Assembly (NCBI RefSeq): GCF_000227685.2
Contig: NZ_CP007029.1
Location: 62,001 to 126,000 of the forward strand
Reading direction: 5' to 3'
Length of the DNA: 64,000 bases
Source of the DNA: Thioalkalivibrio paradoxus ARh 1
GTDB taxonomy: Bacteria > Pseudomonadota > Gammaproteobacteria > Ectothiorhodospirales > Ectothiorhodospiraceae
Part shown: piece after piece, positions 1-64,000 of the stretch
Layout: the number at the start of each line of letters is the position of its first letter
How positions within the stretch are numbered: the first letter of the stretch is position 1
Program-made: the position numbers and the translations under genes
The notes under the pieces: generated by a model
Databases searched by the model: none
What the model was told of the DNA's origin: nothing
The model's input: only the letters and a program-made list of their open reading frames with translations

Positions 1-186
1 GTGGTAGTGGTTGGTCATCAGACAGTAGGCGTGGCACAGCCAGCGGAACCGGGTGACGACCTCGCCGAGAATCTCCAGGAATCGCTGGCGATCCGCGTCG
101 TCCTCGTAGATGTTCTCCCGCCGGTCGCCCCGCGAGGTGACGTGATACAGGGCTCCGGGGAACTCGATGCGTAACGGTCTCGCCAT
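1..186 (-). CDS. REP-associated tyrosine transposase (RAYT, IS200-like), 3' part cut by window edge
   Basis: The 62 visible codons begin MARPLRIEFPGALYHVTSRG and continue with a GDRRENIYEDD segment, which is the N-terminus typical of IS200-like/RAYT transposases. The window ends in the HUH motif (MTNHYH), whose histidines bind the metal in this nuclease family; the catalytic tyrosine lies beyond the edge. RAYTs are usually single-copy domesticated enzymes acting on palindromic REP-type repeats. The ATG is followed upstream by two copies of a conserved sequence seen elsewhere in the window (220-305). The family call is firm from motifs; whether the gene is intact cannot be judged. Confidence 0.88.
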   Translation of the reverse strand, partial: MARPLRIEFPGALYHVTSRGDRRENIYEDDADRQRFLEILGEVVTRFRWLCHAYCLMTNHYH

Positions 187-503
187 GGTGGGAAAGGATA
201 GCGCGGGAAGGTGGGATGCTACCAGACGAGACCTGACCCCATCGGTTTTTCCCGCTACCAGGCGAGACCTGACCCCATCGGTTTCCATCGGCGTGACCCC
301 ATCGGCGAGACCCAACAGTTCCCCGACGGGTCGCCGCATGATGAGGCGCTTCCGACCGCCGGAGGGCTCAATCACAATGGCTCCGGCACGACAACGAAGC
401 ATAGCGAAAATGCTCGGATGCTCCCAGGTCAACCAACACTGGCCCCGTGATCTCGACCTGCGCCGTACCGTGTGATCATAACCCTTTCACGAGAGAGCTA
501 TTA
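187..503. other. Non-coding stretch ahead of the RAYT gene
   Basis: No convincing gene is visible. The part next to the RAYT start holds the repeated motif listed separately. The rest, up to the stop of the glycosyltransferase at 504, has short open frames with no recognisable product and no ribosome binding site. Confidence 0.5.
220..305 (+). repeat. RAYT-associated repeat, two full copies and one partial
   Basis: The motif TACCAGRCGAGACCTGACCC occurs at 220-240 and 256-276, each followed by CATCGGTTT or a close variant; a shortened copy (GTGACCCCATCGG) lies at 293-305. The same 21-mer recurs at 2999-3019 and, inverted, at 10767-10788. It sits directly upstream of the RAYT start codon, so it may be its promoter/operator or a substrate of the transposase (inference). 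Confidence 0.7.
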
Positions 504-1727
504 TTATTGGCCCGAGCCGAGAGAGCGATACAGCGCCGCGAACTTGCGGCGGGTGACACTCCAGTCGAAGTGCTGCAGTGCGTAGGTGCGTCCGCGTTCG
601 GCGATTGCGCGCATTCGTTCCGGCTGCTCGAGAGCCTCGCGGATCGCCGCGGCCAATGCCTGCGGGTCACCTGGGGGCACCAGAATCCCCGTTTCCCCAT
701 CCCGAATCACGTCCCGCACCGCCGGGAGATCGGAGGCGATCACGGCGCAGCCGCAGCCCATCGCTTCGACCATTACCAGGCCGAACCCCTCCTGGTCGCC
801 GTCCGCGGCCTCTACGAAAGGAAACACCGCGATCGCCGCGCGCTGGTAGTGTTGTGCGAGGGATTCGTGGGGTACCGGTCCGGTGAAGTTCACCGAATCG
901 TGAAATCCGAGAGCGCGGGCCCTTTCCGCCAGCGCGTCCGCCAGAGGTCCGTGACCGACAATCTCGGCCGAGAATGCGACGGAGGTTCGCGCGAATTCGT
1001 GCAGAGCGTCGAGCAGGTGTTCCAGCCCCTTCTTCGGGACAAGCCTTCCGACGAACACCAGGCGCGCGGGATCCTGGTGGACTGCGTGCATCCCTGGAAC
1101 GAATCTGTGCCGCAGATCCGTGCCCATGGGAATCACTTCGGCAACGGATCCCGGCTCGATTTCCCGCACCCTGACGGCCATTGCCTGGCTCACGACGCTG
1201 ACCCCGTCACAACGGCGGAGGATCGCGCGTTTCAGGCTTGTGAGCAGCGCGCCGGGCAGGCCGAAAAGGTCGCCGCCGTGACTGGTGCAAAGAATCGGAA
1301 TGCGCCGCCGCGCGAGGGTGCGGGCCACGAGCGCTGCCAGCCCTTGCGGAATGAGCCAGTGCGCGTGGATCAGGTCGACCCGAGGTTCGCGGCGCAGGCG
1401 GCGGATCGTGGTCCAGACCAGCGAGACGAAGAAGAACGGCAGTTGAGCGAGTCGTAAAGGGTTTTCGCGAACCCGCCAGGCCATGCCGCCCTGATACGCG
1501 ACTGACTGCCAGCGCGGCCACCAGTAGCGGAAACGCGTGACGGCTACCCCCTGCATCCGCTCGCTGCGCGCCGAGCCCGGTGCATGCGGGGCGACCAGCT
1601 CGATGTCGAACCCGGCGCTGAGTTCGCGCGCCAGGTCGAGGACGAATCCGGGTTCGGCATCGCCTGCCCAGCGGGGCAGGGTGGAGGTGAGCATCAGCAC
1701 CCGCGGTCGGCGGGCCTCAACGGCCAT
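504..1727 (-). CDS. Glycosyltransferase family 4
   Basis: The protein is 407 aa with the two-Rossmann GT-B layout. The N-terminal half starts RPRVLMLTSTLPRWAGDAEP, and the C-terminal half carries the retaining GT4 donor-site signature EGFGLVMVEAMGCG (E-x7-E) and DGETGILVPPGDP. Such enzymes transfer a sugar from a nucleotide donor, usually onto a lipid-linked glycan or polysaccharide at the cytoplasmic face. Its start overlaps the end of the upstream GT2 gene by 11 bases, so the two are co-translated. The next genes upstream on the same strand are an STT3-like oligosaccharyltransferase, a PMT/TMTC-like transferase and a pilin, suggesting a role in building the transferred glycan (inference). 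The sugar specificity cannot be read from sequence. Confidence 0.9.
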   Translation of the reverse strand: MAVEARRPRVLMLTSTLPRWAGDAEPGFVLDLARELSAGFDIELVAPHAPGSARSERMQGVAVTRFRYWWPRWQSVAYQGGMAWRVRENPLRLAQLPFFFVSLVWTTIRRLRREPRVDLIHAHWLIPQGLAALVARTLARRRIPILCTSHGGDLFGLPGALLTSLKRAILRRCDGVSVVSQAMAVRVREIEPGSVAEVIPMGTDLRHRFVPGMHAVHQDPARLVFVGRLVPKKGLEHLLDALHEFARTSVAFSAEIVGHGPLADALAERARALGFHDSVNFTGPVPHESLAQHYQRAAIAVFPFVEAADGDQEGFGLVMVEAMGCGCAVIASDLPAVRDVIRDGETGILVPPGDPQALAAAIREALEQPERMRAIAERGRTYALQHFDWSVTRRKFAALYRSLGSGQ

Positions 1728-2607
1728 CGGCGCTCCCGCTCGTCCCGCGATACGTCAATTGCGTGATCTGCTCCGAGACCAGGCCGATCAGGAAGATCGT
1801 CAGAGCCGACGAGAGCATGAAAATGGTACCCAGGGTCAGCCGGCCGGTGGTGATGTAGGTGTGGCCGTAATAGGCGAGTCCCACGATTCCCTGGATCGCC
1901 GCGATCGGCACGAAGATTTTCAGCGGCGAATACAGCGTGCCGACCTTGAAGATGATCAGCAGGAAGCGGATGCCGTCGCGGATCGGGCGAAGATGGCTCT
2001 TCCCGACACGTTTGCCGGCGTGGATCGGCACGTAGCTCACGAGATAGCCGGCGCGGAAGAACGCCATGGTGACGGTGGTCGGGTACGAGAAGCCGTTCGG
2101 GAACAGGTACAGGAACTCCCGGAACCTGTCCGCGCGCACGGCGCGGAAGCCGGAAGTGAGGTCCTCGATGCGCTGCCCGACGATCAGGCTGGCGAAACGG
2201 TTGTAGAAGCTGTTGGCCAGTCCGCGGCCGAGGCTCGCCTGCGAGCCGGCCTGCCGGGCGCCGACCGCCATGTCGTAGCCTTCCTCCAGCCGCGCGATCA
2301 GGCGCGCGATGTCGGCCGGATCGTGCTGGCCGTCCGCGTCCATGAACACGAGGATCTCGCCCGTCGCCGCCCGGGCGCCGCTCTTTACGGCGGCACCGTT
2401 GCCCATGCTGTAGGGGTGGCGAACGACGCGGGCGCCGCCATCTGTGGCGACTTCAGCGGTGGCGTCGTCCGATCCATCGTCGACGACGATGACTTCTGCA
2501 TCCGGATGCGATTTCCGTATTCCCCCGACGAGCGTGCGCAGCGAAGCCGCCTCGTTGTTGGCGGGCAGGATGATCGATACGTGTGGCGGGTCAGCTCGGT
2601 TTGCCAT
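1717..2607 (-). CDS. Glycosyltransferase family 2, dolichyl/polyprenyl-phosphate sugar synthase type
   Basis: The 296-aa product has a GT-A domain with the nucleotide-sugar motifs VSIILPANNEAASL, IVVDDGSDD and the metal-binding MDADGQHDP. GARQAGSQASLGRGLAN and LTSGFRAVRA are typical of DPM1/ArnC-like enzymes. About 100 C-terminal residues contain two hydrophobic helices. The family makes polyprenyl-phosphate-linked sugars used as donors by membrane glycosyltransferases, which fits the neighbouring STT3-like and PMT-like proteins. The ATG at 2607 (MANRADPP) was chosen because GAGGATCTCG precedes it; an upstream in-frame ATG at 2670 would add 21 residues without a clear ribosome binding site. 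Confidence 0.88.
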   Translation of the reverse strand: MANRADPPHVSIILPANNEAASLRTLVGGIRKSHPDAEVIVVDDGSDDATAEVATDGGARVVRHPYSMGNGAAVKSGARAATGEILVFMDADGQHDPADIARLIARLEEGYDMAVGARQAGSQASLGRGLANSFYNRFASLIVGQRIEDLTSGFRAVRADRFREFLYLFPNGFSYPTTVTMAFFRAGYLVSYVPIHAGKRVGKSHLRPIRDGIRFLLIIFKVGTLYSPLKIFVPIAAIQGIVGLAYYGHTYITTGRLTLGTIFMLSSALTIFLIGLVSEQITQLTYRGTSGSADGR

Positions 2608-3200
2608 CGAGATCCTCGTCAGCCCGTTTGGCGCCCCCGCGCCAGTCCGGGGCGTGCGTGAGCCGGGCAACGATGGGCCCGCTTGGGTTCATGGGTCGGC
2701 TCGCCCGCTGGATCGCATCAGTCGGGTTCCCGCGGTGTCCTTGTGTCGTTGCTGTCATCGGAACCGGCCTTCCGTCCAATCCGTACAATGTGCCGCTCTG
2801 TTATCCCGTTCCAGGCACGGCGATGAACCGCGTGACTTGGAACGCCCGCGCTTGCGCGATATCGAGTAGTGTCAGTGCATCCTCGCGGTGCCCATCTGCC
2901 GCAGGAACTGGCGAGATCGCGTCGCAATTTTCCCTAGGGCATTTGATGCGTACCGGCCTTGCCAAGGCAGACGACGGTAGTGTGGGTCCGCCGCATGTTA
3001 CCAGGCGAGACCTGACCCCTCAATGTACCGTGTGCCCCCCAATGTGCCGCTTGTTCATCGCGGGGCGACCCCTGCATTTATCGAAAACCGAAGGTCAGAG
3101 TTTCTCCGAGCTTGTGGAAGTCGAAACTTCATGAAATCGGCGCGTATGGGTTCCGGTGGCGCGCAATGATGGCAAATGTTACATGGTTCCCTTTGGTGTC
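2608..3200. other. Intergenic, no gene recognised
   Basis: Roughly 590 bases without a supported gene separate the STT3-like gene from the GT2 gene. The stretch holds one copy of the RAYT-associated repeat at 2999-3019. Its short open frames show no family motifs. It probably contains the promoter for the downstream GT2-GT4 pair, but I could not identify it. Confidence 0.5.
2999..3019 (+). repeat. RAYT-associated repeat, solitary copy
   Basis: This is a perfect copy of the 21-base motif found beside the RAYT gene at 256-276 (TACCAGGCGAGACCTGACCC plus C). The following bases (TCAATG) differ from the CATCGG of the other copies, so only the core is conserved. Confidence 0.75.
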
Positions 3201-5315
3201 TCACTGCGGGATATCCGTGGAGCTAGGTAGCACCCGCCACAACTGGAAGCGAGCGCCGTCTACGAGCACAGGTTCGAAGTGCGCGCTGTCCATTCTCTGG
3301 AGATATAGCTGATGTGCGACAGTGTTATGTGTGAAACCGTCGTGAAGGACCCCGAACCTACCGGATATCGACACGTCCATGATCCAGCCATCGCGGCCTG
3401 GAAATCGGAGCGAGTCTTCCGCGTCCGCCCTCAGTATGTTCAAGAATTCAAGGGCCACACGCTGCTGATGGTATCGCAGGCGTCCGGTTGGAACGTCGAT
3501 ATCAAAAAGCCCCTCACTGTGAAACATCCGGTCCTCGGCAAATTCGATATCGTGAAACAGAATGTAGAAGGGGTGGATGCCCAACCGACTGGCGGGTTCC
3601 CAGGTGGAAAGCCAGAACCACCAATGGGTGGTGCGCATCGTCTGACGGTCGAGGTACAGGTACACCGGTCGGGTTGCTGGGGGGAACAGGAACGCCTTCC
3701 AGTCGGCAAGCTCGTGTGGTTCGAAGGCGGGATGCTTGCTCGAGACCACCCCTTCGAACTCGGCCGGCCCGGCTGAGTGTACGTCAAGCAGAAATGCTCG
3801 TGCCAGAGCGACGTTGCCGTCAAACCGCTCGAGTACCCGGCGGACCCCGGGGCGACCGTGCTCGACGTAGAAGTACATGAAGTTGGCCGCGCCAGCTGGG
3901 GAGCGGGAGTACAGCGGCAGCGCCGCGTACATGCGCCGCTCGGCCGAGTGTGAAGAGCCATCGCAGATCGTGGCGCGCCTGCCCCAGAAACTCAGCGGAT
4001 AGCCGAAGTCGCACCAGTTCCAGATGACGGCATCGGGTTCGGTGATCTCGGGAATCTGCTGCATTCGGGCCACTACGTCGCCGGTGATCACCGGGACCGC
4101 ATCGGCTTCGTTCTCGGCATGGATCAGGACCCATGCGACGAGAACGAAGCTGCCTGTCGCTAAAGCGGCTTTGGTCTTGTGTGGCGCCAACTCGCTTACC
4201 AGCGCGATGGCTTGGCCGAGACCAATGGCAATGACAGGGGCCAGGAAGATGAGGAATCGTTCGGCGAGGAAGTAGCCCAGCCCGCCAAGGAATATGAACG
4301 GCAGCATGAACAGGGCAGCCGCGGGTTGCCGAATGGACGCAATCACGAAGCCGGCGACCGCGACTACCAGCAGCGCCGTGTTTCCGGCCCCAAGTCGGGC
4401 GAAATCGACGAAGTCAAGGGCGCGCTGTTCCGAGATCCATTGCGCGGAACCAGGAAACAGACCACGTTCGGCGCCGGTGATGTAATCCCGAGACCCGGCA
4501 ATTCGCGAGAAGACTTCCATGCTGTCGATCGGAGAGGCGAGCCAGATCAGTGTGAGCATCAGCGCGAGGATCGGGATGGAGACCAGGCGTGACACCGGAA
4601 GCTGTGTGGCGAGAAGGATCAACAGGGCCAAGGGAAACGCCGCCAGCACGACCACGACCTGTGGGGCCTGGTCCCACCAGGCGATGAAGACCCATGCCAG
4701 TCCAACATACGTCAGGGCACCGATGGCCAGGCCCCATGGGCGCCGGTCCGGCTGCAGGGCCCACGTGGCGAGCGCCACCATGCTTAAGGGGAGCACGACG
4801 TTCAAGGGGTCGGTGTCAAACCACCCCAGCTGTGTGCGAAGGATGAAGTATGGGATTAGGACACTGAAGCACGCTGCGGACAGCGCAGCGAGCCGGCCGG
4901 CGAGGCGAAGTGCTACGAAGAAAACGGGTACGGCCAGGAGTGCCCCGAGGAGGACCGGCAGGACGCTGGCCAACGTCATCAGTGGAACATCCACATGGTT
5001 TGAAAGGCTGGCCGTGATCACGGAAAGCAGCGGGGGGGAAGCCGGTTTTGGTGGAAGCTCTGGAGACACCAGAAGAGTTGGCGAGCTGTAGTAAATGCCC
5101 TCCATCAATTCACGGGCCCATAGCAGGTAGAAGTAACCGTCCGCGTTGGACAGGATCGGGGCGTCGCCTAGCAGATACGTGGGGCTGAGAGCGGCCCAGG
5201 CCAGATACTGGTCGAGACGTACCACCAGACCCAATGCGACGATCGTCAGCAGGCCAAGGCCGACCCAAACGATACTTGCCAAACGCGTGGAATCCGCCCC
5301 GGTCAGCACGGGCAA
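3201..5315 (-). CDS. STT3/PglB/AglB-family oligosaccharyltransferase-like membrane protein
   Basis: The product is 704 aa: about 13 hydrophobic helices (residues ~15-400) then a soluble domain of ~300 residues, the STT3 plan. An acidic motif in the first external loop (SNADGYFYLLWARE), the second loop motif GWFDTDPLNVVLP, and the soluble-domain signature at residues 434-438 (W-C-D-F-G within WNWCDFGY) correspond to the family DxD-like, DTD and WWDYG motifs. STT3 enzymes transfer lipid-linked glycans to Asn in N-x-S/T sites at the outer membrane face of the inner membrane. The start is uncertain: TTG at 5315 is used here, with no clear ribosome binding site. It lies 57 bases after a PMT/TMTC-like gene and a pilin gene, so a pilin or surface protein could be the acceptor (inference). 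Confidence 0.8.
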   Translation of the reverse strand: MPVLTGADSTRLASIVWVGLGLLTIVALGLVVRLDQYLAWAALSPTYLLGDAPILSNADGYFYLLWARELMEGIYYSSPTLLVSPELPPKPASPPLLSVITASLSNHVDVPLMTLASVLPVLLGALLAVPVFFVALRLAGRLAALSAACFSVLIPYFILRTQLGWFDTDPLNVVLPLSMVALATWALQPDRRPWGLAIGALTYVGLAWVFIAWWDQAPQVVVVLAAFPLALLILLATQLPVSRLVSIPILALMLTLIWLASPIDSMEVFSRIAGSRDYITGAERGLFPGSAQWISEQRALDFVDFARLGAGNTALLVVAVAGFVIASIRQPAAALFMLPFIFLGGLGYFLAERFLIFLAPVIAIGLGQAIALVSELAPHKTKAALATGSFVLVAWVLIHAENEADAVPVITGDVVARMQQIPEITEPDAVIWNWCDFGYPLSFWGRRATICDGSSHSAERRMYAALPLYSRSPAGAANFMYFYVEHGRPGVRRVLERFDGNVALARAFLLDVHSAGPAEFEGVVSSKHPAFEPHELADWKAFLFPPATRPVYLYLDRQTMRTTHWWFWLSTWEPASRLGIHPFYILFHDIEFAEDRMFHSEGLFDIDVPTGRLRYHQQRVALEFLNILRADAEDSLRFPGRDGWIMDVSISGRFGVLHDGFTHNTVAHQLYLQRMDSAHFEPVLVDGARFQLWRVLPSSTDIPQ

Positions 5316-5372
5316 CCCATTAGCCGTGTTCCCAAGTTTGGATTGAGGTCGTCATCGCTTGTGCCTCCGCCT

Positions 5373-7361
5373 TTAATCGGTTCCAAGTGCATCGTTGCGT
5401 GCTTCCGTGATGGTCTGCGCAAGCTCATTTAGGATCGGGGCGGTGATGGTGGGCGCCTGACGCGTCCCCACGAGCGGGCGGCGTCGTTCGATTGCTGCAG
5501 AGGCATCGTCGAAACGCTGCCGCTTCAGCAACGAGTAGACCTGGAACTGGAGTACGGGAAGTGCCTCGGGGGCTCGCTGTTCCGCTTGCGTCAGGAGCCG
5601 GTCAACGGTTGCGTGATCGTCCCGGTCGTCGGCGAGGGACGCGAGGATGAAGGTGGCCCGAACGAAATGGGTTCGAGAGTGGAACGCGGGATTGTCCAAA
5701 AGTGCCGAAACGAAACGTTCAACGTCGTTGGGCGTCAATGGCTCACAAGCATCGTGGAGCACCATTTCGCGTAGCGGGAACAAGCCGTCATTCAGGGAAA
5801 CGGACGGGCGACCCGCCGCGGCGGATTCCACCAGATCTTCGAAGCGAAGACGGACCGCTTCCCTCGGCTCAGTGTTGCATGCAAAGAGAAGGGCCTGGAG
5901 CCTCAGGTCGATGCACGTGGGGCACTGGGCCGCGGTTCGGTCCAGTGCTCGATTCGCGTACGCCTGACGCTGGAACCCGATCAGGCTTCGGGCAGACAGC
6001 AGAGCGCTCCCCCCTAGCGCCTCGTAGTCCAGAAGGCCCAGATGGAGGGCGGCCCTCGAAGATCGTGGCTTCTGGTCGGCCCAGTTCTCCGCTGCCGCGT
6101 GCGGATTGCCCCATAGCAACGTGACGGCCAGCAGCAGAGACCACATCAGCGCGGCATACGCCAGAAAGCCCGTCAGCACAAGCCTTCGAAGGTGCTCGGG
6201 TACCTGCCATGCCCCGTAGGTGACGGCAAGGACGATGCCGTAAAGCGCGAGGTAGTTCCGATGCTCGAAGTAAAGTTCGAGGTTGATGACGGTGGATTCC
6301 AGCAGGTGTCCCGTCAGGAACCAGAGGACCGCGAACAGGGGCCAAACGGAGTACTTCCTCAGGAGGTAGGCGGAGAAAACCGCAATGAGGATGGCGCCCC
6401 CGGCCACCAATGGCCGAAGCATCCCGTCGACTAGGCGCACGTCGTCGTGGAAGGGTCCGAAGAGCAGAGGTTTGGGGAAGAAACTTTGTGCGACGTATTT
6501 CCAGAGAACCGTGGACTGGGTGAGTAGTCGTTCGAATGGCGAGAACCCACGTTCGGGGTGTGCGGCGAACCAGTCTCGGTTGATTGGTGAGAGATAGTAA
6601 AGAATCGCAAGCAACCAAGCCCAAAGAAGGAGCCGTCGGAGCCGGATATGGGTGAGCGATCCGGGAAGCTTCCGGAAGAGCACCAGATCGATGATCAGCG
6701 CGAAGACCGGAATCAGGGCGGCACTTTCCTTGGTGAAGAGTCCGAGCAGGGTGCCCACACCCAGTCCGATTCCCTGGATCAGCAGCGCGAGCGTTGGGCG
6801 ACGCTCCTGAAACCGGTAGCCGATCACAAAGGCGATCAGGCCGAGGAGGCCAAAGAGCGCGGCGAGGCTGGTCATCCGCTGCACAGTGATCAGCGTCGTG
6901 GACGCAAGTATCGGCAGACTGGCCCAGAGAAACGCCGCGAACAGAGCGATGTAGTACGCGCGGTTCCTAATTGCGGGATCACGGAGCGTAAGGAGCAGGT
7001 AGCCCAGCCAGAAGAGCAGGGCCGCGTTGACCAGGTGGATGGTCACGTTCAGACGCAGAGCACTCTCTACGTCGGGCCAGTCATCTGCGTGCAGGACGAA
7101 GCTTGCGTAAGCGATGGGGCGGCCCAGGGGGCCGCTGGTGCCGCCAAGAGCGTAGTCGCGGGCGTCCTGCCGGGTCTGGATGCTGCTTAGCCCGTCGAGG
7201 TTCGAGTAGTCATCGTAAAATGCGCTCCCCGTCACGCCCTGGGTGTAGGCGGCGTAGACGAGCACCGCGAGTACGACGGCCATGGCCGTGCGGCCCGTAA
7301 TGGAGTCTCGGAGGAAGGCCAAATCGGTCTCCGGTATGGGACGCAGTTTCAGCAAGGGCAT
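5373..7361 (-). CDS. PMT/TMTC-like membrane glycosyltransferase with C-terminal TPR-like region
   Basis: The protein is 662 aa. Residues ~25-420 form about ten hydrophobic helices. Near the N-terminus there is FYDDYSNLDGL followed by LGRPIAYASF, and then RLNVTIHLVNAALLFWL. This acidic pair plus GRP plus HLVN-type arrangement is seen in PMT/TMTC-like transferases and in membrane proteins encoded beside type IV pilins. Residues ~430-662 are soluble and helical, with TPR-like spacing. These enzymes move a sugar from a polyprenyl-phosphate donor to protein at the periplasmic face. It is the first gene downstream of pilA (253-base gap) and upstream of the STT3-like gene, recalling the pilA-tfpW arrangement of Pseudomonas. 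The assignment to glycosyl transfer is by pattern and context; it could instead be a polymerase/ligase-type protein. Confidence 0.62.
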   Translation of the reverse strand: MPLLKLRPIPETDLAFLRDSITGRTAMAVVLAVLVYAAYTQGVTGSAFYDDYSNLDGLSSIQTRQDARDYALGGTSGPLGRPIAYASFVLHADDWPDVESALRLNVTIHLVNAALLFWLGYLLLTLRDPAIRNRAYYIALFAAFLWASLPILASTTLITVQRMTSLAALFGLLGLIAFVIGYRFQERRPTLALLIQGIGLGVGTLLGLFTKESAALIPVFALIIDLVLFRKLPGSLTHIRLRRLLLWAWLLAILYYLSPINRDWFAAHPERGFSPFERLLTQSTVLWKYVAQSFFPKPLLFGPFHDDVRLVDGMLRPLVAGGAILIAVFSAYLLRKYSVWPLFAVLWFLTGHLLESTVINLELYFEHRNYLALYGIVLAVTYGAWQVPEHLRRLVLTGFLAYAALMWSLLLAVTLLWGNPHAAAENWADQKPRSSRAALHLGLLDYEALGGSALLSARSLIGFQRQAYANRALDRTAAQCPTCIDLRLQALLFACNTEPREAVRLRFEDLVESAAAGRPSVSLNDGLFPLREMVLHDACEPLTPNDVERFVSALLDNPAFHSRTHFVRATFILASLADDRDDHATVDRLLTQAEQRAPEALPVLQFQVYSLLKRQRFDDASAAIERRRPLVGTRQAPTITAPILNELAQTITEARNDALGTD

Positions 7362-7560
7362 CAGTGAGCGCCATGCAGTCGACGGAGAGCGGTGCTATGG
7401 GCCTTTTCGAACGCGGCACGGATCGTCGAAGGTGCTGTCCTCTCAGGCCAAGCACGAGAATGCAGCCCGTAGACCCGCTCGGGTTCGTTGCTTAAGGACG
7501 CGGCGCGCCATGCTCTGCCTAACAGCTTCGGCTGGTTATAAAGTCGACCGCAACAGCAAT

Positions 7561-7582
7561 CGCCCCGGATGTGGCCGGGGCG
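7561..7582 (-). terminator. Hairpin between pilA and the downstream glycosyltransferase, weak terminator
   Basis: CGCCCCGG and CCGGGGCG form a perfect 8-bp stem with a 6-base loop, 33 bases after the pilA stop on the minus strand. The following bases on that strand (ATTGCTGTTG) are only moderately T-rich. It may attenuate read-through from pilA so that pilin is made in excess over the transferase (inference). Confidence 0.45.
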
Positions 7583-7614
7583 ACTCCAAGGTGATGCTCT
7601 AAACGAAGGCGATG

Positions 7615-8049
7615 TTAACGGCAGGTGCCGGGCAGCCAAGCCGTCTTGGCATTACCTCCCGTCACCACCCCGCTGCACACCCAAGTCCCGATATGGAACG
7701 AGCTGGTGTTGGAGGGCGTCAGGGAGATGGTCATCCCCGTGATGAGATCATCACTTTGGACGGTGATGACCCCGTCGTCCTCGTCGACCAGAAGGTTGGT
7801 CGCGAAGCGGGTTGCCGTGAACTCGCCGCCGCATGTCGCCAGGTTGGCTCCCCAGCCGCTCGACTGCACGACTTCCGTGACACAGGTGCGGGCCGAACTG
7901 GCGGCCGTGACGACTTCAGCCATGCGTGCGCGGTTGGTGTAATCCTGATAGGCCGGCAACGCGATCGCGGCCAGGATGCCGATGATGGCCACAACGATCA
8001 TCAGTTCGATGAGCGTGAAGCCCTGTTGGGTATGGCGTGCGTGTTTCAT
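7615..8049 (-). CDS. pilA: Type IV pilin major subunit
   Basis: The 144-aa prepilin has a short positively charged leader ending in Gly10, then the class IVa signature [18 protein letters not shown]. The mature protein starts at Phe11 with Glu5, needed for methylation and assembly. Four cysteines follow, the last pair (WVC...GTC) enclosing the C-terminal disulphide loop typical of pilins. Prepilin peptidase PilD cleaves the leader and the subunits polymerise at the inner membrane. The ATG at 8049 is preceded by AGGGAGAAGAGCC; longer upstream frames lack pilin features. A sigma-54-like promoter lies 57 bases upstream. Downstream genes encode membrane glycosyltransferases, suggesting the pilin is glycosylated. 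Confidence 0.95.
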
Positions 8050-8105
8050 GGCTCTTCTCCCTTGGTGGGGCGTGTGGTCAAGGGTCATTCCCTCAACATA
8101 GCACG

Positions 8106-8121
8106 AGCATATTTCGTACCA
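8106..8121 (-). promoter_or_regulatory. Sigma-54 (RpoN) -24/-12 promoter of pilA
   Basis: On the minus strand this reads TGGTACGAAATATGCT. The GG and GC elements have the required 10-base spacing and match the consensus TGGCACG-N4-TTGC/T except at two positions. Transcription would start near 8094, giving a 5' leader of about 45 bases. Pilin genes in Pseudomonas and relatives are known to use RpoN with PilR, so site and gene agree. The upstream activator site was not identified. Confidence 0.68.
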
Positions 8122-8793
8122 GCATGGTTTGCCAGGGTTTTGGCTGTTTTTCGGGGCTTCCCGGCGGTTTCGCGGACCAGATTGGGCCAGAAAGTGACAA
8201 AAATGGGCACCCTGGGTGTGGGCGGTGCGCCTGCAGGGCGGCTGAGAAATGTATCTGTAGATATATGCGCGGCGGCCGCAGGCCAGGGGCGAGGGATCGG
8301 TCTGAGCTCGTGTGCGGGGGCGCATGGCGCCGTGGGTGCCGATGGAAACGGCGTTGGTGCCCCGGCTCAGGGCCCGAGCCTGCCGCTGGAGCGGGCGCGT
8401 GGTGCCATGGGTGCGCTGCTGGCGGGCTGGAGTCGCGGAACTGGAGCTGATCCGGTCGGGCAGGGCGGTCCGGGCGGTCTATAGCCGTGGATGGTGTGGG
8501 TGAGTCCCGCTTCCTGATGTTGCCTCCCTGCCGCGCCGTTGGATCGATCCACGCGCTTCGGGCCGTGCGTGGTTGCGCTGCCGATCCTGGTCCGGTCCAG
8601 GATGCCCACCATGCTTGCCGGCCCGCTTCGGGAGTTCCGCCTCGCCGGCTCTTCGGCCGCTTCAGGGATCGTGGCCGCCGTGCCATCATGAGCGGTCGGG
8701 TTTTCGAGCACGGCCTTGCGCTCGATGGCACCGAACGTGTTGCGGCGCCCGGGCCGACGCGTGGCCGTTGCTACCGCCATGGAGGAAATGAGC
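8122..8793. other. Intergenic between pilA and the first Uma2 gene, no gene recognised
   Basis: About 670 bases of very GC-rich sequence run between divergently transcribed genes. No open frame here has family motifs. The start of the Uma2 gene was placed at 8794, so the open frame extending to 8716 is treated as non-coding. PilR-type upstream activation sites would be expected within the first 200 bases but none was recognised. Confidence 0.5.
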
Positions 8794-9354
8794 ATGGCCG
8801 CCAGGCAAACCGACCAAGTTTCGGTGGAGGACTACCTCGCGAGCGAGCGCGACGGCGAGGTCCGGCATGAGTACGTGGCCGGCCAGGTCTATGCGATGAC
8901 CGGCGCGAGCCGAAGGCACGGGCTGATCGTCGGTGCCCTGGTCGCTGCCTTGCGACGGGGCGCAAGGCAGCGAAACTGCCAGTTGTTCACCAACGACATG
9001 AAGGTCTACGTCCACCACGCCGGCGACGACGCGTTCTACTACCCGGACCTTGTCCTCACCTGCGAAGCCGACGACCGCGAGGACTACTACCTGAAACACC
9101 CGTGCCTGATCGTCGAAGTGCTGTCCGAGGGTACCGAGCGCATCGACCGGCGCGAGAAGCTCCTCGCCTACACTGCCGGGCTGCCCAGCCTGCGCGAGTA
9201 CCTGCTGGTCGCCCAGGATCGCCGGCAGGTGGACGTTTACCGTCGCACGGAAAGCGACTGGGTGCACGAAACCTACACCGATGGCAGCTTCCAGCTCGAC
9301 TCTCTCGAGCAGGATCTGCGCCTCGAGAGCATCTACGAAGACGTTGACGCTTGA
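8794..9354 (+). CDS. Uma2 family (DUF820) putative restriction-endonuclease-fold protein
   Basis: The 186-aa product begins MAARQTDQVSVEDYLASE, the start pattern of Uma2/DUF820 proteins. It has the PD-(D/E)xK-type core: YYPDLVLTC (Asp), then LIVEVLSEGTERIDRREKL (E-V-L plus the downstream Lys). ATG 8794 is preferred because GGAGG lies 8 bases upstream; the ATG at 8788 is too close to that site. Uma2 proteins are very common, multicopy and of unclear role; nuclease activity has been proposed from the fold. A second copy follows 74 bases downstream, so this pair is a tandem duplication or two independent acquisitions. Confidence 0.88.
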   Translation: MAARQTDQVSVEDYLASERDGEVRHEYVAGQVYAMTGASRRHGLIVGALVAALRRGARQRNCQLFTNDMKVYVHHAGDDAFYYPDLVLTCEADDREDYYLKHPCLIVEVLSEGTERIDRREKLLAYTAGLPSLREYLLVAQDRRQVDVYRRTESDWVHETYTDGSFQLDSLEQDLRLESIYEDVDA

Positions 9355-9428
9355 TGGGTTGGCAGGAGCATCTTGAACCGGGGCGGTTGCGGTAGGCTCG
9401 TTTCAGGCCGACGACGTCGAGGGTGGCA

Positions 9429-10013
9429 ATGAACCTTCCAGCGCAGATTTCACCGCTGAGCGCAGACGAATACCTCGAAGGTGAGCAGCGGAGCGACATC
9501 CGTCACGAGTATGTGGCGGGCGAGGTCCATGCGATGGCCGGGGCGGGTGAGCGGCACAATCGCATCAGCCTGAACATCGCGTTTCATTTGCGCTCAGCCA
9601 CCCGCGGTACGCGCTGCGGCGCGTTCATGATCGACATAAAGGCCCGCGTCGCCGCTGCGGACGCGTTCTATTACCCGGATGCACTACTGACCTGCGACGC
9701 AGGTGACGACGCGCAGCTGTACAAGGTGGCGCCCTGTCTGATCGCGGAGGTCTTCTCGCCAGCCACCGAGGTCATCGACCGCCGCGAAAAGCTGATTGCC
9801 TACCGTACGCTGGGGGCTTTGCGCTACTACCTGCTGGCCGCACAGGATGCCCGGCGGGTTGAGGTCTACGAGCGGCAGGACGACGGCAGCTGGGTGCACA
9901 CGATCTACGAGGGCGATGGTGACCTCGAATTCCGCTGCGGCGGATTGACGATCCGTTTCTCGCTGGCGGATGTCTACGAGGATGTCGTGTTCTCGCAGGG
10001 GAATGCGGATTGA
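9429..10013 (+). CDS. Uma2 family (DUF820) protein, second copy
   Basis: The 194-aa product resembles its upstream neighbour: SADEYLEGE at the start, HEYVAGEVHAMAGA, FYYPDALLTCD, and LIAEVFSPATEVIDRREKL with the PD-(D/E)xK-like residues. It differs enough from the first copy (shorter metal loop, IDIKARV replacing MKVYVH) that the duplication is not recent. ATG 9429 is chosen with GAGGG 5 bases upstream; an in-frame GTG at 9423 overlaps that site. Function is unknown beyond the nuclease-like fold. Confidence 0.88.
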   Translation: MNLPAQISPLSADEYLEGEQRSDIRHEYVAGEVHAMAGAGERHNRISLNIAFHLRSATRGTRCGAFMIDIKARVAAADAFYYPDALLTCDAGDDAQLYKVAPCLIAEVFSPATEVIDRREKLIAYRTLGALRYYLLAAQDARRVEVYERQDDGSWVHTIYEGDGDLEFRCGGLTIRFSLADVYEDVVFSQGNAD

Positions 10014-10054
10014 TCCGTCATCGCGGGCGGCTGGCCGACAGGATTTGCACCATC

Positions 10055-10089
10055 TTGACCCGTACTGCGATCAGTGTACGCTACATGTA
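10055..10089 (+). promoter_or_regulatory. Candidate promoter and palindrome ahead of the mazE-like gene
   Basis: TTGACC (10055-10060) and TACGCT (10077-10082), 16 bases apart, could be -35 and -10 boxes. They are followed at once by the perfect palindrome TACATGTA (10082-10089), a plausible operator for antitoxin autoregulation. The -10 match is weak, so this is tentative. Confidence 0.35.
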
Positions 10090-10109
10090 ACTATGGCGGG
10101 GAAGCAATC

Positions 10110-10331
10110 ATGCCCATGTCAGTGAATGAACGTGTACAAAAGCGGCGCGCCCTGCTGCGAGCGTCCGGTTTACGGCCTCTGCAGATTTGGGTGCCGGATA
10201 CGCGGCAGCCGGGCTTCGTGGAGGAATGCCGGCGTCAATCGATGGTCGTCGCCCGGACGGATCTCGACGATCCCGATGTGGACACCTTCATGGAGGGTGC
10301 CCCGGCGGATGCCGACGACTGGACCGCATGA
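10110..10331 (+). CDS. MazE-like antitoxin (DUF3018 type)
   Basis: The 73-aa acidic product begins MPMSVNERVQKRRALLRASG, then LRPLQIWVPDTRQPGF and ends in an Asp-rich tail (DLDDPDVDTFMEGAPADADDW). This is the pattern of short DUF3018/MazE-like antitoxins encoded directly before MazF toxins. The N-terminal part binds DNA and the acidic tail is expected to wrap the toxin. ATG 10110 follows GGGGAA; an upstream in-frame ATG at 10074 falls in the promoter region. The stop overlaps the next start (ATGA), the usual translational coupling of toxin-antitoxin pairs. Confidence 0.82.
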   Translation: MPMSVNERVQKRRALLRASGLRPLQIWVPDTRQPGFVEECRRQSMVVARTDLDDPDVDTFMEGAPADADDWTA

Positions 10332-10651
10332 AGCGCGGAGATCTGGTCACGGTGGCGATGTCGGGTGATTTCGGTAAGCCCCGGCCGGCGCTGGTGATTC
10401 AGTCCGACCACTTCGACGCTACGGCGACGGTGACGGTACTTCTGGTTTCCTCGACGCTCGTCGACGCTCCGCTGATCCGGCTGGCCGTCGAGCCGAGCGC
10501 GGAGAATGGCCTGCGCAAGCCATCGCAGGTGATGATCGACAAGGCGATGACGGTGCGGCGGGATCGGGTGGGCGCACCCATCGGTCGACTGGAAGCGGAC
10601 ACCATGGTTGGGGTGAACCGTAGCCTCGCGCTGTTTCTCGGGTTTGCGTAG
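10328..10651 (+). CDS. MazF/PemK-family toxin, probable mRNA endoribonuclease
   Basis: The 107-aa product starts MKRGDLVTVAMSGDFGKPRP, matching the RGD-V...G---GK-RPA-VIQ signature of the CcdB/PemK-like fold, followed by TVLLVSSTLVDAPLIRL and SQVMIDKAMTVRRDRVG. MazF toxins cut single-stranded mRNA at short motifs when the antitoxin is degraded. It overlaps the antitoxin gene by 4 bases. Together they form a complete type II module. Confidence 0.88.
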   Translation: MKRGDLVTVAMSGDFGKPRPALVIQSDHFDATATVTVLLVSSTLVDAPLIRLAVEPSAENGLRKPSQVMIDKAMTVRRDRVGAPIGRLEADTMVGVNRSLALFLGFA

Positions 10652-10710
10652 CAAAGCGCGGCCTGCGCCATGATCCTCGCCTTGGTCTGGGAAATCGCTG
10701 ACTAATGCAC

Positions 10711-10733
10711 TCGTCATTGCGAGCGAAGCGTGG
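10711..10733 (+). repeat. Truncated copy of the CGTCATTGCGAGCGAAGCG palindromic repeat
   Basis: TCGTCATTGCGAGCGAAGCG followed by TGG matches the inverted end of the full element at 12773-12862. Only one arm is present here. Confidence 0.6.
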
Positions 10734-10736
10734 CAC

Positions 10737-10770
10737 TAATAAAAAGCCCCGGGGTCCACAAGCCCCGGGG
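10737..10770 (-). terminator. Rho-independent terminator for the NuoL/MrpD-like gene
   Basis: Read on the minus strand, CCCCGGGG, an 8-base loop and a second CCCCGGGG form a strong stem, followed by CTTTTTATTA. It lies about 120 bases after the stop at 10892. The stem abuts a copy of the RAYT-associated repeat at 10767-10788. Confidence 0.65.
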
Positions 10771-10788
10771 TCAGGTCTCGCTTGGTAA
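10767..10788 (-). repeat. RAYT-associated repeat, inverted copy
   Basis: Read on the minus strand this is TTACCAAGCGAGACCTGACC followed by CC, one base different from the copies at 256-276 and 2999-3019. It adjoins the terminator hairpin of the NuoL/MrpD-like gene. Confidence 0.7.
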
Positions 10789-10891
10789 CCCCTGCCCGCG
10801 ATGGTTTTCCCATAGAAAACCCGCGCGCGTTGCTTTTCTGGGGCTCAACTATCCGTGGGCTGGACGCCGACACCATGGAAGCTGGTTTGGC

Positions 10892-12610
10892 CTACAGCAG
10901 CGCCGTTCCGAGCGCCGCGGCGAGCACGGCGGCAAACACGATACCGGCCTCGCGCTGCCACAGCCGGTCGGGGCGGAACAGTCTGCCGGAGCGCTGCCGG
11001 CTTTGCCGGCGCAGGACCTGGACGCGGCGGGCCGCGTGTTTCGAGGCGGATACGGTGCGGCGCCACAGGCGGGCGATGGCCTGGCCCACGGGCGGCAGCA
11101 GCGCGAGCAGGTCGCCGGGCGGAATCGGCCAGGGCCGCAGCCAACGTGCTCCGGCGAGGGCAAGCAGCGTTCCCGCCAGCACCGGCCAGGTCAGGCCGAT
11201 GAGATCCTTGACGCCGCGAACGGCCGGTTCGTCCAGCCCCTGTACCGGCAGCAGGAACACCAGCATCAGGCTGCCCGCGAGTACGATTCCCCAGCCCCAC
11301 CACATCGTATCCGGGGCGGTGTCGCCCTTGCTTTCACTGCGCAGCAGCCAGAGGTAGCGCGCCATGATCAATGTGGTGCCGGCCGCGGCGAGCGCGAGCC
11401 AGAACGGGAGTTGTGGCCACCACGCGGGAGCGTCGCGGGCGGCATCGATCGCATACTTCAGTTCGAGCTTGGCCAGCACGCCGCTGGTCATCAGACCGGT
11501 GAGCGACAATGCCGGCAGCGCCAGCAGCAGCCACAGCCAAGGCCGGGCGAGTCCCCCCGGGTGACGGGCTATGCCGACGCCAAGGAACAGCGCGCCCTTC
11601 GCGAGTCCGTGGTGGAACGCGTACAGCGCGATCGCAGGCCCCAGCAGCGGCCATAGCTCCGGCAGGTACAGCGCGGCGCCGACGCCGACCGTGATCAGCC
11701 CCATCTGGCTGATACTCGAGTAGGCGAGCACGGTCTTCGGGTGCTGCTGGTGCAGCGCCAGGAACGCGGCGCCGAACGCGGCGATCAGGCCCGCGACGAT
11801 GGCCAGTGTCCCCCAGGCTGGCAGGCTCAACAGGCCCAAAGGGAGCGTGTGTAGCCAGCCGAGCAGACCGGCCTTGATCATCGCGCCGCTGAGCACTGCG
11901 CTTGCCGGCACCGGGGCGACCGGGTGTGCGAGCGGCAGCCAGAGGTGCAGCAGCGGCAGGCCGGCCTTGATCCCGAAGCCGAGCCAGAGCAGCGCGACGA
12001 TCATGTCGCGGTGGGTCGCGCCGGCGACGGCCGCGGGCAGCTCGGCCAGCAGCGGCAGCAAGGGTGCATCGGTCAGGCCGGCGGCGAGCAGCAGGCCGGC
12101 GAGCAGCAGGGCCTCGCCCAGCACGGCCATCACCAGGTAGATGCGGCCCGCGCGCAGCGCGTCCGGCCTGCCGGTGTGGACGACCAGCCCGTAGGCGGCG
12201 AAGGTCATCAGCGCGAAGCTGGCATAGAACGTTGCCGCGTCGAGCGCGAGGATCAGCCCGAGGTTGCCCGCGAGCGTCAGCAGCCAGAACAGCTCGAAGC
12301 GCGGGCGCCGCGGATCGTCGTGCAGGTAGCCGCGTGCGTACATTCCCGCACCCAGCCAGAGAACCGCGGTGAACAGCAGAAATACGCGGGTCGTCTCGGT
12401 GAGCCCGAGGCGCGTGCCGAGCAGGATCCAGTCCAGCGATACCGACGGCCCCGGCTCGGTGAACAGGGCAAGAAGCAGCGCGGGCAATGGGGCCCAGGTC
12501 GCAACGCGGCCCACCGCAGCGCGCGCGGTCGGCAACGCCCAGAGCAATGCGAGGCCCAGCGGAAGTGCCAGACTCAGCATCAGTGCAATGGCCGCAAGCG
12601 CGTCGCTCAT
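10892..12610 (-). CDS. Orphan NuoL/MrpD-like proton-translocating membrane subunit
   Basis: The 572-aa product has about 14 hydrophobic helices and the proton-channel motifs of the complex I/Mrp antiporter family: AGNLGLILALDAATFYASF, GFGIKAGLPLLHLWLPLAHP, LSGAMIKAG (broken-helix lysine), LAYSSISQMG and FHHGLAKGALFLG. It is clearly paralogous to the last gene of the Mrp operon at 41729-43468, with the same N-terminus (LLLALF after WAPLPA) and a basic segment before the last helix. Here it stands alone, flanked by repeats and the toxin-antitoxin module. Family members conduct H+ or exchange Na+/H+; which partner it joins is unknown. Confidence 0.82.
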   Translation of the reverse strand: MSDALAAIALMLSLALPLGLALLWALPTARAAVGRVATWAPLPALLLALFTEPGPSVSLDWILLGTRLGLTETTRVFLLFTAVLWLGAGMYARGYLHDDPRRPRFELFWLLTLAGNLGLILALDAATFYASFALMTFAAYGLVVHTGRPDALRAGRIYLVMAVLGEALLLAGLLLAAGLTDAPLLPLLAELPAAVAGATHRDMIVALLWLGFGIKAGLPLLHLWLPLAHPVAPVPASAVLSGAMIKAGLLGWLHTLPLGLLSLPAWGTLAIVAGLIAAFGAAFLALHQQHPKTVLAYSSISQMGLITVGVGAALYLPELWPLLGPAIALYAFHHGLAKGALFLGVGIARHPGGLARPWLWLLLALPALSLTGLMTSGVLAKLELKYAIDAARDAPAWWPQLPFWLALAAAGTTLIMARYLWLLRSESKGDTAPDTMWWGWGIVLAGSLMLVFLLPVQGLDEPAVRGVKDLIGLTWPVLAGTLLALAGARWLRPWPIPPGDLLALLPPVGQAIARLWRRTVSASKHAARRVQVLRRQSRQRSGRLFRPDRLWQREAGIVFAAVLAAALGTALL

Positions 12611-12772
12611 GCGCCATAGTGAACAGGGGTTCGGGCACGATTGCGAGTGGAGCGTTGCCGGCAGTGCCTGGTTCGCGCAGCCGATCCGGGCTCATCAGCT
12701 GCGCGGCTTGAACGTCGGTCGTGATTATCACGGAAGCTCCGCAAGCTGGACTGGGCCATCTTCGAAAACCAG

Positions 12773-12862
12773 CGTCATCGCGAGGAGCGAAGCGACGTGG
12801 CGATCCAGGGGGCGATGGCCCCCCCGCGCCGCCTGGATTGCCGCGCTTCGCTCGCAATGACG
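12773..12862. repeat. 90-bp imperfect palindromic repeat (CGTCATCGCGAGGAGCGAAG family)
   Basis: The element starts CGTCATCGCGAGGAGCGAAG and ends CGCTTCGCTCGCAATGACG, with an internal GGCGATCCAGG/CCTGGATTGCC pair, so it folds as a long hairpin. It is flanked by a further inverted pair, TGATTATCACG (12722-12732) and CGTGATAATCA (12901-12911). One arm recurs at 10711-10733. Similar elements occur between genes in many proteobacteria. Confidence 0.75.
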
Positions 12863-13002
12863 ACCGACGCGGAGAGGTATCGCACTGGCTGAGGAGGTTT
12901 CGTGATAATCAGGACGTCGGTCGCAGCTGTCGCATGCGGCCGGGTGGCCGGAGTGATGGCCTGTGGTAGCATCGCGCGGTCTTGGCTAGGGAGGGAAAGG
13001 CT

Positions 13003-14010
13003 GTGAGGATTCTGGTCACCGGCACGGCCGGTTTCATAGGGAATGCGCTGGCGCTGCGCTTGCTGGAACGCGGCGACGAGGTGGTGGGTGTCGACAATCT
13101 GAACGACTACTACGACGTGAACCTGAAGAAGGCGCGGCTGGCGCGCGTTGCGGGGCATCCCGGGTTCACCGATCTGCGCATCGACCTCGCCGACCGCGAC
13201 GCGATCGCCAAGGCCTTCGCCGAGCACCGGCCGCAGCGGGTCGTGAACCTGGCCGCGCAGGCCGGTGTTCGCTACTCGCTGGAGAATCCGCATGCCTATG
13301 TGGACACCAACCTGGTCGGCTTCGTGAACCTGCTCGAGGGCTGCCGGCACAACGGCGTCGAGCACCTCGTGTTCGCGAGTTCCAGCTCGGTGTACGGGGC
13401 GAATACGAAACAGCCGTTCTCGGTGCACCACAACGTCGACCATCCGCTGAGCCTCTACGCCGCGAGCAAGAAGGCGAACGAGCTGATGGCGCATACCTAC
13501 GCCAATCTTTACGGCCTGCCGGTGACGGGCCTGCGCTTCTTCACGGTATACGGGCCCTGGGGCCGGCCGGACATGGCGCTGTTCCTGTTCACCAAGGCGA
13601 TCCTCGAGGGGCGGCCGATCGACGTGTTCAACTACGGGCATCATCGGCGCGATTTCACCTACATCGACGACATCGTCGAGGGCGTGATCCGAACGCTGGA
13701 CCACGTGGCCGAGCCGAACCCGGGCTGGGACAGCGATCGCCCCGATCCGGGGACCAGCCGGGCGCCGTACCGGCTGTACAACATCGGCAACCAGCAGCCG
13801 GTGGAGCTGATGCATTACATCGAGGTATTGGAGGACTGTCTGGGCCGCAAGGCCGAGAAGAACCTGCTGCCGCTGCAGGCCGGCGACGTCCCCGATACCT
13901 ACGCCGATGTCGAGGACCTGGTGCGCGACGTCGACTACCGGCCACAGACCCCGGTCGAGGAGGGGGTGGCGCGGTTTGTCAGCTGGTACCTCGAGTTTTA
14001 TTCGGTCTGA
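13003..14010 (+). CDS. NAD-dependent UDP-glucuronate 4-epimerase-like enzyme
   Basis: The 335-aa extended SDR has the NAD-binding GxxGxxG motif at residues 7-13 (GTAGFIG) and the catalytic Y152-xxx-K156 (YAASKKANE). [31 protein letters not shown] and [17 protein letters not shown] mark the CapI/LspL type that converts UDP-GlcA to UDP-GalA. GTG 13003 is preferred over a TTG at 12982 because GGGAGGGAAAGG precedes it. UDP-GlcA would come from the dehydrogenase encoded at 15288, so the two enzymes act in series for capsule, EPS or LPS precursors. Confidence 0.88.
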
Positions 14011-14284
14011 CCCGGCACTGCCGCCGGTGGCGTCCGGCGCACCACCCGCCGTCGAACGCCGATCGGCAACGCCTCGGAGGTTGTGCCGGTTGGCGCGATG
14101 CCTCCCAGGCACAGGCCTCCCCGGAGGGGCAGCGCTCATTGCGAGCAAACCGACCGGAGGTGGTTTGCCGGGTGCGGGCGCGGCGTACCTGTACCCATTG
14201 GGCTCGAGCCGGTTAGTGGGCACAATTCGTTCGGTTCGTTCGGCGGTGCCCCTGCTTGCGCTGGCCAGCAGCAGGCACGCCGAT
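14011..14284. other. Intergenic, no gene recognised
   Basis: About 270 bases between the epimerase and the rfaH promoter region. I see no gene, tRNA or strong terminator. It includes short inverted segments rich in CCTCC/GGAGG, without a clear role. Confidence 0.45.
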
Positions 14285-14293
14285 TGGTATGAT
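14285..14293 (+). promoter_or_regulatory. Candidate extended -10 promoter for rfaH
   Basis: TGGTATGAT is a TGn extended -10 element with a 5/6 match to TATAAT. No good -35 box is present at the usual spacing. Transcription from about 14300 would give an 80-base leader carrying the hairpin at 14325-14362. Confidence 0.4.
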
Positions 14294-14324
14294 GATGTTC
14301 GGGAGTGAAAGACTCCAGGGAGGC

Positions 14325-14362
14325 CGCGAATGTGTCGTCGACCACCGATCGACACATTCGCG
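14325..14362 (+). promoter_or_regulatory. Perfect 13-bp inverted repeat in the rfaH leader
   Basis: CGCGAATGTGTCG (14325-14337) and CGACACATTCGCG (14350-14362) are exact inverted repeats with a 12-base loop. The stem ends 8 bases before the GGAGGA ribosome binding site of the rfaH-like gene. It has no T-run, so it is not a classical terminator; it could be an operator, an mRNA-stabilising hairpin or a translation control element. Confidence 0.7.
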
Positions 14363-14380
14363 CGATGGAAGGAGGACGCC

Positions 14381-14869
14381 GTGAAGCATTGGTACGCCGT
14401 GCACTGCAAGCCCAACCAGGACGAGCGCGCCGAGGATCAGTTGCGCAACCAGGGGTTCGAGGTCTTCCGCCCGCGGATCCGCTGCCGGCGGCGCGCGCGG
14501 CAGCGCTATCGGGTGGTGATCGAGTCGATGTTCCCGCGCTACCTGTTCGTGGAACTCGACGACGCCAGCCAGGACTGGTCGCCGATCCGGTCTACCCGCG
14601 GGGTGACGGGCCTGGTACGGATGGGCGGGCAGATTCCGCACGTGCCGGATCCGGTGATCGATGCGCTGCGCCGGCGCGTCGATGCCGACGATTGCATCGA
14701 GATCACCCCGGAAGACGGTTTCCAGCCCAACCAGCCAGTACTGATCACCGAGGGCCCGCTGGCCGGGTTCCAGGCGCTGTTCAAAGCGCGCAATAGCCAG
14801 GAGCGGGTGGTGGTGCTGCTGAACCTGATGCAGGTGACGCTCCCGGTGCATGCGATCACGCGGGCCTGA
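14381..14869 (+). CDS. rfaH: RfaH-like transcription antitermination protein (NusG paralogue)
   Basis: The 162-aa length equals that of E. coli RfaH. The N-terminal NGN domain reads HWYAVHCKPNQDERAEDQL, FRPRIR, and FPRYLFVEL; GVTGLVRMGGQIPHVPD follows, and the C-terminal KOW-like part has FQPNQPVLITEGPLAGFQAL. RfaH binds paused RNA polymerase at ops sites and lets it read through long LPS, capsule and pilus operons. The start is GTG 14381 with GGAGGA 6 bases before it. Its place between sugar-nucleotide genes agrees with control of surface polysaccharide. I did not find an ops element in the window. Confidence 0.9.
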   Translation: MKHWYAVHCKPNQDERAEDQLRNQGFEVFRPRIRCRRRARQRYRVVIESMFPRYLFVELDDASQDWSPIRSTRGVTGLVRMGGQIPHVPDPVIDALRRRVDADDCIEITPEDGFQPNQPVLITEGPLAGFQALFKARNSQERVVVLLNLMQVTLPVHAITRA

Positions 14870-14880
14870 GGGTGGCACCG

Positions 14881-15052
14881 CGTCCCGGGTAACCCGTAGG
14901 GCGGAACAGCGCAGCGTCATCCGCCACACGGCGTACGCGCCGCCCCGGGTGCCTGCGGCCACCCTGGCGCCGGATGGCGGATGACGGCCTTCGGCCTTTT
15001 CCGCCCTACTTGTTTTTTATCATCGGGGGTGGCCGCCCCCGCCATGACAGTT
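14881..15052. repeat. Interspersed GTAGGGCGG palindromic element, copy 1
   Basis: The core runs from GTAGGGCGGAACAGCGCAGC (14896) to GGCCTTTTCCGCCCTAC (to 15009) with the internal pair GTCATCCGCC and GGCGGATGACG. It is followed by the conserved end CATCGGGGGTGGC...CATGACAG. The same plan recurs at 20703, 20908, 43578, 52869, 52990 and 56668. Confidence 0.8.
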
Positions 15053-15287
15053 CGGCAGGGGGAACGCGTACGTCGCTTCATGTCGTCTGGGGGCGCGCGA
15101 TCGCAGTCAATGTGAAAGAATCCGCGGCACGAGAGAGCGCGATGCCACTTCGGGCTGTCATGCGGATGGTGTAAGAGGAAGAGCTTTGTGCGGGCCAGCG
15201 TAGCAGGCTCGGCCGCTGTGTCTGTCTATAGGGTTTGGGCTGGCGATTCCACCGCCAGTTCCGTTGATCTCAATTGGGAACAGTGCA
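15053..15287. other. Leader region of ugd, no gene recognised
   Basis: The segment begins with a GTGAAAGAAtCCGCGGC stretch also found at the junction of the two tandem repeat copies near 20910, so it is a remnant of the same element. The rest must hold the ugd promoter; TCTATAGGGT at about 15226-15235 is AT-rich but not a convincing -10. Confidence 0.4.
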
Positions 15288-16622
15288 ATGAATCTGACCG
15301 TTATCGGAACCGGCTACGTCGGCCTCGTCACTGGTACCTGCTTTGCGGAGATGGGCCACCACGTGACCTGCGTGGACGTGGACCAGCGCAAGATCGATAA
15401 CCTGAACAAGGGGATTCTGCCGATCTACGAGCCGGGGCTCGACGCGATGGTCGAGCACAACGCGCGCGACGGGCGCCTTGCGTTCACCTCGTCGTTGCCG
15501 GAGGCGATGCGCAGTTCGGACGTCTATTTCATCGCGGTGGGTACGCCCCCTGGCGAGGACGGCTCGGCCGACCTCCAGTACGTGCTCGCCGTCGCGCGGG
15601 AGATCGGGGCCCATCTCGACCGCTATGCGCTGGTGGTCGACAAGTCGACCGTGCCGGTGGGCACCGCCGAGCAGGTGCGTGCCGCCATCGATTCCGAACT
15701 CGAGCACCGCAATGTGCGCGTAGACTTCGATGTGGTGTCGAACCCCGAATTCCTGAAGGAAGGCGCGGCGATCAACGACTTCATGAAGCCCGACCGGATC
15801 GTGGTCGGTGCCGAGAGCGAGCGCGCGATCGATCTGATGCGCGCACTGTACGCCGATTTCACCCGCAGCCACGACCGGCTGCTGGTGATGGGGGTGCGCG
15901 ACGCGGAAATGACCAAGTACGTCGCCAACGCGATGCTGGCCACCAAGATCTCCTTCATGAACGAAGTCGCGAACCTCTGCGACCGAATGGGCGTCGATGT
16001 CGAGAACGTCCGCACCGGCATCGGCTCCGATAGCCGCATCGGGTACTCGTTCATCTATCCCGGCTGCGGCTATGGGGGATCGTGCTTCCCCAAGGATGTG
16101 AAGGCGCTGATCCGGATGGCCGGGAATCACGATTTCGTGCCCGCGGTGCTCGAGGCGGTGGAGGCGCGCAACGAGCAGCAGAAGGGGTACTTGTTCGAGA
16201 AGATCCGCGCGCATTACGGGCCGGACCTATCGGGCCGCAGGTTCGCGCTGTGGGGGCTCGCCTTCAAGCCTGGCACCGATGACATGCGCGAGGCAGCGTC
16301 CAAGGTGTTGCTGCGTCAGCTGATCGACGCCGGCGCGAGCGTACGCGCCTATGACCCGATCGCGATGGACGTGGCCCGCGATGAACTGCCGGCGGAGTGG
16401 TTCGGCGACGGGCGCCTGACGCTGGTGGACAACCAGTACGATGCGCTGCGGGATGCCGATGCGCTCGCGCTGGTCACCGAATGGAAACCCTTCCGCCATC
16501 CGGATTTCGACGCGATGCGCCGCCTGATGCGCCCGGACCCCGCGATCTTCGACGGCCGTAACCAGTACCAGCCGGAGAACATGCAGAGCGACGGCTTCGT
16601 GTACTACGGGGTGGGCCGATAA
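15288..16622 (+). CDS. ugd: UDP-glucose 6-dehydrogenase
   Basis: The 444-aa product oxidises UDP-glucose to UDP-glucuronate with two NAD+. It has the N-terminal Rossmann motif [10 protein letters not shown], the family segment [11 protein letters not shown], the substrate-binding [12 protein letters not shown], and the catalytic Cys266 in [10 protein letters not shown]. The C-terminal UDP-binding domain has [16 protein letters not shown] 15288 (MNLTVIG) is used, with a weak GGGAAC upstream. Its product feeds the UDP-GlcA 4-epimerase at 13003. Confidence 0.95.
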
Positions 16623-16902
16623 CGCGAAACCACAGCACGGTTCTCGGGGCGAGCGAGACGCGCTGGCGCAGCGTCACCCGCTTTTGCTGCGTTCCGGGCG
16701 CGACCGCTCCAGGCCCGGCGCGGGAACGGCAGATGTGGAACCTCGGCCTTTTTCACCCCAGGCTTCCGCCCGCCTTCGACACCCGTCTGACCCATGCCTT
16801 CGCAGTGGGGTGACCGGCCCGGGTCTGCTACCATCCATCGTTTTCCCAGGCGGTTTCCGGGCCGCCGTTTCCGCAAGTACGAAATCCCGACAGGCCGGCT
16901 GG

Positions 16903-18258
16903 ATGACTGATCTCTCCTGTTTCATGCCCTACGATATCCGCGGCCGCGTTCCCGATGACCTCGACACCGCGCTGGCCCGCGACATCGGCCGGGCTTTCGT
17001 CGCCGAGTTCGGGGCGCGCCGGGTCGTGGTCGGCCACGACGTGCGTCTGGAAAGCCCGGCGCTGGCGGCGGCGTTGTCGGAGGGGTTGACCGAAAGCGGC
17101 GCGGACGTCGTCGATATCGGCCTTTGCGGGACCGAGGAGGTGTATTTCGGCACGGTGCACCAGGCCGCGGACGGCGGCATCATGGTGACCGCGAGCCACA
17201 ACCCGAAGGGCTACAACGGCATGAAGCTGGTGCGGGCCGGTGCGGTGCCGGTCAGCGGCGACAGCGGGCTGCTGGCGATCCGGGATCGCATCGCCGCGCG
17301 GGACTTTCCGCCCCCGGGGCCGTCCGGGCGCGTGACGGTGGACGACGACAAGACGCCGTACCTGCAGCATCTGCTGGGCTACATCGACCCGGCGTTGCTG
17401 CGGCCGCTGAAGATCGTCGCCGATCCCGGCAACGGCGGTGCCGGCCCGGTGGTGCAGCGGCTCGCAGAGCGGCTGTCGCCGCTGGAGTTCGTGCTGATCC
17501 ACGAGATCCCCGACGGCAACTTCCCCAACGGGGTACCGAACCCGCTGCTGCCCGAGCGGCGCGCGGCCACCGCCGAGGCGGTGCGTCTCCACGGCGCCGA
17601 CTTCGGTATCGCCTGGGACGGTGATTTCGACCGCTGTTTCCTGTTCGACGCCGACGGGCGCTTCATCGAGGGGTATTACCTGGTGGGCCTGCTCGCGGAG
17701 GTGATGCTGAAAAAATACCCGGGCGAGAAGATCCTGCACGATCCGCGGTTGACCTGGAACACCATCGAGCAGGTGCAGGCCGCCGGCGGCCAGCCGGTGC
17801 TGACCAAGACCGGTCATGCGTTCATGAAGGAGCGCCTGCGCCGCGAGGACGCGGTATACGGTGGGGAGATGAGCGCGCATCACTATTTCCGCGACTTCGC
17901 GTATTGCGACAGCGGCATGATTCCCTGGCTGCTGATTGCCGAACTGATCAGCCGCAGCGGCCGCAGCCTGGCCGAGCTGGTCGACGCGCGGATGGCGGCG
18001 TTTCCCTGCAGCGGTGAGATCAATTTCCGCGTGCCTGCGGTGGCGCCGGTACTGGAGCGCGTGCTCGCGCACTTCGCTCCGCAACGCCCGGCGATCGACC
18101 GCACCGATGGGATCAGTGTGGAATTCCCCGACTGGCGCTTCAACCTGCGCGCGTCCAACACGGAGCCGCTGTTGCGCCTGAACGTCGAGTCGCGCGGCGA
18201 TCCGGACGCGGTCGAGCGGCGGGTGCAGGAACTGGCACACCTGATCGAGAGTGCCTGA
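16903..18258 (+). CDS. Phosphomannomutase/phosphoglucomutase (AlgC/ManB type)
   Basis: The 451-aa alpha-D-phosphohexomutase has its phosphoserine loop at Ser98 (VTASHNPKGYNGMKL), the metal-binding DGDFDRCFLFD, the sugar-recognition GGEMSAHHYF and the phosphate-binding RASNTEPLLRLN. It interconverts mannose-6-P and mannose-1-P, and possibly the glucose equivalents. ATG 16903 gives MTDLSCFMPYDIRG, the normal N-terminus; the open frame continues upstream but shows no family similarity. The next gene makes GDP-mannose from its product. Confidence 0.92.
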   Translation: MTDLSCFMPYDIRGRVPDDLDTALARDIGRAFVAEFGARRVVVGHDVRLESPALAAALSEGLTESGADVVDIGLCGTEEVYFGTVHQAADGGIMVTASHNPKGYNGMKLVRAGAVPVSGDSGLLAIRDRIAARDFPPPGPSGRVTVDDDKTPYLQHLLGYIDPALLRPLKIVADPGNGGAGPVVQRLAERLSPLEFVLIHEIPDGNFPNGVPNPLLPERRAATAEAVRLHGADFGIAWDGDFDRCFLFDADGRFIEGYYLVGLLAEVMLKKYPGEKILHDPRLTWNTIEQVQAAGGQPVLTKTGHAFMKERLRREDAVYGGEMSAHHYFRDFAYCDSGMIPWLLIAELISRSGRSLAELVDARMAAFPCSGEINFRVPAVAPVLERVLAHFAPQRPAIDRTDGISVEFPDWRFNLRASNTEPLLRLNVESRGDPDAVERRVQELAHLIESA

Positions 18259-18328
18259 TGCCGGCAAGGGACCCCAAGCCCTAGGCTAGATCACGGGTTC
18301 CTGGCCGTCGAGAACAAGGAAGGACGTC

Positions 18329-19741
18329 ATGATTCATGCAGTCATTCTGGCCGGCGGCAGCGGTACCCGCTTGTGGCCGCTGTCACGCCGCCAGTTGCCG
18401 AAGCAGTTCCTGCGCCTCGAGGGCGATCGCTCGCTGCTCGAGGCCACGCTCGACCGCCTGCAGCCGCTGGTCGAACCGGCGAACGCGCTGGTCGTGACCG
18501 GTTGCGAGCACGCGCGCGGCGAGGCGTATCAGGCGCTGCGGCCGTTCCGGACGCTGCTCGAACCCGTCGGACGCAACACCGCGCCCGCGATTGCACTGGC
18601 GGCCGCCTGGCTCAGCCGGAAGGGAGACGACCCAGTGATGGTGGTTCTGCCTGCGGATCACGTGATTCGCGACCTCCCGGCGTTTCACGCGGCGCTGCGC
18701 CAGGCGATCGCGGCCGCCGAGCAGGGTGCGCTGATCACGTTCGGAATCCGGCCGACGCATCCCGAGACGGGCTACGGCTACATCCGTGCGGTCACCGACG
18801 GGCGCACGGATGCTCCGGTCGAGCGTTTCACCGAGAAACCGGACGTGGCGACCGCCGAGGCCTTCCTGGCCGACGGCCATTACTGGTGGAATTCCGGAAT
18901 GTTCGTCTGGCGCGCGTCGACGATTCTCGACGAGATCCAGCGCCACCTGCCCGATCTGTACGAGGTGCTGGAACGGATCCGCGCCGAATGGCGCCGGGAG
19001 CCCGAGCGCGACGATCCGCAGCCGGCGATCGAAGCCCTGTTCCACGAAATGCCGTCGATCTCGATCGACTACGGCGTGCTCGAGCGTTCCGAGAACGTGC
19101 GGCTGGTGCCCTGTGATATCGGGTGGTCGGATGTCGGCAGCTGGGATGCGGTGCACGACCTGGCGGAACACGACACGCGCGGCAACGCGGCGCAGGGCAA
19201 TGTGCTCGCGATCGATTGTGACAACACGCTGATTCATGCAGGCAAGCGTCTGGTCGCTGCCGCCGGTGTTCGCGACCTCTGCGTGGTGGAGACCGCTGAT
19301 GCCGTGCTGGTGGTGCCGCGTGGGGAAACGCAGCGGGTGCGCGACCTGGTCGACGAGCTGAACCGGCGCGATGCCGCCGAGTCGCGGCTGCATTTGACGG
19401 TGCAGCGGCCCTGGGGCAGCTACACGGTGCTGGAGGAGTCCCCGGCGTACAAGATGAAGCGGATCACGGTGGCGCCGGGTGCCAGTCTGAGCCTGCAGCG
19501 CCATCAGCACCGCTCGGAGCACTGGATCGTGGTCTCCGGGACCGCGACCGTGACCCGCGGCGACGAACTGTTCACGGTGACGCGCAACGAGAGCACCTAT
19601 ATCCCGATCGGCGAGCGGCACCGGCTGGAGAACCGCGGCAAGATCCCGCTGCAGATCATCGAGGTTCAGGTGGGCGAGTACCTGGAGGAAGACGACATCG
19701 AGCGTTTCGACGACGTCTACCAGCGTCACCAGTCCAACTGA
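18329..19741 (+). CDS. Bifunctional mannose-1-phosphate guanylyltransferase / mannose-6-phosphate isomerase
   Basis: The 470-aa length fits the type II bifunctional family (AlgA/XanB/CpsB). The N-terminal nucleotidyltransferase has GGSGTRLWPLSR at residues 9-20, RFTEKPDVATAEAF and WNSGMFVWRA. The C-terminal cupin PMI domain has RPWGSYTVLEE, RHQHRSEHWIVVSG and YIPIGERHRLEN with metal-binding His/Glu. It turns mannose-6-P (isomerase) and mannose-1-P plus GTP into GDP-mannose. AAGGAAGGA precedes the ATG. It is 70 bases after the phosphomannomutase gene, so the two probably share a transcript. Confidence 0.94.
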   Translation: MIHAVILAGGSGTRLWPLSRRQLPKQFLRLEGDRSLLEATLDRLQPLVEPANALVVTGCEHARGEAYQALRPFRTLLEPVGRNTAPAIALAAAWLSRKGDDPVMVVLPADHVIRDLPAFHAALRQAIAAAEQGALITFGIRPTHPETGYGYIRAVTDGRTDAPVERFTEKPDVATAEAFLADGHYWWNSGMFVWRASTILDEIQRHLPDLYEVLERIRAEWRREPERDDPQPAIEALFHEMPSISIDYGVLERSENVRLVPCDIGWSDVGSWDAVHDLAEHDTRGNAAQGNVLAIDCDNTLIHAGKRLVAAAGVRDLCVVETADAVLVVPRGETQRVRDLVDELNRRDAAESRLHLTVQRPWGSYTVLEESPAYKMKRITVAPGASLSLQRHQHRSEHWIVVSGTATVTRGDELFTVTRNESTYIPIGERHRLENRGKIPLQIIEVQVGEYLEEDDIERFDDVYQRHQSN

Positions 19742-19742
19742 A

Positions 19743-19775
19743 AACCCCCGCCCCGCTTGCGGCGGGACGGGGGGC
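19743..19775. terminator. GC-rich hairpin after the GDP-mannose gene, possibly bidirectional
   Basis: AAAACCCCCGCCCCGC and GCGGGACGGGGGG pair with a TT/TTGC loop directly after the stop at 19741. On the plus strand no T-run follows. On the minus strand the stem is followed by TTTTCAG, so it may better terminate the convergent DUF302 transcript. Confidence 0.5.
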
Positions 19776-19912
19776 AGAGTATACGCCCGTGTCCTCTCAC
19801 GAGAGGTGATCGCCGCGTGCCACCGCTGACGGTGGCGCGGGAGGACCGCCGCGCGATTCACGTCCTGGCCGGGCGCGGCAGCGGCAGCCGGCTGCCGGCT
19901 ACGGGTGCTGGA

Positions 19913-20392
19913 TCAGTTGAGCACGCTCTTCAGGATGGTTTCGTTCTCCTCGGTCGCGTCGGCCATCACCTTGGCGATGGTGCCACCGAAGGCCTGGGCC
20001 ATCAGATGCGTGTTCATGCGCGATACCACCACGCGTCCGTCACTGGTCTCGTAGACCGAGATGCGGCAGGGCATCAGCGACGTCACGACCTTGGCCCGGT
20101 CCTCGGCCAGGATCTTGGCCGCGTGGTGAGGCTGGCACAGTTCAAGCACCGCAACGCGGCCTACTTCGTACCCATAGGGCGTCACCGCGTCGTGGAGCAT
20201 GTGCACGGTGGGCACCTTCCAGCCGTGTTCGGTTGCGGTGGCCTCGACGCGTTCGATCGTTTCTTCGAACGCGTAGCGGCTCTCGTCCTCGACGATCATC
20301 AGCTTCGGCGCAGCCGAGAACGCGGTGAGCATCATGGCGCCGACGCCCACCACGAAGCCGCCGATTCCGGTCACAATCAGTTTCTTGGACAT
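19913..20392 (-). CDS. DUF302 domain protein with N-terminal membrane anchor
   Basis: The 159-aa product starts MSKKLIVTGIGGFVVGVGAM, a single hydrophobic segment that is a signal anchor or uncleaved signal. The rest is a DUF302 domain: FEETIERVEATATEHGWKVP, HDAVTPYGYEVGRVAVLELCQPHHA and MPCRISVYETSDGRVVVSRMNT. DUF302 proteins occur with sulfur-oxidation and metal-handling genes; their activity is not established. AGGAG lies 9 bases before the ATG. A promoter-like sequence overlapped by an AT-rich dyad is found about 230 bases upstream. Confidence 0.85.
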   Translation of the reverse strand: MSKKLIVTGIGGFVVGVGAMMLTAFSAAPKLMIVEDESRYAFEETIERVEATATEHGWKVPTVHMLHDAVTPYGYEVGRVAVLELCQPHHAAKILAEDRAKVVTSLMPCRISVYETSDGRVVVSRMNTHLMAQAFGGTIAKVMADATEENETILKSVLN

Positions 20393-20624
20393 GGTTCAAT
20401 TTCTCCTGGTTTCAGGGTCGCTGCCGACCCTGGGGTGATTGGATTTGCAGTCAATGGCTTGCGCGATCCCGCATGCCGCCCGGCTGGTTCCGGCGCCACG
20501 CCCGGCCTTCGTCTTGCTGCGGCGGCGGTACGGCCGACCGGCAGACTCGTTCGGGGCGGGGGCCTGGGTTGCCCGGCGCGCATCCGGCGGTGAACCGGAG
20601 GCGGGAGCGCTCGCCTCTGCAAAC

Positions 20625-20654
20625 ATATTAGAGAATGCTAATGCATGGTGTCAT
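20625..20654 (-). promoter_or_regulatory. Candidate promoter with overlapping ATTAG-N6-CTAAT dyad for the DUF302 gene
   Basis: On the minus strand ATGACA and TAATAT are 18 bases apart, giving acceptable -35 and -10 boxes. The dyad ATTAG-AGAATG-CTAAT (20627-20642, plus-strand reading) overlaps the -10 box, in an AT-rich island within GC-rich DNA. Such dyads are typical operators of ArsR-type repressors (inference). The leader would be about 225 bases. Confidence 0.4.
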
Positions 20655-20702
20655 GCTCACACACTTGCCGTCGGGGCTTCAAGCGCATTTTTTCGCTCGT
20701 TT

Positions 20703-20909
20703 GCGTGAAAGTCAGGGCCTGTCTCGTGTCCCGGGCGACCCGTAGGGCGGAAAAGCGCAGCGTCAGCCGTCGCTCGGCGTTCGGATCGCCCCGCGCGGCC
20801 TGCGGCAACGCCGGCGTGGGAATGGCGGATGACGGCCCTTGGCCTCTTCCGCCCTACGCCTACGCCTCTTTCATCCTCAGGGGTGGCTGCCCGCGCCATG
20901 ACAGTTAGC
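20703..20909. repeat. Interspersed GTAGGGCGG palindromic element, copy 2 (tandem with copy 3)
   Basis: A full copy: GCGTGAAAGTCA...GGCCTGTCTCGTGTCCC, the core GTAGGGCGGAAAAGCGCAGC...TTCCGCCCTAC, and the end GGGGTGGC...CATGACAGTTAGC. It overlaps the start of copy 3, so the two are in tandem in the same orientation. Confidence 0.82.
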
Positions 20910-21110
20910 GTGAAAGAACCCGCGGCGCGCGTCCGGGGTGACCTGTAGGGCGGAAAAGCGCAGCGTCATCCGCCGCTCGGCGTTCGCGCCTCCCCGGCGC
21001 TTGCGGCAACCCCGGCGCCAGCTGGCGGATGACGGCCTTCGGCCTTTTCCGCCCTACGGCTACGCCTCTTTCATCATCGGGGGTGGCCACATAGGCCATG
21101 GAAGTTTGCG
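20908..21110. repeat. Interspersed GTAGGGCGG palindromic element, copy 3
   Basis: It begins GCGTGAAAGAACC at the end of copy 2 and holds the full palindromic core with GTCATCCGCC and GGCGGATGACG arms, ending near GGGGTGGC...GGCCATGG. Its right end is less conserved than that of copy 2. Confidence 0.8.
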
Positions 21111-21417
21111 CCGGATTCGTTGGTGGTGCCGTGAAGCAACCCCGGGCGCTGGATGGCGCGCGATGACGTTCGGCCCGTTCGGCCCTGCGGGTCGTTCGTG
21201 TGCGGGGCTGGTGGGCACCCACGAGCTCCGGCCGCGGCGCATCTGCTCCGCGTCGGGTCGGCACGGCTGTCGCAGAGATGGATTGACAAGGTTCCCCGGG
21301 AAACGTGTTAATGGGGGCCGATACCCTGTGTGGCGTCGCCGGGGGTCTGAGGTCGGGGCGCACTCGGGCCGCAGGGCACGGGGCAGGGGCAACCTTCATC
21401 GAACAGGGGAGAACGGG
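21111..21417. other. Intergenic upstream of the membrane-protein gene
   Basis: About 300 bases with no supported gene. CGTTTCCCGGGGAACC-type complementary segments (TTCCCCGGGAA near 21291-21301) form a short palindrome. No clear promoter was recognised. Confidence 0.4.
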
Positions 21418-22155
21418 ATGGACATCAATAGCATGGCCCTCAACCGGGGCTGGGGGCTCTTTGGGCGGGGCTGGAAGATTTTCACCGGCGGGGTCGTTCC
21501 GTGGATTCTGGCGCTGATCGTGTTCTTCGTGCTCAGCATCGTGCTGAACCTGATTCCGCTGATTGGCGGTCTCGTGCTGGCGGTGATCACGCCTGCGCTG
21601 ATCGCGGGGTTCCTGAAACTGGCCGATGAGATCGAGGCGGGCCGGGAAGCGCGAGTGGGTCACTTGTTCGCGCCGCTGCAGGATGCGGACCGGCGTAACC
21701 CGCTGCTGTTGCTGGGCCTGCTGGCGCTGGTGGCGTCGGTCGTGCTGGCCGTGGTCGCGGCCGCGTTCGTCGGCGGAGCGGTCATGCTGGACGACACATC
21801 GGGCTTCGGCGCCGGCATGATGCCCCTGGCAGGGGTCGGCTTCTTCGGACTGATCGTGTTGTTCCTGCTCTACCTGGCGGTTTTTGCCGCGCTGGCGTTT
21901 TCGATCCCGCTGGTGTACTTCCGCGGCGTGCCGATCGGCGAGGCAGTGCTCGCCAGCATCCAGGGGACCATTACCAATCTCGCCCCGCTGATCATCTTCT
22001 CGGTGATCTATTTCGTTCTGGCGATGATCGCGATGATCCCGTTGGGCCTTGGTTTTCTGATTCTCGGGCCGGTCGTGCTCGGCGCAGTGTACGGCGCCTA
22101 CCGCGAGATCTTCCCGGAGCCGGAAACCGAAGTGATCGAGAGCGAAGTGTCCTGA
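21418..22155 (+). CDS. Polytopic membrane protein, BPSS1780-like
   Basis: The 245-aa product begins MDINSMALNRGWGLFGRGWK and then has about five hydrophobic segments, e.g. ILALIVFFVLSIVLNLIPLI and IVLFLLYLAVFAALAF, and ends with the acidic tail EPETEVIESEVS. The N-terminal WGLFGRGWKIF followed by a broad hydrophobic protein with LADEIEAGREARVGHLF resembles the BPSS1780 family of uncharacterised membrane proteins. ATG 21418 follows GGGGAGAACGG. No function is known, and no operon partner lies nearby. Confidence 0.75.
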   Translation: MDINSMALNRGWGLFGRGWKIFTGGVVPWILALIVFFVLSIVLNLIPLIGGLVLAVITPALIAGFLKLADEIEAGREARVGHLFAPLQDADRRNPLLLLGLLALVASVVLAVVAAAFVGGAVMLDDTSGFGAGMMPLAGVGFFGLIVLFLLYLAVFAALAFSIPLVYFRGVPIGEAVLASIQGTITNLAPLIIFSVIYFVLAMIAMIPLGLGFLILGPVVLGAVYGAYREIFPEPETEVIESEVS

Positions 22156-22332
22156 GACACGCGGCATCGGCCGGGATGGGGGCGTTTCGCAACGCATCCC
22201 GGCGACCGCCCGGGTCCGATCCTGCGACGGCCGGTGGCGGAGGCCGTGCTGCCCGTGCCGATGCGATTGCCGCGGATCCGGCGGTTGCGATGCGGGCGAC
22301 GACGATCCCGGCTGCCGGATGCGGCTCGCAGG

Positions 22333-23544
22333 TCAGCCGTTCTGGGCCTTGGGCGGGGGCGCGGCCTCGTCGCTGTTCGTGGAGGACGCGGGGCGGCCGG
22401 TTGTGTTCTCCCCTTCCCCTTCCCTTTCGCCGGGGTCGGCCGGGGCGGGCCCGGTCTTCTTGGCGCGCGTCAGTTCGTCTTGCTCGGCTTCCATGCGGTC
22501 CAATTCGGCGTCCATTTCGGCTTCGGTGAGCGGGCGGTAGGCGTCGTCCGCCGAGGCCGGCGCCTGGTCCCGCGCAGCGGAATCGGGGGGCGCGGAGGCG
22601 GATGCGCCGCGGGGCGCGGCTCCGGCCGCGGCAGCGCTGGAGCCTGCGGCCGGGGCGGTGTCCCGCGCGGGCGGGGTCTGGCTGCCCGAGCCACCGCCGG
22701 AGCTGCCCCCGGGGGTGCCGGATCGCGTGGCACCGCCGCCCGGCCCGTCGTCGTCCGGTCCGTCATCGTCCGTTCCTTCGGTGGCCAGGCGATCGGCCTT
22801 TCGGCGTTCCATGATTCGGGACAGGATCAGGCCGATCTCGAACAGCAGCCACATCGGCAGGGCCAGCAGGGTCTGCGAGATGATGTCTGGCGGCGTGAGG
22901 ACCATGCCGACCACGAAGGTGCCGACGATTACGTAGGGCCGCTTGCGGGCCAGCTTGTCGGGCGTGGTCGCGCCCATCGACACCAGCAGGATGGTCGCGA
23001 TCGGCACCTCGAAGGCGATGCCGAACGCGAGGAAGAGCATGATCACGAAGTCGAGGTAGCGCGAGATATCGGTCATCACCGCGACGCCTTCGGGAGCCGT
23101 CGCGGTGAAGAACGCGAAGATCAGCGGGAACACCACGAAATAGGCGAATGCCATCCCGAGGTAGAACAGCAGCGTCGACGACGCGACCAGCGGTGCGGCC
23201 AGCCGCTTCTCGTGCTTGTACAGCCCGGGCGCGATGAAGGCCCAGAGCTGGTATAGCGTGTAGGGGATGGTGAGCACCACCGCCAGCAGCAGAACCAGCT
23301 TGAACGGGATCAGGAACGGTGCCGCGACCTCGATCGCGATCATGCTGGTGCCTTCGGGCAGGTGCACCATCAGCGGCGTCGCGAGCCAGGTGTAGATCTG
23401 ATTCGCGAACGGGAACAGCAGCAGGAACACGACCAGGATCGCCAGGAACATGCGCAGGATCCGGTCGCGCAGCTCGATCAGGTGGCTGAGCAGGGTCTCG
23501 GTCGCCTCTGCCGAAGGCTCGCCCGCGGACTTGTCCTTGCTCAT
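22333..23544 (-). CDS. tatC: Sec-independent protein translocase TatC with a long C-terminal extension
   Basis: The first ~250 of 403 residues are a normal six-helix Tat[15 protein letters not shown] at the N-terminus (twin-arginine recognition face), [17 protein letters not shown], and [10 protein letters not shown]. TatC binds the twin-arginine signal and, with TatA and TatB, exports folded proteins. Residues ~250-403 are an unusual extension rich in Gly, Pro, Ala, Ser and acidic residues with one short helix-like stretch ([19 protein letters not shown]). Family members are commonly about 250 aa. It overlaps tatB by 4 bases. SoxY encoded at 28719 is a likely substrate. Confidence 0.94.
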
Positions 23545-24065
23545 GCCTTGTTCGCTTTCTTGTCGTCAGGGGCGCCGGGAGCGCCGGTTTCAGCGGGCTG
23601 GGGTTTCGGGGCGTCGGTCAGCAGGTCGCTGTCGAGACGGTTCTGCACCGGCACGCGCCGGATGCGCGGAGGCGGCTTGGCCTCGCCGCCGCTCTCGGCG
23701 GCCTTCGGCTTTTCGGCGCCGGGGCGTGCCTCCGGGTCCAGTTTCTTCCGGTCGTCCCCGGTGTCGTCGAGGTTTTCGCGCAGCGTCTGTTCGGTTTCCT
23801 TCAGATCCTCGCGCAGGCTCGTTTCGGTCTCCTGCATCATGCTCTTGAGTTCCTGGATCTCCTGCTCCTGGCCCTTGAGCATCTTGCGCAGTTCGTCGGT
23901 CTGGAGTTCCTGCTCGATATCCGAGCGCACGCTGTTCACGAAGCGGCGGGTCTTGCCGACGAAGCGGCCGATCTCGCGCGCAAGCCCGGGCAGGCGCTCC
24001 GGCCCGACGACGAGCAGCGCGACCAGCGTGATGATCAGGATTTCCCAGAAGCCGATGTCGAACAT
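23541..24065 (-). CDS. tatB: Sec-independent protein translocase TatB
   Basis: The 174-aa product has the TatB N-terminus [20 protein letters not shown] with the conserved Glu in the helix, the [13 protein letters not shown] hinge and a long amphipathic/coiled-coil region ([20 protein letters not shown]). The tail is Pro/Ala/Lys-rich. TatB with TatC forms the signal-recognition complex. It overlaps tatC by ATGA and starts 38 bases after tatA. Confidence 0.95.
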
Positions 24066-24103
24066 AATCTATCCCCTGGGCCGGAACGGCGGCCCGCGCG
24101 GGT

Positions 24104-24409
24104 TCAGGACGGGCGGTCGCCGTTGCGGCTGCCGGACTCCGACGCCTTGGTGGCCTCGGCGTCGATCACGCGTCCCTTCTGCTGTTCTTCCACCTTGGGT
24201 ACCTCTGCACCCTCGCGGCGCTCGGCGGCGTCCTTGTCCTTGTCGGTGTCCGAATCGTCGTCGCCGCTTTCCTTGACCGACTTGCGGAAGTTCTTGATGG
24301 CGGAGCCGATGTCACCGCCCATGTTGCGCAGCTTCTTGGTGCCGAACAGAAGCACCACGATGAGCAGGATGATGAGAAGCTGCCAGATGCTGATACCGCC
24401 GATCCCCAT
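24104..24409 (-). CDS. tatA: Sec-independent protein translocase TatA
   Basis: The 101-aa product begins [20 protein letters not shown], then the [20 protein letters not shown] hinge and amphipathic helix, and a charged Asp/Lys tail. TatA oligomers form the translocation pore. The start at 24409 is the family N-terminus; GGAGGCATCCC precedes it. It follows hisE by 67 bases in the same direction, a usual gammaproteobacterial arrangement. Confidence 0.95.
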
Positions 24410-24476
24410 GGGATGCCTCCGAAACGATGGATACGATAGCCTGAAGGCCCGTGGCCCGGTAATCAAGGCGGGCCGG

Positions 24477-24815
24477 TCAGCCCGACCGCCGGCCGTTGGT
24501 GGTTCGGGCGGCCTTTTCGGCGATGCCGGACAGGCCGAACCGGCGATCGAGCTCGGCCAGCACCGCATCGGGGTGCAGGCCACGGGCAGACAATACCACG
24601 AGCGCATGAAACCAGAGATCAGCCATCTCGGAAACCAGGGCATCCGGGTCCGGGTTCTTCGCGGCGATCACGGTCTCGGTGGCTTCTTCGCCGAGCTTCT
24701 TGAGCATCACGTCGAGCCCTCGGTGGTGCAGCGAGGCCACGTACGACTGCTCCGGGTCGGCCTCGCGGCGGGATTCGATCACCTCCGCCAGCCGCGACAG
24801 CACGTCGGCACTCAT
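24477..24815 (-). CDS. hisE: Phosphoribosyl-ATP pyrophosphohydrolase
   Basis: The 112-aa MazG-like product has [26 protein letters not shown] and [18 protein letters not shown], with the Glu/Asp clusters that bind Mg2+. It hydrolyses PR-ATP to PR-AMP in step 2 of histidine biosynthesis. It is separate from HisI here; no hisI is in the window, so step 3 must be encoded elsewhere. Its ATG overlaps the hisF stop (ATGA). Confidence 0.95.
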
Positions 24816-25600
24816 GCCCGCGCCTCCGGCACCGGGCGCACCGGGACGCCCGCAGCGGCCATCGCTGCCTTGGCCTCGCCCACGGTGTGCTGCCCGAAGT
24901 GAAAGATGCTCGCGGCGAGTACCGCATCGGCGTGGCCTTCCACCACGCCCGCGACCAGATGCGCGAGTTCACCGACGCCGCCGGAAGCGATCACCGGGAT
25001 GTTGACCGCGTCGCTGACCGAGCGCGTGAGGTCGAGGTCGAACCCGGCGCGGGTGCCGTCCCGGTCCATGCTGGTCAGCAGGATCTCCCCGGCGCCGAGC
25101 GTCGCCATTTTCTGCGCCCAGGCGACTGCGTCGATCCCGGTGCCGCGGCGCCCGCCATGCGTGAAAACCTCCCAGTGCGGGTACTCGGCGTCGTCGTCGA
25201 CGCGCTTGGCGTCGATCGCGACCACGATGCACTGGCTGCCGACGCGGTCCGCGGCCTCGGCGACGAGCTCTGGACGGTGCACCGCGGCAGTGTTGATCGA
25301 GACCTTGTCGGCGCCGGCATTGAGCAGTCGGCGGATATCGGCGACCTCGCGGATGCCGCCGCCGACGGTGAGCGGAATGAACACCTGTTCGGCCACCTGT
25401 TCGACCACGTGGACGATGGTCTCGCGCTCATCGCTGCTTGCGGTGATGTCGAGAAACGTGATTTCGTCGGCGCCCTGCGCGTCGTAGCGGCGCGCGACCT
25501 CGACCGGGTCGCCGGCGTCGCGAATCCCGACGAAGTTCACGCCCTTGACCACGCGTCCGGCGTCGACGTCGAGGCAGGGGATGATGCGCCGCGCGAGCAT
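24812..25600 (-). CDS. hisF: Imidazole glycerol phosphate synthase, cyclase subunit
   Basis: The 262-aa TIM barrel has the catalytic Asp11 ([20 protein letters not shown]) and [11 protein letters not shown] around Asp130, with phosphate loops VGGGIREV and IASGGVGEL. It uses ammonia from HisH to form IGP and AICAR from PRFAR. It overlaps hisE by 4 bases and follows hisA by 2. Confidence 0.96.
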
Positions 25601-25602
25601 GC

Positions 25603-26340
25603 TCAGTCTCCGCCCCCGGCGAGCGCGATCGCCTCCTGCAGCGTGAACGCGTCCTCGTACAGCGCGCGGCCGACGATCACGCCGTCGATGCCGTCGTCCT
25701 CGTGTTCCTTCACCCGGCGGATGTCGTCCAGCGAACTGACGCCGCCGGAGGCGATCACCGGGATCCGCACCGCGCGCGCAAGCCGCGCGGTGGCGTCGAC
25801 GTTGACCCCCTGCATCATGCCGTCGCGGCTGATATCGGTGTAGATGATGGCCATCACGCCGTCGGCCTCGAAGTGCTGGGCGAGGTCGATCACGTCGTGG
25901 TGCGAGAGCTTGGACCAGCCGTCGACCGCGAGTTTGCCGTCGCGTGCGTCGAGCCCGACGATGATGCGCCCAGGAAACTCCAGGCAGAGGTCGTTCACGA
26001 AGTGCGGTGCGCTGACCGCCTTGGTGCCGACGATCACGTACTCCACCCCGGCCTCGAGATAGGCCTGCACCGTGTCCGCGTCGCGGATGCCGCCACCGAC
26101 CTGGATGCGCAGTTCCGGGTGGGCGTCGGCGATCCGGTGGATCACGTCCGCGTTCTTCGGAGCGCCGGCAAAGGCGCCGTCGAGGTCGACGATGTGCAGC
26201 CGTTCGGCCCCGGCGTCGATCCAGCGCGAAGCCATCGCCACCGGATCGTCGCCGAACACCGTCGACTCGTCCATGCGCCCCTGGCGCAGCCGCACACACT
26301 TTCCTTCCTTGAGATCAATTGCAGGGATGACCAGCATCAT
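25603..26340 (-). CDS. hisA: ProFAR isomerase
   Basis: The 245-aa TIM barrel starts [20 protein letters not shown] with catalytic Asp9, has [12 protein letters not shown] and the second phosphate site [12 protein letters not shown]. The enzyme performs the Amadori rearrangement of ProFAR to PRFAR, the substrate of HisHF. Either of the first two Met codons may initiate. It lies between hisH and hisF. Confidence 0.96.
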
Positions 26341-26374
26341 CGGCTCCGGTAGAGGGAAACGCGCGGGGCCCGCA

Positions 26375-27022
26375 TCACCAGCCCCCGTCCCAGCGCAGAA
26401 AGTTGTTCAGCAGGCGCAGCCCGTCGGCGGCGCTCTTTTCCGGGTGGCACTGCATCGCGAACATCGGGCCGTCGGCGATCGCGGAGGCGAAGGTGTCGCC
26501 ATAGTCGGTTTCGCCGACGATCTGGTCGCCCTGCGCCGGCAGCACCCGGTAGCTGTGCACGAAATAGAACCACGCCTCGCGGGGCAGGCCCTGCCAGAGC
26601 GGATGTTCGCGCACCCGGCGCACCACGTTCCAGCCCATATGCGGGATTTTCAGGCGCCGACCCTCGTGGTCGATCGCACGCTCCGGGAAGCGCTCGACCC
26701 GGCCCGGGATCAGCCCCAGCAGGTCGACGCCGCCGTTCTCGGCGCTCCAGTCGAGCAGGATCTGCTGGCCCAGGCACATCCCGAGGAACGGCCGGGTCGC
26801 GGCGAGTTCGGGCAGCATGCGGTCGATCCCGAGCCGACGCAGCGCCAGCATCGCATCGGCCGCCGCGCCCTGGCCCGGAAACACCAGCCGGTCGGCCTCG
26901 CCGATCACCGAGAGGTCGTCGGTCAGCAGTACGTGCGTCCCGGGCGGCGCCTCGTGGCGCAGCGCCCGTGTCACGGAGTGCAGGTTGCCCATGCCGTAGT
27001 CGATCACGGCGACGCTTTGCAT
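26375..27022 (-). CDS. hisH: Imidazole glycerol phosphate synthase, glutamine amidotransferase subunit
   Basis: The 215-aa class I amidotransferase has Cys83 ([11 protein letters not shown]) and the His-x-Glu of [12 protein letters not shown] as its triad, with the oxyanion region FPGQG. It releases ammonia from glutamine for HisF. It is 28 bases after hisB. Confidence 0.96.
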
Positions 27023-27050
27023 CGGAGAACGCCCTCTTGCGCAACCCGCC

Positions 27051-27644
27051 TTACAGCGCGCCCTTGGTGGATGGGGTGACGTCGATCATGCGCGGGTCCG
27101 GTTCGGCCGCCATGCGCAGCGCCCGGCCAAAGGCCTTGAATATCGTCTCGGCGACATGGTGCGCGTTGTGTCCCCGGATGCTGTCGATATGCAGTGTCAT
27201 CCGGGCGTGATTGACGAGACCCTGGAAGAATTCCTGGAACAGGTCGACGTCGAACTGACCGATGTGAGAGCGGCGGAACTCGGCGTGCATCTCGAGCCCC
27301 GGGCGCCCGGAGAAGTCGATCACCACCCGGGCGAGCGCCTCGTCCAGCGGGACATAGGCGTGGCCGTAGCGGCGGATGCCCTTCTTGTCGTTCAATGCCT
27401 GCGCCAGCGCCTGTCCCAGCGTGATGCCGATGTCTTCCACGGTGTGGTGGGCGTCGATGTGCAGGTCGCCGTCGGCCTGGATGTCGAGATCGACCACGCC
27501 GTGGCGGGCGACCTGGTCCAGCATGTGGTCCAGGAACGGTAGTCCGGTGGCGAAGTGGCCCTTGCCGCTGCCATCCAGGTTCAGTTCCACCCGGATCCGG
27601 GTCTCGAGGGTGTCGCGCTGGACGACGGCTGTACGCGCTTTCAT
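27051..27644 (-). CDS. hisB: Imidazoleglycerol-phosphate dehydratase
   Basis: The 197-aa monofunctional HisB has the two metal-binding His clusters [11 protein letters not shown] and GHNAHHVAE, and [15 protein letters not shown] near the N-terminus. It dehydrates IGP to imidazole acetol phosphate. The start at 27644 ([17 protein letters not shown]) is the family N-terminus; the longer frame to 27773 is not conserved-looking. It is the first gene of the hisBHAF-hisE-tatABC run. Confidence 0.95.
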
Positions 27645-27804
27645 GATGCCGATGCTATCGCAAATCCCCAGTTTAGCAAGCCGCCGGCGCTTCGGCACGG
27701 AACGCACACCCGTCGCGGCGTGGGGATTGCGGCGTCGTGGGGTTGCCTCGGGATCCGATGGTTGTGCGCGCAACGGGTTCTGGCAGCCGGTCGGACCTGG
27801 GCTG

Positions 27805-28227
27805 CTAGCGGTCGGTACGCTGGCCGATCAGCAGCGCCTCCGGCACCGCCGCCTGAATCGCGATCGGGATCTCCAGGCAGAGCCCGGGGCGGGCCTGCAC
27901 CGAGACCCACAGCGTGTTGATCCGCAGGTTCAGCTCCACAAAGGCGACGACCTCGGCATAGCGTTCCAGTACGCACTGGATCGCCGCCAGGCGCGCGCGG
28001 ATTTCGTGTTCGTGCCGGCGCTTCAGGCCGGGAATCAGCATCATGAAGTCGGCCAGGCGGCGGCCGTTTGCGTCGCGCCGCGGGAGTCGCTGCCATAGCG
28101 GCTCAACCGGCTGGAACGCGGAGGCTCGCCGCAGGCCGGATCCGGCTTGCGGCGCAGCCGGATCGAGTCGTTCGGGCTGCGGGCAGACCAAGGCGAGTCG
28201 ATCCGGAATCCCGGGCGTATGTGCCAT
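27805..28227 (-). CDS. Hypothetical protein of unknown function
   Basis: A 140-aa frame with codon use like its neighbours. It has a basic, Pro-rich first third, then [28 protein letters not shown] and a helical and beta-like C-terminal part ([19 protein letters not shown]). I do not recognise a family. It lies between hisB and soxZ on the same strand, after the soxYZ terminator, so it probably has its own promoter. No membrane segment or signal is present. Confidence 0.55.
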
Positions 28228-28313
28228 GTCACCTCCCGTCGCGGGCCGACTGACAAGCGGATCGCGGTGCGTCCGCCTGTTCGCAAGAGGCTACATCGAC
28301 TGTGGGTCGGGCA

Positions 28314-28343
28314 CAAAAAAGCCGGGGACATGCCCCGGCTTTT
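28314..28343 (-). terminator. Rho-independent terminator of soxYZ
   Basis: The stem GCCGGGG-CATG-CCCCGGC followed on the minus strand by TTTTTTGTGC lies 23 bases after the soxZ stop. The A-run on the other side makes it potentially bidirectional. Confidence 0.9.
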
Positions 28344-28365
28344 CGGCTTGCGCCCTGAACCGAAA

Positions 28366-28671
28366 TCAGCCGATCTCGGCTTCGGTGCTGTCGCTTTCGC
28401 CCTTGTTGTCCTTCCAGGACAGCTTCAGGGTGTCGCCCTTGCTGCCCGAGAACTGGAACTGGAAGAACGGGTTGCGCGAGATGCCGGCGCCCCAGAGCGC
28501 GGTCATCACGGTGTTGCCACCCACCTCGGCCTCGACGGTCTCGATGTAGTGGGCGGGGACCAGGTTCCCGGCGCTATCCTTGCGGGCACCGGTTTCCATG
28601 GGATGGCTCATCAGAGCGCGAACGGTCACGATGCCGCCGGACTCCTGGGCGCGAACACGAATGGTGGACAT
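28366..28671 (-). CDS. soxZ: Sulfur-oxidation carrier subunit SoxZ
   Basis: The 101-aa product reads MSTIRVRAQESGGIVTVRAL, MSHPMETGARKDSAGNLVPAH, then NPFFQFQFSGSKGDTLKLSW. This is the SoxZ Ig-like fold partner of SoxY. SoxYZ carries sulfur intermediates between the periplasmic thiosulfate-oxidising enzymes. No leader peptide is present; SoxZ is exported in complex with SoxY. It lies 47 bases after soxY. Confidence 0.95.
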   Translation of the reverse strand: MSTIRVRAQESGGIVTVRALMSHPMETGARKDSAGNLVPAHYIETVEAEVGGNTVMTALWGAGISRNPFFQFQFSGSKGDTLKLSWKDNKGESDSTEAEIG

Positions 28672-28718
28672 TAGCTATACCTCCAGAATTGGGAAAGTCG
28701 GTTCGTCAATGCCGGCCG

Positions 28719-29189
28719 TTAGCCGCCGCAGCCACCGATGGTGACTTTCACTTCGCGAGCCGCACTGTACCAGGTGCCGCCCGACTTCACGGCCGCGATC
28801 ACGTCGGAAGACTGGCCGAGCTTGATGCGGGTGGCCACCATGGGCACGGTGCCGGCAGACAGGAGGTACTTGGAAGTCAGCGGGTTGCCGTTCTCGACCG
28901 CGAACAGCGCCATTTCGGTCACGTCGGACATGCTGGTTTCCATCGTCACCGGGACCACGGCGCCGTTCTCGGCGATCTCGGGGGCGGTGATTTCGATGTC
29001 GCCGGGGGTCAGGTCGGTCGTGCCCAGCGTTGCCTGCAGCGAGTTGTCGATGCCTTCGGCTTGGAAGGCATCCGCGGGCCAGGCGGCCAGCAGCTGGCTG
29101 GGGGCCAGGAGGCCGGCTCCGACGGCGACGCCGACGGTGCCGGCAGCCAGGGTGCCTTTCAGGAAGACACGACGCTTGTTACTGGTCAT
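28719..29189 (-). CDS. soxY: Sulfur-oxidation carrier subunit SoxY with Tat signal
   Basis: The 156-aa product has a twin-arginine signal (RRVFLKG at residues 6-12 followed by a hydrophobic stretch) and ends in the GGCGG motif, whose Cys carries the sulfur substrate covalently on a flexible arm. It acts in the periplasm as the substrate carrier of the Sox thiosulfate-oxidation pathway. AGAGGAG precedes the ATG. No other sox gene is in the window, so the enzymes that act on SoxYZ are encoded elsewhere, as in many Chromatiales that have split sox loci. Confidence 0.96.
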   Translation of the reverse strand: MTSNKRRVFLKGTLAAGTVGVAVGAGLLAPSQLLAAWPADAFQAEGIDNSLQATLGTTDLTPGDIEITAPEIAENGAVVPVTMETSMSDVTEMALFAVENGNPLTSKYLLSAGTVPMVATRIKLGQSSDVIAAVKSGGTWYSAAREVKVTIGGCGG

Positions 29190-29586
29190 GGAGATCTCCT
29201 CTCATCTTTGGGTCGTTCCGGATCGTCCGGGGCGTGGGTTGGTACGCCTGCAATACGGACGTAGGTAAGACTAATCTATTCCCACAGGGTTTCACGAATT
29301 TTCCACAGGGCCGTTGCTCGGCTGCAGAAGCTTCCCCGGGGGGAACGGGCCGCGGGCCCTTCCCGTCCACCCATCGGGCGGGAACGGACGAAGGAGTATA
29401 GACCACCCGTTCGGGATCCACCGGCGTGCACGGCCGACCGCGCCCATCGGCGCGCAGGATGCAGCCGATCAACGTTGCGGGCGGCTTCCGGTCTCATTCA
29501 TGCGTGCGTTGCAGCGTGGCTGGGGGTGGCCGAGCGCGCCATCGGCGTTAGACTGATGCCTTCGCCCCGAGACAACGCCGTAGCCG
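29190..29586. other. Divergent intergenic region between soxY and lptM
   Basis: About 400 bases with no gene. It holds the CCACAGGG direct repeats listed separately and must contain the promoters for soxYZ (minus) and lptM-lysA (plus). No consensus -35/-10 pair could be assigned with confidence. Confidence 0.5.
29281..29310. promoter_or_regulatory. Direct repeat CCACAGGG x2, 21 bases apart, upstream of soxYZ
   Basis: CCACAGGG occurs at 29282-29289 and 29303-29310, each preceded by TTC or TTTC. The 21-base period is two helical turns, as for a regulator binding one DNA face. The pair lies about 95-120 bases upstream of the soxY start. A role in sox control is an inference. Confidence 0.45.
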
Positions 29587-29715
29587 ATGCCCTGCAAAGC
29601 CCACCTTGTCCTGATCCTGGTCGTCGTCCTCCTGGGAACCCTGCAGATATTGGCCAGCTGCGGGCAGAAGGGGGATCTGTATTTCCCTGAGGATCTGCCC
29701 GAGGAGCAGCGCTGA
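29587..29715 (+). CDS. lptM: LPS-assembly lipoprotein LptM (YifL family)
   Basis: A 42-aa lipoprotein: basic and hydrophobic leader LVLILVVVLLGTLQILASC with the lipobox Cys, then GQKGDLYFPEDLPEEQR. CGQKGDLYFP is the family signature. LptM/YifL helps maturation of the LptDE outer-membrane translocon. Its stop overlaps the lysA start (TGATG), the widespread lptM-lysA arrangement. The gene is short and easily missed. Confidence 0.88.
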   Translation: MPCKAHLVLILVVVLLGTLQILASCGQKGDLYFPEDLPEEQR

Positions 29716-30968
29716 TGGATCACTTCGATCTGCGCAACGGCGTGCTGCACTGCGAGTCGGTGCCGCTGACCGAGATCGCCGAGGCGGTCGGTACGCCGGC
29801 CTATGTGTACTCGCGCGCGACGCTGACCCGCCACTACCACGCCTTCGCCGATGCGCTCGAGGGCATCCCGCACCAGGTCTGCTTCGCGGTCAAGGCGAAT
29901 TCCAGCCTGGCCGTACTGAACGTGCTCGCGCGCCTCGGTGCCGGCTTCGACATCGTGTCGGGGGGCGAACTCGAGCGGGTGCTGCGCGCCGGCGGCGAGC
30001 CCGGCAGGGTGGTCTTCTCCGGGGTCGGCAAGACCGCCGCCGAGATGCGCCGCGCGCTGCAGGTCGGTATCCATTGCTTCAACGTCGAATCCGGGCCGGA
30101 GCTCGAACTGCTCGATGCGGTGGCGGGGGACATGGGCCTGCGCGCGCCGATCGCGATCCGGGTGAATCCGGACGTGGATGCGGAGACGCACCCGTACATC
30201 GCGACCGGCCTGCGCGAAAACAAGTTCGGGGTGGACATCGCGGCCGCGCACGCGTTGTACCTCGAGGCCGCGCGCCTTCCGCATCTGGACATCCGCGGCG
30301 TCGGATTCCACATCGGCTCGCAGCTGACGCGGCTGACCCCGTTCACCGATGCGCTCCAGCGGGTACTGGCGCTCGCCGACGATCTGGAGCGAGACGGGAT
30401 CAGGCTGGCGCACATCGACGTCGGCGGCGGCCTCGGCGTGCGCTACCGCGACGAGACGCCGCCCGAGCCCGCCGACTACGCCACCGCACTGCGCGAACTG
30501 CTCGCCGGCCGGAACTGGCCGGTACTGCTCGAGCCGGGGCGGGCGATTGCCGCGAACGCGGGCGTGTTTCTGACCCGGGTCGAGTTCCTGAAACACACGG
30601 CGCACAAGGACTTCGCGGTCGTCGATGGCGCGATGAACGACCTGATCCGCCCCGCGCTGTACGGCGCCTGGCAGGAGATCGTTCCGGTGTCCCCCCGCGA
30701 CGGGACGCAGCGGCGCTACGATGTGGTCGGGCCGGTTTGCGAGACCGGCGATTTCCTCGGCCGCGAGCGCGAGCTGGTGCTCGCCCCGGGCGATCTGCTC
30801 GCGGTGCGTTCCGCCGGTGCCTATGGATATGTGATGGCGAGCAACTACAACAGCCGGCCGCGCCCCCCGGAGGTGATGGTCGACGGCGACCGCTATTACA
30901 TCGTGAACCGTCGCGAGCAGGTGGATCACCTGATGATGCGCGAAAGCATGCTGCCGGGGGCGGACTGA
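29715..30968 (+). CDS. lysA: Diaminopimelate decarboxylase
   Basis: The 417-aa PLP enzyme has Lys60 (FAVKANSSLAVLNVL), the HIGSQ motif (GVGFHIGSQLT), the phosphate-binding DVGGGLGVRY and VCETGDFLGRER with the catalytic Cys. It converts meso-DAP to lysine. It is coupled by overlap to lptM upstream and to the methyltransferase gene downstream. dapF follows nearby, so the DAP/lysine steps cluster. Confidence 0.96.
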   Translation: MDHFDLRNGVLHCESVPLTEIAEAVGTPAYVYSRATLTRHYHAFADALEGIPHQVCFAVKANSSLAVLNVLARLGAGFDIVSGGELERVLRAGGEPGRVVFSGVGKTAAEMRRALQVGIHCFNVESGPELELLDAVAGDMGLRAPIAIRVNPDVDAETHPYIATGLRENKFGVDIAAAHALYLEAARLPHLDIRGVGFHIGSQLTRLTPFTDALQRVLALADDLERDGIRLAHIDVGGGLGVRYRDETPPEPADYATALRELLAGRNWPVLLEPGRAIAANAGVFLTRVEFLKHTAHKDFAVVDGAMNDLIRPALYGAWQEIVPVSPRDGTQRRYDVVGPVCETGDFLGRERELVLAPGDLLAVRSAGAYGYVMASNYNSRPRPPEVMVDGDRYYIVNRREQVDHLMMRESMLPGAD

Positions 30969-31627
30969 TGGAACGCCGGCCGGAACCGGAGCTGATGCTC
31001 GACCCGGAACAGGCCCGGGCCTACGCCGAGGCCGATTTTGCCGAGCCGCACGAGCACTTCGTCGATCTGTTCGCGGAACGTTTTCCCGACATGGCCGGCG
31101 GAGCGGTACTGGACCTGGGCTGCGGCCCGGGTGACGTGAGCCTGCGGCTGGCCGCGCGGTATCCGGCCTGCGTGGTCCACGGGATCGACGGCGCGCAGGC
31201 GATGCTGGCCGCGGGCGCGGCCTGGTGCCGGGCGCATCCCGCCGGTTCGCGCGTGCAGCTGCGCATGGGGCGGTTGCCGGACGCACAGGCTCCAGGCGCT
31301 CCGTACGAGACGATCGTATCCAACAGTCTGCTGCACCACCTGCACGATCCACGGGTGCTCTGGGATGTGATCCTGCGCGATGGCGCGCCCGGGGCACGGG
31401 TGTTCGTAATGGATCTTTGCCGGCCCGAATCCGCACAGCGGGTATCGGAGCTGGTGGCCCGCCATGCGGCGACTGCGCCGGAAGTGCTGCGGCGCGACTT
31501 CGAAAACTCGCTGTACGCCGCGTTCACGCCCGGGGAAGTGCGCGCGCAACTCGGCGACGCCGGCCTCGAGGCATTTCAAGTCGAGCAGGTCAGCGATCGC
31601 CATCTGGTGGCCTGGGGCCGCCTGTGA
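30968..31627 (+). CDS. Class I SAM-dependent methyltransferase
   Basis: The 219-aa product has the AdoMet motif VLDLGCGPGDVSLRLA, the motif II acidic position in GIDGAQAMLAAG, and the catalytic-loop region SNSLLHHLHDP. The specific substrate is not evident. It starts in a TGATG overlap with lysA and is followed by dapF, so it travels in the lysA-dapF operon. It resembles small-molecule rather than rRNA or protein methyltransferases. Confidence 0.85.
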   Translation: MERRPEPELMLDPEQARAYAEADFAEPHEHFVDLFAERFPDMAGGAVLDLGCGPGDVSLRLAARYPACVVHGIDGAQAMLAAGAAWCRAHPAGSRVQLRMGRLPDAQAPGAPYETIVSNSLLHHLHDPRVLWDVILRDGAPGARVFVMDLCRPESAQRVSELVARHAATAPEVLRRDFENSLYAAFTPGEVRAQLGDAGLEAFQVEQVSDRHLVAWGRL

Positions 31628-31672
31628 TTCGGCGAAGCTGCGAGGCACCGGATTGACACGGACAAGGCGACG

Positions 31673-32509
31673 ATGAAACTCGCGTTCACCAAGATGCACG
31701 GCCTGGGCAACGACTTCGTCGTGATCGACGGCGTGCGCCAGCAAGTGGACCTGGACCCGGAGGCGATCCGTTTCCTGGCCGACCGCCATTTCGGAATCGG
31801 CTGCGACCAGGTGCTGCTGGTCGAGCGGCCGGTGGATCCGTCGCGGGCGCTGTTCCGCTACCGGATCTTCAATGCCGACGGCGGCGAGGTCGAGCAGTGC
31901 GGGAACGGCGCCCGCTGCTTCGCGGTGTTCGTCCGGGAGCAGGGTCTGACGCAGGCCGATACGATCCCGGTCGAGACGCTGGCGGGTCCGATCGAACTCC
32001 AGGTCGAACCCGACGGCCAGGTCACGGTGAACATGGGCCGCCCCCGCTTCCATCCCGACCAGCTTCCGTTTCTGGCGCCCATCGAGGCCGACGAGTACCC
32101 GCTCGAGGTCGCTGGCGAATCCCTGCGCATCGGCGCGGTGTCGATGGGCAACCCTCACGCGGTATTGCTGGTCGACGCGGTGGCGACCGCGCAGGTCGGG
32201 CGGCTGGGCCCGGCGATCGAGCGCCATCCGCGCTTTCCCGACCGGGTCAACGTCGGCTTCGCGGCCGTGCGCTCGCGCGACCACATCGACCTGCGCGTAT
32301 GGGAACGCGGTGCGGGCGAAACCCTGGCCTGCGGTACCGGCGCCTGCGCCGCGATGGCCGTGGCCCGGCGGCGTGGCCTGGTCGATGACCGGATTCGGGT
32401 CGACCTGCCGGGTGGAAGCCTTGTGCTAAGCTGGAGCGGCGAGTCGGACCAGCCGGTATGGATGACCGGGCCGGCCACCACAGTTTTCCACGGTCGAATC
32501 GAGCGATGA
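31673..32509 (+). CDS. dapF: Diaminopimelate epimerase
   Basis: The 278-aa product has both catalytic cysteines in the expected motifs: Cys76 ([11 protein letters not shown]) and Cys220 ([11 protein letters not shown]). It starts [19 protein letters not shown], the family N-terminus. It converts LL-DAP to meso-DAP for peptidoglycan and lysine. It overlaps the DUF484 gene by ATGA. Confidence 0.97.
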
Positions 32510-33207
32510 CAGCGAGTTCCCCGAAAGCCGAACCCGAATTCCCCAGCGAACAGGCGGTGGAGGCCTATCTTCGCGCGCACCCCGACTTCTTCGAGCGCCA
32601 CCTGGCGTTGCTGGCCTTGCTGCGCCTGCCGCATCCCGTCAGCGGTTCGGTCTCGCTGATCGAGCGTCAGGTAACGCTGCTCCGCGATCGGCATCGCCAG
32701 CTCGAGCAGCACATGGGCGACCTGGTCGAGCGTGCACGCGACAACGAGCGCGTCGGCGAGCATCTGCACCGGTTGGCCTGCACGCTGATGCACGCCGAGG
32801 GCCCCGATGCGGTGTTGGCTTTGACCCAGGACGCGCTGCGCGACGAGATGAAGGCGGAACTCGTCAGCATTCGGCTGATTGGCCCCGAACACGACGATCT
32901 GCACCGCCTGCGCGAGGCGGATCTGGCGCATTTCGATGAGCTGTTCGTGCGCGGGCGGGCGCAGTGCGGGCGGCTGCCGCGAGCGATGCTCGCGGTGATG
33001 TTCGGCGACGAGGCGAGCGCGGTCGGATCGGCGATCTTGATGCCGCTGGTGGCCGAGGGCGGCGGGCGCACCGGCGTGCTGGCGCTGGGCAGCCGGTCGG
33101 CCGAGCGTTTTCAGCCGGACATGGGCACGTATTTCGTCACGCATCTCGGCGAACTGCTGGCAGAGGCGATCCGCTGTCATGCCGGCCGCCGCTGCGCGGG
33201 GGAATAG
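32506..33207 (+). CDS. DUF484 family protein (YigA-like)
   Basis: The 233-aa product has [39 protein letters not shown] and a GAF-like C-terminal half. DUF484 proteins sit between dapF and xerC in many gammaproteobacteria, exactly as here, and their role is unknown. ATG 32506 is preferred because it overlaps the dapF stop and begins the conserved region. A coiled-coil segment spans roughly residues 50-85. Confidence 0.88.
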
Positions 33208-33307
33208 GCCATGCCGGTCGAGCGGCGCCCGCGCCGCCTGGCGCTGTACCGCGCAGCCCTGACTGCAGGGCCAGCTTCGCTTCCGCCGGGCCCGGTCCCG
33301 AATCCCG

Positions 33308-34273
33308 ATGCGTGCCGAGGCTGAGTCCGATCGCGCGCTGCCGGACGATCCGGCGGTCGTGGCGTTTCTCGATCATCTGCGCAGCGAGCGCGGCCTCTCG
33401 GAGCATACCCTTTCGGCCTACGCGCGCGATCTCGGGCGCCTGCGGCGGCTGGTCGCCGGCGCCTGGAAGGAACTGCAGCCGGCGGACCTGCGTCGGGCTG
33501 CCGCCGCGCTGGCCCGCGACGGGCAGAACCCGCGGACCATCCAGCGGTTCCTGTCGGCGGCACGGAGTTTCGGGCGCTGGGCGGTGCGCGCGGGATGGAT
33601 GGATCACAACCCCGCGGCGGCGATCCGCGGCCCCCGGCGGGGCCGCCCCCTGCCCAGGGTGCTGGACGTCGACCAGGCCGAGCAGGCGATGCGCCCGCAG
33701 GGCGAGGATGCGCTGGAACTGCGTGACCGGGCGATGCTGGAGCTCTTCTACTCTTCCGGTCTGCGCCTGTCGGAGCTGACCGGACTCGATCTCGGCGGGC
33801 TCGACCTCGACACCGGCCTCGTCCGTGTGCTGGGCAAGGGCCGACGCGAGCGCACGGTGCCGGTGGGGCGGGCGGCCCGCGCGGTGTTGCGCGAGTGGCT
33901 GGCAGTGCGGGCGGATTGGGCCGGGCCGGATCAGCCGGCGCTGTTCGTGTCACAGCGTGGCCGGCGGCTGGGCAATCGCGCGGTGCAGCATCGGCTCGCG
34001 CAGGCCGGGCTGCGGGCGGGTCTGCCCGAGCGGCTGCATCCGCACCGGCTACGCCATGCGTTCGCCAGTCACCTGCTCGAGTCGTCCGGCGATCTGCGCG
34101 CGGTGCAGGAACTGCTGGGGCATGCCGATCTTGCAACCACGCAAATCTACACCCATCTGGATTTTCAGCACCTGGCGCAGGTATACGACAGCGCACACCC
34201 GCGGGCGCGGCGGCCATCGCGCGCTCCGGCGGGCGGCAAGGGCGCGACTTCGGCAGGCGAAGAACCCGCCTAG
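33308..34273 (+). CDS. xerC: Tyrosine recombinase XerC
   Basis: The 321-aa product has an N-terminal core-binding (SAM-like) domain and a C-terminal catalytic domain. Arg153 (SSGLRLSEL), the GKGRRER Lys, [12 protein letters not shown], the second His in [10 protein letters not shown], and Tyr281 (TTQIYTHL) form the recombinase active site. With XerD it resolves chromosome dimers at dif. It follows DUF484, as is usual. The start upstream of [14 protein letters not shown] is not certain; ATG 33308 was chosen. Confidence 0.95.
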
Positions 34274-34367
34274 GAGCAAGGCGCGCGCGCAGAGTATCCT
34301 GCCGCGCGTCTCGCCGGGATCCCGAACCATGCAGCCGCGCGCCGGGCGCGCGAACAGGAGGTCATCC

Positions 34368-34922
34368 TTGGAGCAATTTCGCGGCACCACCATCGTCAGC
34401 GTCCGGCGCAACGGCGAGGTGACCCTCGGCGGCGACGGCCAGGTTTCGCTGGGCAATACGGTGATGAAGGGCAACGCGCGCAAGGTCCGGCGCGTCTATC
34501 ATGACCGCATTCTTGCCGGTTTCGCCGGCGGAACCGCCGATGCGTTCACGCTGTTCGAACGCTTCGAGGGCATGCTCGAGAAGCACTCGGGCAACATGAC
34601 CCGCGCCGCGGTCGAGCTCGCGAAGGACTGGCGGAGCGACCGCGCGCTGCGCCGGCTGGAGGCGTTGCTGGCAGTGGCGGATCGCGAACATTCGTTCGTG
34701 ATCTCGGGCAACGGCGACGTGATCGAGCCCGAGCACAGCCTGATCGCGATCGGTTCCGGCGGGCCCTATGCCCAGGCCGCGGCGCGGGCATTGCTCGAGA
34801 ATACCGAACTGCCGGCGCGCGACATCGTCGAACGGAGTCTCGGCATTGCCGCCGACATCTGCATCTACACCAACCACCAGATCACGCTCGAACACCTCGG
34901 GCCGGAAACGCGCCGCGCCTGA
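34368..34922 (+). CDS. hslV: ATP-dependent protease HslVU, peptidase subunit
   Basis: The 184-aa product begins [18 protein letters not shown]; processing leaves Thr7 as the N-terminal catalytic nucleophile, followed by the family segment [21 protein letters not shown]. It forms the proteolytic core capped by HslU. TTG 34368 was selected: AGGAGG lies 6 bases before it, and the Thr then falls at the usual position. An in-frame ATG at 34329 would give an unlikely 13-residue extension. Confidence 0.96.
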
Positions 34923-34937
34923 CGCAAGGATTCCCCG

Positions 34938-36266
34938 ATGACCGACATGACCCCGCGCGAGATCGTCCAGGAACTGGACCGTTACATCATTGGCCAGAGC
35001 GAGGCCAAGCGTTCCGTGGCGGTGGCGCTGCGCAATCGCTGGCGCCGGCAGCAGCTGCCGGACGCGCTGCGCCAGGAAGTCACACCCAAGAACATCCTGA
35101 TGATCGGCCCGACCGGTGTCGGCAAGACCGAGATCGCGCGCCGGCTGGCGCGGCTGGCCAAGGCGCCGTTCCTGAAAGTCGAGGCGACCAAGTTCACCGA
35201 GGTCGGTTATGTCGGCCGCGATGTCGAGTCGATCATCCGCGACCTGGCCGATGCCTCGGTGAAGCAGCTGCGCGAGGAGGAGATGGTCCGGCACCGTGGC
35301 AAGGCCGAGGATGCAGCCGAAGAACGCATCCTCGACGCGTTGCTGCCGCGCCCGCGGGCGACCGGCTATACCGCCGAGCCCGAACCCGCCGACAGCGATA
35401 CGCGCCAGAAGCTGCGCAAGCGCCTGCGCGAAGGCGGCCTCGACGACCGCGAGATCGAGATCGAGGTGCGTGCGGTGCAGCCGGGTCTGGAAATCATGAC
35501 GCCGCCCGGGATGGAGGAAATGGCCAGCCAGCTGCAGTCGATGTTCCAGAACCTGGGTGGCAACCGCACCCGCAGCCGGCGGCTGAAGGTGCGCGACGCG
35601 ATGCGCCTGCTCACCGACGAGGAGGCGGCGCGGCTGGTGAACGAGGACGAATTGAAGCTGAAGGCGGTGGAACGGGTCGAGCAGAGCGGCATCGTGTTTC
35701 TCGACGAGATCGACAAGGTCGCGAAACGCGGCGAGCACGGCGGTACCGATGTCTCGCGCGAGGGGGTGCAGCGCGACCTGCTGCCGCTGGTCGAGGGCAC
35801 CACGGTCAACACCAAGCTCGGCATGGTGCGTACCGACCACATCCTGTTCATCGCCTCGGGCGCGTTTCACCTGTCCAAGCCGTCGGATCTGATCCCCGAG
35901 CTGCAGGGTCGCCTGCCGATCCGGGTCGAACTCGACGCCCTTTCGGTCGACGACTTCGTGCGCATCCTGACCGAGCCGACCGCGTCGCTGACCGAGCAGT
36001 ACACCGCGCTGCTCGGCACCGAGGGGGTCACGCTCGAATTCCGCCCGGATGGCGTGCGCCGGATCGCCGAGATCGCGCACGACGTGAACGCGAGTACCGA
36101 GAACATCGGCGCGCGCCGGCTGCACACGGTGCTCGAGCGCCTGCTGCAGCAAGTCGCGTTCGAGGCTCCGGATGTGTCCGGGCCGGTGATCGTCGATGCG
36201 GCAATGGTCGAGCAGCGCCTCGGAGGGTTGCTACAGGATGAGGACCTGTCCCGGTACATTCTCTGA
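34938..36266 (+). CDS. hslU: ATP-dependent protease HslVU, ATPase subunit
   Basis: The 442-aa AAA+ protein has Walker [16 protein letters not shown], Walker [16 protein letters not shown], the sensor region [19 protein letters not shown] and the C-terminal DLSRYIL that inserts into HslV. The I-domain lies between residues ~110 and 240. It unfolds substrates for HslV. It starts 15 bases after hslV. Confidence 0.97.
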
Positions 36267-36411
36267 CGCGGCGGCTGCAGGATCACAGCGGACGGCACGA
36301 ACCCCGTGCCCGCCGCGACGCCTGGGGCGGGACGGCGGGTACGCCGATCCCGGCCCGCGCCAGGCGCATCAATCGTTTCGAACCGGAATCGGCCATGCTG
36401 AGGAGCAGACC

Positions 36412-36777
36412 ATGAGCAGCAAACATCGCCCCACGGATATCCAGTTGCACCAGAAGTCCCGAATCCTCGAGCTCGGCTACGCGGATGGCACCACCTTCCG
36501 CCTGCCCTGCGAGTTCCTGCGCGTGTATTCGCCCTCTGCCGAGGTGCGCGGGCATGGCCCGGGGCAGGAAACGCTGCAGCTGGGCAAGGAAGACGTGAAC
36601 ATTACCGAGGTCGAACCGGTGGGCCACTACGCGGTGAAGCTGGTCTTCTCCGATGGCCACGACACGGGTATCTTCGACTGGGATTACCTGTACAACCTCG
36701 GCCTGGAGCAGGACAAGCTATGGCAGGAGTACCTGGACAAGCTCACCGCGGCCGGCCACCAGCGCAAGACGCATTGA
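36412..36777 (+). CDS. DUF971 (gamma-butyrobetaine hydroxylase-like N-terminal domain) protein
   Basis: The 121-aa product has the DUF971 pattern: [35 protein letters not shown], and [20 protein letters not shown] with YLYNLG. The domain is related to the Zn-binding N-terminal part of gamma-butyrobetaine hydroxylases but stands alone here. It lies between hslU and ubiE, a frequent gammaproteobacterial order; function is unproven. GAGGAGCAG precedes the ATG. Confidence 0.9.
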
Positions 36778-36787
36778 TGCCCCGGCG

Positions 36788-37540
36788 ATGAGCGACCCAC
36801 AGCGCCGCAAGACCCACTTCGGGTTCCAGACCGTCGCGGAAGAGGAGAAAGCCGCTCGGGTGGGGGAAGTCTTCCACTCGGTCGCGACCCGCTACGATCT
36901 GATGAACGATGTGATGTCCATGGGCATCCATCGCCTCTGGAAACGGCACACGGTGCAGCGGGCCGCGGTCCGTCCGGGCATGCGCGTGCTCGACCTTGCC
37001 GGCGGCACCGGCGACCTCGCGGCCGCATTCGCACCGCGGGTCGGTGCGCGCGGCCGGGTGGTGGTGTGCGACATCAATGCGTCGATGCTTGTGGTCGGGC
37101 GCGATCGGCTGCTCGACGAGGGGCAGGTCGGCAACCTCGACTTCGTTCAGGCGGACGCCGAACGCCTGCCGTATCCCGACGAGTCCTTCGACCGGGTCAC
37201 CATCGCCTTCGGCCTGCGCAACGTGACCCGAAAGGAAATCGCGCTGGCCGAGATGCGCCGGGTGCTGAAGCCCGGCGGGCGCCTGCTGGTGCTCGAGTTC
37301 TCGCAGCCGGTCGCGCCGCTGCGGCCTTTCTACGACGCCTACTCGTTCAAGGTGCTGCCGATGATGGGCCGGCTGATCGCCGGTGACTCCGACAGTTACC
37401 GCTACCTCGCCGAGAGCATTCGCATGCACCCCGATCAGGAGACGCTGGCCCGGATGATGCGCGACGTGGGGCTGGAGCGCGTCGAATACGAGAACCTGAC
37501 CGGCGGCGTGGTCGCGCTGCACCGGGGTACGCGGCTCTGA
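36788..37540 (+). CDS. ubiE: Ubiquinone/menaquinone C-methyltransferase UbiE
   Basis: The 250-aa product has [19 protein letters not shown] and [19 protein letters not shown], the UbiE signature, AdoMet motif [13 protein letters not shown], and IAFGLRNVT. It methylates C2 of the quinone ring in ubiquinone synthesis. ATG 36788 gives the family N-terminus; the open frame upstream overlaps the DUF971 gene. It is followed by ubiJ and ubiB. Confidence 0.96.
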
Positions 37541-37545
37541 TCGGC

Positions 37546-38190
37546 ATGACCGCCTCGCCCCCCCTGGCCCTGCCCACCGCGTTAACGGCGCTGCTGGAAA
37601 CGGCGCTGGGCCGCTGGCTCGCTGCCGGGCCGCCGTCGGCCCGGCAATGCCTGTCCGGGCGCAGCATTGCGGTAGCGATCGACCCGCCCGGGCTCGGTCT
37701 GGTCTTTCTGGGCGCGGCGGACCGGATCCAGGTGCTCGGCGAGCTGGAAGGCGAAGAGCCCGACTGCTCCGTGACCGGCTCCCCGCTGGCGCTGGCGGCG
37801 GCGCTGTCGCGCGGGGACCGCTCGGGGATCGCGATCCGCGGCGACGCGACCGTGCTCGGGGATCTGCAGCGTGCCCTCGCGGGCGTGTCGGTCGATTGGG
37901 CCGGCTGGTTCGAAATGCTGGCGGGCGCGGGCAGTGCCGCGCCGCTGCTCAGGGCCGGCGAGACGGCGCGAGCACAGGTCGAGCGCTTTTTCCGGCGTGG
38001 CGAAAGCGATCTGTCCGAATACCTGCAGGAAGAGATCCACTGGTTGCCGCCCGCAGGCGAGTTCGACGCCTTCAGCGCCGACGTCGCCGATCTGCGCGAC
38101 GATGTCGCCCGGCTCGAGGCGCGCATTGAGCGACTGGAGGGGCCACGCGTTCCGCGGCAACGCGATCCCGGTTCCTCCGGACCGGAATGA
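37546..38190 (+). CDS. ubiJ: Ubiquinone biosynthesis accessory factor UbiJ (SCP2 domain)
   Basis: The 214-aa product has an SCP2-like sterol-carrier fold in the first ~120 residues (LALPTALTALLETALGRWLA, CSVTGSPLALAAAL, GDATVLGDLQRALAG), then a helical/coiled-coil tail (DVADLRDDVARLEARIERLE). UbiJ binds polyprenyl intermediates and helps assemble the aerobic Ubi complex. It lies between ubiE and ubiB and overlaps ubiB by ATGA. Confidence 0.9.
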   Translation: MTASPPLALPTALTALLETALGRWLAAGPPSARQCLSGRSIAVAIDPPGLGLVFLGAADRIQVLGELEGEEPDCSVTGSPLALAAALSRGDRSGIAIRGDATVLGDLQRALAGVSVDWAGWFEMLAGAGSAAPLLRAGETARAQVERFFRRGESDLSEYLQEEIHWLPPAGEFDAFSADVADLRDDVARLEARIERLEGPRVPRQRDPGSSGPE

Positions 38191-39896
38191 TCCGCAGCTT
38201 TCATCAGGGCCTGCGCCTGTGGGTCATCGGCCGGGTGCTGGTGCGCTACCGGCTCGACGCGATCCTGTTCACGCTGAAGCCGCTGCGGCCGCTGAGCTTC
38301 CTGCTGTATCTGCTGCCCTGGAACTGGTTCCGGCAGGTCAAGGGCACCCGCGGCGAGCGTATCCGCTGCGCATTGGAGGACCTCGGCCCGATCTTCGTGA
38401 AGTTCGGGCAGATGCTCTCGACCCGGCGCGATCTGTTGCCGGACGACCTGGCGCTGGAACTGGCGCGATTGCAGGATCGGGTACCGGCGTTTCCGAGCGA
38501 ACAGGCGCGGGCCGAGATCGAGAAGGCACTGGAGCAGCCGATTGCTGCGGTGTTCGACGAGTTCAGCGACGCGCCGCTCGCGTCCGCGTCGATCGCGCAG
38601 GTGCACGCGGCGCGGCTGCGCGACGGGCGCTCGGTGGTGGTCAAGGTTGTGCGCCCGCGGATCGACCGGACCATCCGCGCCGACCTGGAGATCCTGCACC
38701 TGATCGCGTTCCTGGCCGACCGGTACTGGGCCGACGGCCGGCGCCTGCGCCCGCGCGAGGTCGTCGCCGAATACGAGAAGACCGTGCTCGACGAGCTGGA
38801 TCTGATCCGCGAGGGCGCGAACGCGGTCACGATCCGGCGCCACTTCGAGGGCAGCGGGCTGGTGTACATCCCGGAGGTGATCTGGGATTACACCCGGCGC
38901 AACGTGATGGTGATGGAGCGCATCAGCGGCATTCCGGTGGCGGAGGTCGATGTGCTGCGCGCGCTGGGTGTGAATCTGCGCCTGCTCGCCGAACGCGGTG
39001 TCGAACTTTTCTTCACGCAGGTCTTCCGGCACAACTTCTTCCATGCCGACATGCACCCCGGAAACATCTTCGTCGATGCGACCGACCCGGACGACCCGAG
39101 CTACCTCGCGGTCGATTTCGGCATCGTCGGGAGCCTGCTGGACTCGGATCAGCACTACCTCGCCGAGAACTTCTATGCCTTCTTCAACCGGGATTACCGG
39201 CGGGTGGCGGAGCTGTACGTGCAGTCCGGATGGGTGCCGCGCCACACCCGGGTGGACGAGTTCGAAGGCGCGATCCGCTCGGTCTGCGAGCCGATCTTCC
39301 AGAAGCCGCTGGACCAGATCTCGTTCGGACACCTGCTGCTGCGCTTGTTCCAGACGGCGAGGCGCTTCGACATGGAAGTGCAGCCGCAGCTGGTGCTGTT
39401 GCAGAAGACGCTGCTGAATATCGAGGGGCTGGGCCGGCAGCTGTACCCGCAGCTCGACCTCTGGACCACGGCCAAGCCGTTCATCGAGCGCTGGATGTCG
39501 GAACAGGTCGGTGTGCGCGCGTTCCTGCGCAGTGCCGAGCGCAACCTGCCCAAGGTGCTGGTGCAGCTGCCGGAACTGCCGATGCGGCTGCAGGCGGTGC
39601 TGGACTCCGAGCGCGACCGCGCCGAGCGCGACGCCGAGTTGCGCGCCGAGCTGCGCGCGCTGAAGGCGACGCTGCAGCGCGACGCGCGGCGCCGGGCCGA
39701 GGCCTTCGCCGGCATCGGCCTGCTGCTTGGCGCGGGGGTCGCGAGCCGGATGGACGGCTTCGCCTACTGGCAGGGGCTTCCGTGGCCATCCTGGGCGCTC
39801 GGCCTTGCCGGGCTTGCGCTCTTGTTCTTCAGCCTCCGCCGCGGCGATGGGCTGATCCGCCGCATGCGCGGCATGGACCGGAACCGCCCCGACTGA
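38187..39896 (+). CDS. ubiB: Ubiquinone biosynthesis regulatory protein kinase UbiB
   Basis: The 569-aa ABC1/ADCK-family atypical kinase has the KxGQ motif (KFGQ at residues 72-75), SIAQVHAARL with the Ala-rich loop, HADMHPGNIF and DFGIVG, and two C-terminal hydrophobic helices (GIGLLLGAGVASRM and LGLAGLALLFFSL). It is needed for ubiquinone synthesis, probably by driving access to membrane-bound substrates. It closes the ubiE-ubiJ-ubiB operon. Confidence 0.96.
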   Translation: MIRSFHQGLRLWVIGRVLVRYRLDAILFTLKPLRPLSFLLYLLPWNWFRQVKGTRGERIRCALEDLGPIFVKFGQMLSTRRDLLPDDLALELARLQDRVPAFPSEQARAEIEKALEQPIAAVFDEFSDAPLASASIAQVHAARLRDGRSVVVKVVRPRIDRTIRADLEILHLIAFLADRYWADGRRLRPREVVAEYEKTVLDELDLIREGANAVTIRRHFEGSGLVYIPEVIWDYTRRNVMVMERISGIPVAEVDVLRALGVNLRLLAERGVELFFTQVFRHNFFHADMHPGNIFVDATDPDDPSYLAVDFGIVGSLLDSDQHYLAENFYAFFNRDYRRVAELYVQSGWVPRHTRVDEFEGAIRSVCEPIFQKPLDQISFGHLLLRLFQTARRFDMEVQPQLVLLQKTLLNIEGLGRQLYPQLDLWTTAKPFIERWMSEQVGVRAFLRSAERNLPKVLVQLPELPMRLQAVLDSERDRAERDAELRAELRALKATLQRDARRRAEAFAGIGLLLGAGVASRMDGFAYWQGLPWPSWALGLAGLALLFFSLRRGDGLIRRMRGMDRNRPD

Positions 39897-40051
39897 GCGC
39901 GGCGCTGCCCGCACCGGCGGGCCTGGCGGCCGTCGCGCCTCGCTCGCCGGAGCCTCTACCGGTCGCCCTACGGGTCGCAGACTGTGCCGCGAGGGGTGTA
40001 GGCTGACAAGCGTTACCGGCTGTCAGCCGATCAGAGCAAGGGGAAAGCATC

Positions 40052-41527
40052 GTGTTCGAAGCCGCGGAACTCGGGCGCACGCTCGACAGGAACGTGTACA
40101 AGGAGATCGTTCCGAGCCTGCGGACCGGGCTTCTGAACCTCCAGCAGGATCTGCGCGAATGCGATTTCCCGGTGATCCTGCTCATCTCGGGTGCCGACGG
40201 GGCCGGCAAGAGCGAGACCGTCAACCTGCTGCACCGCTGGATGGATCCCCGCTGGATCGAGACCGCCGCATTCGACGAACCGTCCGACGAGGACCGCGAA
40301 CGCCCGGCGTTCTGGCGCTTCTGGCGGGCATTGCCGGCGAAAGGCCGGATCGGCGTGCTGTTCGGTTCCTGGTACAGCCATCCGATCGCCGAGCGGGTCG
40401 CCGATCGCGTCGACGATGACGGGCTCGACGTGATGCTCAAGCGCATCAACACCTTCGAAAAGATGCTGGTCGACGACGGCGCACTGCTGATCAAGCTCTG
40501 GTTCCACCTGGGCAAGGAGATGCAGGTCAAGCGCATCCGCACGCTGCGCAAGAACCCGAAGACCCGATGGCGCGTCAGCGAGCGGGATCTGGCCGCGCTG
40601 AAGTCCTACGACCGGTTTCGGGCGGTGGCCGAGCAGGCCCTGCGCCTGACCAGCACCGGCGAAGCGCCCTGGATGATCATCGAGGGTTTCGACGAGCGCC
40701 ACCGCAATGTGACCACCGGCAATCACATTCTCGAAGTGGTGCGCAGGCGGATGGAGCTCGACCCGAAGACGCTGCGCGGTACCACCACGGCCTGGAAGCG
40801 ACCGCGCGAGGGCGACAAGACGATCCTGGATTTTCTCGACCTTGGCCTGAGCCTCGACAAGAAGGCGTACCGCAAGCAGCTGGCCGATTATCAGGGGCGA
40901 CTGAACGTGCTGTCCCGCAAGGCCCGCGAACGCAAGGTCAGCACTATCGTGGTGCTCGAGGGCTGGGACGCGGCCGGGAAGGGCGGCATCATCCGCCGGG
41001 TCACCCGGGCCATCGATGCCCGCAGCTACCGCGTGATCCCCGTCGCCGCGCCGACCGACGAGGAGCGGGCGCATCATTATCTCTGGCGATTCTGGCGCCA
41101 TATCCCCCGGGCCGGGCGCTTCACGATCTACGATCGCTCCTGGTACGGGCGCGTGCTGGTGGAACGGGTCGAAGGCTATGCGGCCGACGACGAATGGATC
41201 CGCGCGTACCGGGAGATCAACGAATTCGAGGAGGAGCTGACCGATCACGGGATCGTGCTGGTGAAGTTCTGGGTGCACATCGACAAGGACGAGCAGCTGC
41301 TGCGCTTCAAGGCCCGCGAGCAGACCAGCTTCAAGCAGCACAAGATCACCGAGGAGGACTACCGCAACCGCGAGAAATGGGACGACTACGCGCACGCGGT
41401 CAACGACATGGTCGAACGCACCAGCACCGGATTCGCGCCCTGGAACCTGATCGAGGGCAACGACAAGCGCTGGGCCCGGGTCCGCGCGCTGCAAATCCTC
41501 TGCGAGCGCCTCGAGCAGGCGTTGTAG
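40052..41527 (+). CDS. Polyphosphate:AMP phosphotransferase (two PPK2 domains)
   Basis: The 491-aa product has two tandem PPK2 P-loop domains: SGADGAGKSETVNLL at about residues 46-60 and EGWDAAGKGGIIRRV near 304-318, with lid motifs FDEPSDEDRERPAFWRFW and APTDEERAHHYLWRFWRH. This two-domain plan marks class II PPK2 (PAP) enzymes that phosphorylate AMP to ADP with polyphosphate. The second domain has the fuller set of catalytic residues. It starts at GTG 40052 after GGGGAAAG. It is monocistronic. Confidence 0.93.
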   Translation: MFEAAELGRTLDRNVYKEIVPSLRTGLLNLQQDLRECDFPVILLISGADGAGKSETVNLLHRWMDPRWIETAAFDEPSDEDRERPAFWRFWRALPAKGRIGVLFGSWYSHPIAERVADRVDDDGLDVMLKRINTFEKMLVDDGALLIKLWFHLGKEMQVKRIRTLRKNPKTRWRVSERDLAALKSYDRFRAVAEQALRLTSTGEAPWMIIEGFDERHRNVTTGNHILEVVRRRMELDPKTLRGTTTAWKRPREGDKTILDFLDLGLSLDKKAYRKQLADYQGRLNVLSRKARERKVSTIVVLEGWDAAGKGGIIRRVTRAIDARSYRVIPVAAPTDEERAHHYLWRFWRHIPRAGRFTIYDRSWYGRVLVERVEGYAADDEWIRAYREINEFEEELTDHGIVLVKFWVHIDKDEQLLRFKAREQTSFKQHKITEEDYRNREKWDDYAHAVNDMVERTSTGFAPWNLIEGNDKRWARVRALQILCERLEQAL

Positions 41528-41615
41528 GCCGGAAGGACGCGAGGGCGAAGGCGAGCGCTTGGGCGTCGCCTTCGCCGACATGGCGGATGACGGCCTTCGG
41601 CCTTTTCCGCCCTAC
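41524..41615. repeat. Truncated GTAGGGCGG-type palindromic element
   Basis: The right arm GGCGGATGACGGCCTTCGGC through TTTTCCGCCCTAC (41582-41615) matches the other copies exactly. The left arm is degenerate (GTAGGCCGGAAGG at 41524). It begins within the stop region of the PPK2 gene. Confidence 0.6.
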
Positions 41616-41628
41616 GCGAGTTCGGCAG

Positions 41629-41713
41629 GTTGTGCCGGCAGGCACAACGCGCTCGATCGCGGGTGCCGAGGGTGAGTCGGCGCCGGGGAATGGTTGTGCC
41701 TCGCGGCACAACC
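41629..41713. repeat. Pair of GGTTGTGCC hairpins
   Basis: GGTTGTGCC-GGCA-GGCACAACG (41629-41649) and GGTTGTGCC-TCGC-GGCACAACC (41692-41713) are two small inverted repeats that share the same arms. They also pair with each other. They lie downstream of the convergent ends of the PPK2 gene and the Mrp operon, with no T-run, so a role in termination is uncertain. Confidence 0.6.
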
Positions 41714-41728
41714 TGCGGGCCTTTGACG

Positions 41729-43468
41729 CTATGAAAGGTGAAGCGCAGCGAGGGCGAGGACGGCGAGCAGCAGCGCAAACAGCAGCGAGGCGTCGCGGCG
41801 CCAGAGGTGCTCGGTGAACCGGCCGACGCGGTGGTCGGCGCGCTGGTAGCCCGCGAGTACGACCGCCTGCAGGTGGCGCAGCAGGCGCTGGATCGCGGGG
41901 CCGGTCACGCCGACTGCGCGCCCCGCGCGCACCGCGAGCCCGGGCAGCGGCGTCAGCAGCGCCAGCACGTCGGCCGGAGGAATCGGCCAGGGCCGGAGCA
42001 GCCGCCAGGCGATGACCGCGAGCACCCCGCCTGCCGCGACCGGCCACGCGATGCCGAGCAGATCCTTTACAGCGAACGGCCAGGAGCCGTGCACACCCCA
42101 CAGCGGCAGCACCAGGACGCCGAACAGGCTGGCGGCGGTAACCAGCGCCCAGCCATGCCAAGCGCCTGGTGGCGCATCGTACCGGCCGGCGTCGAGTCGT
42201 AACCGCCACAGGTGGCGCGCCATCAGCGCGGTGGTGCCGACTGCGGCCAGCGCCAGCAGCAGCGGCAGGTGCTGCCAGGCGTCCGGCGCCGTTTCGGCTG
42301 CCGCGAGTGCGTCCTTCAGGCTGCCTTTCGCGATCAGGCCGCTGGGCAGCACGCCAACGAGCGCCAGCGCCGGGATGCCCAGACCGATCCACAGCCAGGG
42401 CCCGGGCCGCCGGGTGCGATGGCGCACCACGTCGGTGCCCAGGAACAGCGCGGCCTTGGCCAGCGCGTGGTGAAATGCGTAGATCGTGATTGCGGTCGCC
42501 AGCAGCGGCCCCAGGTCCGGGAAGCTCATCCAGGCGCCGATCGCGATCGAGATCAGGCCCATCTGGCTGATGCTGGAATAGGCGAGAACGATCCGCGGCT
42601 GTTTCTGGTGGACCCCGACCAGTGCGCCGAAGAACGCGGCGAACAGGCCGGTCAGCATCATCGCCTCGCCCCAGCCGGGAAACAGATCGGCTCCCAGCGG
42701 CAAGGTGACCAGCCAGCCGAGCAGCCCCGCCTTGATCATCGCGCCGGCCAGCGCCGCCGCCACCGGTACCGGCGCAGCGCCGTAGGCCAGCGGCAGGCTG
42801 AAGTGCAGTAGCGGCAGTCCGGCCTTCACACCGAAACCGAGCCAGAGGCAGGCGATGATCAGGTTGCGTTCGGGGGCGCCGGCGATTGCCTGGGGCAGTT
42901 CGCCCAGCATCGGCAGCAGCGGTGCCGCGGTCGCGCGGGCGGCCAGGATCAGGCCGGCCAGGATCAGCGCCTCGCCGAGCACGGCCAGCACCAGGTAGAC
43001 GCGCCCGGCGCGGCGCGCGCGCTCACTGCCGTCGTGCACGATCAACCCGTAGGCGGCGAAGGTCATCAGCGCGAAGCCGGTGTAGAACAGCGCGACGTCG
43101 AGCGCGACGATCAGGGCGATGTTCCCGGCCAGCGTGAACAGCCAGAACACGCAGAAGCGCTCGCAATGGCTGTCCTGCTCCAGGTGCCTGCGGCCATGGA
43201 TCCCGGCGGCAAGCCAGATCAGCGCGGTGAAGAACAGGAACACCTGCGAGGTCGGCGTCAGCCCGACGAAGCCGCCGAACAGCAGCCAGCTCAGTTCGAC
43301 GGTGTCACCCGGGCGCCCGACCAGCGCCAGCAGCAATGCGGGAAGCGGCGCCCAGGGCGTGAGCCGGCCGATGCCTGCGCGCAGGCGCGGGATGCTCCAT
43401 AGCACCCCCAGCAGCAGCGGCACCCCAGGGGCCAGGACCAGCAACGCTGCGTTGAGTGACGCGCTCAC
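41729..43468 (-). CDS. Mrp antiporter operon NuoL/MrpD-like subunit (last gene)
   Basis: The 579-aa product has about 14 hydrophobic helices and motifs of proton-translocating subunits: IALIVALDVALFYTGFALMT, GFGVKAGLPLLHFSLPLAYG, LAGAMIKAG, LAYSSISQMG and FHHALAKAALFLG. It ends with a basic stretch and one helix, as does its paralogue at 10892-12610. It is the distal member of the mrp operon, separated from the previous gene by ~400 bases that hold a repeat element. Such subunits take part in cation/H+ exchange with the MrpB-G proteins. Confidence 0.82.
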   Translation of the reverse strand: MSASLNAALLVLAPGVPLLLGVLWSIPRLRAGIGRLTPWAPLPALLLALVGRPGDTVELSWLLFGGFVGLTPTSQVFLFFTALIWLAAGIHGRRHLEQDSHCERFCVFWLFTLAGNIALIVALDVALFYTGFALMTFAAYGLIVHDGSERARRAGRVYLVLAVLGEALILAGLILAARATAAPLLPMLGELPQAIAGAPERNLIIACLWLGFGVKAGLPLLHFSLPLAYGAAPVPVAAALAGAMIKAGLLGWLVTLPLGADLFPGWGEAMMLTGLFAAFFGALVGVHQKQPRIVLAYSSISQMGLISIAIGAWMSFPDLGPLLATAITIYAFHHALAKAALFLGTDVVRHRTRRPGPWLWIGLGIPALALVGVLPSGLIAKGSLKDALAAAETAPDAWQHLPLLLALAAVGTTALMARHLWRLRLDAGRYDAPPGAWHGWALVTAASLFGVLVLPLWGVHGSWPFAVKDLLGIAWPVAAGGVLAVIAWRLLRPWPIPPADVLALLTPLPGLAVRAGRAVGVTGPAIQRLLRHLQAVVLAGYQRADHRVGRFTEHLWRRDASLLFALLLAVLALAALHLS

Positions 43469-43577
43469 AGCGGGGGTTTCCGGTGTGCGGTGGATTTCGC
43501 CCGTTTAGCCGGGACGCACGCTGGCATCAACGTGGCGATCATTCCCAGCCCTCGGGTCGGCCGGGCTCGGGGCGAAC

Positions 43578-43771
43578 CGTCACGGCGCGGGGGCGGCCAA
43601 CCCCGACCATGAAACATGCGTAGGGCGGAAGAGGCCGAAGGCCGTCATCCGCCAGCCGGCGCCGGGGTTGCCGCAGGCGCCGGGGAGGCGCGAACGCCGA
43701 GCGGCGGATGACGCTGCGCTCTTCCGCCCTACGGGTCGCCCGGGGCACGAGACAGGCCGTGACTTTCACGC
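43578..43771. repeat. Interspersed GTAGGGCGG palindromic element, copy inside the mrp operon
   Basis: A nearly full copy in the inverted orientation: CGTCACGGCGCGGG..., core GTAGGGCGGAAGAGGCCGAA to CTTCCGCCCTAC, and end GGCCGTGACTTTCACGC. It lies between the genes ending at 43874 and starting at 43468, inside an otherwise tightly packed operon. Confidence 0.82.
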
Positions 43772-43873
43772 ACAGTCTCATGGCGATGCTCCGGCGCAGC
43801 CAGCGGCATCGTGTCGGCCTCGCGGCGAAGGGCGCCGGCGCGAGCTTCGGGAACAGGCCGGCCCGGGGAGCGT

Positions 43874-45370
43874 TCATTGCAGGTACTCGCGGCTGACGAT
43901 CAGGTCGGCCCAGTACAGCGGGCTGAACGGCATTCCCGCGAATAGCCCAGCGATCAGCGCGAAGCCCGCGGTCGCGAGCGTCGGGATCAGCAGCCAGAGC
44001 GTCGTCTCGTGGCGCCCGAGCGCCTTCTCCTCGCACCACGGCTTGTCACGCGTGCGGAACCAGATGCGGTACAGGATCGGCAGGAAGTAGGCCGCGTTCA
44101 GCAGGCTGCTCAGGATCAGCACCGCGAGCACCCAGTTCATGTTCGCCTGCAGCGCGCCCATGCCCAGGTACCACTTGCTGATGAAGCCCGCCATCGGCGG
44201 GATGCCGATCATGCCGAAGGCGCCGAGTGTGAACGCGACGCTGGTCGCCGGCATCCGCTGGCCGGCGCCGTCGAGCTCGCTGATCTTGTGCACGCCCAGC
44301 GTTTCGGCGTAATTCCCGGCGCAGAAGAACAATGTGATCTTCATCAGGCCCTGGTGCAGCAGATGCACCAGTCCGCCGAGCGTGCCCACCGGCCCGAACA
44401 GCGTGATGCCGAGCACGATGTACGACACCTGGCTGACCGTCGAAAACGCCAGCCGCTTCTTCAGGTCGTCCTGCGCCAGCGCTCGGAACGAGCCGTACAG
44501 GATCGTGATCGCCGCGGCCACCGCGAGTGGCCCGAGCAGTCCGAGCGAGAACGCGAACTCGATTCCGTAGACGTCGTAGACCACCCGCGCGATGCCGAAG
44601 GCGCCCGCCTTGACCACCGCAACCGCATGCAGCAGCGCGCTGACCGGGGCTGGCGCGACCATTGCCATCGGCAGCCAGGCGTGCAACGGGACCAATGCCG
44701 CTTTCACGCCCAGGCCGATCACCATCATCAGAAAGATGCCGATCAGCAGCGGGTGCAGCGACGGATCCAGCCCGGACAGCACGCCTCCGGGCACGAACTC
44801 GGTGTCGCCGACGAGCACGTGCAATGCCACGACCCCGAACAGCAGCAGTGCGCCGCCACCGAGCGTGTAGTACAGGTAGATCTGCCCGGCGCGCAGCGAT
44901 TCGCGCGTGCCCCGGTGGACCACCAGCGGGTAGGTCGACAGCGTCAGCAGTTCGTAGAACAGCAGGAAGGTGAACAGGTTGCCGGCCAGCGCGATGCCGA
45001 CGGTGCTGGCCACGCAGAGGCTGAAGAAGCCGAAGAAGCGGCTGCGGTTCGGGGCATCCTCGAGATAGCCGATCGCGTAGATGGTGGTGAACAGCCACAG
45101 CAGCGACGACAGGCCGACGAACATCATCCCCAGCGCGTCGGCGCGCAGGATGAAGTCGACGCCGTCGATGATCGTGAACCGCAGTTCGTATTCGATGTTC
45201 TGGTAGACGCCCCAGATGATCCAGACGACCAGCAGCAGTTTCAGCACCGCGGCGGCGAGGTTGAACACGCTGCGCAGCGTGTGCCGCCACTCGGCGAGCA
45301 GGAAGATCACCGCCGACGCCACCAGCGACGTCGCGAGCACCCCGAACAGGATCAGCGCGTTCCAGTCCAT
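43874..45370 (-). CDS. Mrp-type monovalent cation/H+ antiporter, MrpD/NuoN-like subunit (second copy)
   Basis: The 498-aa product has ~14 hydrophobic helices with VASTVGIALAGNLFTFLLFYELLTLSTYP-type helices, LGVKAALVPLHAWLPMAMV, LHAVAVVKAG (functional Lys), LAFSTVSQVSY and LLHQGLMKITLFFCAG. It shares the antiporter fold with complex I subunits. It begins at the last base of the preceding gene (45370), so translation is coupled. Two MrpD-like genes in a row suggest that one replaces the long MrpA-type subunit. Confidence 0.87.
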   Translation of the reverse strand: MDWNALILFGVLATSLVASAVIFLLAEWRHTLRSVFNLAAAVLKLLLVVWIIWGVYQNIEYELRFTIIDGVDFILRADALGMMFVGLSSLLWLFTTIYAIGYLEDAPNRSRFFGFFSLCVASTVGIALAGNLFTFLLFYELLTLSTYPLVVHRGTRESLRAGQIYLYYTLGGGALLLFGVVALHVLVGDTEFVPGGVLSGLDPSLHPLLIGIFLMMVIGLGVKAALVPLHAWLPMAMVAPAPVSALLHAVAVVKAGAFGIARVVYDVYGIEFAFSLGLLGPLAVAAAITILYGSFRALAQDDLKKRLAFSTVSQVSYIVLGITLFGPVGTLGGLVHLLHQGLMKITLFFCAGNYAETLGVHKISELDGAGQRMPATSVAFTLGAFGMIGIPPMAGFISKWYLGMGALQANMNWVLAVLILSSLLNAAYFLPILYRIWFRTRDKPWCEEKALGRHETTLWLLIPTLATAGFALIAGLFAGMPFSPLYWADLIVSREYLQ

Positions 45371-46830
45371 CAGCCGGTACCCAGCAGTGCGCCGGCCCGC
45401 AGCCAGTGCAGCGGCAGATGCGCGGTCAGACCGATCAGGATCGCGCTGGCCGCCAGGATCATCGCGGCGACGTCCATCGTCAGCGGCGGCGGGACCGAGC
45501 GGTCGATCTGCGGCCCTTCACGGAACGACATGCGGAACACCTTGAAGATGTAGGCCGCGCTCAGCAGTCCACCGAGGAACAGCACGATCAGCCACCACCA
45601 CTGGCCGCTGAGGATCGCGCTGTGCAGCAGCAGCCACTTGCCGGTGAAGCCGCCGCTGGGCGGCAGGCCCATCAGGCTGACGCCGGCCAGCCCGAAGCTG
45701 AACAGCGACAGCGGCCGGAAGCGGCTGATCCCGACCAGGTGGCCGATCTGCGCACTGCCCACTGCGAGGATCAGGTTGCCGGCACTGAGGAACAGCGCGG
45801 CCTTGGCCAGCGCGTGCGCGATCAGCATCATCAAGGTGCCGTCCCAGGCCAGCCGAGCCGCCTCGGGGCCGGTGCCGGTGACCAGCGGGAAGAACAGGAA
45901 CAGGTAGCCGATCTGGGCCACGGTCGAGTAGGCGACGAGTTGCTTGAGCTGGTGCTGGCGCCAGGCCATCCAGCCGCCGTAGAACACCGCGCCGGCGCCG
46001 AGTACCCCGAGCAGCTGGGCGGTGAACAGCGGCGTGACCTCGGGTCCGAGCACCAGCCACAGGCGTAGCAGGATGTAGAACGAGCCCTTGACCACCAGCG
46101 CCGAGAGCAGCGCACTGACCGGGGTCAGCGCGCCCCCGTGCGCGGGCGGCAGCCAGGCGTGTAGCGGAAACAGCGCGGTCTTCAGCAGCAGGCCGAGGAT
46201 GATCAGCGCCAGCGCGACCTGGGTGGTGGGATTGTCGGCGGCCGCCTGTTGCAGCCCGGCCATCGAAAGCGTGCCGTAGGCGCCGTAGAGCAACGCGACG
46301 CCGAGCAGATAGGCCAGCGAACCGAGCAGTGCCGCGAGCAGGTAGCGCATCGCGGCCGCGAGTGCCTGCGGAGTGGCCCGCAACGCGACCATCCCGACCG
46401 CGGCGAGTCCCATCACCTCCAGCCCGACGTAGAGGTTGAAGATGTCCTCGGCCAGCCAGATGCCGTTCATCCCGGCCCACAGGAACCAGAACAGCGGCCA
46501 GAAGAAGCTTGCGGAGGCCGGATAGTCGCGCAGGTAGGACCGTGCATAAACCGCGCAGAGGACCGCGATCAGCGTCGTCATCACGACCATGCCCGCGGCG
46601 AGCCCGTCGAGGTTCAGGTTGATCCCGAGCGGAGCAGGCCAGTCGCCGAGCCGGTAGACCCCGGGACCCGACCACACGAGATCCAGGAAAACTGCGCCGG
46701 TCACGACCACAAGCAGCGGCAGCCCGGCCAGCGACAGCCGCGGTCGCCACGCCGGTGTCGCCAGCACGGTCAGGATGCCGAGCGCCAGCGGCAGCGCGAA
46801 CAGCAGCGGCACGGACCACAGCCCGATCAC
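45370..46830 (-). CDS. Mrp-type monovalent cation/H+ antiporter, MrpD/NuoN-like subunit (first copy)
   Basis: The 486-aa product has ~14 hydrophobic helices: NLDGLAAGMVVMTTLIAVLC, GLLLKTALFPLHAWLPPAHG, LSALVVKGSFYIL, VAYSTVAQIGYLFLF and HALAKAALFLSAG carry the conserved Glu/Lys/His positions. It starts in a 4-base overlap with mrpC. In Mrp complexes the D subunit forms a proton channel. The order C-D-D' is seen in operons lacking a single full-length MrpA. Confidence 0.88.
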   Translation of the reverse strand: MIGLWSVPLLFALPLALGILTVLATPAWRPRLSLAGLPLLVVVTGAVFLDLVWSGPGVYRLGDWPAPLGINLNLDGLAAGMVVMTTLIAVLCAVYARSYLRDYPASASFFWPLFWFLWAGMNGIWLAEDIFNLYVGLEVMGLAAVGMVALRATPQALAAAMRYLLAALLGSLAYLLGVALLYGAYGTLSMAGLQQAAADNPTTQVALALIILGLLLKTALFPLHAWLPPAHGGALTPVSALLSALVVKGSFYILLRLWLVLGPEVTPLFTAQLLGVLGAGAVFYGGWMAWRQHQLKQLVAYSTVAQIGYLFLFFPLVTGTGPEAARLAWDGTLMMLIAHALAKAALFLSAGNLILAVGSAQIGHLVGISRFRPLSLFSFGLAGVSLMGLPPSGGFTGKWLLLHSAILSGQWWWLIVLFLGGLLSAAYIFKVFRMSFREGPQIDRSVPPPLTMDVAAMILAASAILIGLTAHLPLHWLRAGALLGTG

Positions 46831-47123
46831 GTGTCCTCCGGCAGGTCGGTGCGCCCGCTGGCCCGGTACCAGCGCCGGAACACGACCAGCGCCAGCGCGG
46901 TCGACGCGACCGCGACCACGATGCCGGTGATCACCATCGCGTGCGGTACCGGGTCGACGCCGCGGCCGTCCTGGGCCAGGCCGACCAGCACCAGGAAGCT
47001 GCCGCTGCCCATGATGTTGAACGCCAGCAGCCGCCGCAGCAGGTGCCGGTGCATGATGAAGCCGAACAGCCCGAGCCCGAACAGCAGCACACCGGACCAG
47101 GCGAACGCCAGCGCTCCGCTCAC
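46827..47123 (-). CDS. mrpC: Mrp antiporter subunit C (NuoK-like)
   Basis: The 98-aa product has three hydrophobic helices, with FGLGLFGFIMHRHLLRRLLAFNIMGSG-type content and DPVPHAMVITGIVVAVASTA, the MnhC/NuoK signature (conserved Glu is absent; Asp/His occur). GTG 47123 overlaps the upstream stop (GTGA). It is co-translated with mrpB and mrpD. Confidence 0.9.
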   Translation of the reverse strand: MSGALAFAWSGVLLFGLGLFGFIMHRHLLRRLLAFNIMGSGSFLVLVGLAQDGRGVDPVPHAMVITGIVVAVASTALALVVFRRWYRASGRTDLPEDT

Positions 47124-47821
47124 GGTCGCGCCTCCCGGTCGCTGCGCGCGTCGTCGGGGTCGTCGGCGTACGGCGGGGTCAGCCGGAACAGGCTGATCAG
47201 GGTCAGGCCGATCGACAGCGTCAGCGTGAGTTCGATCGTCAGGATCAGCGTGCCCGCATATTCGGGCGGGTACGCTAGGAACGGCACGCCCGGGGCCATC
47301 ACCAGCACGCCGATGCCCAGGAAGGTGAGCAGCCCCAGCGCCAGTCCGGTGCGCATCAGCGCGGCGTTGTCCAGCCAGGCGGTGGTCACGCCCGCCAGAC
47401 GCAGCAGCACGCCGGCGGCGGCGAGCACCGAGCCGGCCTGGAACGCGCCTCCCGGCTGGTAGGAGCCGGCCCAGAGCAGGAAGCCGGCGACCACCAGGAT
47501 CAGCGGCAGCAGCCAGGCCATCACCGCGCGCAGCAGCGGGTTTTCCAGACCCATCGCTTCGGGGCGGTCCGGCTGCGCTTCGCGCAGCGCCAGGGCGACG
47601 ACCACCGCCAGCAGCAGCACCGCGATCTCGAGCAGCGTGTCGTAGCTGCGGAAGTTCAGCAGCACCGCGGTGACGGCATGTTCGACCCCGCTGTCGGGCA
47701 TTGCCCCGGCGACGCGTTCGGGGAGATTCTCGGCCGGCTGCGGGCGCTCGAGCACTGCCCAGCCCAGGGCCAGCGTGACCCCGAGGCACAGCAGCCCCGC
47801 CAGCCCCGCGCGCAGGCTCAC
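47120..47821 (-). CDS. mrpB: MnhB/MrpB-domain subunit, with N-terminal helix and MrpA-like tail
   Basis: The 233-aa product has RSYDTLLEIAVLLLAVVVAL (MrpA C-terminal/MbhE-like part), followed by the MnhB domain LLLPLILVVAGFLLWAGSYQPGGAFQ with the signature GSYQPGGAFQAG. This joins a segment normally at the end of MrpA to MrpB. The GTG start at 47821 overlaps the upstream DUF4040 gene (GTGA). It belongs to the cation-translocating membrane module. Confidence 0.85.
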   Translation of the reverse strand: MSLRAGLAGLLCLGVTLALGWAVLERPQPAENLPERVAGAMPDSGVEHAVTAVLLNFRSYDTLLEIAVLLLAVVVALALREAQPDRPEAMGLENPLLRAVMAWLLPLILVVAGFLLWAGSYQPGGAFQAGSVLAAAGVLLRLAGVTTAWLDNAALMRTGLALGLLTFLGIGVLVMAPGVPFLAYPPEYAGTLILTIELTLTLSIGLTLISLFRLTPPYADDPDDARSDREARP

Positions 47822-48087
47822 GACCGTTCGTCCGTCGGGTCGGCGCGGCTGCCGAACGGGCGGCGCAGATAGCCCAGCGTATCGAGCAGCAGCACCCCGG
47901 TCAGGCCGGCGCCGATCGCGGCCTCGGCCAGCGCGATGTCGGGCGCCTGCAGGCGCACCCAGGCCAGTGCCATCAGCAGCCCGAACACGATGAACATGAT
48001 CACGCCGCGGAACAGGTCGCGCGCGGTCAGCGACAACGCAGCGGTGGCGACCAGCGTGATTCCGAGCAACAGATCGAGCCAGGGCAT
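47818..48087 (-). CDS. DUF4040 / MnhB N-terminal-like subunit of the Mrp operon
   Basis: The 89-aa product has three hydrophobic helices: MPWLDLLLGITLVATAALSL, DLFRGVIMFIVFGLLMALAW and RLQAPDIALAEAAIGAGLTG. LQAPDIALAEAAIGAG is the conserved DUF4040 motif, which in canonical Mrp is part of the long MrpA subunit (NuoJ-like). Here it is a separate gene, overlapping its neighbours by 1-4 bases. Confidence 0.87.
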   Translation of the reverse strand: MPWLDLLLGITLVATAALSLTARDLFRGVIMFIVFGLLMALAWVRLQAPDIALAEAAIGAGLTGVLLLDTLGYLRRPFGSRADPTDERS

Positions 48088-48404
48088 CAGGCGTCCTCCC
48101 GGTGTTGTGCCTTCCACGGCCGAACGCCGCGCCGGCGTGCCGCGCGCGCCACAAGGTAGCCGGCGGTGGCGCTGGCGACCAGCGCCAGGCCCCAGATCAG
48201 CAGCAGCTTGAGTGCCACCGGCAGCGAGTCCGCGCCCAGCAGCAGCCCGAACACGATCAGGCCGAGGCCGAGGTTGTCGGCCTTCGTGAGCGCATGCACG
48301 CGCGTGTAGACGTCGGGAAAGCGCAGGATGCCGACGGTGCCGACCAGGAAGAAACCCACGCCCGCGATCAGCAGGATCGCCCGCAGCAGTTCGACCAGGA
48401 TCAT
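48087..48404 (-). CDS. mrpG: Mrp antiporter subunit G
   Basis: The 105-aa product has three helices and the MnhG motif GTVGILRFPDVYTRVHALTK (with the following AKADNLG-like segment). MrpG is a small essential subunit of Na+/H+ exchange complexes. It overlaps mrpF upstream (4 bases) and the DUF4040 gene downstream. Confidence 0.93.
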   Translation of the reverse strand: MILVELLRAILLIAGVGFFLVGTVGILRFPDVYTRVHALTKADNLGLGLIVFGLLLGADSLPVALKLLLIWGLALVASATAGYLVARAARRRGVRPWKAQHREDA

Positions 48405-48685
48405 CGCCGATCCTCCGGGTCGTGTTCCGAGCCCTTGCGCCAGACACGGGCGACGAAGGCCAGCACGGCCATCACGGCCAGCAGCGCCAGGACCAGCGCG
48501 ACGTCGCGCAGCGCAGGGTCGTCCTGCAGTTCAGCGAGCACCAGCAGCAGTCCGACGCCGGTGGTGCCGAAGAGCTGCGCGGCGAGCATGCGGTCGGCGA
48601 TCGTCGGGCCGCGCCAGATGCGCACCAGCCCCAGCACCAGCGTCAGCAGCAGCAGGATGGCAACCGTTTCCAGCAGCCAGGTCAT
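48401..48685 (-). CDS. mrpF: Mrp antiporter subunit F
   Basis: The 94-aa product has three helices; VRIWRGPTIADRMLAAQLFG is the MrpF signature, followed by LAELQDDPALRDVALVLALL. It overlaps mrpE by 4 bases and mrpG by 4. ATG 48685 gives MTWLLETVAILLL, the family start. Confidence 0.93.
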   Translation of the reverse strand: MTWLLETVAILLLLTLVLGLVRIWRGPTIADRMLAAQLFGTTGVGLLLVLAELQDDPALRDVALVLALLAVMAVLAFVARVWRKGSEHDPEDRR

Positions 48686-49215
48686 CGCGGATCCAGGCGT
48701 TCCAGTGTGTCCAAGCCGAGGCCGTACAGGCGCGCGATCTGGCATTCGGTCTCGCGCACGCTGCCGGCGACATCGAGCCGGGAATCGAGACAGTGGACCT
48801 CCAGCACGCGCTGCTGATGCAGACGCACGCTGAGCGTTCCAGGCAACAGGCTGATGGTGAGCATCAGCCACCAGGTCGGTGCGCCCGCGGGCAGCGCCAG
48901 CGGCAAGTGCAGGATCTCGGGCTGCAACGGAAGCTTCGGGTCCAGGGTCCGGCGGGCGACATCCCAGCCGGCAAGCAGCGACTGCCACAGGAAGAATGCC
49001 GCGAAACCGGGGAAACGCAGCACCCGCATCCGGTATCTCGCGGGCGGGGTGAGCCAGAGGCTCAGAGCGGCGGCGGCGAGCGCCAGCGGGACGCCGAACC
49101 ACCAGTCGCTGCCGCTGCCTGTCAGGATCCACCAGATCGCCAGCAGGAGGCCGACGCGCAACAGGAAGGCGTTGATCCGGCTGAGGCGGCCCACCCCTTG
49201 GCTGTGCTCGGCCAT
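48682..49215 (-). CDS. mrpE: Mrp antiporter subunit E
   Basis: The 177-aa product has two N-terminal helices (LLRVGLLLAIWWILTGSGSD), the SLLAGWDVARRTLDPKLPL motif and the soluble MnhE domain with MLTISLLPGTLSVRLHQQRV and LEVHCLD. It is the first gene of the operon mrpE-F-G-DUF4040-B-C-D-D'-NuoL-like. ATG 49215 starts at the family N-terminus. Mrp complexes exchange Na+ or K+ for H+, important for alkali or salt tolerance. Confidence 0.92.
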   Translation of the reverse strand: MAEHSQGVGRLSRINAFLLRVGLLLAIWWILTGSGSDWWFGVPLALAAAALSLWLTPPARYRMRVLRFPGFAAFFLWQSLLAGWDVARRTLDPKLPLQPEILHLPLALPAGAPTWWLMLTISLLPGTLSVRLHQQRVLEVHCLDSRLDVAGSVRETECQIARLYGLGLDTLERLDPR

Positions 49216-49417
49216 TGCGCTCCATCGTCCCCTGGGTACGCGCGCATTATCCACCAACAGCGAACCCCGTGCAGCCCGGCCGGGGCGTCGGGCATGCCCG
49301 CCGTGGCGTTTCCTTGTGCCGGCCACCTGCCCGCCGCCGGGCCGCTTGTGGATAATGCTCCGGACACCGGTCCCATCGTCTCCGCTGTCGAGAACCCCAT
49401 CCCTCCAGGAGTGCATC

Positions 49418-50749
49418 ATGCGTACTGCGATCATCGGCGCCGGCATCAGCGGCCTGACCACGGCCTTCTACCTCCTTCGGCAGCGGCCGGACCGGGAGGT
49501 CCATGTGTTCGATGCGGCAGCGATCCCGGGCGGAACGATGCGCACGGTCACGCTGGACGGGTTTCACTTCGAGGCCGGCGGCAACGGCTTTCTGACCAAC
49601 AAGCCCGACAGCATGCAACTGGCCAGCGACGCCGGGGCGCAGGATCTGCTGATGCCGAGTTCCGACCTGGCCCGCAAGCGCTACATCTTCACCGATCGGC
49701 TGCACCGGCTGCCGGAATCCCCGGGGCTGTTCCTGCGCTCGAAACTGATCGGATTCGGCGCCAAGCTCCGCGTGGCCGGCGAGATCTTCGTGCCGCCCCG
49801 GCGCCGCGGCGGCGAGGAGACCCTGCAGGAATTCGGCTATCGGCGCGTGGGCAAGGGCTTCACCGACGTGTTCCTGGATGCGATGACCGCCGGCATCTAC
49901 GCGACCACCCCGGATCGCGTTTCGGTCAACGCGGCCTTCCCGCTGGTCGTGCGCCTCGAACAGGAACACGGTGGACTGTTCCGCGGCATGCTGGCGCGGC
50001 GCAAGAAGCAGGCCGGCCCCGGGGGAATCCTGATGAGCTTCAAGGGCGGGGTCGGGACGTTCGTCGAGCACCTGCGGTCGCAGACTCCAGCGCAGTGGCA
50101 CCTCGGCGTGCCGGTGACCGAGGTCGTGCGCGCGACCTCCGGCTATCGGGTGCGTGCCGGCGACTTCGAGGAAGGCTTCGACCAGGTCGTGGTGAGCACT
50201 CCGTCGCACGTGGCTGCCGCGGTTCTGCGGCGGCTGGATCCCGATCTTTCCGCCGGCCTCGCCGCGATCGAGTATTCGCCGGTGGCGGTCGTCGGTTTCG
50301 GCTGGAAGGAGCTCGGCCACCCGCTCGACGGATTCGGCCTGTTGACGACCACCCGAGCGGGACTGCCAGTGCTTGGAGTGCTCTGGGACAGCAGCATCTT
50401 CCCGGACCGTGCCCCCGACGGGGCCAAGAGCGTGCGCGTGATGATCGGCGGCCAGCGCAATCCGGAACTGGTGGACCAGGACGACGCGGGTCTGATCGCG
50501 ACCGCGCGGGACGGGCTGCGCCTGACGATGGGCGTTGACCGTGAGCCGGACGTGACCTTCGTGCAGCGCTGGACCCGCGGCATCCCCTCCTACCGGATCG
50601 GCCACATCGCGGCGGTGGACGCGCTGTTCCAGCAGCTCGACCGCTATCCCGGGCTGCATCTGGGCGGCAACGCCTACCGCGGGATCGCGATGAACGACTG
50701 CGTACGCAATGGCCGCGAACTCGCCGAGCGTCTCGCTGCTGCCGAATAG
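49418..50749 (+). CDS. Protoporphyrinogen oxidase-like FAD-dependent oxidoreductase
   Basis: The 443-aa product starts MRTAIIGAGISGLTTAFYLL (FAD-binding GxGxxG) and has FEAGGNGFLTN, a PPOX-type membrane-associated middle region, VVVSTPSHVAAAVLRRL and the C-terminal GNAYRGIAMNDCVRNG, which is the HemY-like end that binds FAD. HemY oxidises protoporphyrinogen IX (or coproporphyrinogen III) in haem synthesis. CAGGAG precedes the ATG. It stands alone; an alternative is a related amine/phytoene oxidoreductase of the same fold. Confidence 0.86.
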   Translation: MRTAIIGAGISGLTTAFYLLRQRPDREVHVFDAAAIPGGTMRTVTLDGFHFEAGGNGFLTNKPDSMQLASDAGAQDLLMPSSDLARKRYIFTDRLHRLPESPGLFLRSKLIGFGAKLRVAGEIFVPPRRRGGEETLQEFGYRRVGKGFTDVFLDAMTAGIYATTPDRVSVNAAFPLVVRLEQEHGGLFRGMLARRKKQAGPGGILMSFKGGVGTFVEHLRSQTPAQWHLGVPVTEVVRATSGYRVRAGDFEEGFDQVVVSTPSHVAAAVLRRLDPDLSAGLAAIEYSPVAVVGFGWKELGHPLDGFGLLTTTRAGLPVLGVLWDSSIFPDRAPDGAKSVRVMIGGQRNPELVDQDDAGLIATARDGLRLTMGVDREPDVTFVQRWTRGIPSYRIGHIAAVDALFQQLDRYPGLHLGGNAYRGIAMNDCVRNGRELAERLAAAE

Positions 50750-50815
50750 GTGGCCCACGAGCGAGGCTTCGACCCTCTCCCGCCTGCGGGAGAGGGGGAT
50801 GCGGATCGCGCCGAG

Positions 50816-51631
50816 TCAGCGCTGGCAGGTGGGGCAGTAGCTGCTCGCGCGGTTGCCGATGCGGCGGCTGCGGATCGGGGTCCCGCAGGAAACGCAGGGC
50901 AGGCCTTCGCGGCCGTACACGCGCAGGCGTTGCCGGAAGTAGCCGTGGGTCCCGTCCTCGCGCACGAAATCCCGCAATGTCGTGCCGCCCTCTGCGATGG
51001 CCTCGGCGAGCACGGTGCGAATGCTGGTGGCGAGCGCGCGGCAGTGGGCTCGGGATAGCCGACCTGCCGCCCGCCCCGGACGGATGCCGGCGAGAAACAA
51101 TGCCTCGCTGGCGTAGATGTTGCCCACGCCGACGACCACCTGCTGGTCCATGATGAAGGCTTTCACCGGCGCGCGGCGCCCGCGGCTCAAGCAATGGAGG
51201 TAGTCGCCATCGAACTCATCGCCGAGCGGTTCCGGACCCAGCCCCGCAAGAAGCGGGTGGTGTTGCGGCGGATCCGGTAGCGGCAGGCAGCAGCCGAAGC
51301 GGCGAGGGTCGTGCAGCCGGACCTCGAAGCCATCGTCAAGCCGGAAGATCAGGTGGTCGTGCGGCCGTAGCGGCGTATCGGCCGCACAGCGGCGCAGGCT
51401 TCCGGACATGCCGAGGTGCAGCAGCACGCCGGGGCCGTCGGTTCCGAGCAGGAGGTATTTCGCGCGCCGGTCGAGCCTCCGCACCTGCCCCCCCGAAAGC
51501 AGCTTCGCAAGGTCTGGCGGCACCGGCCAGCGCAACCGCGGCTCCCGCACGATCAGTTGCTGGATCCGGCGTCCCTGCAGGTGGGGTTCGAGGCCGCTGC
51601 GGGTCGTCTCGACCTCAGGGAGTTCGGGCAT
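50816..51631 (-). CDS. mutM: Formamidopyrimidine-DNA glycosylase
   Basis: The 271-aa product begins MPELPEVETT, with Pro2 as the catalytic nucleophile and Glu3, has the H2TH region (VVVGVGNIYASEALFLAGI) and ends in a zinc finger (CVSCGTPIRSRRIGNRASSY then CPTC). It removes oxidised purines such as 8-oxoguanine and nicks the strand. The start overlaps the end of the chorismatase-like gene by 17 bases. Confidence 0.96.
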   Translation of the reverse strand: MPELPEVETTRSGLEPHLQGRRIQQLIVREPRLRWPVPPDLAKLLSGGQVRRLDRRAKYLLLGTDGPGVLLHLGMSGSLRRCAADTPLRPHDHLIFRLDDGFEVRLHDPRRFGCCLPLPDPPQHHPLLAGLGPEPLGDEFDGDYLHCLSRGRRAPVKAFIMDQQVVVGVGNIYASEALFLAGIRPGRAAGRLSRAHCRALATSIRTVLAEAIAEGGTTLRDFVREDGTHGYFRQRLRVYGREGLPCVSCGTPIRSRRIGNRASSYCPTCQR

Positions 51632-52577
51632 GGACGCCTTCGATCTCGACCAGCAATTCCCGACGGCAGACGTCGCCCTGCACCCATTGCAGCTGCGGGA
51701 GCCGCGGGTAGTGTTCGGCAAGCACGCGTGCTACCGCGGGCCGGTCTTCCGGGCGCCGCAGGTACACGCGCAGCCAGGCCGGGGGCGGGATGTCGGAACC
51801 GGCTGCGGCATGCAGCGCATCGAGGTTCGCGAGAATCTCCCGGGCCTGGGCCGGGCAGTCGCCGGCATGGCGGCTTTCGTGGCCGGTAATGCTTGCGGTG
51901 CCGGACAGCAATAGCTGCGGGCCGTCGGCAGTTTCGATCCGGGTCGCGCGGGCGAACGCCGGACTCTCCGGGCTGTATTGCTCGGGATAGTGGTAGGCGC
52001 TGACCTGACGCGGGTTTTCCACGGCCACGCCGGGTTCGCGCGCAGCGATCAGATAGACGAACAGGCCCGGTGCGCCGGTGCCGATCGCGGTCGCCGCGGG
52101 CATGTGTTTTTCGGCGATCTCGAGTTCCGCGAGCGAGCGCGCACGGCCGATGCAGAACGACTGGTAGCGTTCCAGCCCGCGTTCGTCGCCGTGGATCCGG
52201 CTGAAGAAATTCCAGATTCGGACAGCGTGCGGGAAGCCGCGCTCACGGATCGCCCGGAACAGGTCCCGGTAGGCGTCCCGAGTGTTGGCCTCCAGCGGGT
52301 CGTCGGGCCGGTGCCAGGCTGCGAACAGTACCCGGTCGTGTTCGACCAGGTGAATCGCGCCGGTGTGCGCTGCGCGGCCGGGACCGTGCGCGCTCCATTC
52401 CTCGATCCTGGTGTCCCCGGCGAGGGAATGCAGCCCTGGCGAGATCGTCAGGCAGTGGCTCGCAAGCAGGACACCGGGCGGATGGTCGGTGCGCAGGTGC
52501 AGGCAGGCGTTCTGTGCGGCCTCGGCGGCAACGGCGACGTCCGTGTCCAGCAGGCGGCTCCTCAACGGTAGTTTCAT
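51615..52577 (-). CDS. Chorismatase-family protein (XanB2/FkbO/Hyg5-like)
   Basis: The 320-aa product shows the two-domain YjgF-like chorismatase pattern. Features are IWNFFSRIHGDERGLERYQS, then YHYPEQYSPESPAFARATRI and LLLSGTASITGHESRHAGD. These align with XanB2/FkbO-type enzymes, which split chorismate into pyruvate and 3- or 4-hydroxybenzoate, or a dihydroxycyclohexadienecarboxylate. The exact product cannot be read. It could supply 4-hydroxybenzoate for ubiquinone or 3-hydroxybenzoate for an aryl-polyene pigment. It overlaps mutM by 17 bases. Confidence 0.78.
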   Translation of the reverse strand: MKLPLRSRLLDTDVAVAAEAAQNACLHLRTDHPPGVLLASHCLTISPGLHSLAGDTRIEEWSAHGPGRAAHTGAIHLVEHDRVLFAAWHRPDDPLEANTRDAYRDLFRAIRERGFPHAVRIWNFFSRIHGDERGLERYQSFCIGRARSLAELEIAEKHMPAATAIGTGAPGLFVYLIAAREPGVAVENPRQVSAYHYPEQYSPESPAFARATRIETADGPQLLLSGTASITGHESRHAGDCPAQAREILANLDALHAAAGSDIPPPAWLRVYLRRPEDRPAVARVLAEHYPRLPQLQWVQGDVCRRELLVEIEGVHARTP

Positions 52578-52868
52578 GGTTAAATCCCGGGAGTCACGGC
52601 CGGCGCGGGAAAGCCAGGGGGCGTTTCATCCCTGTCCAGGCAAGCCTGTCGTTCATATCGTTGCGCCAAATTGGTTTACGCCGGCCAGCGGGCTTGCGGT
52701 GGGCCGAAGCGCCAATGCATGTCCTCTCGCGCGGCCTGGGTGTGTATCGGGTCAGCCTTGCGGCTGTCGGCGAAGACCGCAATTATCACCCCGATCCATG
52801 CTGTAGCCCAGAGTTGTTGCCTACAGCGTCCGCGATGGCGGTAAGCCGGTTCATGCAACGCTGGGGTT
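52578..52868. other. Intergenic upstream of the chorismatase-like gene
   Basis: About 290 bases without a supported gene before the first of two repeat copies. It should contain the promoter of the minus-strand chorismatase-mutM pair. No clear -35/-10 was assigned. Confidence 0.4.
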
Positions 52869-52989
52869 GACTGTCAGCGCGGGCGGCCACCCGCGATGGT
52901 GAAAGAGGCGTAGGGCGGAAACGGCCGAAGGCCGTCATCCGCCATTCCCACGCCGGGGTTTGCGCAGATGCGGGGGGCGATCCGAACGC
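52869..52989. repeat. Interspersed GTAGGGCGG palindromic element, truncated copy
   Basis: The left half is present (CTGTCAGCGCGGGCGG..., GTAGGGCGGAAACGGCCGAA, GTCATCCGCC), but the right half with GGCGGATGACG is missing. A full copy follows immediately at 52990. Confidence 0.75.
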
Positions 52990-53188
52990 CTGTCATGGCC
53001 AGCGGCCACCCCGAGGATGAGCGAGGCGTAGGCGTAGGGCGGAAAAGGCCGAAGGCCGTCATCCGCCAGCTGGCGCCCGGATTGCCGCGGGCGCCTGGGC
53101 ACTGCGAACGCCGTACGGCGGATGACGCTGCGCTTTTCCGCCCTACGGGTCGCCCGAAACACGAGATAGGCCGTGACTTTCACGCTAA
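52990..53188. repeat. Interspersed GTAGGGCGG palindromic element, full copy
   Basis: CTGTCATGGCCAGCGGCC... to GTAGGGCGGAAAAGGCCGAA, GTCATCCGCC, GGCGGATGACGCTGCGC, TTTTCCGCCCTAC and the end GGCCGTGACTTTCACGCTAA. It abuts the truncated copy at 52869, giving a second tandem arrangement in the window. Confidence 0.82.
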
Positions 53189-53332
53189 CTGGCAGGGGAT
53201 GCCGGCAGCGGGGGTGCGCGGTTCCGGCGCGGGCCGCTCGCTCGGGGCGAGCACCCGATGCACCCGTACCCCGGTGGCGGGCCCAGCTGCGTCGGCCTGT
53301 GCGGCGCGGCCGCGGAGTGCTGCGGAGACGAC

Positions 53333-53356
53333 AAGGCCCGGACTGAGCCGGGCCTT
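53333..53356 (-). terminator. Terminator-like hairpin after rpmG
   Basis: AAGGCCCGG and CCGGGCCTT form a 9-bp perfect stem with a 6-base loop, about 27 bases after the rpmG stop on the minus strand. The bases after the stem (GTCGTC) are not T-rich, but the stem itself ends in TT. Confidence 0.6.
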
Positions 53357-53382
53357 GTCTGCAGGACCGCTGCCAACCCCGC

Positions 53383-53550
53383 TTACTTGATCTTGCCTTC
53401 CTTGTACATCACGTGCTTGCGGACGACGGGATCGAACTTCTTGATCTGCATCTTTTCTGGCATGTTCCGCTTGTTCTTGGTCGTGGTGTAGAAATGTCCG
53501 GTGCCGGCACTGGAGATCAGCCGGATCTTGTCACGTACGCCTTTGGCCAT
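53383..53550 (-). CDS. rpmG: 50S ribosomal protein L33
   Basis: The 55-aa product reads [20 protein letters not shown], then [20 protein letters not shown] and [15 protein letters not shown]. It lacks the two CxxC pairs, so it is the zinc-independent form. It lies 13 bases after rpmB, the standard rpmB-rpmG order. Confidence 0.97.
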
Positions 53551-53563
53551 GTCGTTGCCCTCC

Positions 53564-53800
53564 TCAGACCTTTTCGCCGCGCGCGCGCAGTTCGGCCAGC
53601 ACGGAGTCGATGCCGCGCTTGTCGATCACGCGCATCCCCTTGCTGCTCAGGCGCAGACGCACAAAGCGGTTCTCGCTTTCGACCCAGAAGCGGTGGGTGT
53701 GCAGATTCGGCAGAAAGCGCCGACGGGTCTTGTTGTGGGCGTGGGAAACATTGTTCCCCGTGATCGGGCGCTTGCCCGTCACCTGGCAGACTCGGGCCAT
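53564..53800 (-). CDS. rpmB: 50S ribosomal protein L28
   Basis: The 78-aa product begins [20 protein letters not shown] and has [18 protein letters not shown]-type content, the L28 signature. The ATG at 53800 is preceded by TGGAG. The longer open frame to 53968 does not resemble the family. Confidence 0.97.
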
Positions 53801-54005
53801 GATCGGAAACTCCAGGAAAGGGTTCGGCCTTGACGAAAGGCGGTGAACGTTAGCAGATGCGCCCGCGCTGCGCAAGCCGTTCGTCCGGCCGGCGCGGGCG
53901 TGGGGAAAAGGCAAGCGCACCATGGCTGGGCTGAAGCATTGGCACGCTCCCACCCCGCTACCGTTCATGACGGAGGGGGTTCGATGACTCCCTGCTTGCG
54001 GGGGG

Positions 54006-55847
54006 TCAGTCGCGTTCCGGGGCGAGGCCCCAGTGCCGGGGCGAGCGCCACAGGCTCGAGAGCAGCAGCTCGCGCATGAAGATGAACTCCTTCGGGAGCT
54101 TGTCGTAGAGTTCCGAGAAGAGTTCGTCCTGCGAGTGCACCTCCCGTTTCCAGTCGTCGCGGTCGATCGACATCAGCGCGTGGAACTGCTCGCGGGTAAA
54201 GCCCTCGAGCCCGCGCCAGTCGAGATCCTCGTAATGCGGCATTCGGCCGAGCGCGCTCTCGACCGCCGGGCGGTGGCCGTGCACCCGGTCGAGCACCCAC
54301 TTCAGCACGCGCATGTTCTCGCCGAAGCCGGGCCACAGGAAGCGCCCCTGCTCGTCGCGGCGGAACCAGTTCACGCCGAAGATCTTCGGTGGATGGGCGA
54401 GTTCGCGGCCGATCTGCAGCCAGTGGTTGAAATAATCGGCCATGTGGTAGCCGCAGAACGGCAGCATTGCGAAGGGGTCGCGGCGAACCTTGCCCTGCTC
54501 GCCGAACGCGGCGGCGGTGGTTTCCGAACCCATCGTCGCGGCCATGTAGACGCCGAAATTCCAGTTGAACGCCTGCAGCACCAGCGGCACCGTGGTGCTG
54601 CGCCGCCCGCCGAAGATGAACGCATGGATCGGAACGCCGGCGGGATCCTCCCAGGCTGGATCGATCGACGGGCATTGGGCCGCGGGGGCGGTGAAGCGGG
54701 CGTTCGGGTGCGCGGCCGGCCGGCCGCTCGCCGGATCCCAGGGTTCGCCGTGCCAGTCGATCAGGCCCGCAGGCGGGGTGTCGCTCAGCCCTTCCCACCA
54801 GATGTCGCCGTCCTCGGTCTGGGCGACGTTGGTGAAGATGGTGTTGCGCCGGATCGTCGCCATCGCGTTCGGGTTGGTGTGCTCGTTGGTGCCGGGCGCG
54901 ACGCCGAAGAAACCGGCTTCCGGGTTGATCGCGCGCAGCCGTCCGTCCGGCCCGGGTTTGATCCAGGCGATATCGTCGCCCACGGTGGTGATCTTCCAGC
55001 CGTCGTCCAGGAAGGGCTTCGGCGGGACCAGCATCGCGAGGTTGGTCTTGCCGCAGGCGCTGGGGAAGGCGGCGGCGATGTAGGTGCGCTGGCCTTCCGG
55101 CGATTCGGCGCCGAGGATCAGCATGTGCTCGGCCAGCCAGCCCTCGTTCCGGGCCATGGTCGACGCGATGCGTAGCGCGAAGCACTTTTTCCCCAGCAAT
55201 GCGTTGCCGCCATAGCCACTGCCGTAGGAGACGATGCTGCGCTCCTCGGGGTAATGCACGATGTATTTCGTGTCCGGGTTGCAGGGCCACGGGACGTCGG
55301 CCTGACCGGGTTCCAGCGGCGCGCCGACGCTGTGCAGGCATTTCACGAACGGGCCGTCGCCGAGCACGTCGAGCACCGCGCTGCCCATGCGCGTCATGAT
55401 GCGCATGTTCACGACCACGTAGGGCGAGTCGGTCAACTCGACGCCGATCTGCGCGATCGGCGAGCCGAGCGGGCCCATGCTGAACGGGATCACGTACATC
55501 GTGCGCCCGCGCATGCAGCCCTCGAACAGGCCCTTGAGCGTCTTTTTCATCTCCCGCGGGTGGACCCAGTTGTTGGTCGGGCCGGCGTCCTTCTTGCTGA
55601 TGCTGCAGACGTAGGTGCGGTCCTCGACCCGCGCAACGTCGCTGGGATCGCTGCGCGCGGCGAAGCAGCCGGGCCATTTTTCCGGATCCAGACGCCGGAA
55701 CGTGCCGGCCTGCACGAGTTCGTTGGTAAGGTTGTCGTACTCCTCATCGGAGCCGTCGCACCAGTGGATCGTGTCGGGCTCGCATAGGGCCGCGATCTCG
55801 TCGATCCAGGCCCGCAATTCGGGGTTCTTCGTGTGCGCTCGGTTCAT
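54006..55847 (-). CDS. pckG: Phosphoenolpyruvate carboxykinase, GTP-dependent
   Basis: The 613-aa product has the kinase P-loop with the reactive Cys265 ([16 protein letters not shown]), the metal/OAA site [19 protein letters not shown]-like [18 protein letters not shown] and [17 protein letters not shown]-type PEPCK interconverts oxaloacetate and PEP. In an autotroph it can serve gluconeogenic or anaplerotic needs. It is monocistronic, upstream of rpmB on the same strand after a ~200-base gap. Confidence 0.96.
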
Positions 55848-56164
55848 GGCGTGCCTCGCTAGGGTTGGTTCGGGAACGGCTGTCTAGAGCAGAAACGGCG
55901 GCTCCGGGCTGCGGGCCGGCGGTGCGATGCGCCCGCACCGCGAGCCCGCCGGGGTCGGTGGGTGCCCGGACGCTGACTATGTTCTTGGGCGCGATGGTTG
56001 GTTGGTCGGCGGCTGCTCCGTTCGAGTGCGGCGTGCACAGCGACCGTGCGCCGATGCGAACGGACGGCCGGCTGAACCGGCGGGCACAGCACGCGTGGTG
56101 GTTTCCCCGAACGATGAATGCAAGCGGCAGGCCAGCGGTTTGCGGGCGGACTCGGGAGACTAAC
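55848..56164. other. Intergenic, no gene recognised
   Basis: About 320 bases upstream of pckG, GC-rich, with no open frame showing a family pattern. It must contain the pckG promoter, which I could not assign. Confidence 0.45.
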
Positions 56165-56608
56165 TCACCCGTTGCCGAACAGCCACCGCCAGCCCTCGAA
56201 TCCGAGCAGCGTGAGCGCGGCCGTCGCGACCGACCAAAGCGCGAGACTGAATGTCATCCAGATGGCGGTGCGCCGGCGGTCGGCCTGGAGTGCCAGCGCC
56301 ATTACCGCGGCGAGGTGGATGCCGGTGACCACCGGGCCGGTCAGCGCGATTCCGGGGAGCCCGTAGCGCTCCCAGATGCGGCGGGCCCGGGGGCTCCAGC
56401 GCCGGCGTAGTGGCCCCCGTCGGCGTTCCCAGGCCCGGAACAGCGCGATGATCCCGAACACCGGCAGGGCATTGCCGATGAAACTGACCACGGTGACCGG
56501 AACAGGCGCGAGCCCGACACCGATCGCAACCGGGATCACGATCATGATCTCGAGCCACGGGGTCGCGGCGGCCAGAAACACCAGCGCGTATTGCCAGATC
56601 AGGTCCAC
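56165..56608 (-). CDS. Small multidrug-export family membrane protein
   Basis: The 147-aa product has four hydrophobic helices with PWLEIMIVIPVAIGVG near the N-terminus, FIGNALPVFGIIALFRAW and LTGPVVTGIHLAAVMAL. The P-xx-E-I(V)-IP and G-N-xx-P pattern and length fit the small multi-drug export family (Sm_multidrug_ex), whose transport function is only inferred by similarity. It is transcribed away from the Met-rich gene. Confidence 0.8.
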   Translation of the reverse strand: MDLIWQYALVFLAAATPWLEIMIVIPVAIGVGLAPVPVTVVSFIGNALPVFGIIALFRAWERRRGPLRRRWSPRARRIWERYGLPGIALTGPVVTGIHLAAVMALALQADRRRTAIWMTFSLALWSVATAALTLLGFEGWRWLFGNG

Positions 56609-56667
56609 GGGCGTCGGGATTCCAGGGGCGAGGGCGAGCGGCAGTGTCGCCGATCCGATCCTGCAGT

Positions 56668-56780
56668 GCTAACTGTCATGGCGCGGGCAGCCACCCCCGA
56701 TGATGAAAGAGGCGTAGGGCGGAAAAGGCCGAAGGCCGTCATCCGCCAGCTGGCGCCCGGGTTGCCGCAGGCGCCTGGGC
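56668..56780. repeat. Interspersed GTAGGGCGG palindromic element, truncated copy
   Basis: GCTAACTGTCATGGCGCGGG...GATGATGAAAGAGGCGTAGG and GGCGGAAAAGGCCGAAGGCC followed by GTCATCCGCC are present; the right half is missing after GCGCCTGGGCGAG. The left end GCTAACTGTCATGG is the inverted complement of the CCATGACAGTTAGC end at 20896-20909. Confidence 0.78.
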
Positions 56781-57002
56781 GAGGGTGTGCATGCGCCGCT
56801 GCGGTCGCTGCGCCGGGGGGGGGCTGTGTCCCGGCCACTGCGGATCTGCACTACACTCTGGACGATTGGTGCGGGCAGCGTGTTGGGCCCGGGCTCCCGG
56901 GGGTTCCGGGGATCGTGTCGTTCGCCGGCGCCGGTGTGCGAGGCGGGGTGTCCGTACCGGACGTTGCAGGGGGTTGGGCGAGTGACCAGAGGAGAGGGCG
57001 GA

Positions 57003-57524
57003 ATGTCGAGTAGCAATGCCGGTGAGGCACAGGAACCTGCTGCCGCCAACGCGGCAGCGCGCAAGGCGGGTGTCGGGGTGCTCCTGATTGTCGCTGCGCT
57101 GGCCTTCACCGGCATGGGTTTGTTCATGTTCAACATGGGCCGTGACATGAGCACGATGACCCAGGCGGTCACGCAGATGGGCCTCGACGTCTCGGCGATG
57201 GCCGACGACATGACGTTCATGAGCGGGCGCATGGCGGTGATGGCCGACAGCATGGTCGAGGGTCAGGCGGGGATGTCGCAGGATCTGACCGGGGTGCGGT
57301 CCGGAATGGAGCTGATGGCGGGCGATGTGCGCAGCATGGCCGACAACATGAACGACCTCGCGGTGAACATCCGTGGGATGGCCGGGAATATCGGAACGAT
57401 GAACCGTTCGATGTCGCAGATGAACCAGTCGATGGGGCAGATGACCGGTACGATGGGCCGCATGTCGGTAGATATCAACAAGTTCACGCGCCCCGAAACG
57501 CTGATGCCGTCGCCGTTCCGGTGA
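57003..57524 (+). CDS. Methionine-rich single-pass membrane protein of unknown function
   Basis: The 173-aa product has one hydrophobic helix (GVGVLLIVAALAFTGMGLFM) near residue 24, after an Ala-rich cytoplasmic segment. The rest is a long, probably helical domain in which Met recurs every 3-7 residues: about 27 Met in all. Examples are DMSTMTQAVTQM, MSGRMAVMADSM, MNRSMSQMNQSMGQM and TMGRMSVD. No Cys is present. The heptad-like Met spacing suggests a coiled coil with Met at core positions; metal binding (copper) is a possibility. ATG 57003 is used with GGAG upstream. It precedes the type I secretion genes but may be independent. Confidence 0.7.
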   Translation: MSSSNAGEAQEPAAANAAARKAGVGVLLIVAALAFTGMGLFMFNMGRDMSTMTQAVTQMGLDVSAMADDMTFMSGRMAVMADSMVEGQAGMSQDLTGVRSGMELMAGDVRSMADNMNDLAVNIRGMAGNIGTMNRSMSQMNQSMGQMTGTMGRMSVDINKFTRPETLMPSPFR

Positions 57525-57546
57525 TGGCCGATATCCGACGCCTACG

Positions 57547-57568
57547 CGCCGGCCCTGAAAGGCCGGCG
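57547..57568 (+). terminator. Hairpin after the Met-rich gene
   Basis: CGCCGGCC and GGCCGGCG form a perfect 8-bp stem with loop CTGAAA, 22 bases after the stop. No T-run follows, so it is a weak terminator or RNA-stability element. Confidence 0.4.
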
Positions 57569-57639
57569 AATCGCGTGCTCCCCATCCGTTGCCGAGTCTT
57601 TCCAGGACCGCTTGACCGAATTCTTGTCTTTGTGATGGT

Positions 57640-59919
57640 GTGAAGCGCGGGTCCCGTCAGTCGGCGCAGGTCCGCAGCCCAGGAGATATAGAGAGTGAAG
57701 AACGCACGCGTAGCCGGTCCCGAGCCAGCAGTCCGGCAACGGACGCCGAGGCGCCGGCAAGCATGAACGATGCGCTTGCTCGGGGATCAGGCGACAGCCG
57801 AGCACAGGACTCTCTGCTCGGCAGCCTGGTACTGATCGCCAGGACGCACGGGATCCAGCTCACGCGCGAAGCCGCGATGGCGGGGCTGCCTGCCGCCGAC
57901 GGCAGGCTGACTCCCGCGCTGTTTGAGCGCGCAGCCCGCCGCGCTGGGCTGAGCAGTCGCGTCGTGCAGCGCGATCCCCGGCAACTTCGCGACGAGCTTC
58001 TGCCAGCAGTGCTGTTGCTCGAGGGTGACGAGGCCTGTGTTCTTGTTGGCTGGAACCACGACCGTAGCGTGGCGACCGTCGTCTACCCGGATCTGAGCGA
58101 CGCGCGCGTCGATCTGCCCTGGCCTCAGCTCAAGGCGGCGTACACGGGCTGGGCGATTTACGCGCGACCCACCTTCCGCGTCGACGCGCGCAGCCCCGAG
58201 GTTTCGAAGGAGTCGCGGGGGCACTGGTTCTGGAGCGTGATGCGCGAGAACAGGGGCCTGTACCGGGACGTGCTGGTGGCCGCGTTCCTCGTAAACCTGT
58301 TTGCCCTGGCGATGCCGCTGTTCGTTCGCAACGTATTCGATCGCGTGGTTCCGAACCATGCCGTCGAGACGCTGTTCATGTTCGCCGCCGGCGTGCTGAT
58401 CGTGCTGATCGCCGATCTTCTGCTGCGCACGATGCGCGCCTATTTCGTGGACAAGGCGGCGGCACGTGCCGATGTAAAACTGTCGGCGATGATCATGGAG
58501 CGCGTGCTCGGAATGCGGATGGAGAACTACCCCGCCTCCGTGGGGGCGTTCGCTTCTCGTCTGAACAGCTTCGAAGCGGTCCGCAGCTTCATCTCGTCGG
58601 CGACGGTGTTGGCCTTTGTCGATCTCCCGTTCGTGTTGCTGTTTATTGCGGTGATCGCGTTGATCGCCTGGCCGCTGGCAGTGCCGGTGGTGGTTGGCGC
58701 GCTCGTGCTGCTGGTCTGGGTGCTGGTGGTGCACCGGAAACTGCGCGGGTTGGCGGAAACCATCTATCGCGTAAAAGCGCAGCGTAACTCGACACTGGTC
58801 GAAAGCCTGAACGCTGCGGAGACGATCAAGACACTGGGTGCGGAAGGCCGCGTGCAGGCCCTGTGGGAGAAGGCGTCCGCGCATCTAGCCGAACACAATG
58901 TGCGCAACCGCTTGCTTTCGTCCGGTGTCTCGAACGGTGCCTCGTGGGTCCAGCGGATGGTCGGCGTAGCGATCATTGTCGGCGGGGTCTTTTTGATCAT
59001 GGACGGAGCGCTCAGCTTCGGTGGCCTGATCGCTGCCTACCTGATCTCCATTCGGGCGATGTCGCCCATCGGCCGTACCGCCGGCTTGATGCTTCACTAT
59101 CATCAGGCCTCCACCGCGCTGCAATCGCTGAACCGACTGATGACGCAGGAGGTCGAGCGCCCCCCAGGCTCCGCGTTCCTCAGCCGCCCGCGCATCCGGG
59201 GCGACATCGAGTTTCGTGGCGTATCCTTCGTCTACCCCAACCAAGGTACGCCGGCGCTCGACGAGGTTTCGTTCAGCATTGCCGCAGGGGAGCACGTGGC
59301 GGTGTTGGGGCGAGTGGGTTCCGGCAAGACCACCGTTGCAAAGCTGATTCTTGGCCTGTATCAGCCTACGGACGGCGCGATTCTGATCGACGGCGTCGAC
59401 ACTCGGCAGCTCGATCCCGCTGAACTCCGCCGCGGCATGGGCCACGTCTCCCAGGATGTGACTCTGTTCTATGGTTCGCTGCGCGACAACATCGTGCTGG
59501 GGAGCCCGTTGGCCGAGGACGACGCGATTCTCAACGCGATTCGGATCAGCGGCATGGAGGACCTGATCAACCGTCATCCCCAAGGGGTCGACATGGAGGT
59601 GGGCGAGCGCGGGAGCCGCCTGTCGGGCGGCCAGCGGCAAAGTGTCGGAATTGCCCGAGCCGTGATCCACGAGCCGTCGATCCTGCTTCTGGATGAGCCG
59701 ACCAGCGCGATGGATCATTCCACCGAAAGGGCGATCAAGGCGCAGCTTCGCGAGTTTCTGCAAGGCCGCACGGCGCTGGTGATTACCCATCGCACGTCGC
59801 TTCTGGAACTCGTCGACCGCATCATTGTAATGGATCGTGGTCAAATCGTTGCGGATGGACCCAAGGAGCAGGTAATGGAGGCGCTGCGGCAGGGGCGCAT
59901 CAAGAAAGCCAGGACATGA
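57640..59919 (+). CDS. Type I secretion ABC transporter, LapB/HlyB family
   Basis: The 759-aa product has a degenerate C39-like N-terminal domain (residues ~57-180: SLLGSLVLIARTHGIQLTRE, LTPALFERAARRAGL) lacking the catalytic Cys. Six membrane helices follow in residues ~200-490. The ATPase has Walker A GRVGSGKTTVAKLILG (~556-571), signature LSGGQRQSVGIARAV (~661) and ILLLDEPTSAMDHST (~682). Such permeases export large adhesins with HlyD-type adaptors and TolC. The N-terminal 41 residues are low-complexity (GTG start); ATG 57763 is an alternative. The adaptor, a LuxR regulator and the giant adhesin follow. Confidence 0.93.
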   Translation: MKRGSRQSAQVRSPGDIESEERTRSRSRASSPATDAEAPASMNDALARGSGDSRAQDSLLGSLVLIARTHGIQLTREAAMAGLPAADGRLTPALFERAARRAGLSSRVVQRDPRQLRDELLPAVLLLEGDEACVLVGWNHDRSVATVVYPDLSDARVDLPWPQLKAAYTGWAIYARPTFRVDARSPEVSKESRGHWFWSVMRENRGLYRDVLVAAFLVNLFALAMPLFVRNVFDRVVPNHAVETLFMFAAGVLIVLIADLLLRTMRAYFVDKAAARADVKLSAMIMERVLGMRMENYPASVGAFASRLNSFEAVRSFISSATVLAFVDLPFVLLFIAVIALIAWPLAVPVVVGALVLLVWVLVVHRKLRGLAETIYRVKAQRNSTLVESLNAAETIKTLGAEGRVQALWEKASAHLAEHNVRNRLLSSGVSNGASWVQRMVGVAIIVGGVFLIMDGALSFGGLIAAYLISIRAMSPIGRTAGLMLHYHQASTALQSLNRLMTQEVERPPGSAFLSRPRIRGDIEFRGVSFVYPNQGTPALDEVSFSIAAGEHVAVLGRVGSGKTTVAKLILGLYQPTDGAILIDGVDTRQLDPAELRRGMGHVSQDVTLFYGSLRDNIVLGSPLAEDDAILNAIRISGMEDLINRHPQGVDMEVGERGSRLSGGQRQSVGIARAVIHEPSILLLDEPTSAMDHSTERAIKAQLREFLQGRTALVITHRTSLLELVDRIIVMDRGQIVADGPKEQVMEALRQGRIKKART

Positions 59920-59973
59920 GGCCGATGTTTGAGCAACCCCTATATGCCGATCTTTTCCCTTCGGGGTGTGGCC

Positions 59974-61308
59974 ATGAATCGGTCTAGAATGAACGCCCGC
60001 GGACTTCGCAATGATCTGGCAGGCTGGAATTCCGACGCCGAGTGGGCGCTGATCCAGCAGCGGCCGATTCGAGCCCGGATACTGCTCTACGGCTTTGTTG
60101 CTACGCTGGTGGTGCTCGTCGGTTGGGCGTCGGTGGCGGAAATCGACGAAGTGGCCCGGGGAGCCGGGCGGGTGATTCCATCGGCGCAGCTGCAGGTGAT
60201 TCAGTCGTTCGATGGCGGAGTGGTGTCCGAGATTCTGGTGCGTGAAGGGCAAATCGTCGAGGAGGGCGAGGTGCTGCTGCGCGTCGATCCCACGCGTTTC
60301 CTGGCCGATCTCGGCGAAACCCGGGCGAGCGAGGGTGCGCTGCAGGCACGTGCGGCACGACTGGCGGCGCTGGTGGGCGGGACGGAGTTTCTGGTCACGC
60401 CCGAACTGATGAGGGTGCCGGCTGCGGTGGTCGAGCAAGAACAGCGGCTGTATGAAACCAGCCAGGCGGAGCTCGATGCACGGATCGCGATCGCCGAGGA
60501 CCAATTGCGGCAACGCCGCGAGGAACTGAACGAAGCGCAGGCGCGCCGGATACAGGCGATCCGTTCGCTGGAGCTGTCGTCGCAGGAGCTTTCCGTGACC
60601 GAACCGCTGGTGGCCAGTGGTGCCGTGTCCGAGGTCGAGGTGCTGCGCCTGCGGCGCGAGGTTGCGCGAGCCCGCGGCGACCGCGACCAGGCGATTGCGC
60701 AGATCGGTAGGCTTCAGGCAGCGATCAGCGAATCCGAAAGCCGAATCCGGGAAGTCGAACTGAGCTTCAAGAACCGATGGCGTAACGAGCTCGCCGACAC
60801 GCTAGGCCGGTTGTCCGAGCTGGCTGAGGGCACTACCGCCCTCGAGGACCGCGTGCGCCTGGCGGAAGTCCGTTCACCGATGCGAGGGGTCGTGCAACGC
60901 CTGTTCGTCACCACTCGTGGAGGGGTGATTGCGCCTGGGCGGGAGGTGGCGGAAGTGGTGCCGCTCGACGATCAGCTCTTGATCGAAGCGAAGATTTCGC
61001 CGCGGGACATCGCGTTCCTGAGGCCCGGTTTGGAGGCGAGGGTTCGGTTTACTGCGTACGATTTCGCCATCTTCGGCGGACTGTCTGCTACTCTTGAGCA
61101 TATCAGTCCCGATTCGATCGTGGATGAGCAGGGGGATACCTTCTACAAGGTGCGGGTGCGTACCGAGGAGATTGGATTTGGCGATGAGCAGCCGATCATG
61201 ACGGGTATGGTCGCCGAAGTCGATATTCTGACGGGCAAACGCACGGTGTTGCAGTACCTGCTGAAGCCGGTGCTACGTGCAACCGAAGTCGCATTCACGG
61301 AGCGTTAG
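59974..61308 (+). CDS. Type I secretion membrane-fusion (HlyD/LapC-family) adaptor
   Basis: The 444-aa product has one N-terminal membrane helix (RILLYGFVATLVVLVGWASV), a lipoyl/barrel-sandwich half GGVVSEILVREGQIVEEGE, two long coiled-coil arms (EQRLYETSQAELDARIAIAE onward), the second half VVQRLFVTTRGGVIAPG, and the C-terminal RTVLQYLLKPVLRATEVAFT typical of the family. It bridges the ABC transporter to the outer-membrane pore. The ATG at 59974 was used; a TTG at 59929 is possible. It follows the ABC gene closely. Confidence 0.92.
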   Translation: MNRSRMNARGLRNDLAGWNSDAEWALIQQRPIRARILLYGFVATLVVLVGWASVAEIDEVARGAGRVIPSAQLQVIQSFDGGVVSEILVREGQIVEEGEVLLRVDPTRFLADLGETRASEGALQARAARLAALVGGTEFLVTPELMRVPAAVVEQEQRLYETSQAELDARIAIAEDQLRQRREELNEAQARRIQAIRSLELSSQELSVTEPLVASGAVSEVEVLRLRREVARARGDRDQAIAQIGRLQAAISESESRIREVELSFKNRWRNELADTLGRLSELAEGTTALEDRVRLAEVRSPMRGVVQRLFVTTRGGVIAPGREVAEVVPLDDQLLIEAKISPRDIAFLRPGLEARVRFTAYDFAIFGGLSATLEHISPDSIVDEQGDTFYKVRVRTEEIGFGDEQPIMTGMVAEVDILTGKRTVLQYLLKPVLRATEVAFTER

Positions 61309-61310
61309 CG

Positions 61311-61916
61311 ATGCATGTGTTCAGAATTGCGCCGGACGAGCACCCCTCCGAACGTTGGGCCGAGGCGTTTCCTGGGTCCATGGTCGAGCGGCCGCCGTTT
61401 GCCTCCCCGCCCGTGGGCAAGGTCGAGGTCTGCTGGATCAGCACCGGACTCGAGCGCTGGTCCGAGCTCGTGCGCGAGCAGTCTGCGAAAGGCCGAGTGG
61501 TGGCGCAGTCCCGGCGCCCCAACGACGATGAGGCCGTGGCGGCGTTCGAGGCCGGGGCCCATGGCTATTGTCACAGCCTGGCCAACGTGTCGATTCTGCG
61601 TGCAGTCGCGAACACGGTGGCCCGTGGGGGCTTGTGGGTCAACCCTGCGGTGATGGCGCGCATGATCCGTGCGGTGCGTGCTGCTCGCCCCGATGATCCT
61701 GCCTACCCTCCGGCCGACTTCGGTCGCCTCACCCCCAGGGAGCGGGAGGTGGCGCTGGCGGTTACTACAGGAGCGTCCAACAAGGACATCGCGGAGCAGC
61801 TGGGGATGACGGAGCGCACCGTGAAGATGCACCTGGGCGCGATTTTCAAAAAGCTCGGCGTCAGGGACCGCGTACATCTGGTGCTTTATCTTACGCGCGG
61901 CGCTCCAGCGCGTTAA
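61311..61916 (+). CDS. LuxR-type HTH transcriptional regulator with a degenerate receiver
   Basis: The 201-aa product ends in a NarL/LuxR helix-turn-helix: [20 protein letters not shown] through [20 protein letters not shown] and [14 protein letters not shown] (~140-196). The N-terminal ~130 residues have a receiver-like layout ([20 protein letters not shown]) but no clear phospho-acceptor Asp. It starts 2 bases after the adaptor gene stop, so it is in the secretion operon. Regulators of this kind accompany retention-module adhesins and may control the adhesin gene downstream. Confidence 0.85.
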
Positions 61917-62073
61917 TCCTTGCCGGTCGCTGAACGAAGAGAGTTGGCGGGCGCTGCCAGAGTCGCCCCCCTGTACCTCGGTTCATCTGGTTTGCCCTTT
62001 GCCATCTGGCTATCCTTGATGCTGAAAGGGTATATCCAGCAATTGGCTCGCCCGTCGAGCGGAGGAAAGCCAG

Positions 62074-64000
<1,927 letters not shown>

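Follow-up and report, generated by a model that had tools for sequence, protein, structure and literature searches.

A likely structure-conserved, lineage-specific 5′-UTR hairpin in front of an rfaH-like gene of Thioalkalivibrio paradoxus

RfaH-type proteins control long envelope operons, and a perfect inverted repeat lying directly in front of the start codon of an rfaH-like gene raises the question of whether it is a structure with a role in the expression of that gene and, if so, of which kind. The repeat lies within a window of 64,000 nucleotides (the whole stretch of DNA that was analysed), and the features surrounding it are collected in Table 1. The encoded protein scores 143.8 bits against the NCBIfam RfaH model (TIGR01955), which is just below the cut-off of 144.5, and the closest solved chain is that of E. 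coli RfaH. According to the part of PMC5995543 available to us, four residues of E. coli RfaH have side chains in contact with the ops element (K10, H20, R23 and R73); in the alignment to that protein K10 and R73 are kept, H20 is replaced by Q and R23 by N. The equivalents of E48, I93 and F130, which the accessible sections of PMC5995543 and PMC7593976 list as necessary for autoinhibition of RfaH, are all kept. Upstream, a gene of the sugar-nucleotide epimerase family (12982-14010, + strand) is separated from the rfaH-like gene by a gap of 370 nt, and downstream, all on the + strand, come genes for a nucleotide-sugar dehydrogenase (UDP-glucose-type), a phosphomannomutase/phosphoglucomutase and GMP-PMI. 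A consensus scan of 13900-15400 returned no promoter-like site (see Table 1 for a weak candidate). Directly behind the gene, at 14892-15013, there is an imperfect palindromic repeat of about 120 nt (GTAGGGCGGA...TCCGCCCTAC), with near-full-length copies at 20738-20857, 20941-21057, 43620-43736 and 53034-53150 and partial copies near 41573, 52910 and 56714, the copies being 82-95% identical. A literature search for Thioalkalivibrio together with RfaH found no paper, and how the level of an RfaH-like protein is set seems to be undescribed for the genus.

Table 1 Features of the rfaH-like leader and gene (positions in the window; G010 is the congener used for comparison)
Feature	Position	Strand	Basis
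Weak promoter-like TTGGGC-17-CACAAT (candidate)	14198..14226	+	By eye; kept in G010
Leader part unrelated in G010 (about 103 nt there vs 59)	14232..14290	+	Alignment with G010
Small 5-bp hairpin GGAGT-GAAAG-ACTCC	14302..14316	+	Folding; G010 comparison
Perfect stem-loop, 13 bp, loop 12 nt	14325..14362	+	Repeat search, folding, compensatory changes in G010
Linker with Shine-Dalgarno GGAGGA (14371-14376)	14363..14380	+	17/18 bases identical in G010
RfaH-like NusG paralogue, GTG start	14381..14869	+	Pfam NusG 3.9e-23; TIGR01955 RfaH

The geometry given in the original prediction, a perfect 13-bp inverted repeat with a 12-base loop ending eight bases before GGAGGA, was confirmed by a repeat search: the arms CGCGAATGTGTCG (14325-14337) and CGACACATTCGCG (14350-14362) are 100% complementary, with 13 of 13 positions paired, and the GTG start follows at 14381. 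Neither arm sequence was found a second time within the 64-kb window, and inside the loop (TCGACCACCGAT) three inner base pairs are predicted, leaving an apical loop of 5 nt. The accompanying claim was that a match of this kind is unlikely to form by chance at this place, and a 13-bp hairpin adjoining this start codon is less likely than one placed anywhere in the window. In the window as a whole, perfect hairpins with arms of at least 13 bp and loops of 3-20 nt had a mean of 0.2 per window in 20 first-order Markov simulations and 2 were observed, so that one such hairpin somewhere is not astonishing. The second one, at 8942-8973, has a loop of 6 nt and lies within a Uma2-family ORF (8716-9354); one of its pairs carries a one-sided change in G010. 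When folded, the leader piece 14298-14400 (103 nt) reaches -40.6 kcal/mol (z = -2.4), which one of 200 shuffles equalled, and for the 70 nt between -80 and -11 from the start the z-score is -3.9 in the window and -5.4 in the congener.

The comparison with this congener, the RfaH-like protein of which is 98% identical, is stronger evidence than the perfection of the inverted repeat. Its hairpin occupies the same position (-56 to -19 from the GTG) and has 14 pairs and a loop of 10 nt; where the window has a T.T beside the loop, the congener has a G-C. Three of the 13 pairs have changed on both sides (A-T to G-C, A-T to C-G and T-A to C-G), while none has changed on one side only and none is broken; 6 of the 26 stem bases thus differ and the palindrome is still perfect. 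By a simple count, the probability of six random changes on 26 sites restoring the pairing by chance is 4.6e-5. Compensatory changes of the kind that distinguish a conserved structured RNA are therefore present, in one relative, although they could represent few events, since the hairpin is carried by two genomes only. The hairpin is also more divergent than its surroundings (differences at 11 of its 38 bases and at 5 of the 72 flanking ones, 14291-14324 and 14363-14400, of which the last 20 are coding; Fisher P 0.003), and so it is not kept as sequence; it appears to be the structure that is kept. When the pairing partners were slid, no two-sided change was seen at any of six slides, and in a shuffle control, which is powerless with two rows, 53 of 500 shuffles reached the observed covariation. 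In the small hairpin further upstream, one T-A pair of the window is T-G in the congener. A coding reading of the stem, with an upstream in-frame ATG at 14330 as the start codon, was rejected because the loop of the congener holds an in-frame stop (TGA) and because the common segment of 14 aligned homologues begins at MKHWY.

Template switching between the two arms of a palindrome can copy a change across, giving paired changes without selection. The repeat could in that case be without function and owe its persistence to chance or to templated repair of the DNA (quasi-palindrome correction); both the higher divergence of the hairpin compared with its flanks and the adjoining block 14232-14290 would fit, as this block is unrelated in the congener. 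(It contains an imperfect hairpin, 14240-14283, in the window and sits between two blocks of 93-96% identity.) We nevertheless find this reading improbable, since the hairpin keeps exactly the same distance from the start codon and other hairpins of the region have mostly lost their perfection, though some are in coding sequence. Among control hairpins with arms of at least 9 bp, partly coding, those from positions 1-33000 of the window showed 17 one-sided and 2 two-sided changes (8 of 10 alignable, 2 not), and those from the congener's side 6 one-sided and no two-sided changes (4 of 7 alignable, 3 not).

A perfect dyad close to a start codon also suggests a DNA operator of a dimeric repressor, one of the roles first proposed for it, or an intrinsic terminator. 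The three symmetric base changes speak against the former, because a protein reading the sequence would not need changes that preserve the symmetry, and here the symmetry is fully kept. As for the latter, the consensus scan found no intrinsic terminator in 13900-15400, and the stem is followed by CGATGGAAGGAGG with no T-run, which speaks against an ordinary terminator. There is in addition no other convincing copy in the genome, and we consider an operator or terminator very improbable. A repeat or mobile element was rejected on the same ground, the next best matches in the own genome having E values of 1.95, 2.18 and 2.48; a plasmid search for the element (distant mode, E 1e-5) gave no match.

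How far the hairpin extends beyond these two genomes was examined at the level of protein, leader DNA and structure, with one genome per species. The closest named relatives of the protein are in Thioalkalivibrio, followed by other Ectothiorhodospiraceae and then by the wider Proteobacteria (80 of 189 loci kept). In a protein search of 58 genomes including the own one, 44 matched at E 0.001, many of the weak matches being probably the housekeeping NusG. Six further congeners have proteins 76-81% identical over nearly the whole length, and two more have partial matches; in the 76-81% relatives, the gene either lies close behind the epimerase stop or has a different leader. Among 30 genomes of the genus including the own, the leader DNA had a single strong match besides itself, that of G010 (4e-30). 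Of 47 genomes of the order, three matched a covariance model built from the two leaders at E 0.01, namely the two it was built from and a third (G022; E 0.006, positions 1501-1568 of its locus). The third match is taken for chance, since it skips both hairpins, aligns flanking sequence only and runs antisense to the beginning of an ORF that looks unrelated. In an even sample of 369 genomes of the class, from which G010 is perhaps absent, the model matched the own genome only. Neither the 47 nor the 369 genomes thus show the element across several lineages; it was found in two species.

Folding gave a similar picture, as in 33 further homologous leaders, taken from the 80 loci and mostly the closest, no fold had z below -2.5, the lowest being -2.06, and a widely kept leader structure was rejected for this reason. 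Perfect arms of at least 10 bp occur in 6 of 81 leaders (79 of the 80 loci, without the truncated L077, plus the own and that of G010, with starts approximated from the protein match). Of 810 pieces of 120 nt drawn at random from these sequences, 5 had such arms, but the pieces are mostly coding and therefore an unfair control for intergenic DNA. The rfaH-like leaders of L056, L059, L075 and L100 contain perfect hairpins of 10, 15, 12 and 17 bp, respectively, at 67-110 nt upstream of the approximate start; their sequences differ from that of the present hairpin, and in none is the stem followed by a T-run. The original prediction had been made to depend on whether close relatives conserve the stem. 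It is kept, with covariation, in G010 and was not seen in the other homologous leaders examined. As far as the present evidence goes, the hairpin is local to two species that are closely related, and judged from the compared sequences it is likely to be a structure-conserved, lineage-specific hairpin of the 5′ UTR.

The base of the stem is 19 nt from the start codon, at about the limit of the region that an initiating 30S subunit covers. We tentatively favour, at a little under an even chance, the view that the untranslated 5′ RNA of the rfaH-like gene carries a stem-loop whose shape, and not its sequence, is kept. It would set rfaH translation as an insulating part of the leader that folds on its own: with its arms paired to each other, a GC-rich stretch would be taken out of play, and the Shine-Dalgarno linker would be left open. 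The cost of opening the stretch from Shine-Dalgarno to start was computed by folding with 60 nt of coding sequence, using 50 shuffles of the hairpin letters for comparison. In the window the native leader costs 5.6-5.8 kcal/mol, against a mean of 7.8 (sd 2.0) with a shuffled hairpin, and in G010 2.0 kcal/mol, against 4.8-5.2 (sd 1.8-2.1); the gain from the native hairpin amounts to about 1-1.5 standard deviations only. When the hairpin region was forbidden to pair, the cost was little altered (6.0-6.1 in the window and 2.4-2.5 kcal/mol in G010), so that the computation points to insulation by the hairpin and not to activation. The predicted mean chance of the Shine-Dalgarno being unpaired in the window is just 0.63-0.69. 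Insulation is the most likely role under this folding model, in which the effect on opening of the ribosome site is a predicted one; transcription of the hairpin, and a raising or steadying effect on translation, are inferred. The empty promoter scan and the absence of such a hairpin from homologous genes elsewhere count against this explanation. The location of the repeat would suit the translational switch put forward earlier, but the stem does not include the Shine-Dalgarno.

A free sequence with a kept shape would equally suit a role in mRNA stability or processing, by which the stem would protect the rfaH message, or one processed from the transcript of the upstream epimerase gene (12982-14010), against decay; the 370-nt gap behind that gene counts in favour as well. 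The exact spacing between stem and start would however be unnecessary, and a stem of such length is short for RNase III; we take this role to be rather unlikely.

The linker and its surroundings also contain the type of site recognised by CsrA/RsmA. In this scheme, CsrA would bind single-stranded A(N)GGA sites on either side of the stem; with the stem placing the upstream one beside the ribosome site, a single dimer would bridge the two and block translation. GGA cores are found at 14319, upstream of the stem, and at 14367, 14371 and 14374 around the Shine-Dalgarno, and all four are kept in G010 although the intervening stem has changed. With four cores in each of the two leaders, as counted here, the leader has the features that the available part of Kulkarni et al. 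2014 (PMC4066749) gives as common to CsrA targets: a site at the Shine-Dalgarno, at least three sites in all, and a spacing of less than 60 nt in at least two pairs of them. Both genomes contain CsrA homologues, three in the own and two in G010; on contig C1 of the own genome (G000) they lie near 334034, 1988728 and 1989248, two of them within about 700 bases of each other on opposite strands. Among the 24 other rfaH-like leaders counted, the highest number is three cores, reached by one of them. Against this, the Shine-Dalgarno linker by itself accounts for three of the four cores, which are too close for simultaneous occupancy, and without the linker the number of cores is at chance level (1 seen, against 0.84 and 0.75 expected). 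Of the shuffles, 4-5% attain the full count, and when the window is tiled into 1421 pieces of 90 nt, 31 of them contain at least four cores. A CsrA switch of this kind is therefore improbable in our estimation. The wider proposal, that a sequence-free stem joins two invariant single-stranded sites at which an RNA-binding regulator (a CsrA-like or the RfaH-like protein) would set RfaH output, and so exopolysaccharide expression, is unlikely as well; from the sequence, a protein switch at the hairpin (CsrA, or RfaH itself) is a possible one.

The remaining alternative is that of an elongation signal, in which the RfaH-like protein would act on the leader of its own gene, with the hairpin as the pause or recruitment structure. 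The gene order is in its favour, since an RfaH-like protein followed by nucleotide-sugar genes is a setting reported for many RfaH clusters (PMC7593976, as far as available), and there is a precedent in UpxY, which acts in the leader upstream of upxY (PMC7819879, in the sections accessible). However, no ops-like GGCGGTAGCGT with at most two mismatches overlaps the hairpin (the window holds 40, against 35.6 expected), the UNCG loop of the LoaP hairpin and a terminator behind the stem are both absent, no convincing second copy of the element exists in the genome, and two of the four residues that contact ops in E. coli are altered. An elongation signal thus seems rather unlikely here. Of the earlier suggestion of an autoregulatory RNA bound by an RfaH/NusG-like protein, the RNA structure is borne out by the compensatory changes, and the binding of RfaH is not, given the lack of ops, of UNCG and of a second copy.

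Compared with known systems, UpxY and LoaP would be precedents for NusG paralogues acting on leaders, but the feature matching either of them is absent here. The leader resembles those of UpxY in the capsule operons of Bacteroides in lying just upstream of the start of a NusG paralogue gene that is itself near sugar genes; it differs in that, in what could be consulted of PMC7819879, premature termination in the leader is relieved, whereas no terminator was found here, and in that the protein scores 76.6 against a UpxY cut-off of 100. With the dfn leader of LoaP it shares an RNA hairpin connected with a NusG paralogue; that hairpin, as described in the available text of PMC12691694, is small, has a UNCG loop, is followed by an intrinsic terminator and is found in two target operons, whereas the present one has a 13-bp stem and a 12-nt loop, is single-copy and has no terminator. 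The relation to E. coli RfaH and ops is one of protein family (phmmer 1.6e-22), while ops itself, a short sequence of which the non-template DNA forms a hairpin of one to two pairs (PMC5995543, in part), is absent at the hairpin. Unlike structured stem-loops at ribosome sites in general, the hairpin matches no Rfam 15 family (seven weak matches in 13900-15400, all under the gathering scores and none on the hairpin) and was found in two species only. It is nevertheless these 5′-UTR stem-loops that it resembles in position, in its self-contained fold and in its covariation, and as a leader hairpin with compensatory changes it provides a concrete, testable handle on how the RfaH-like level is set in the genus.
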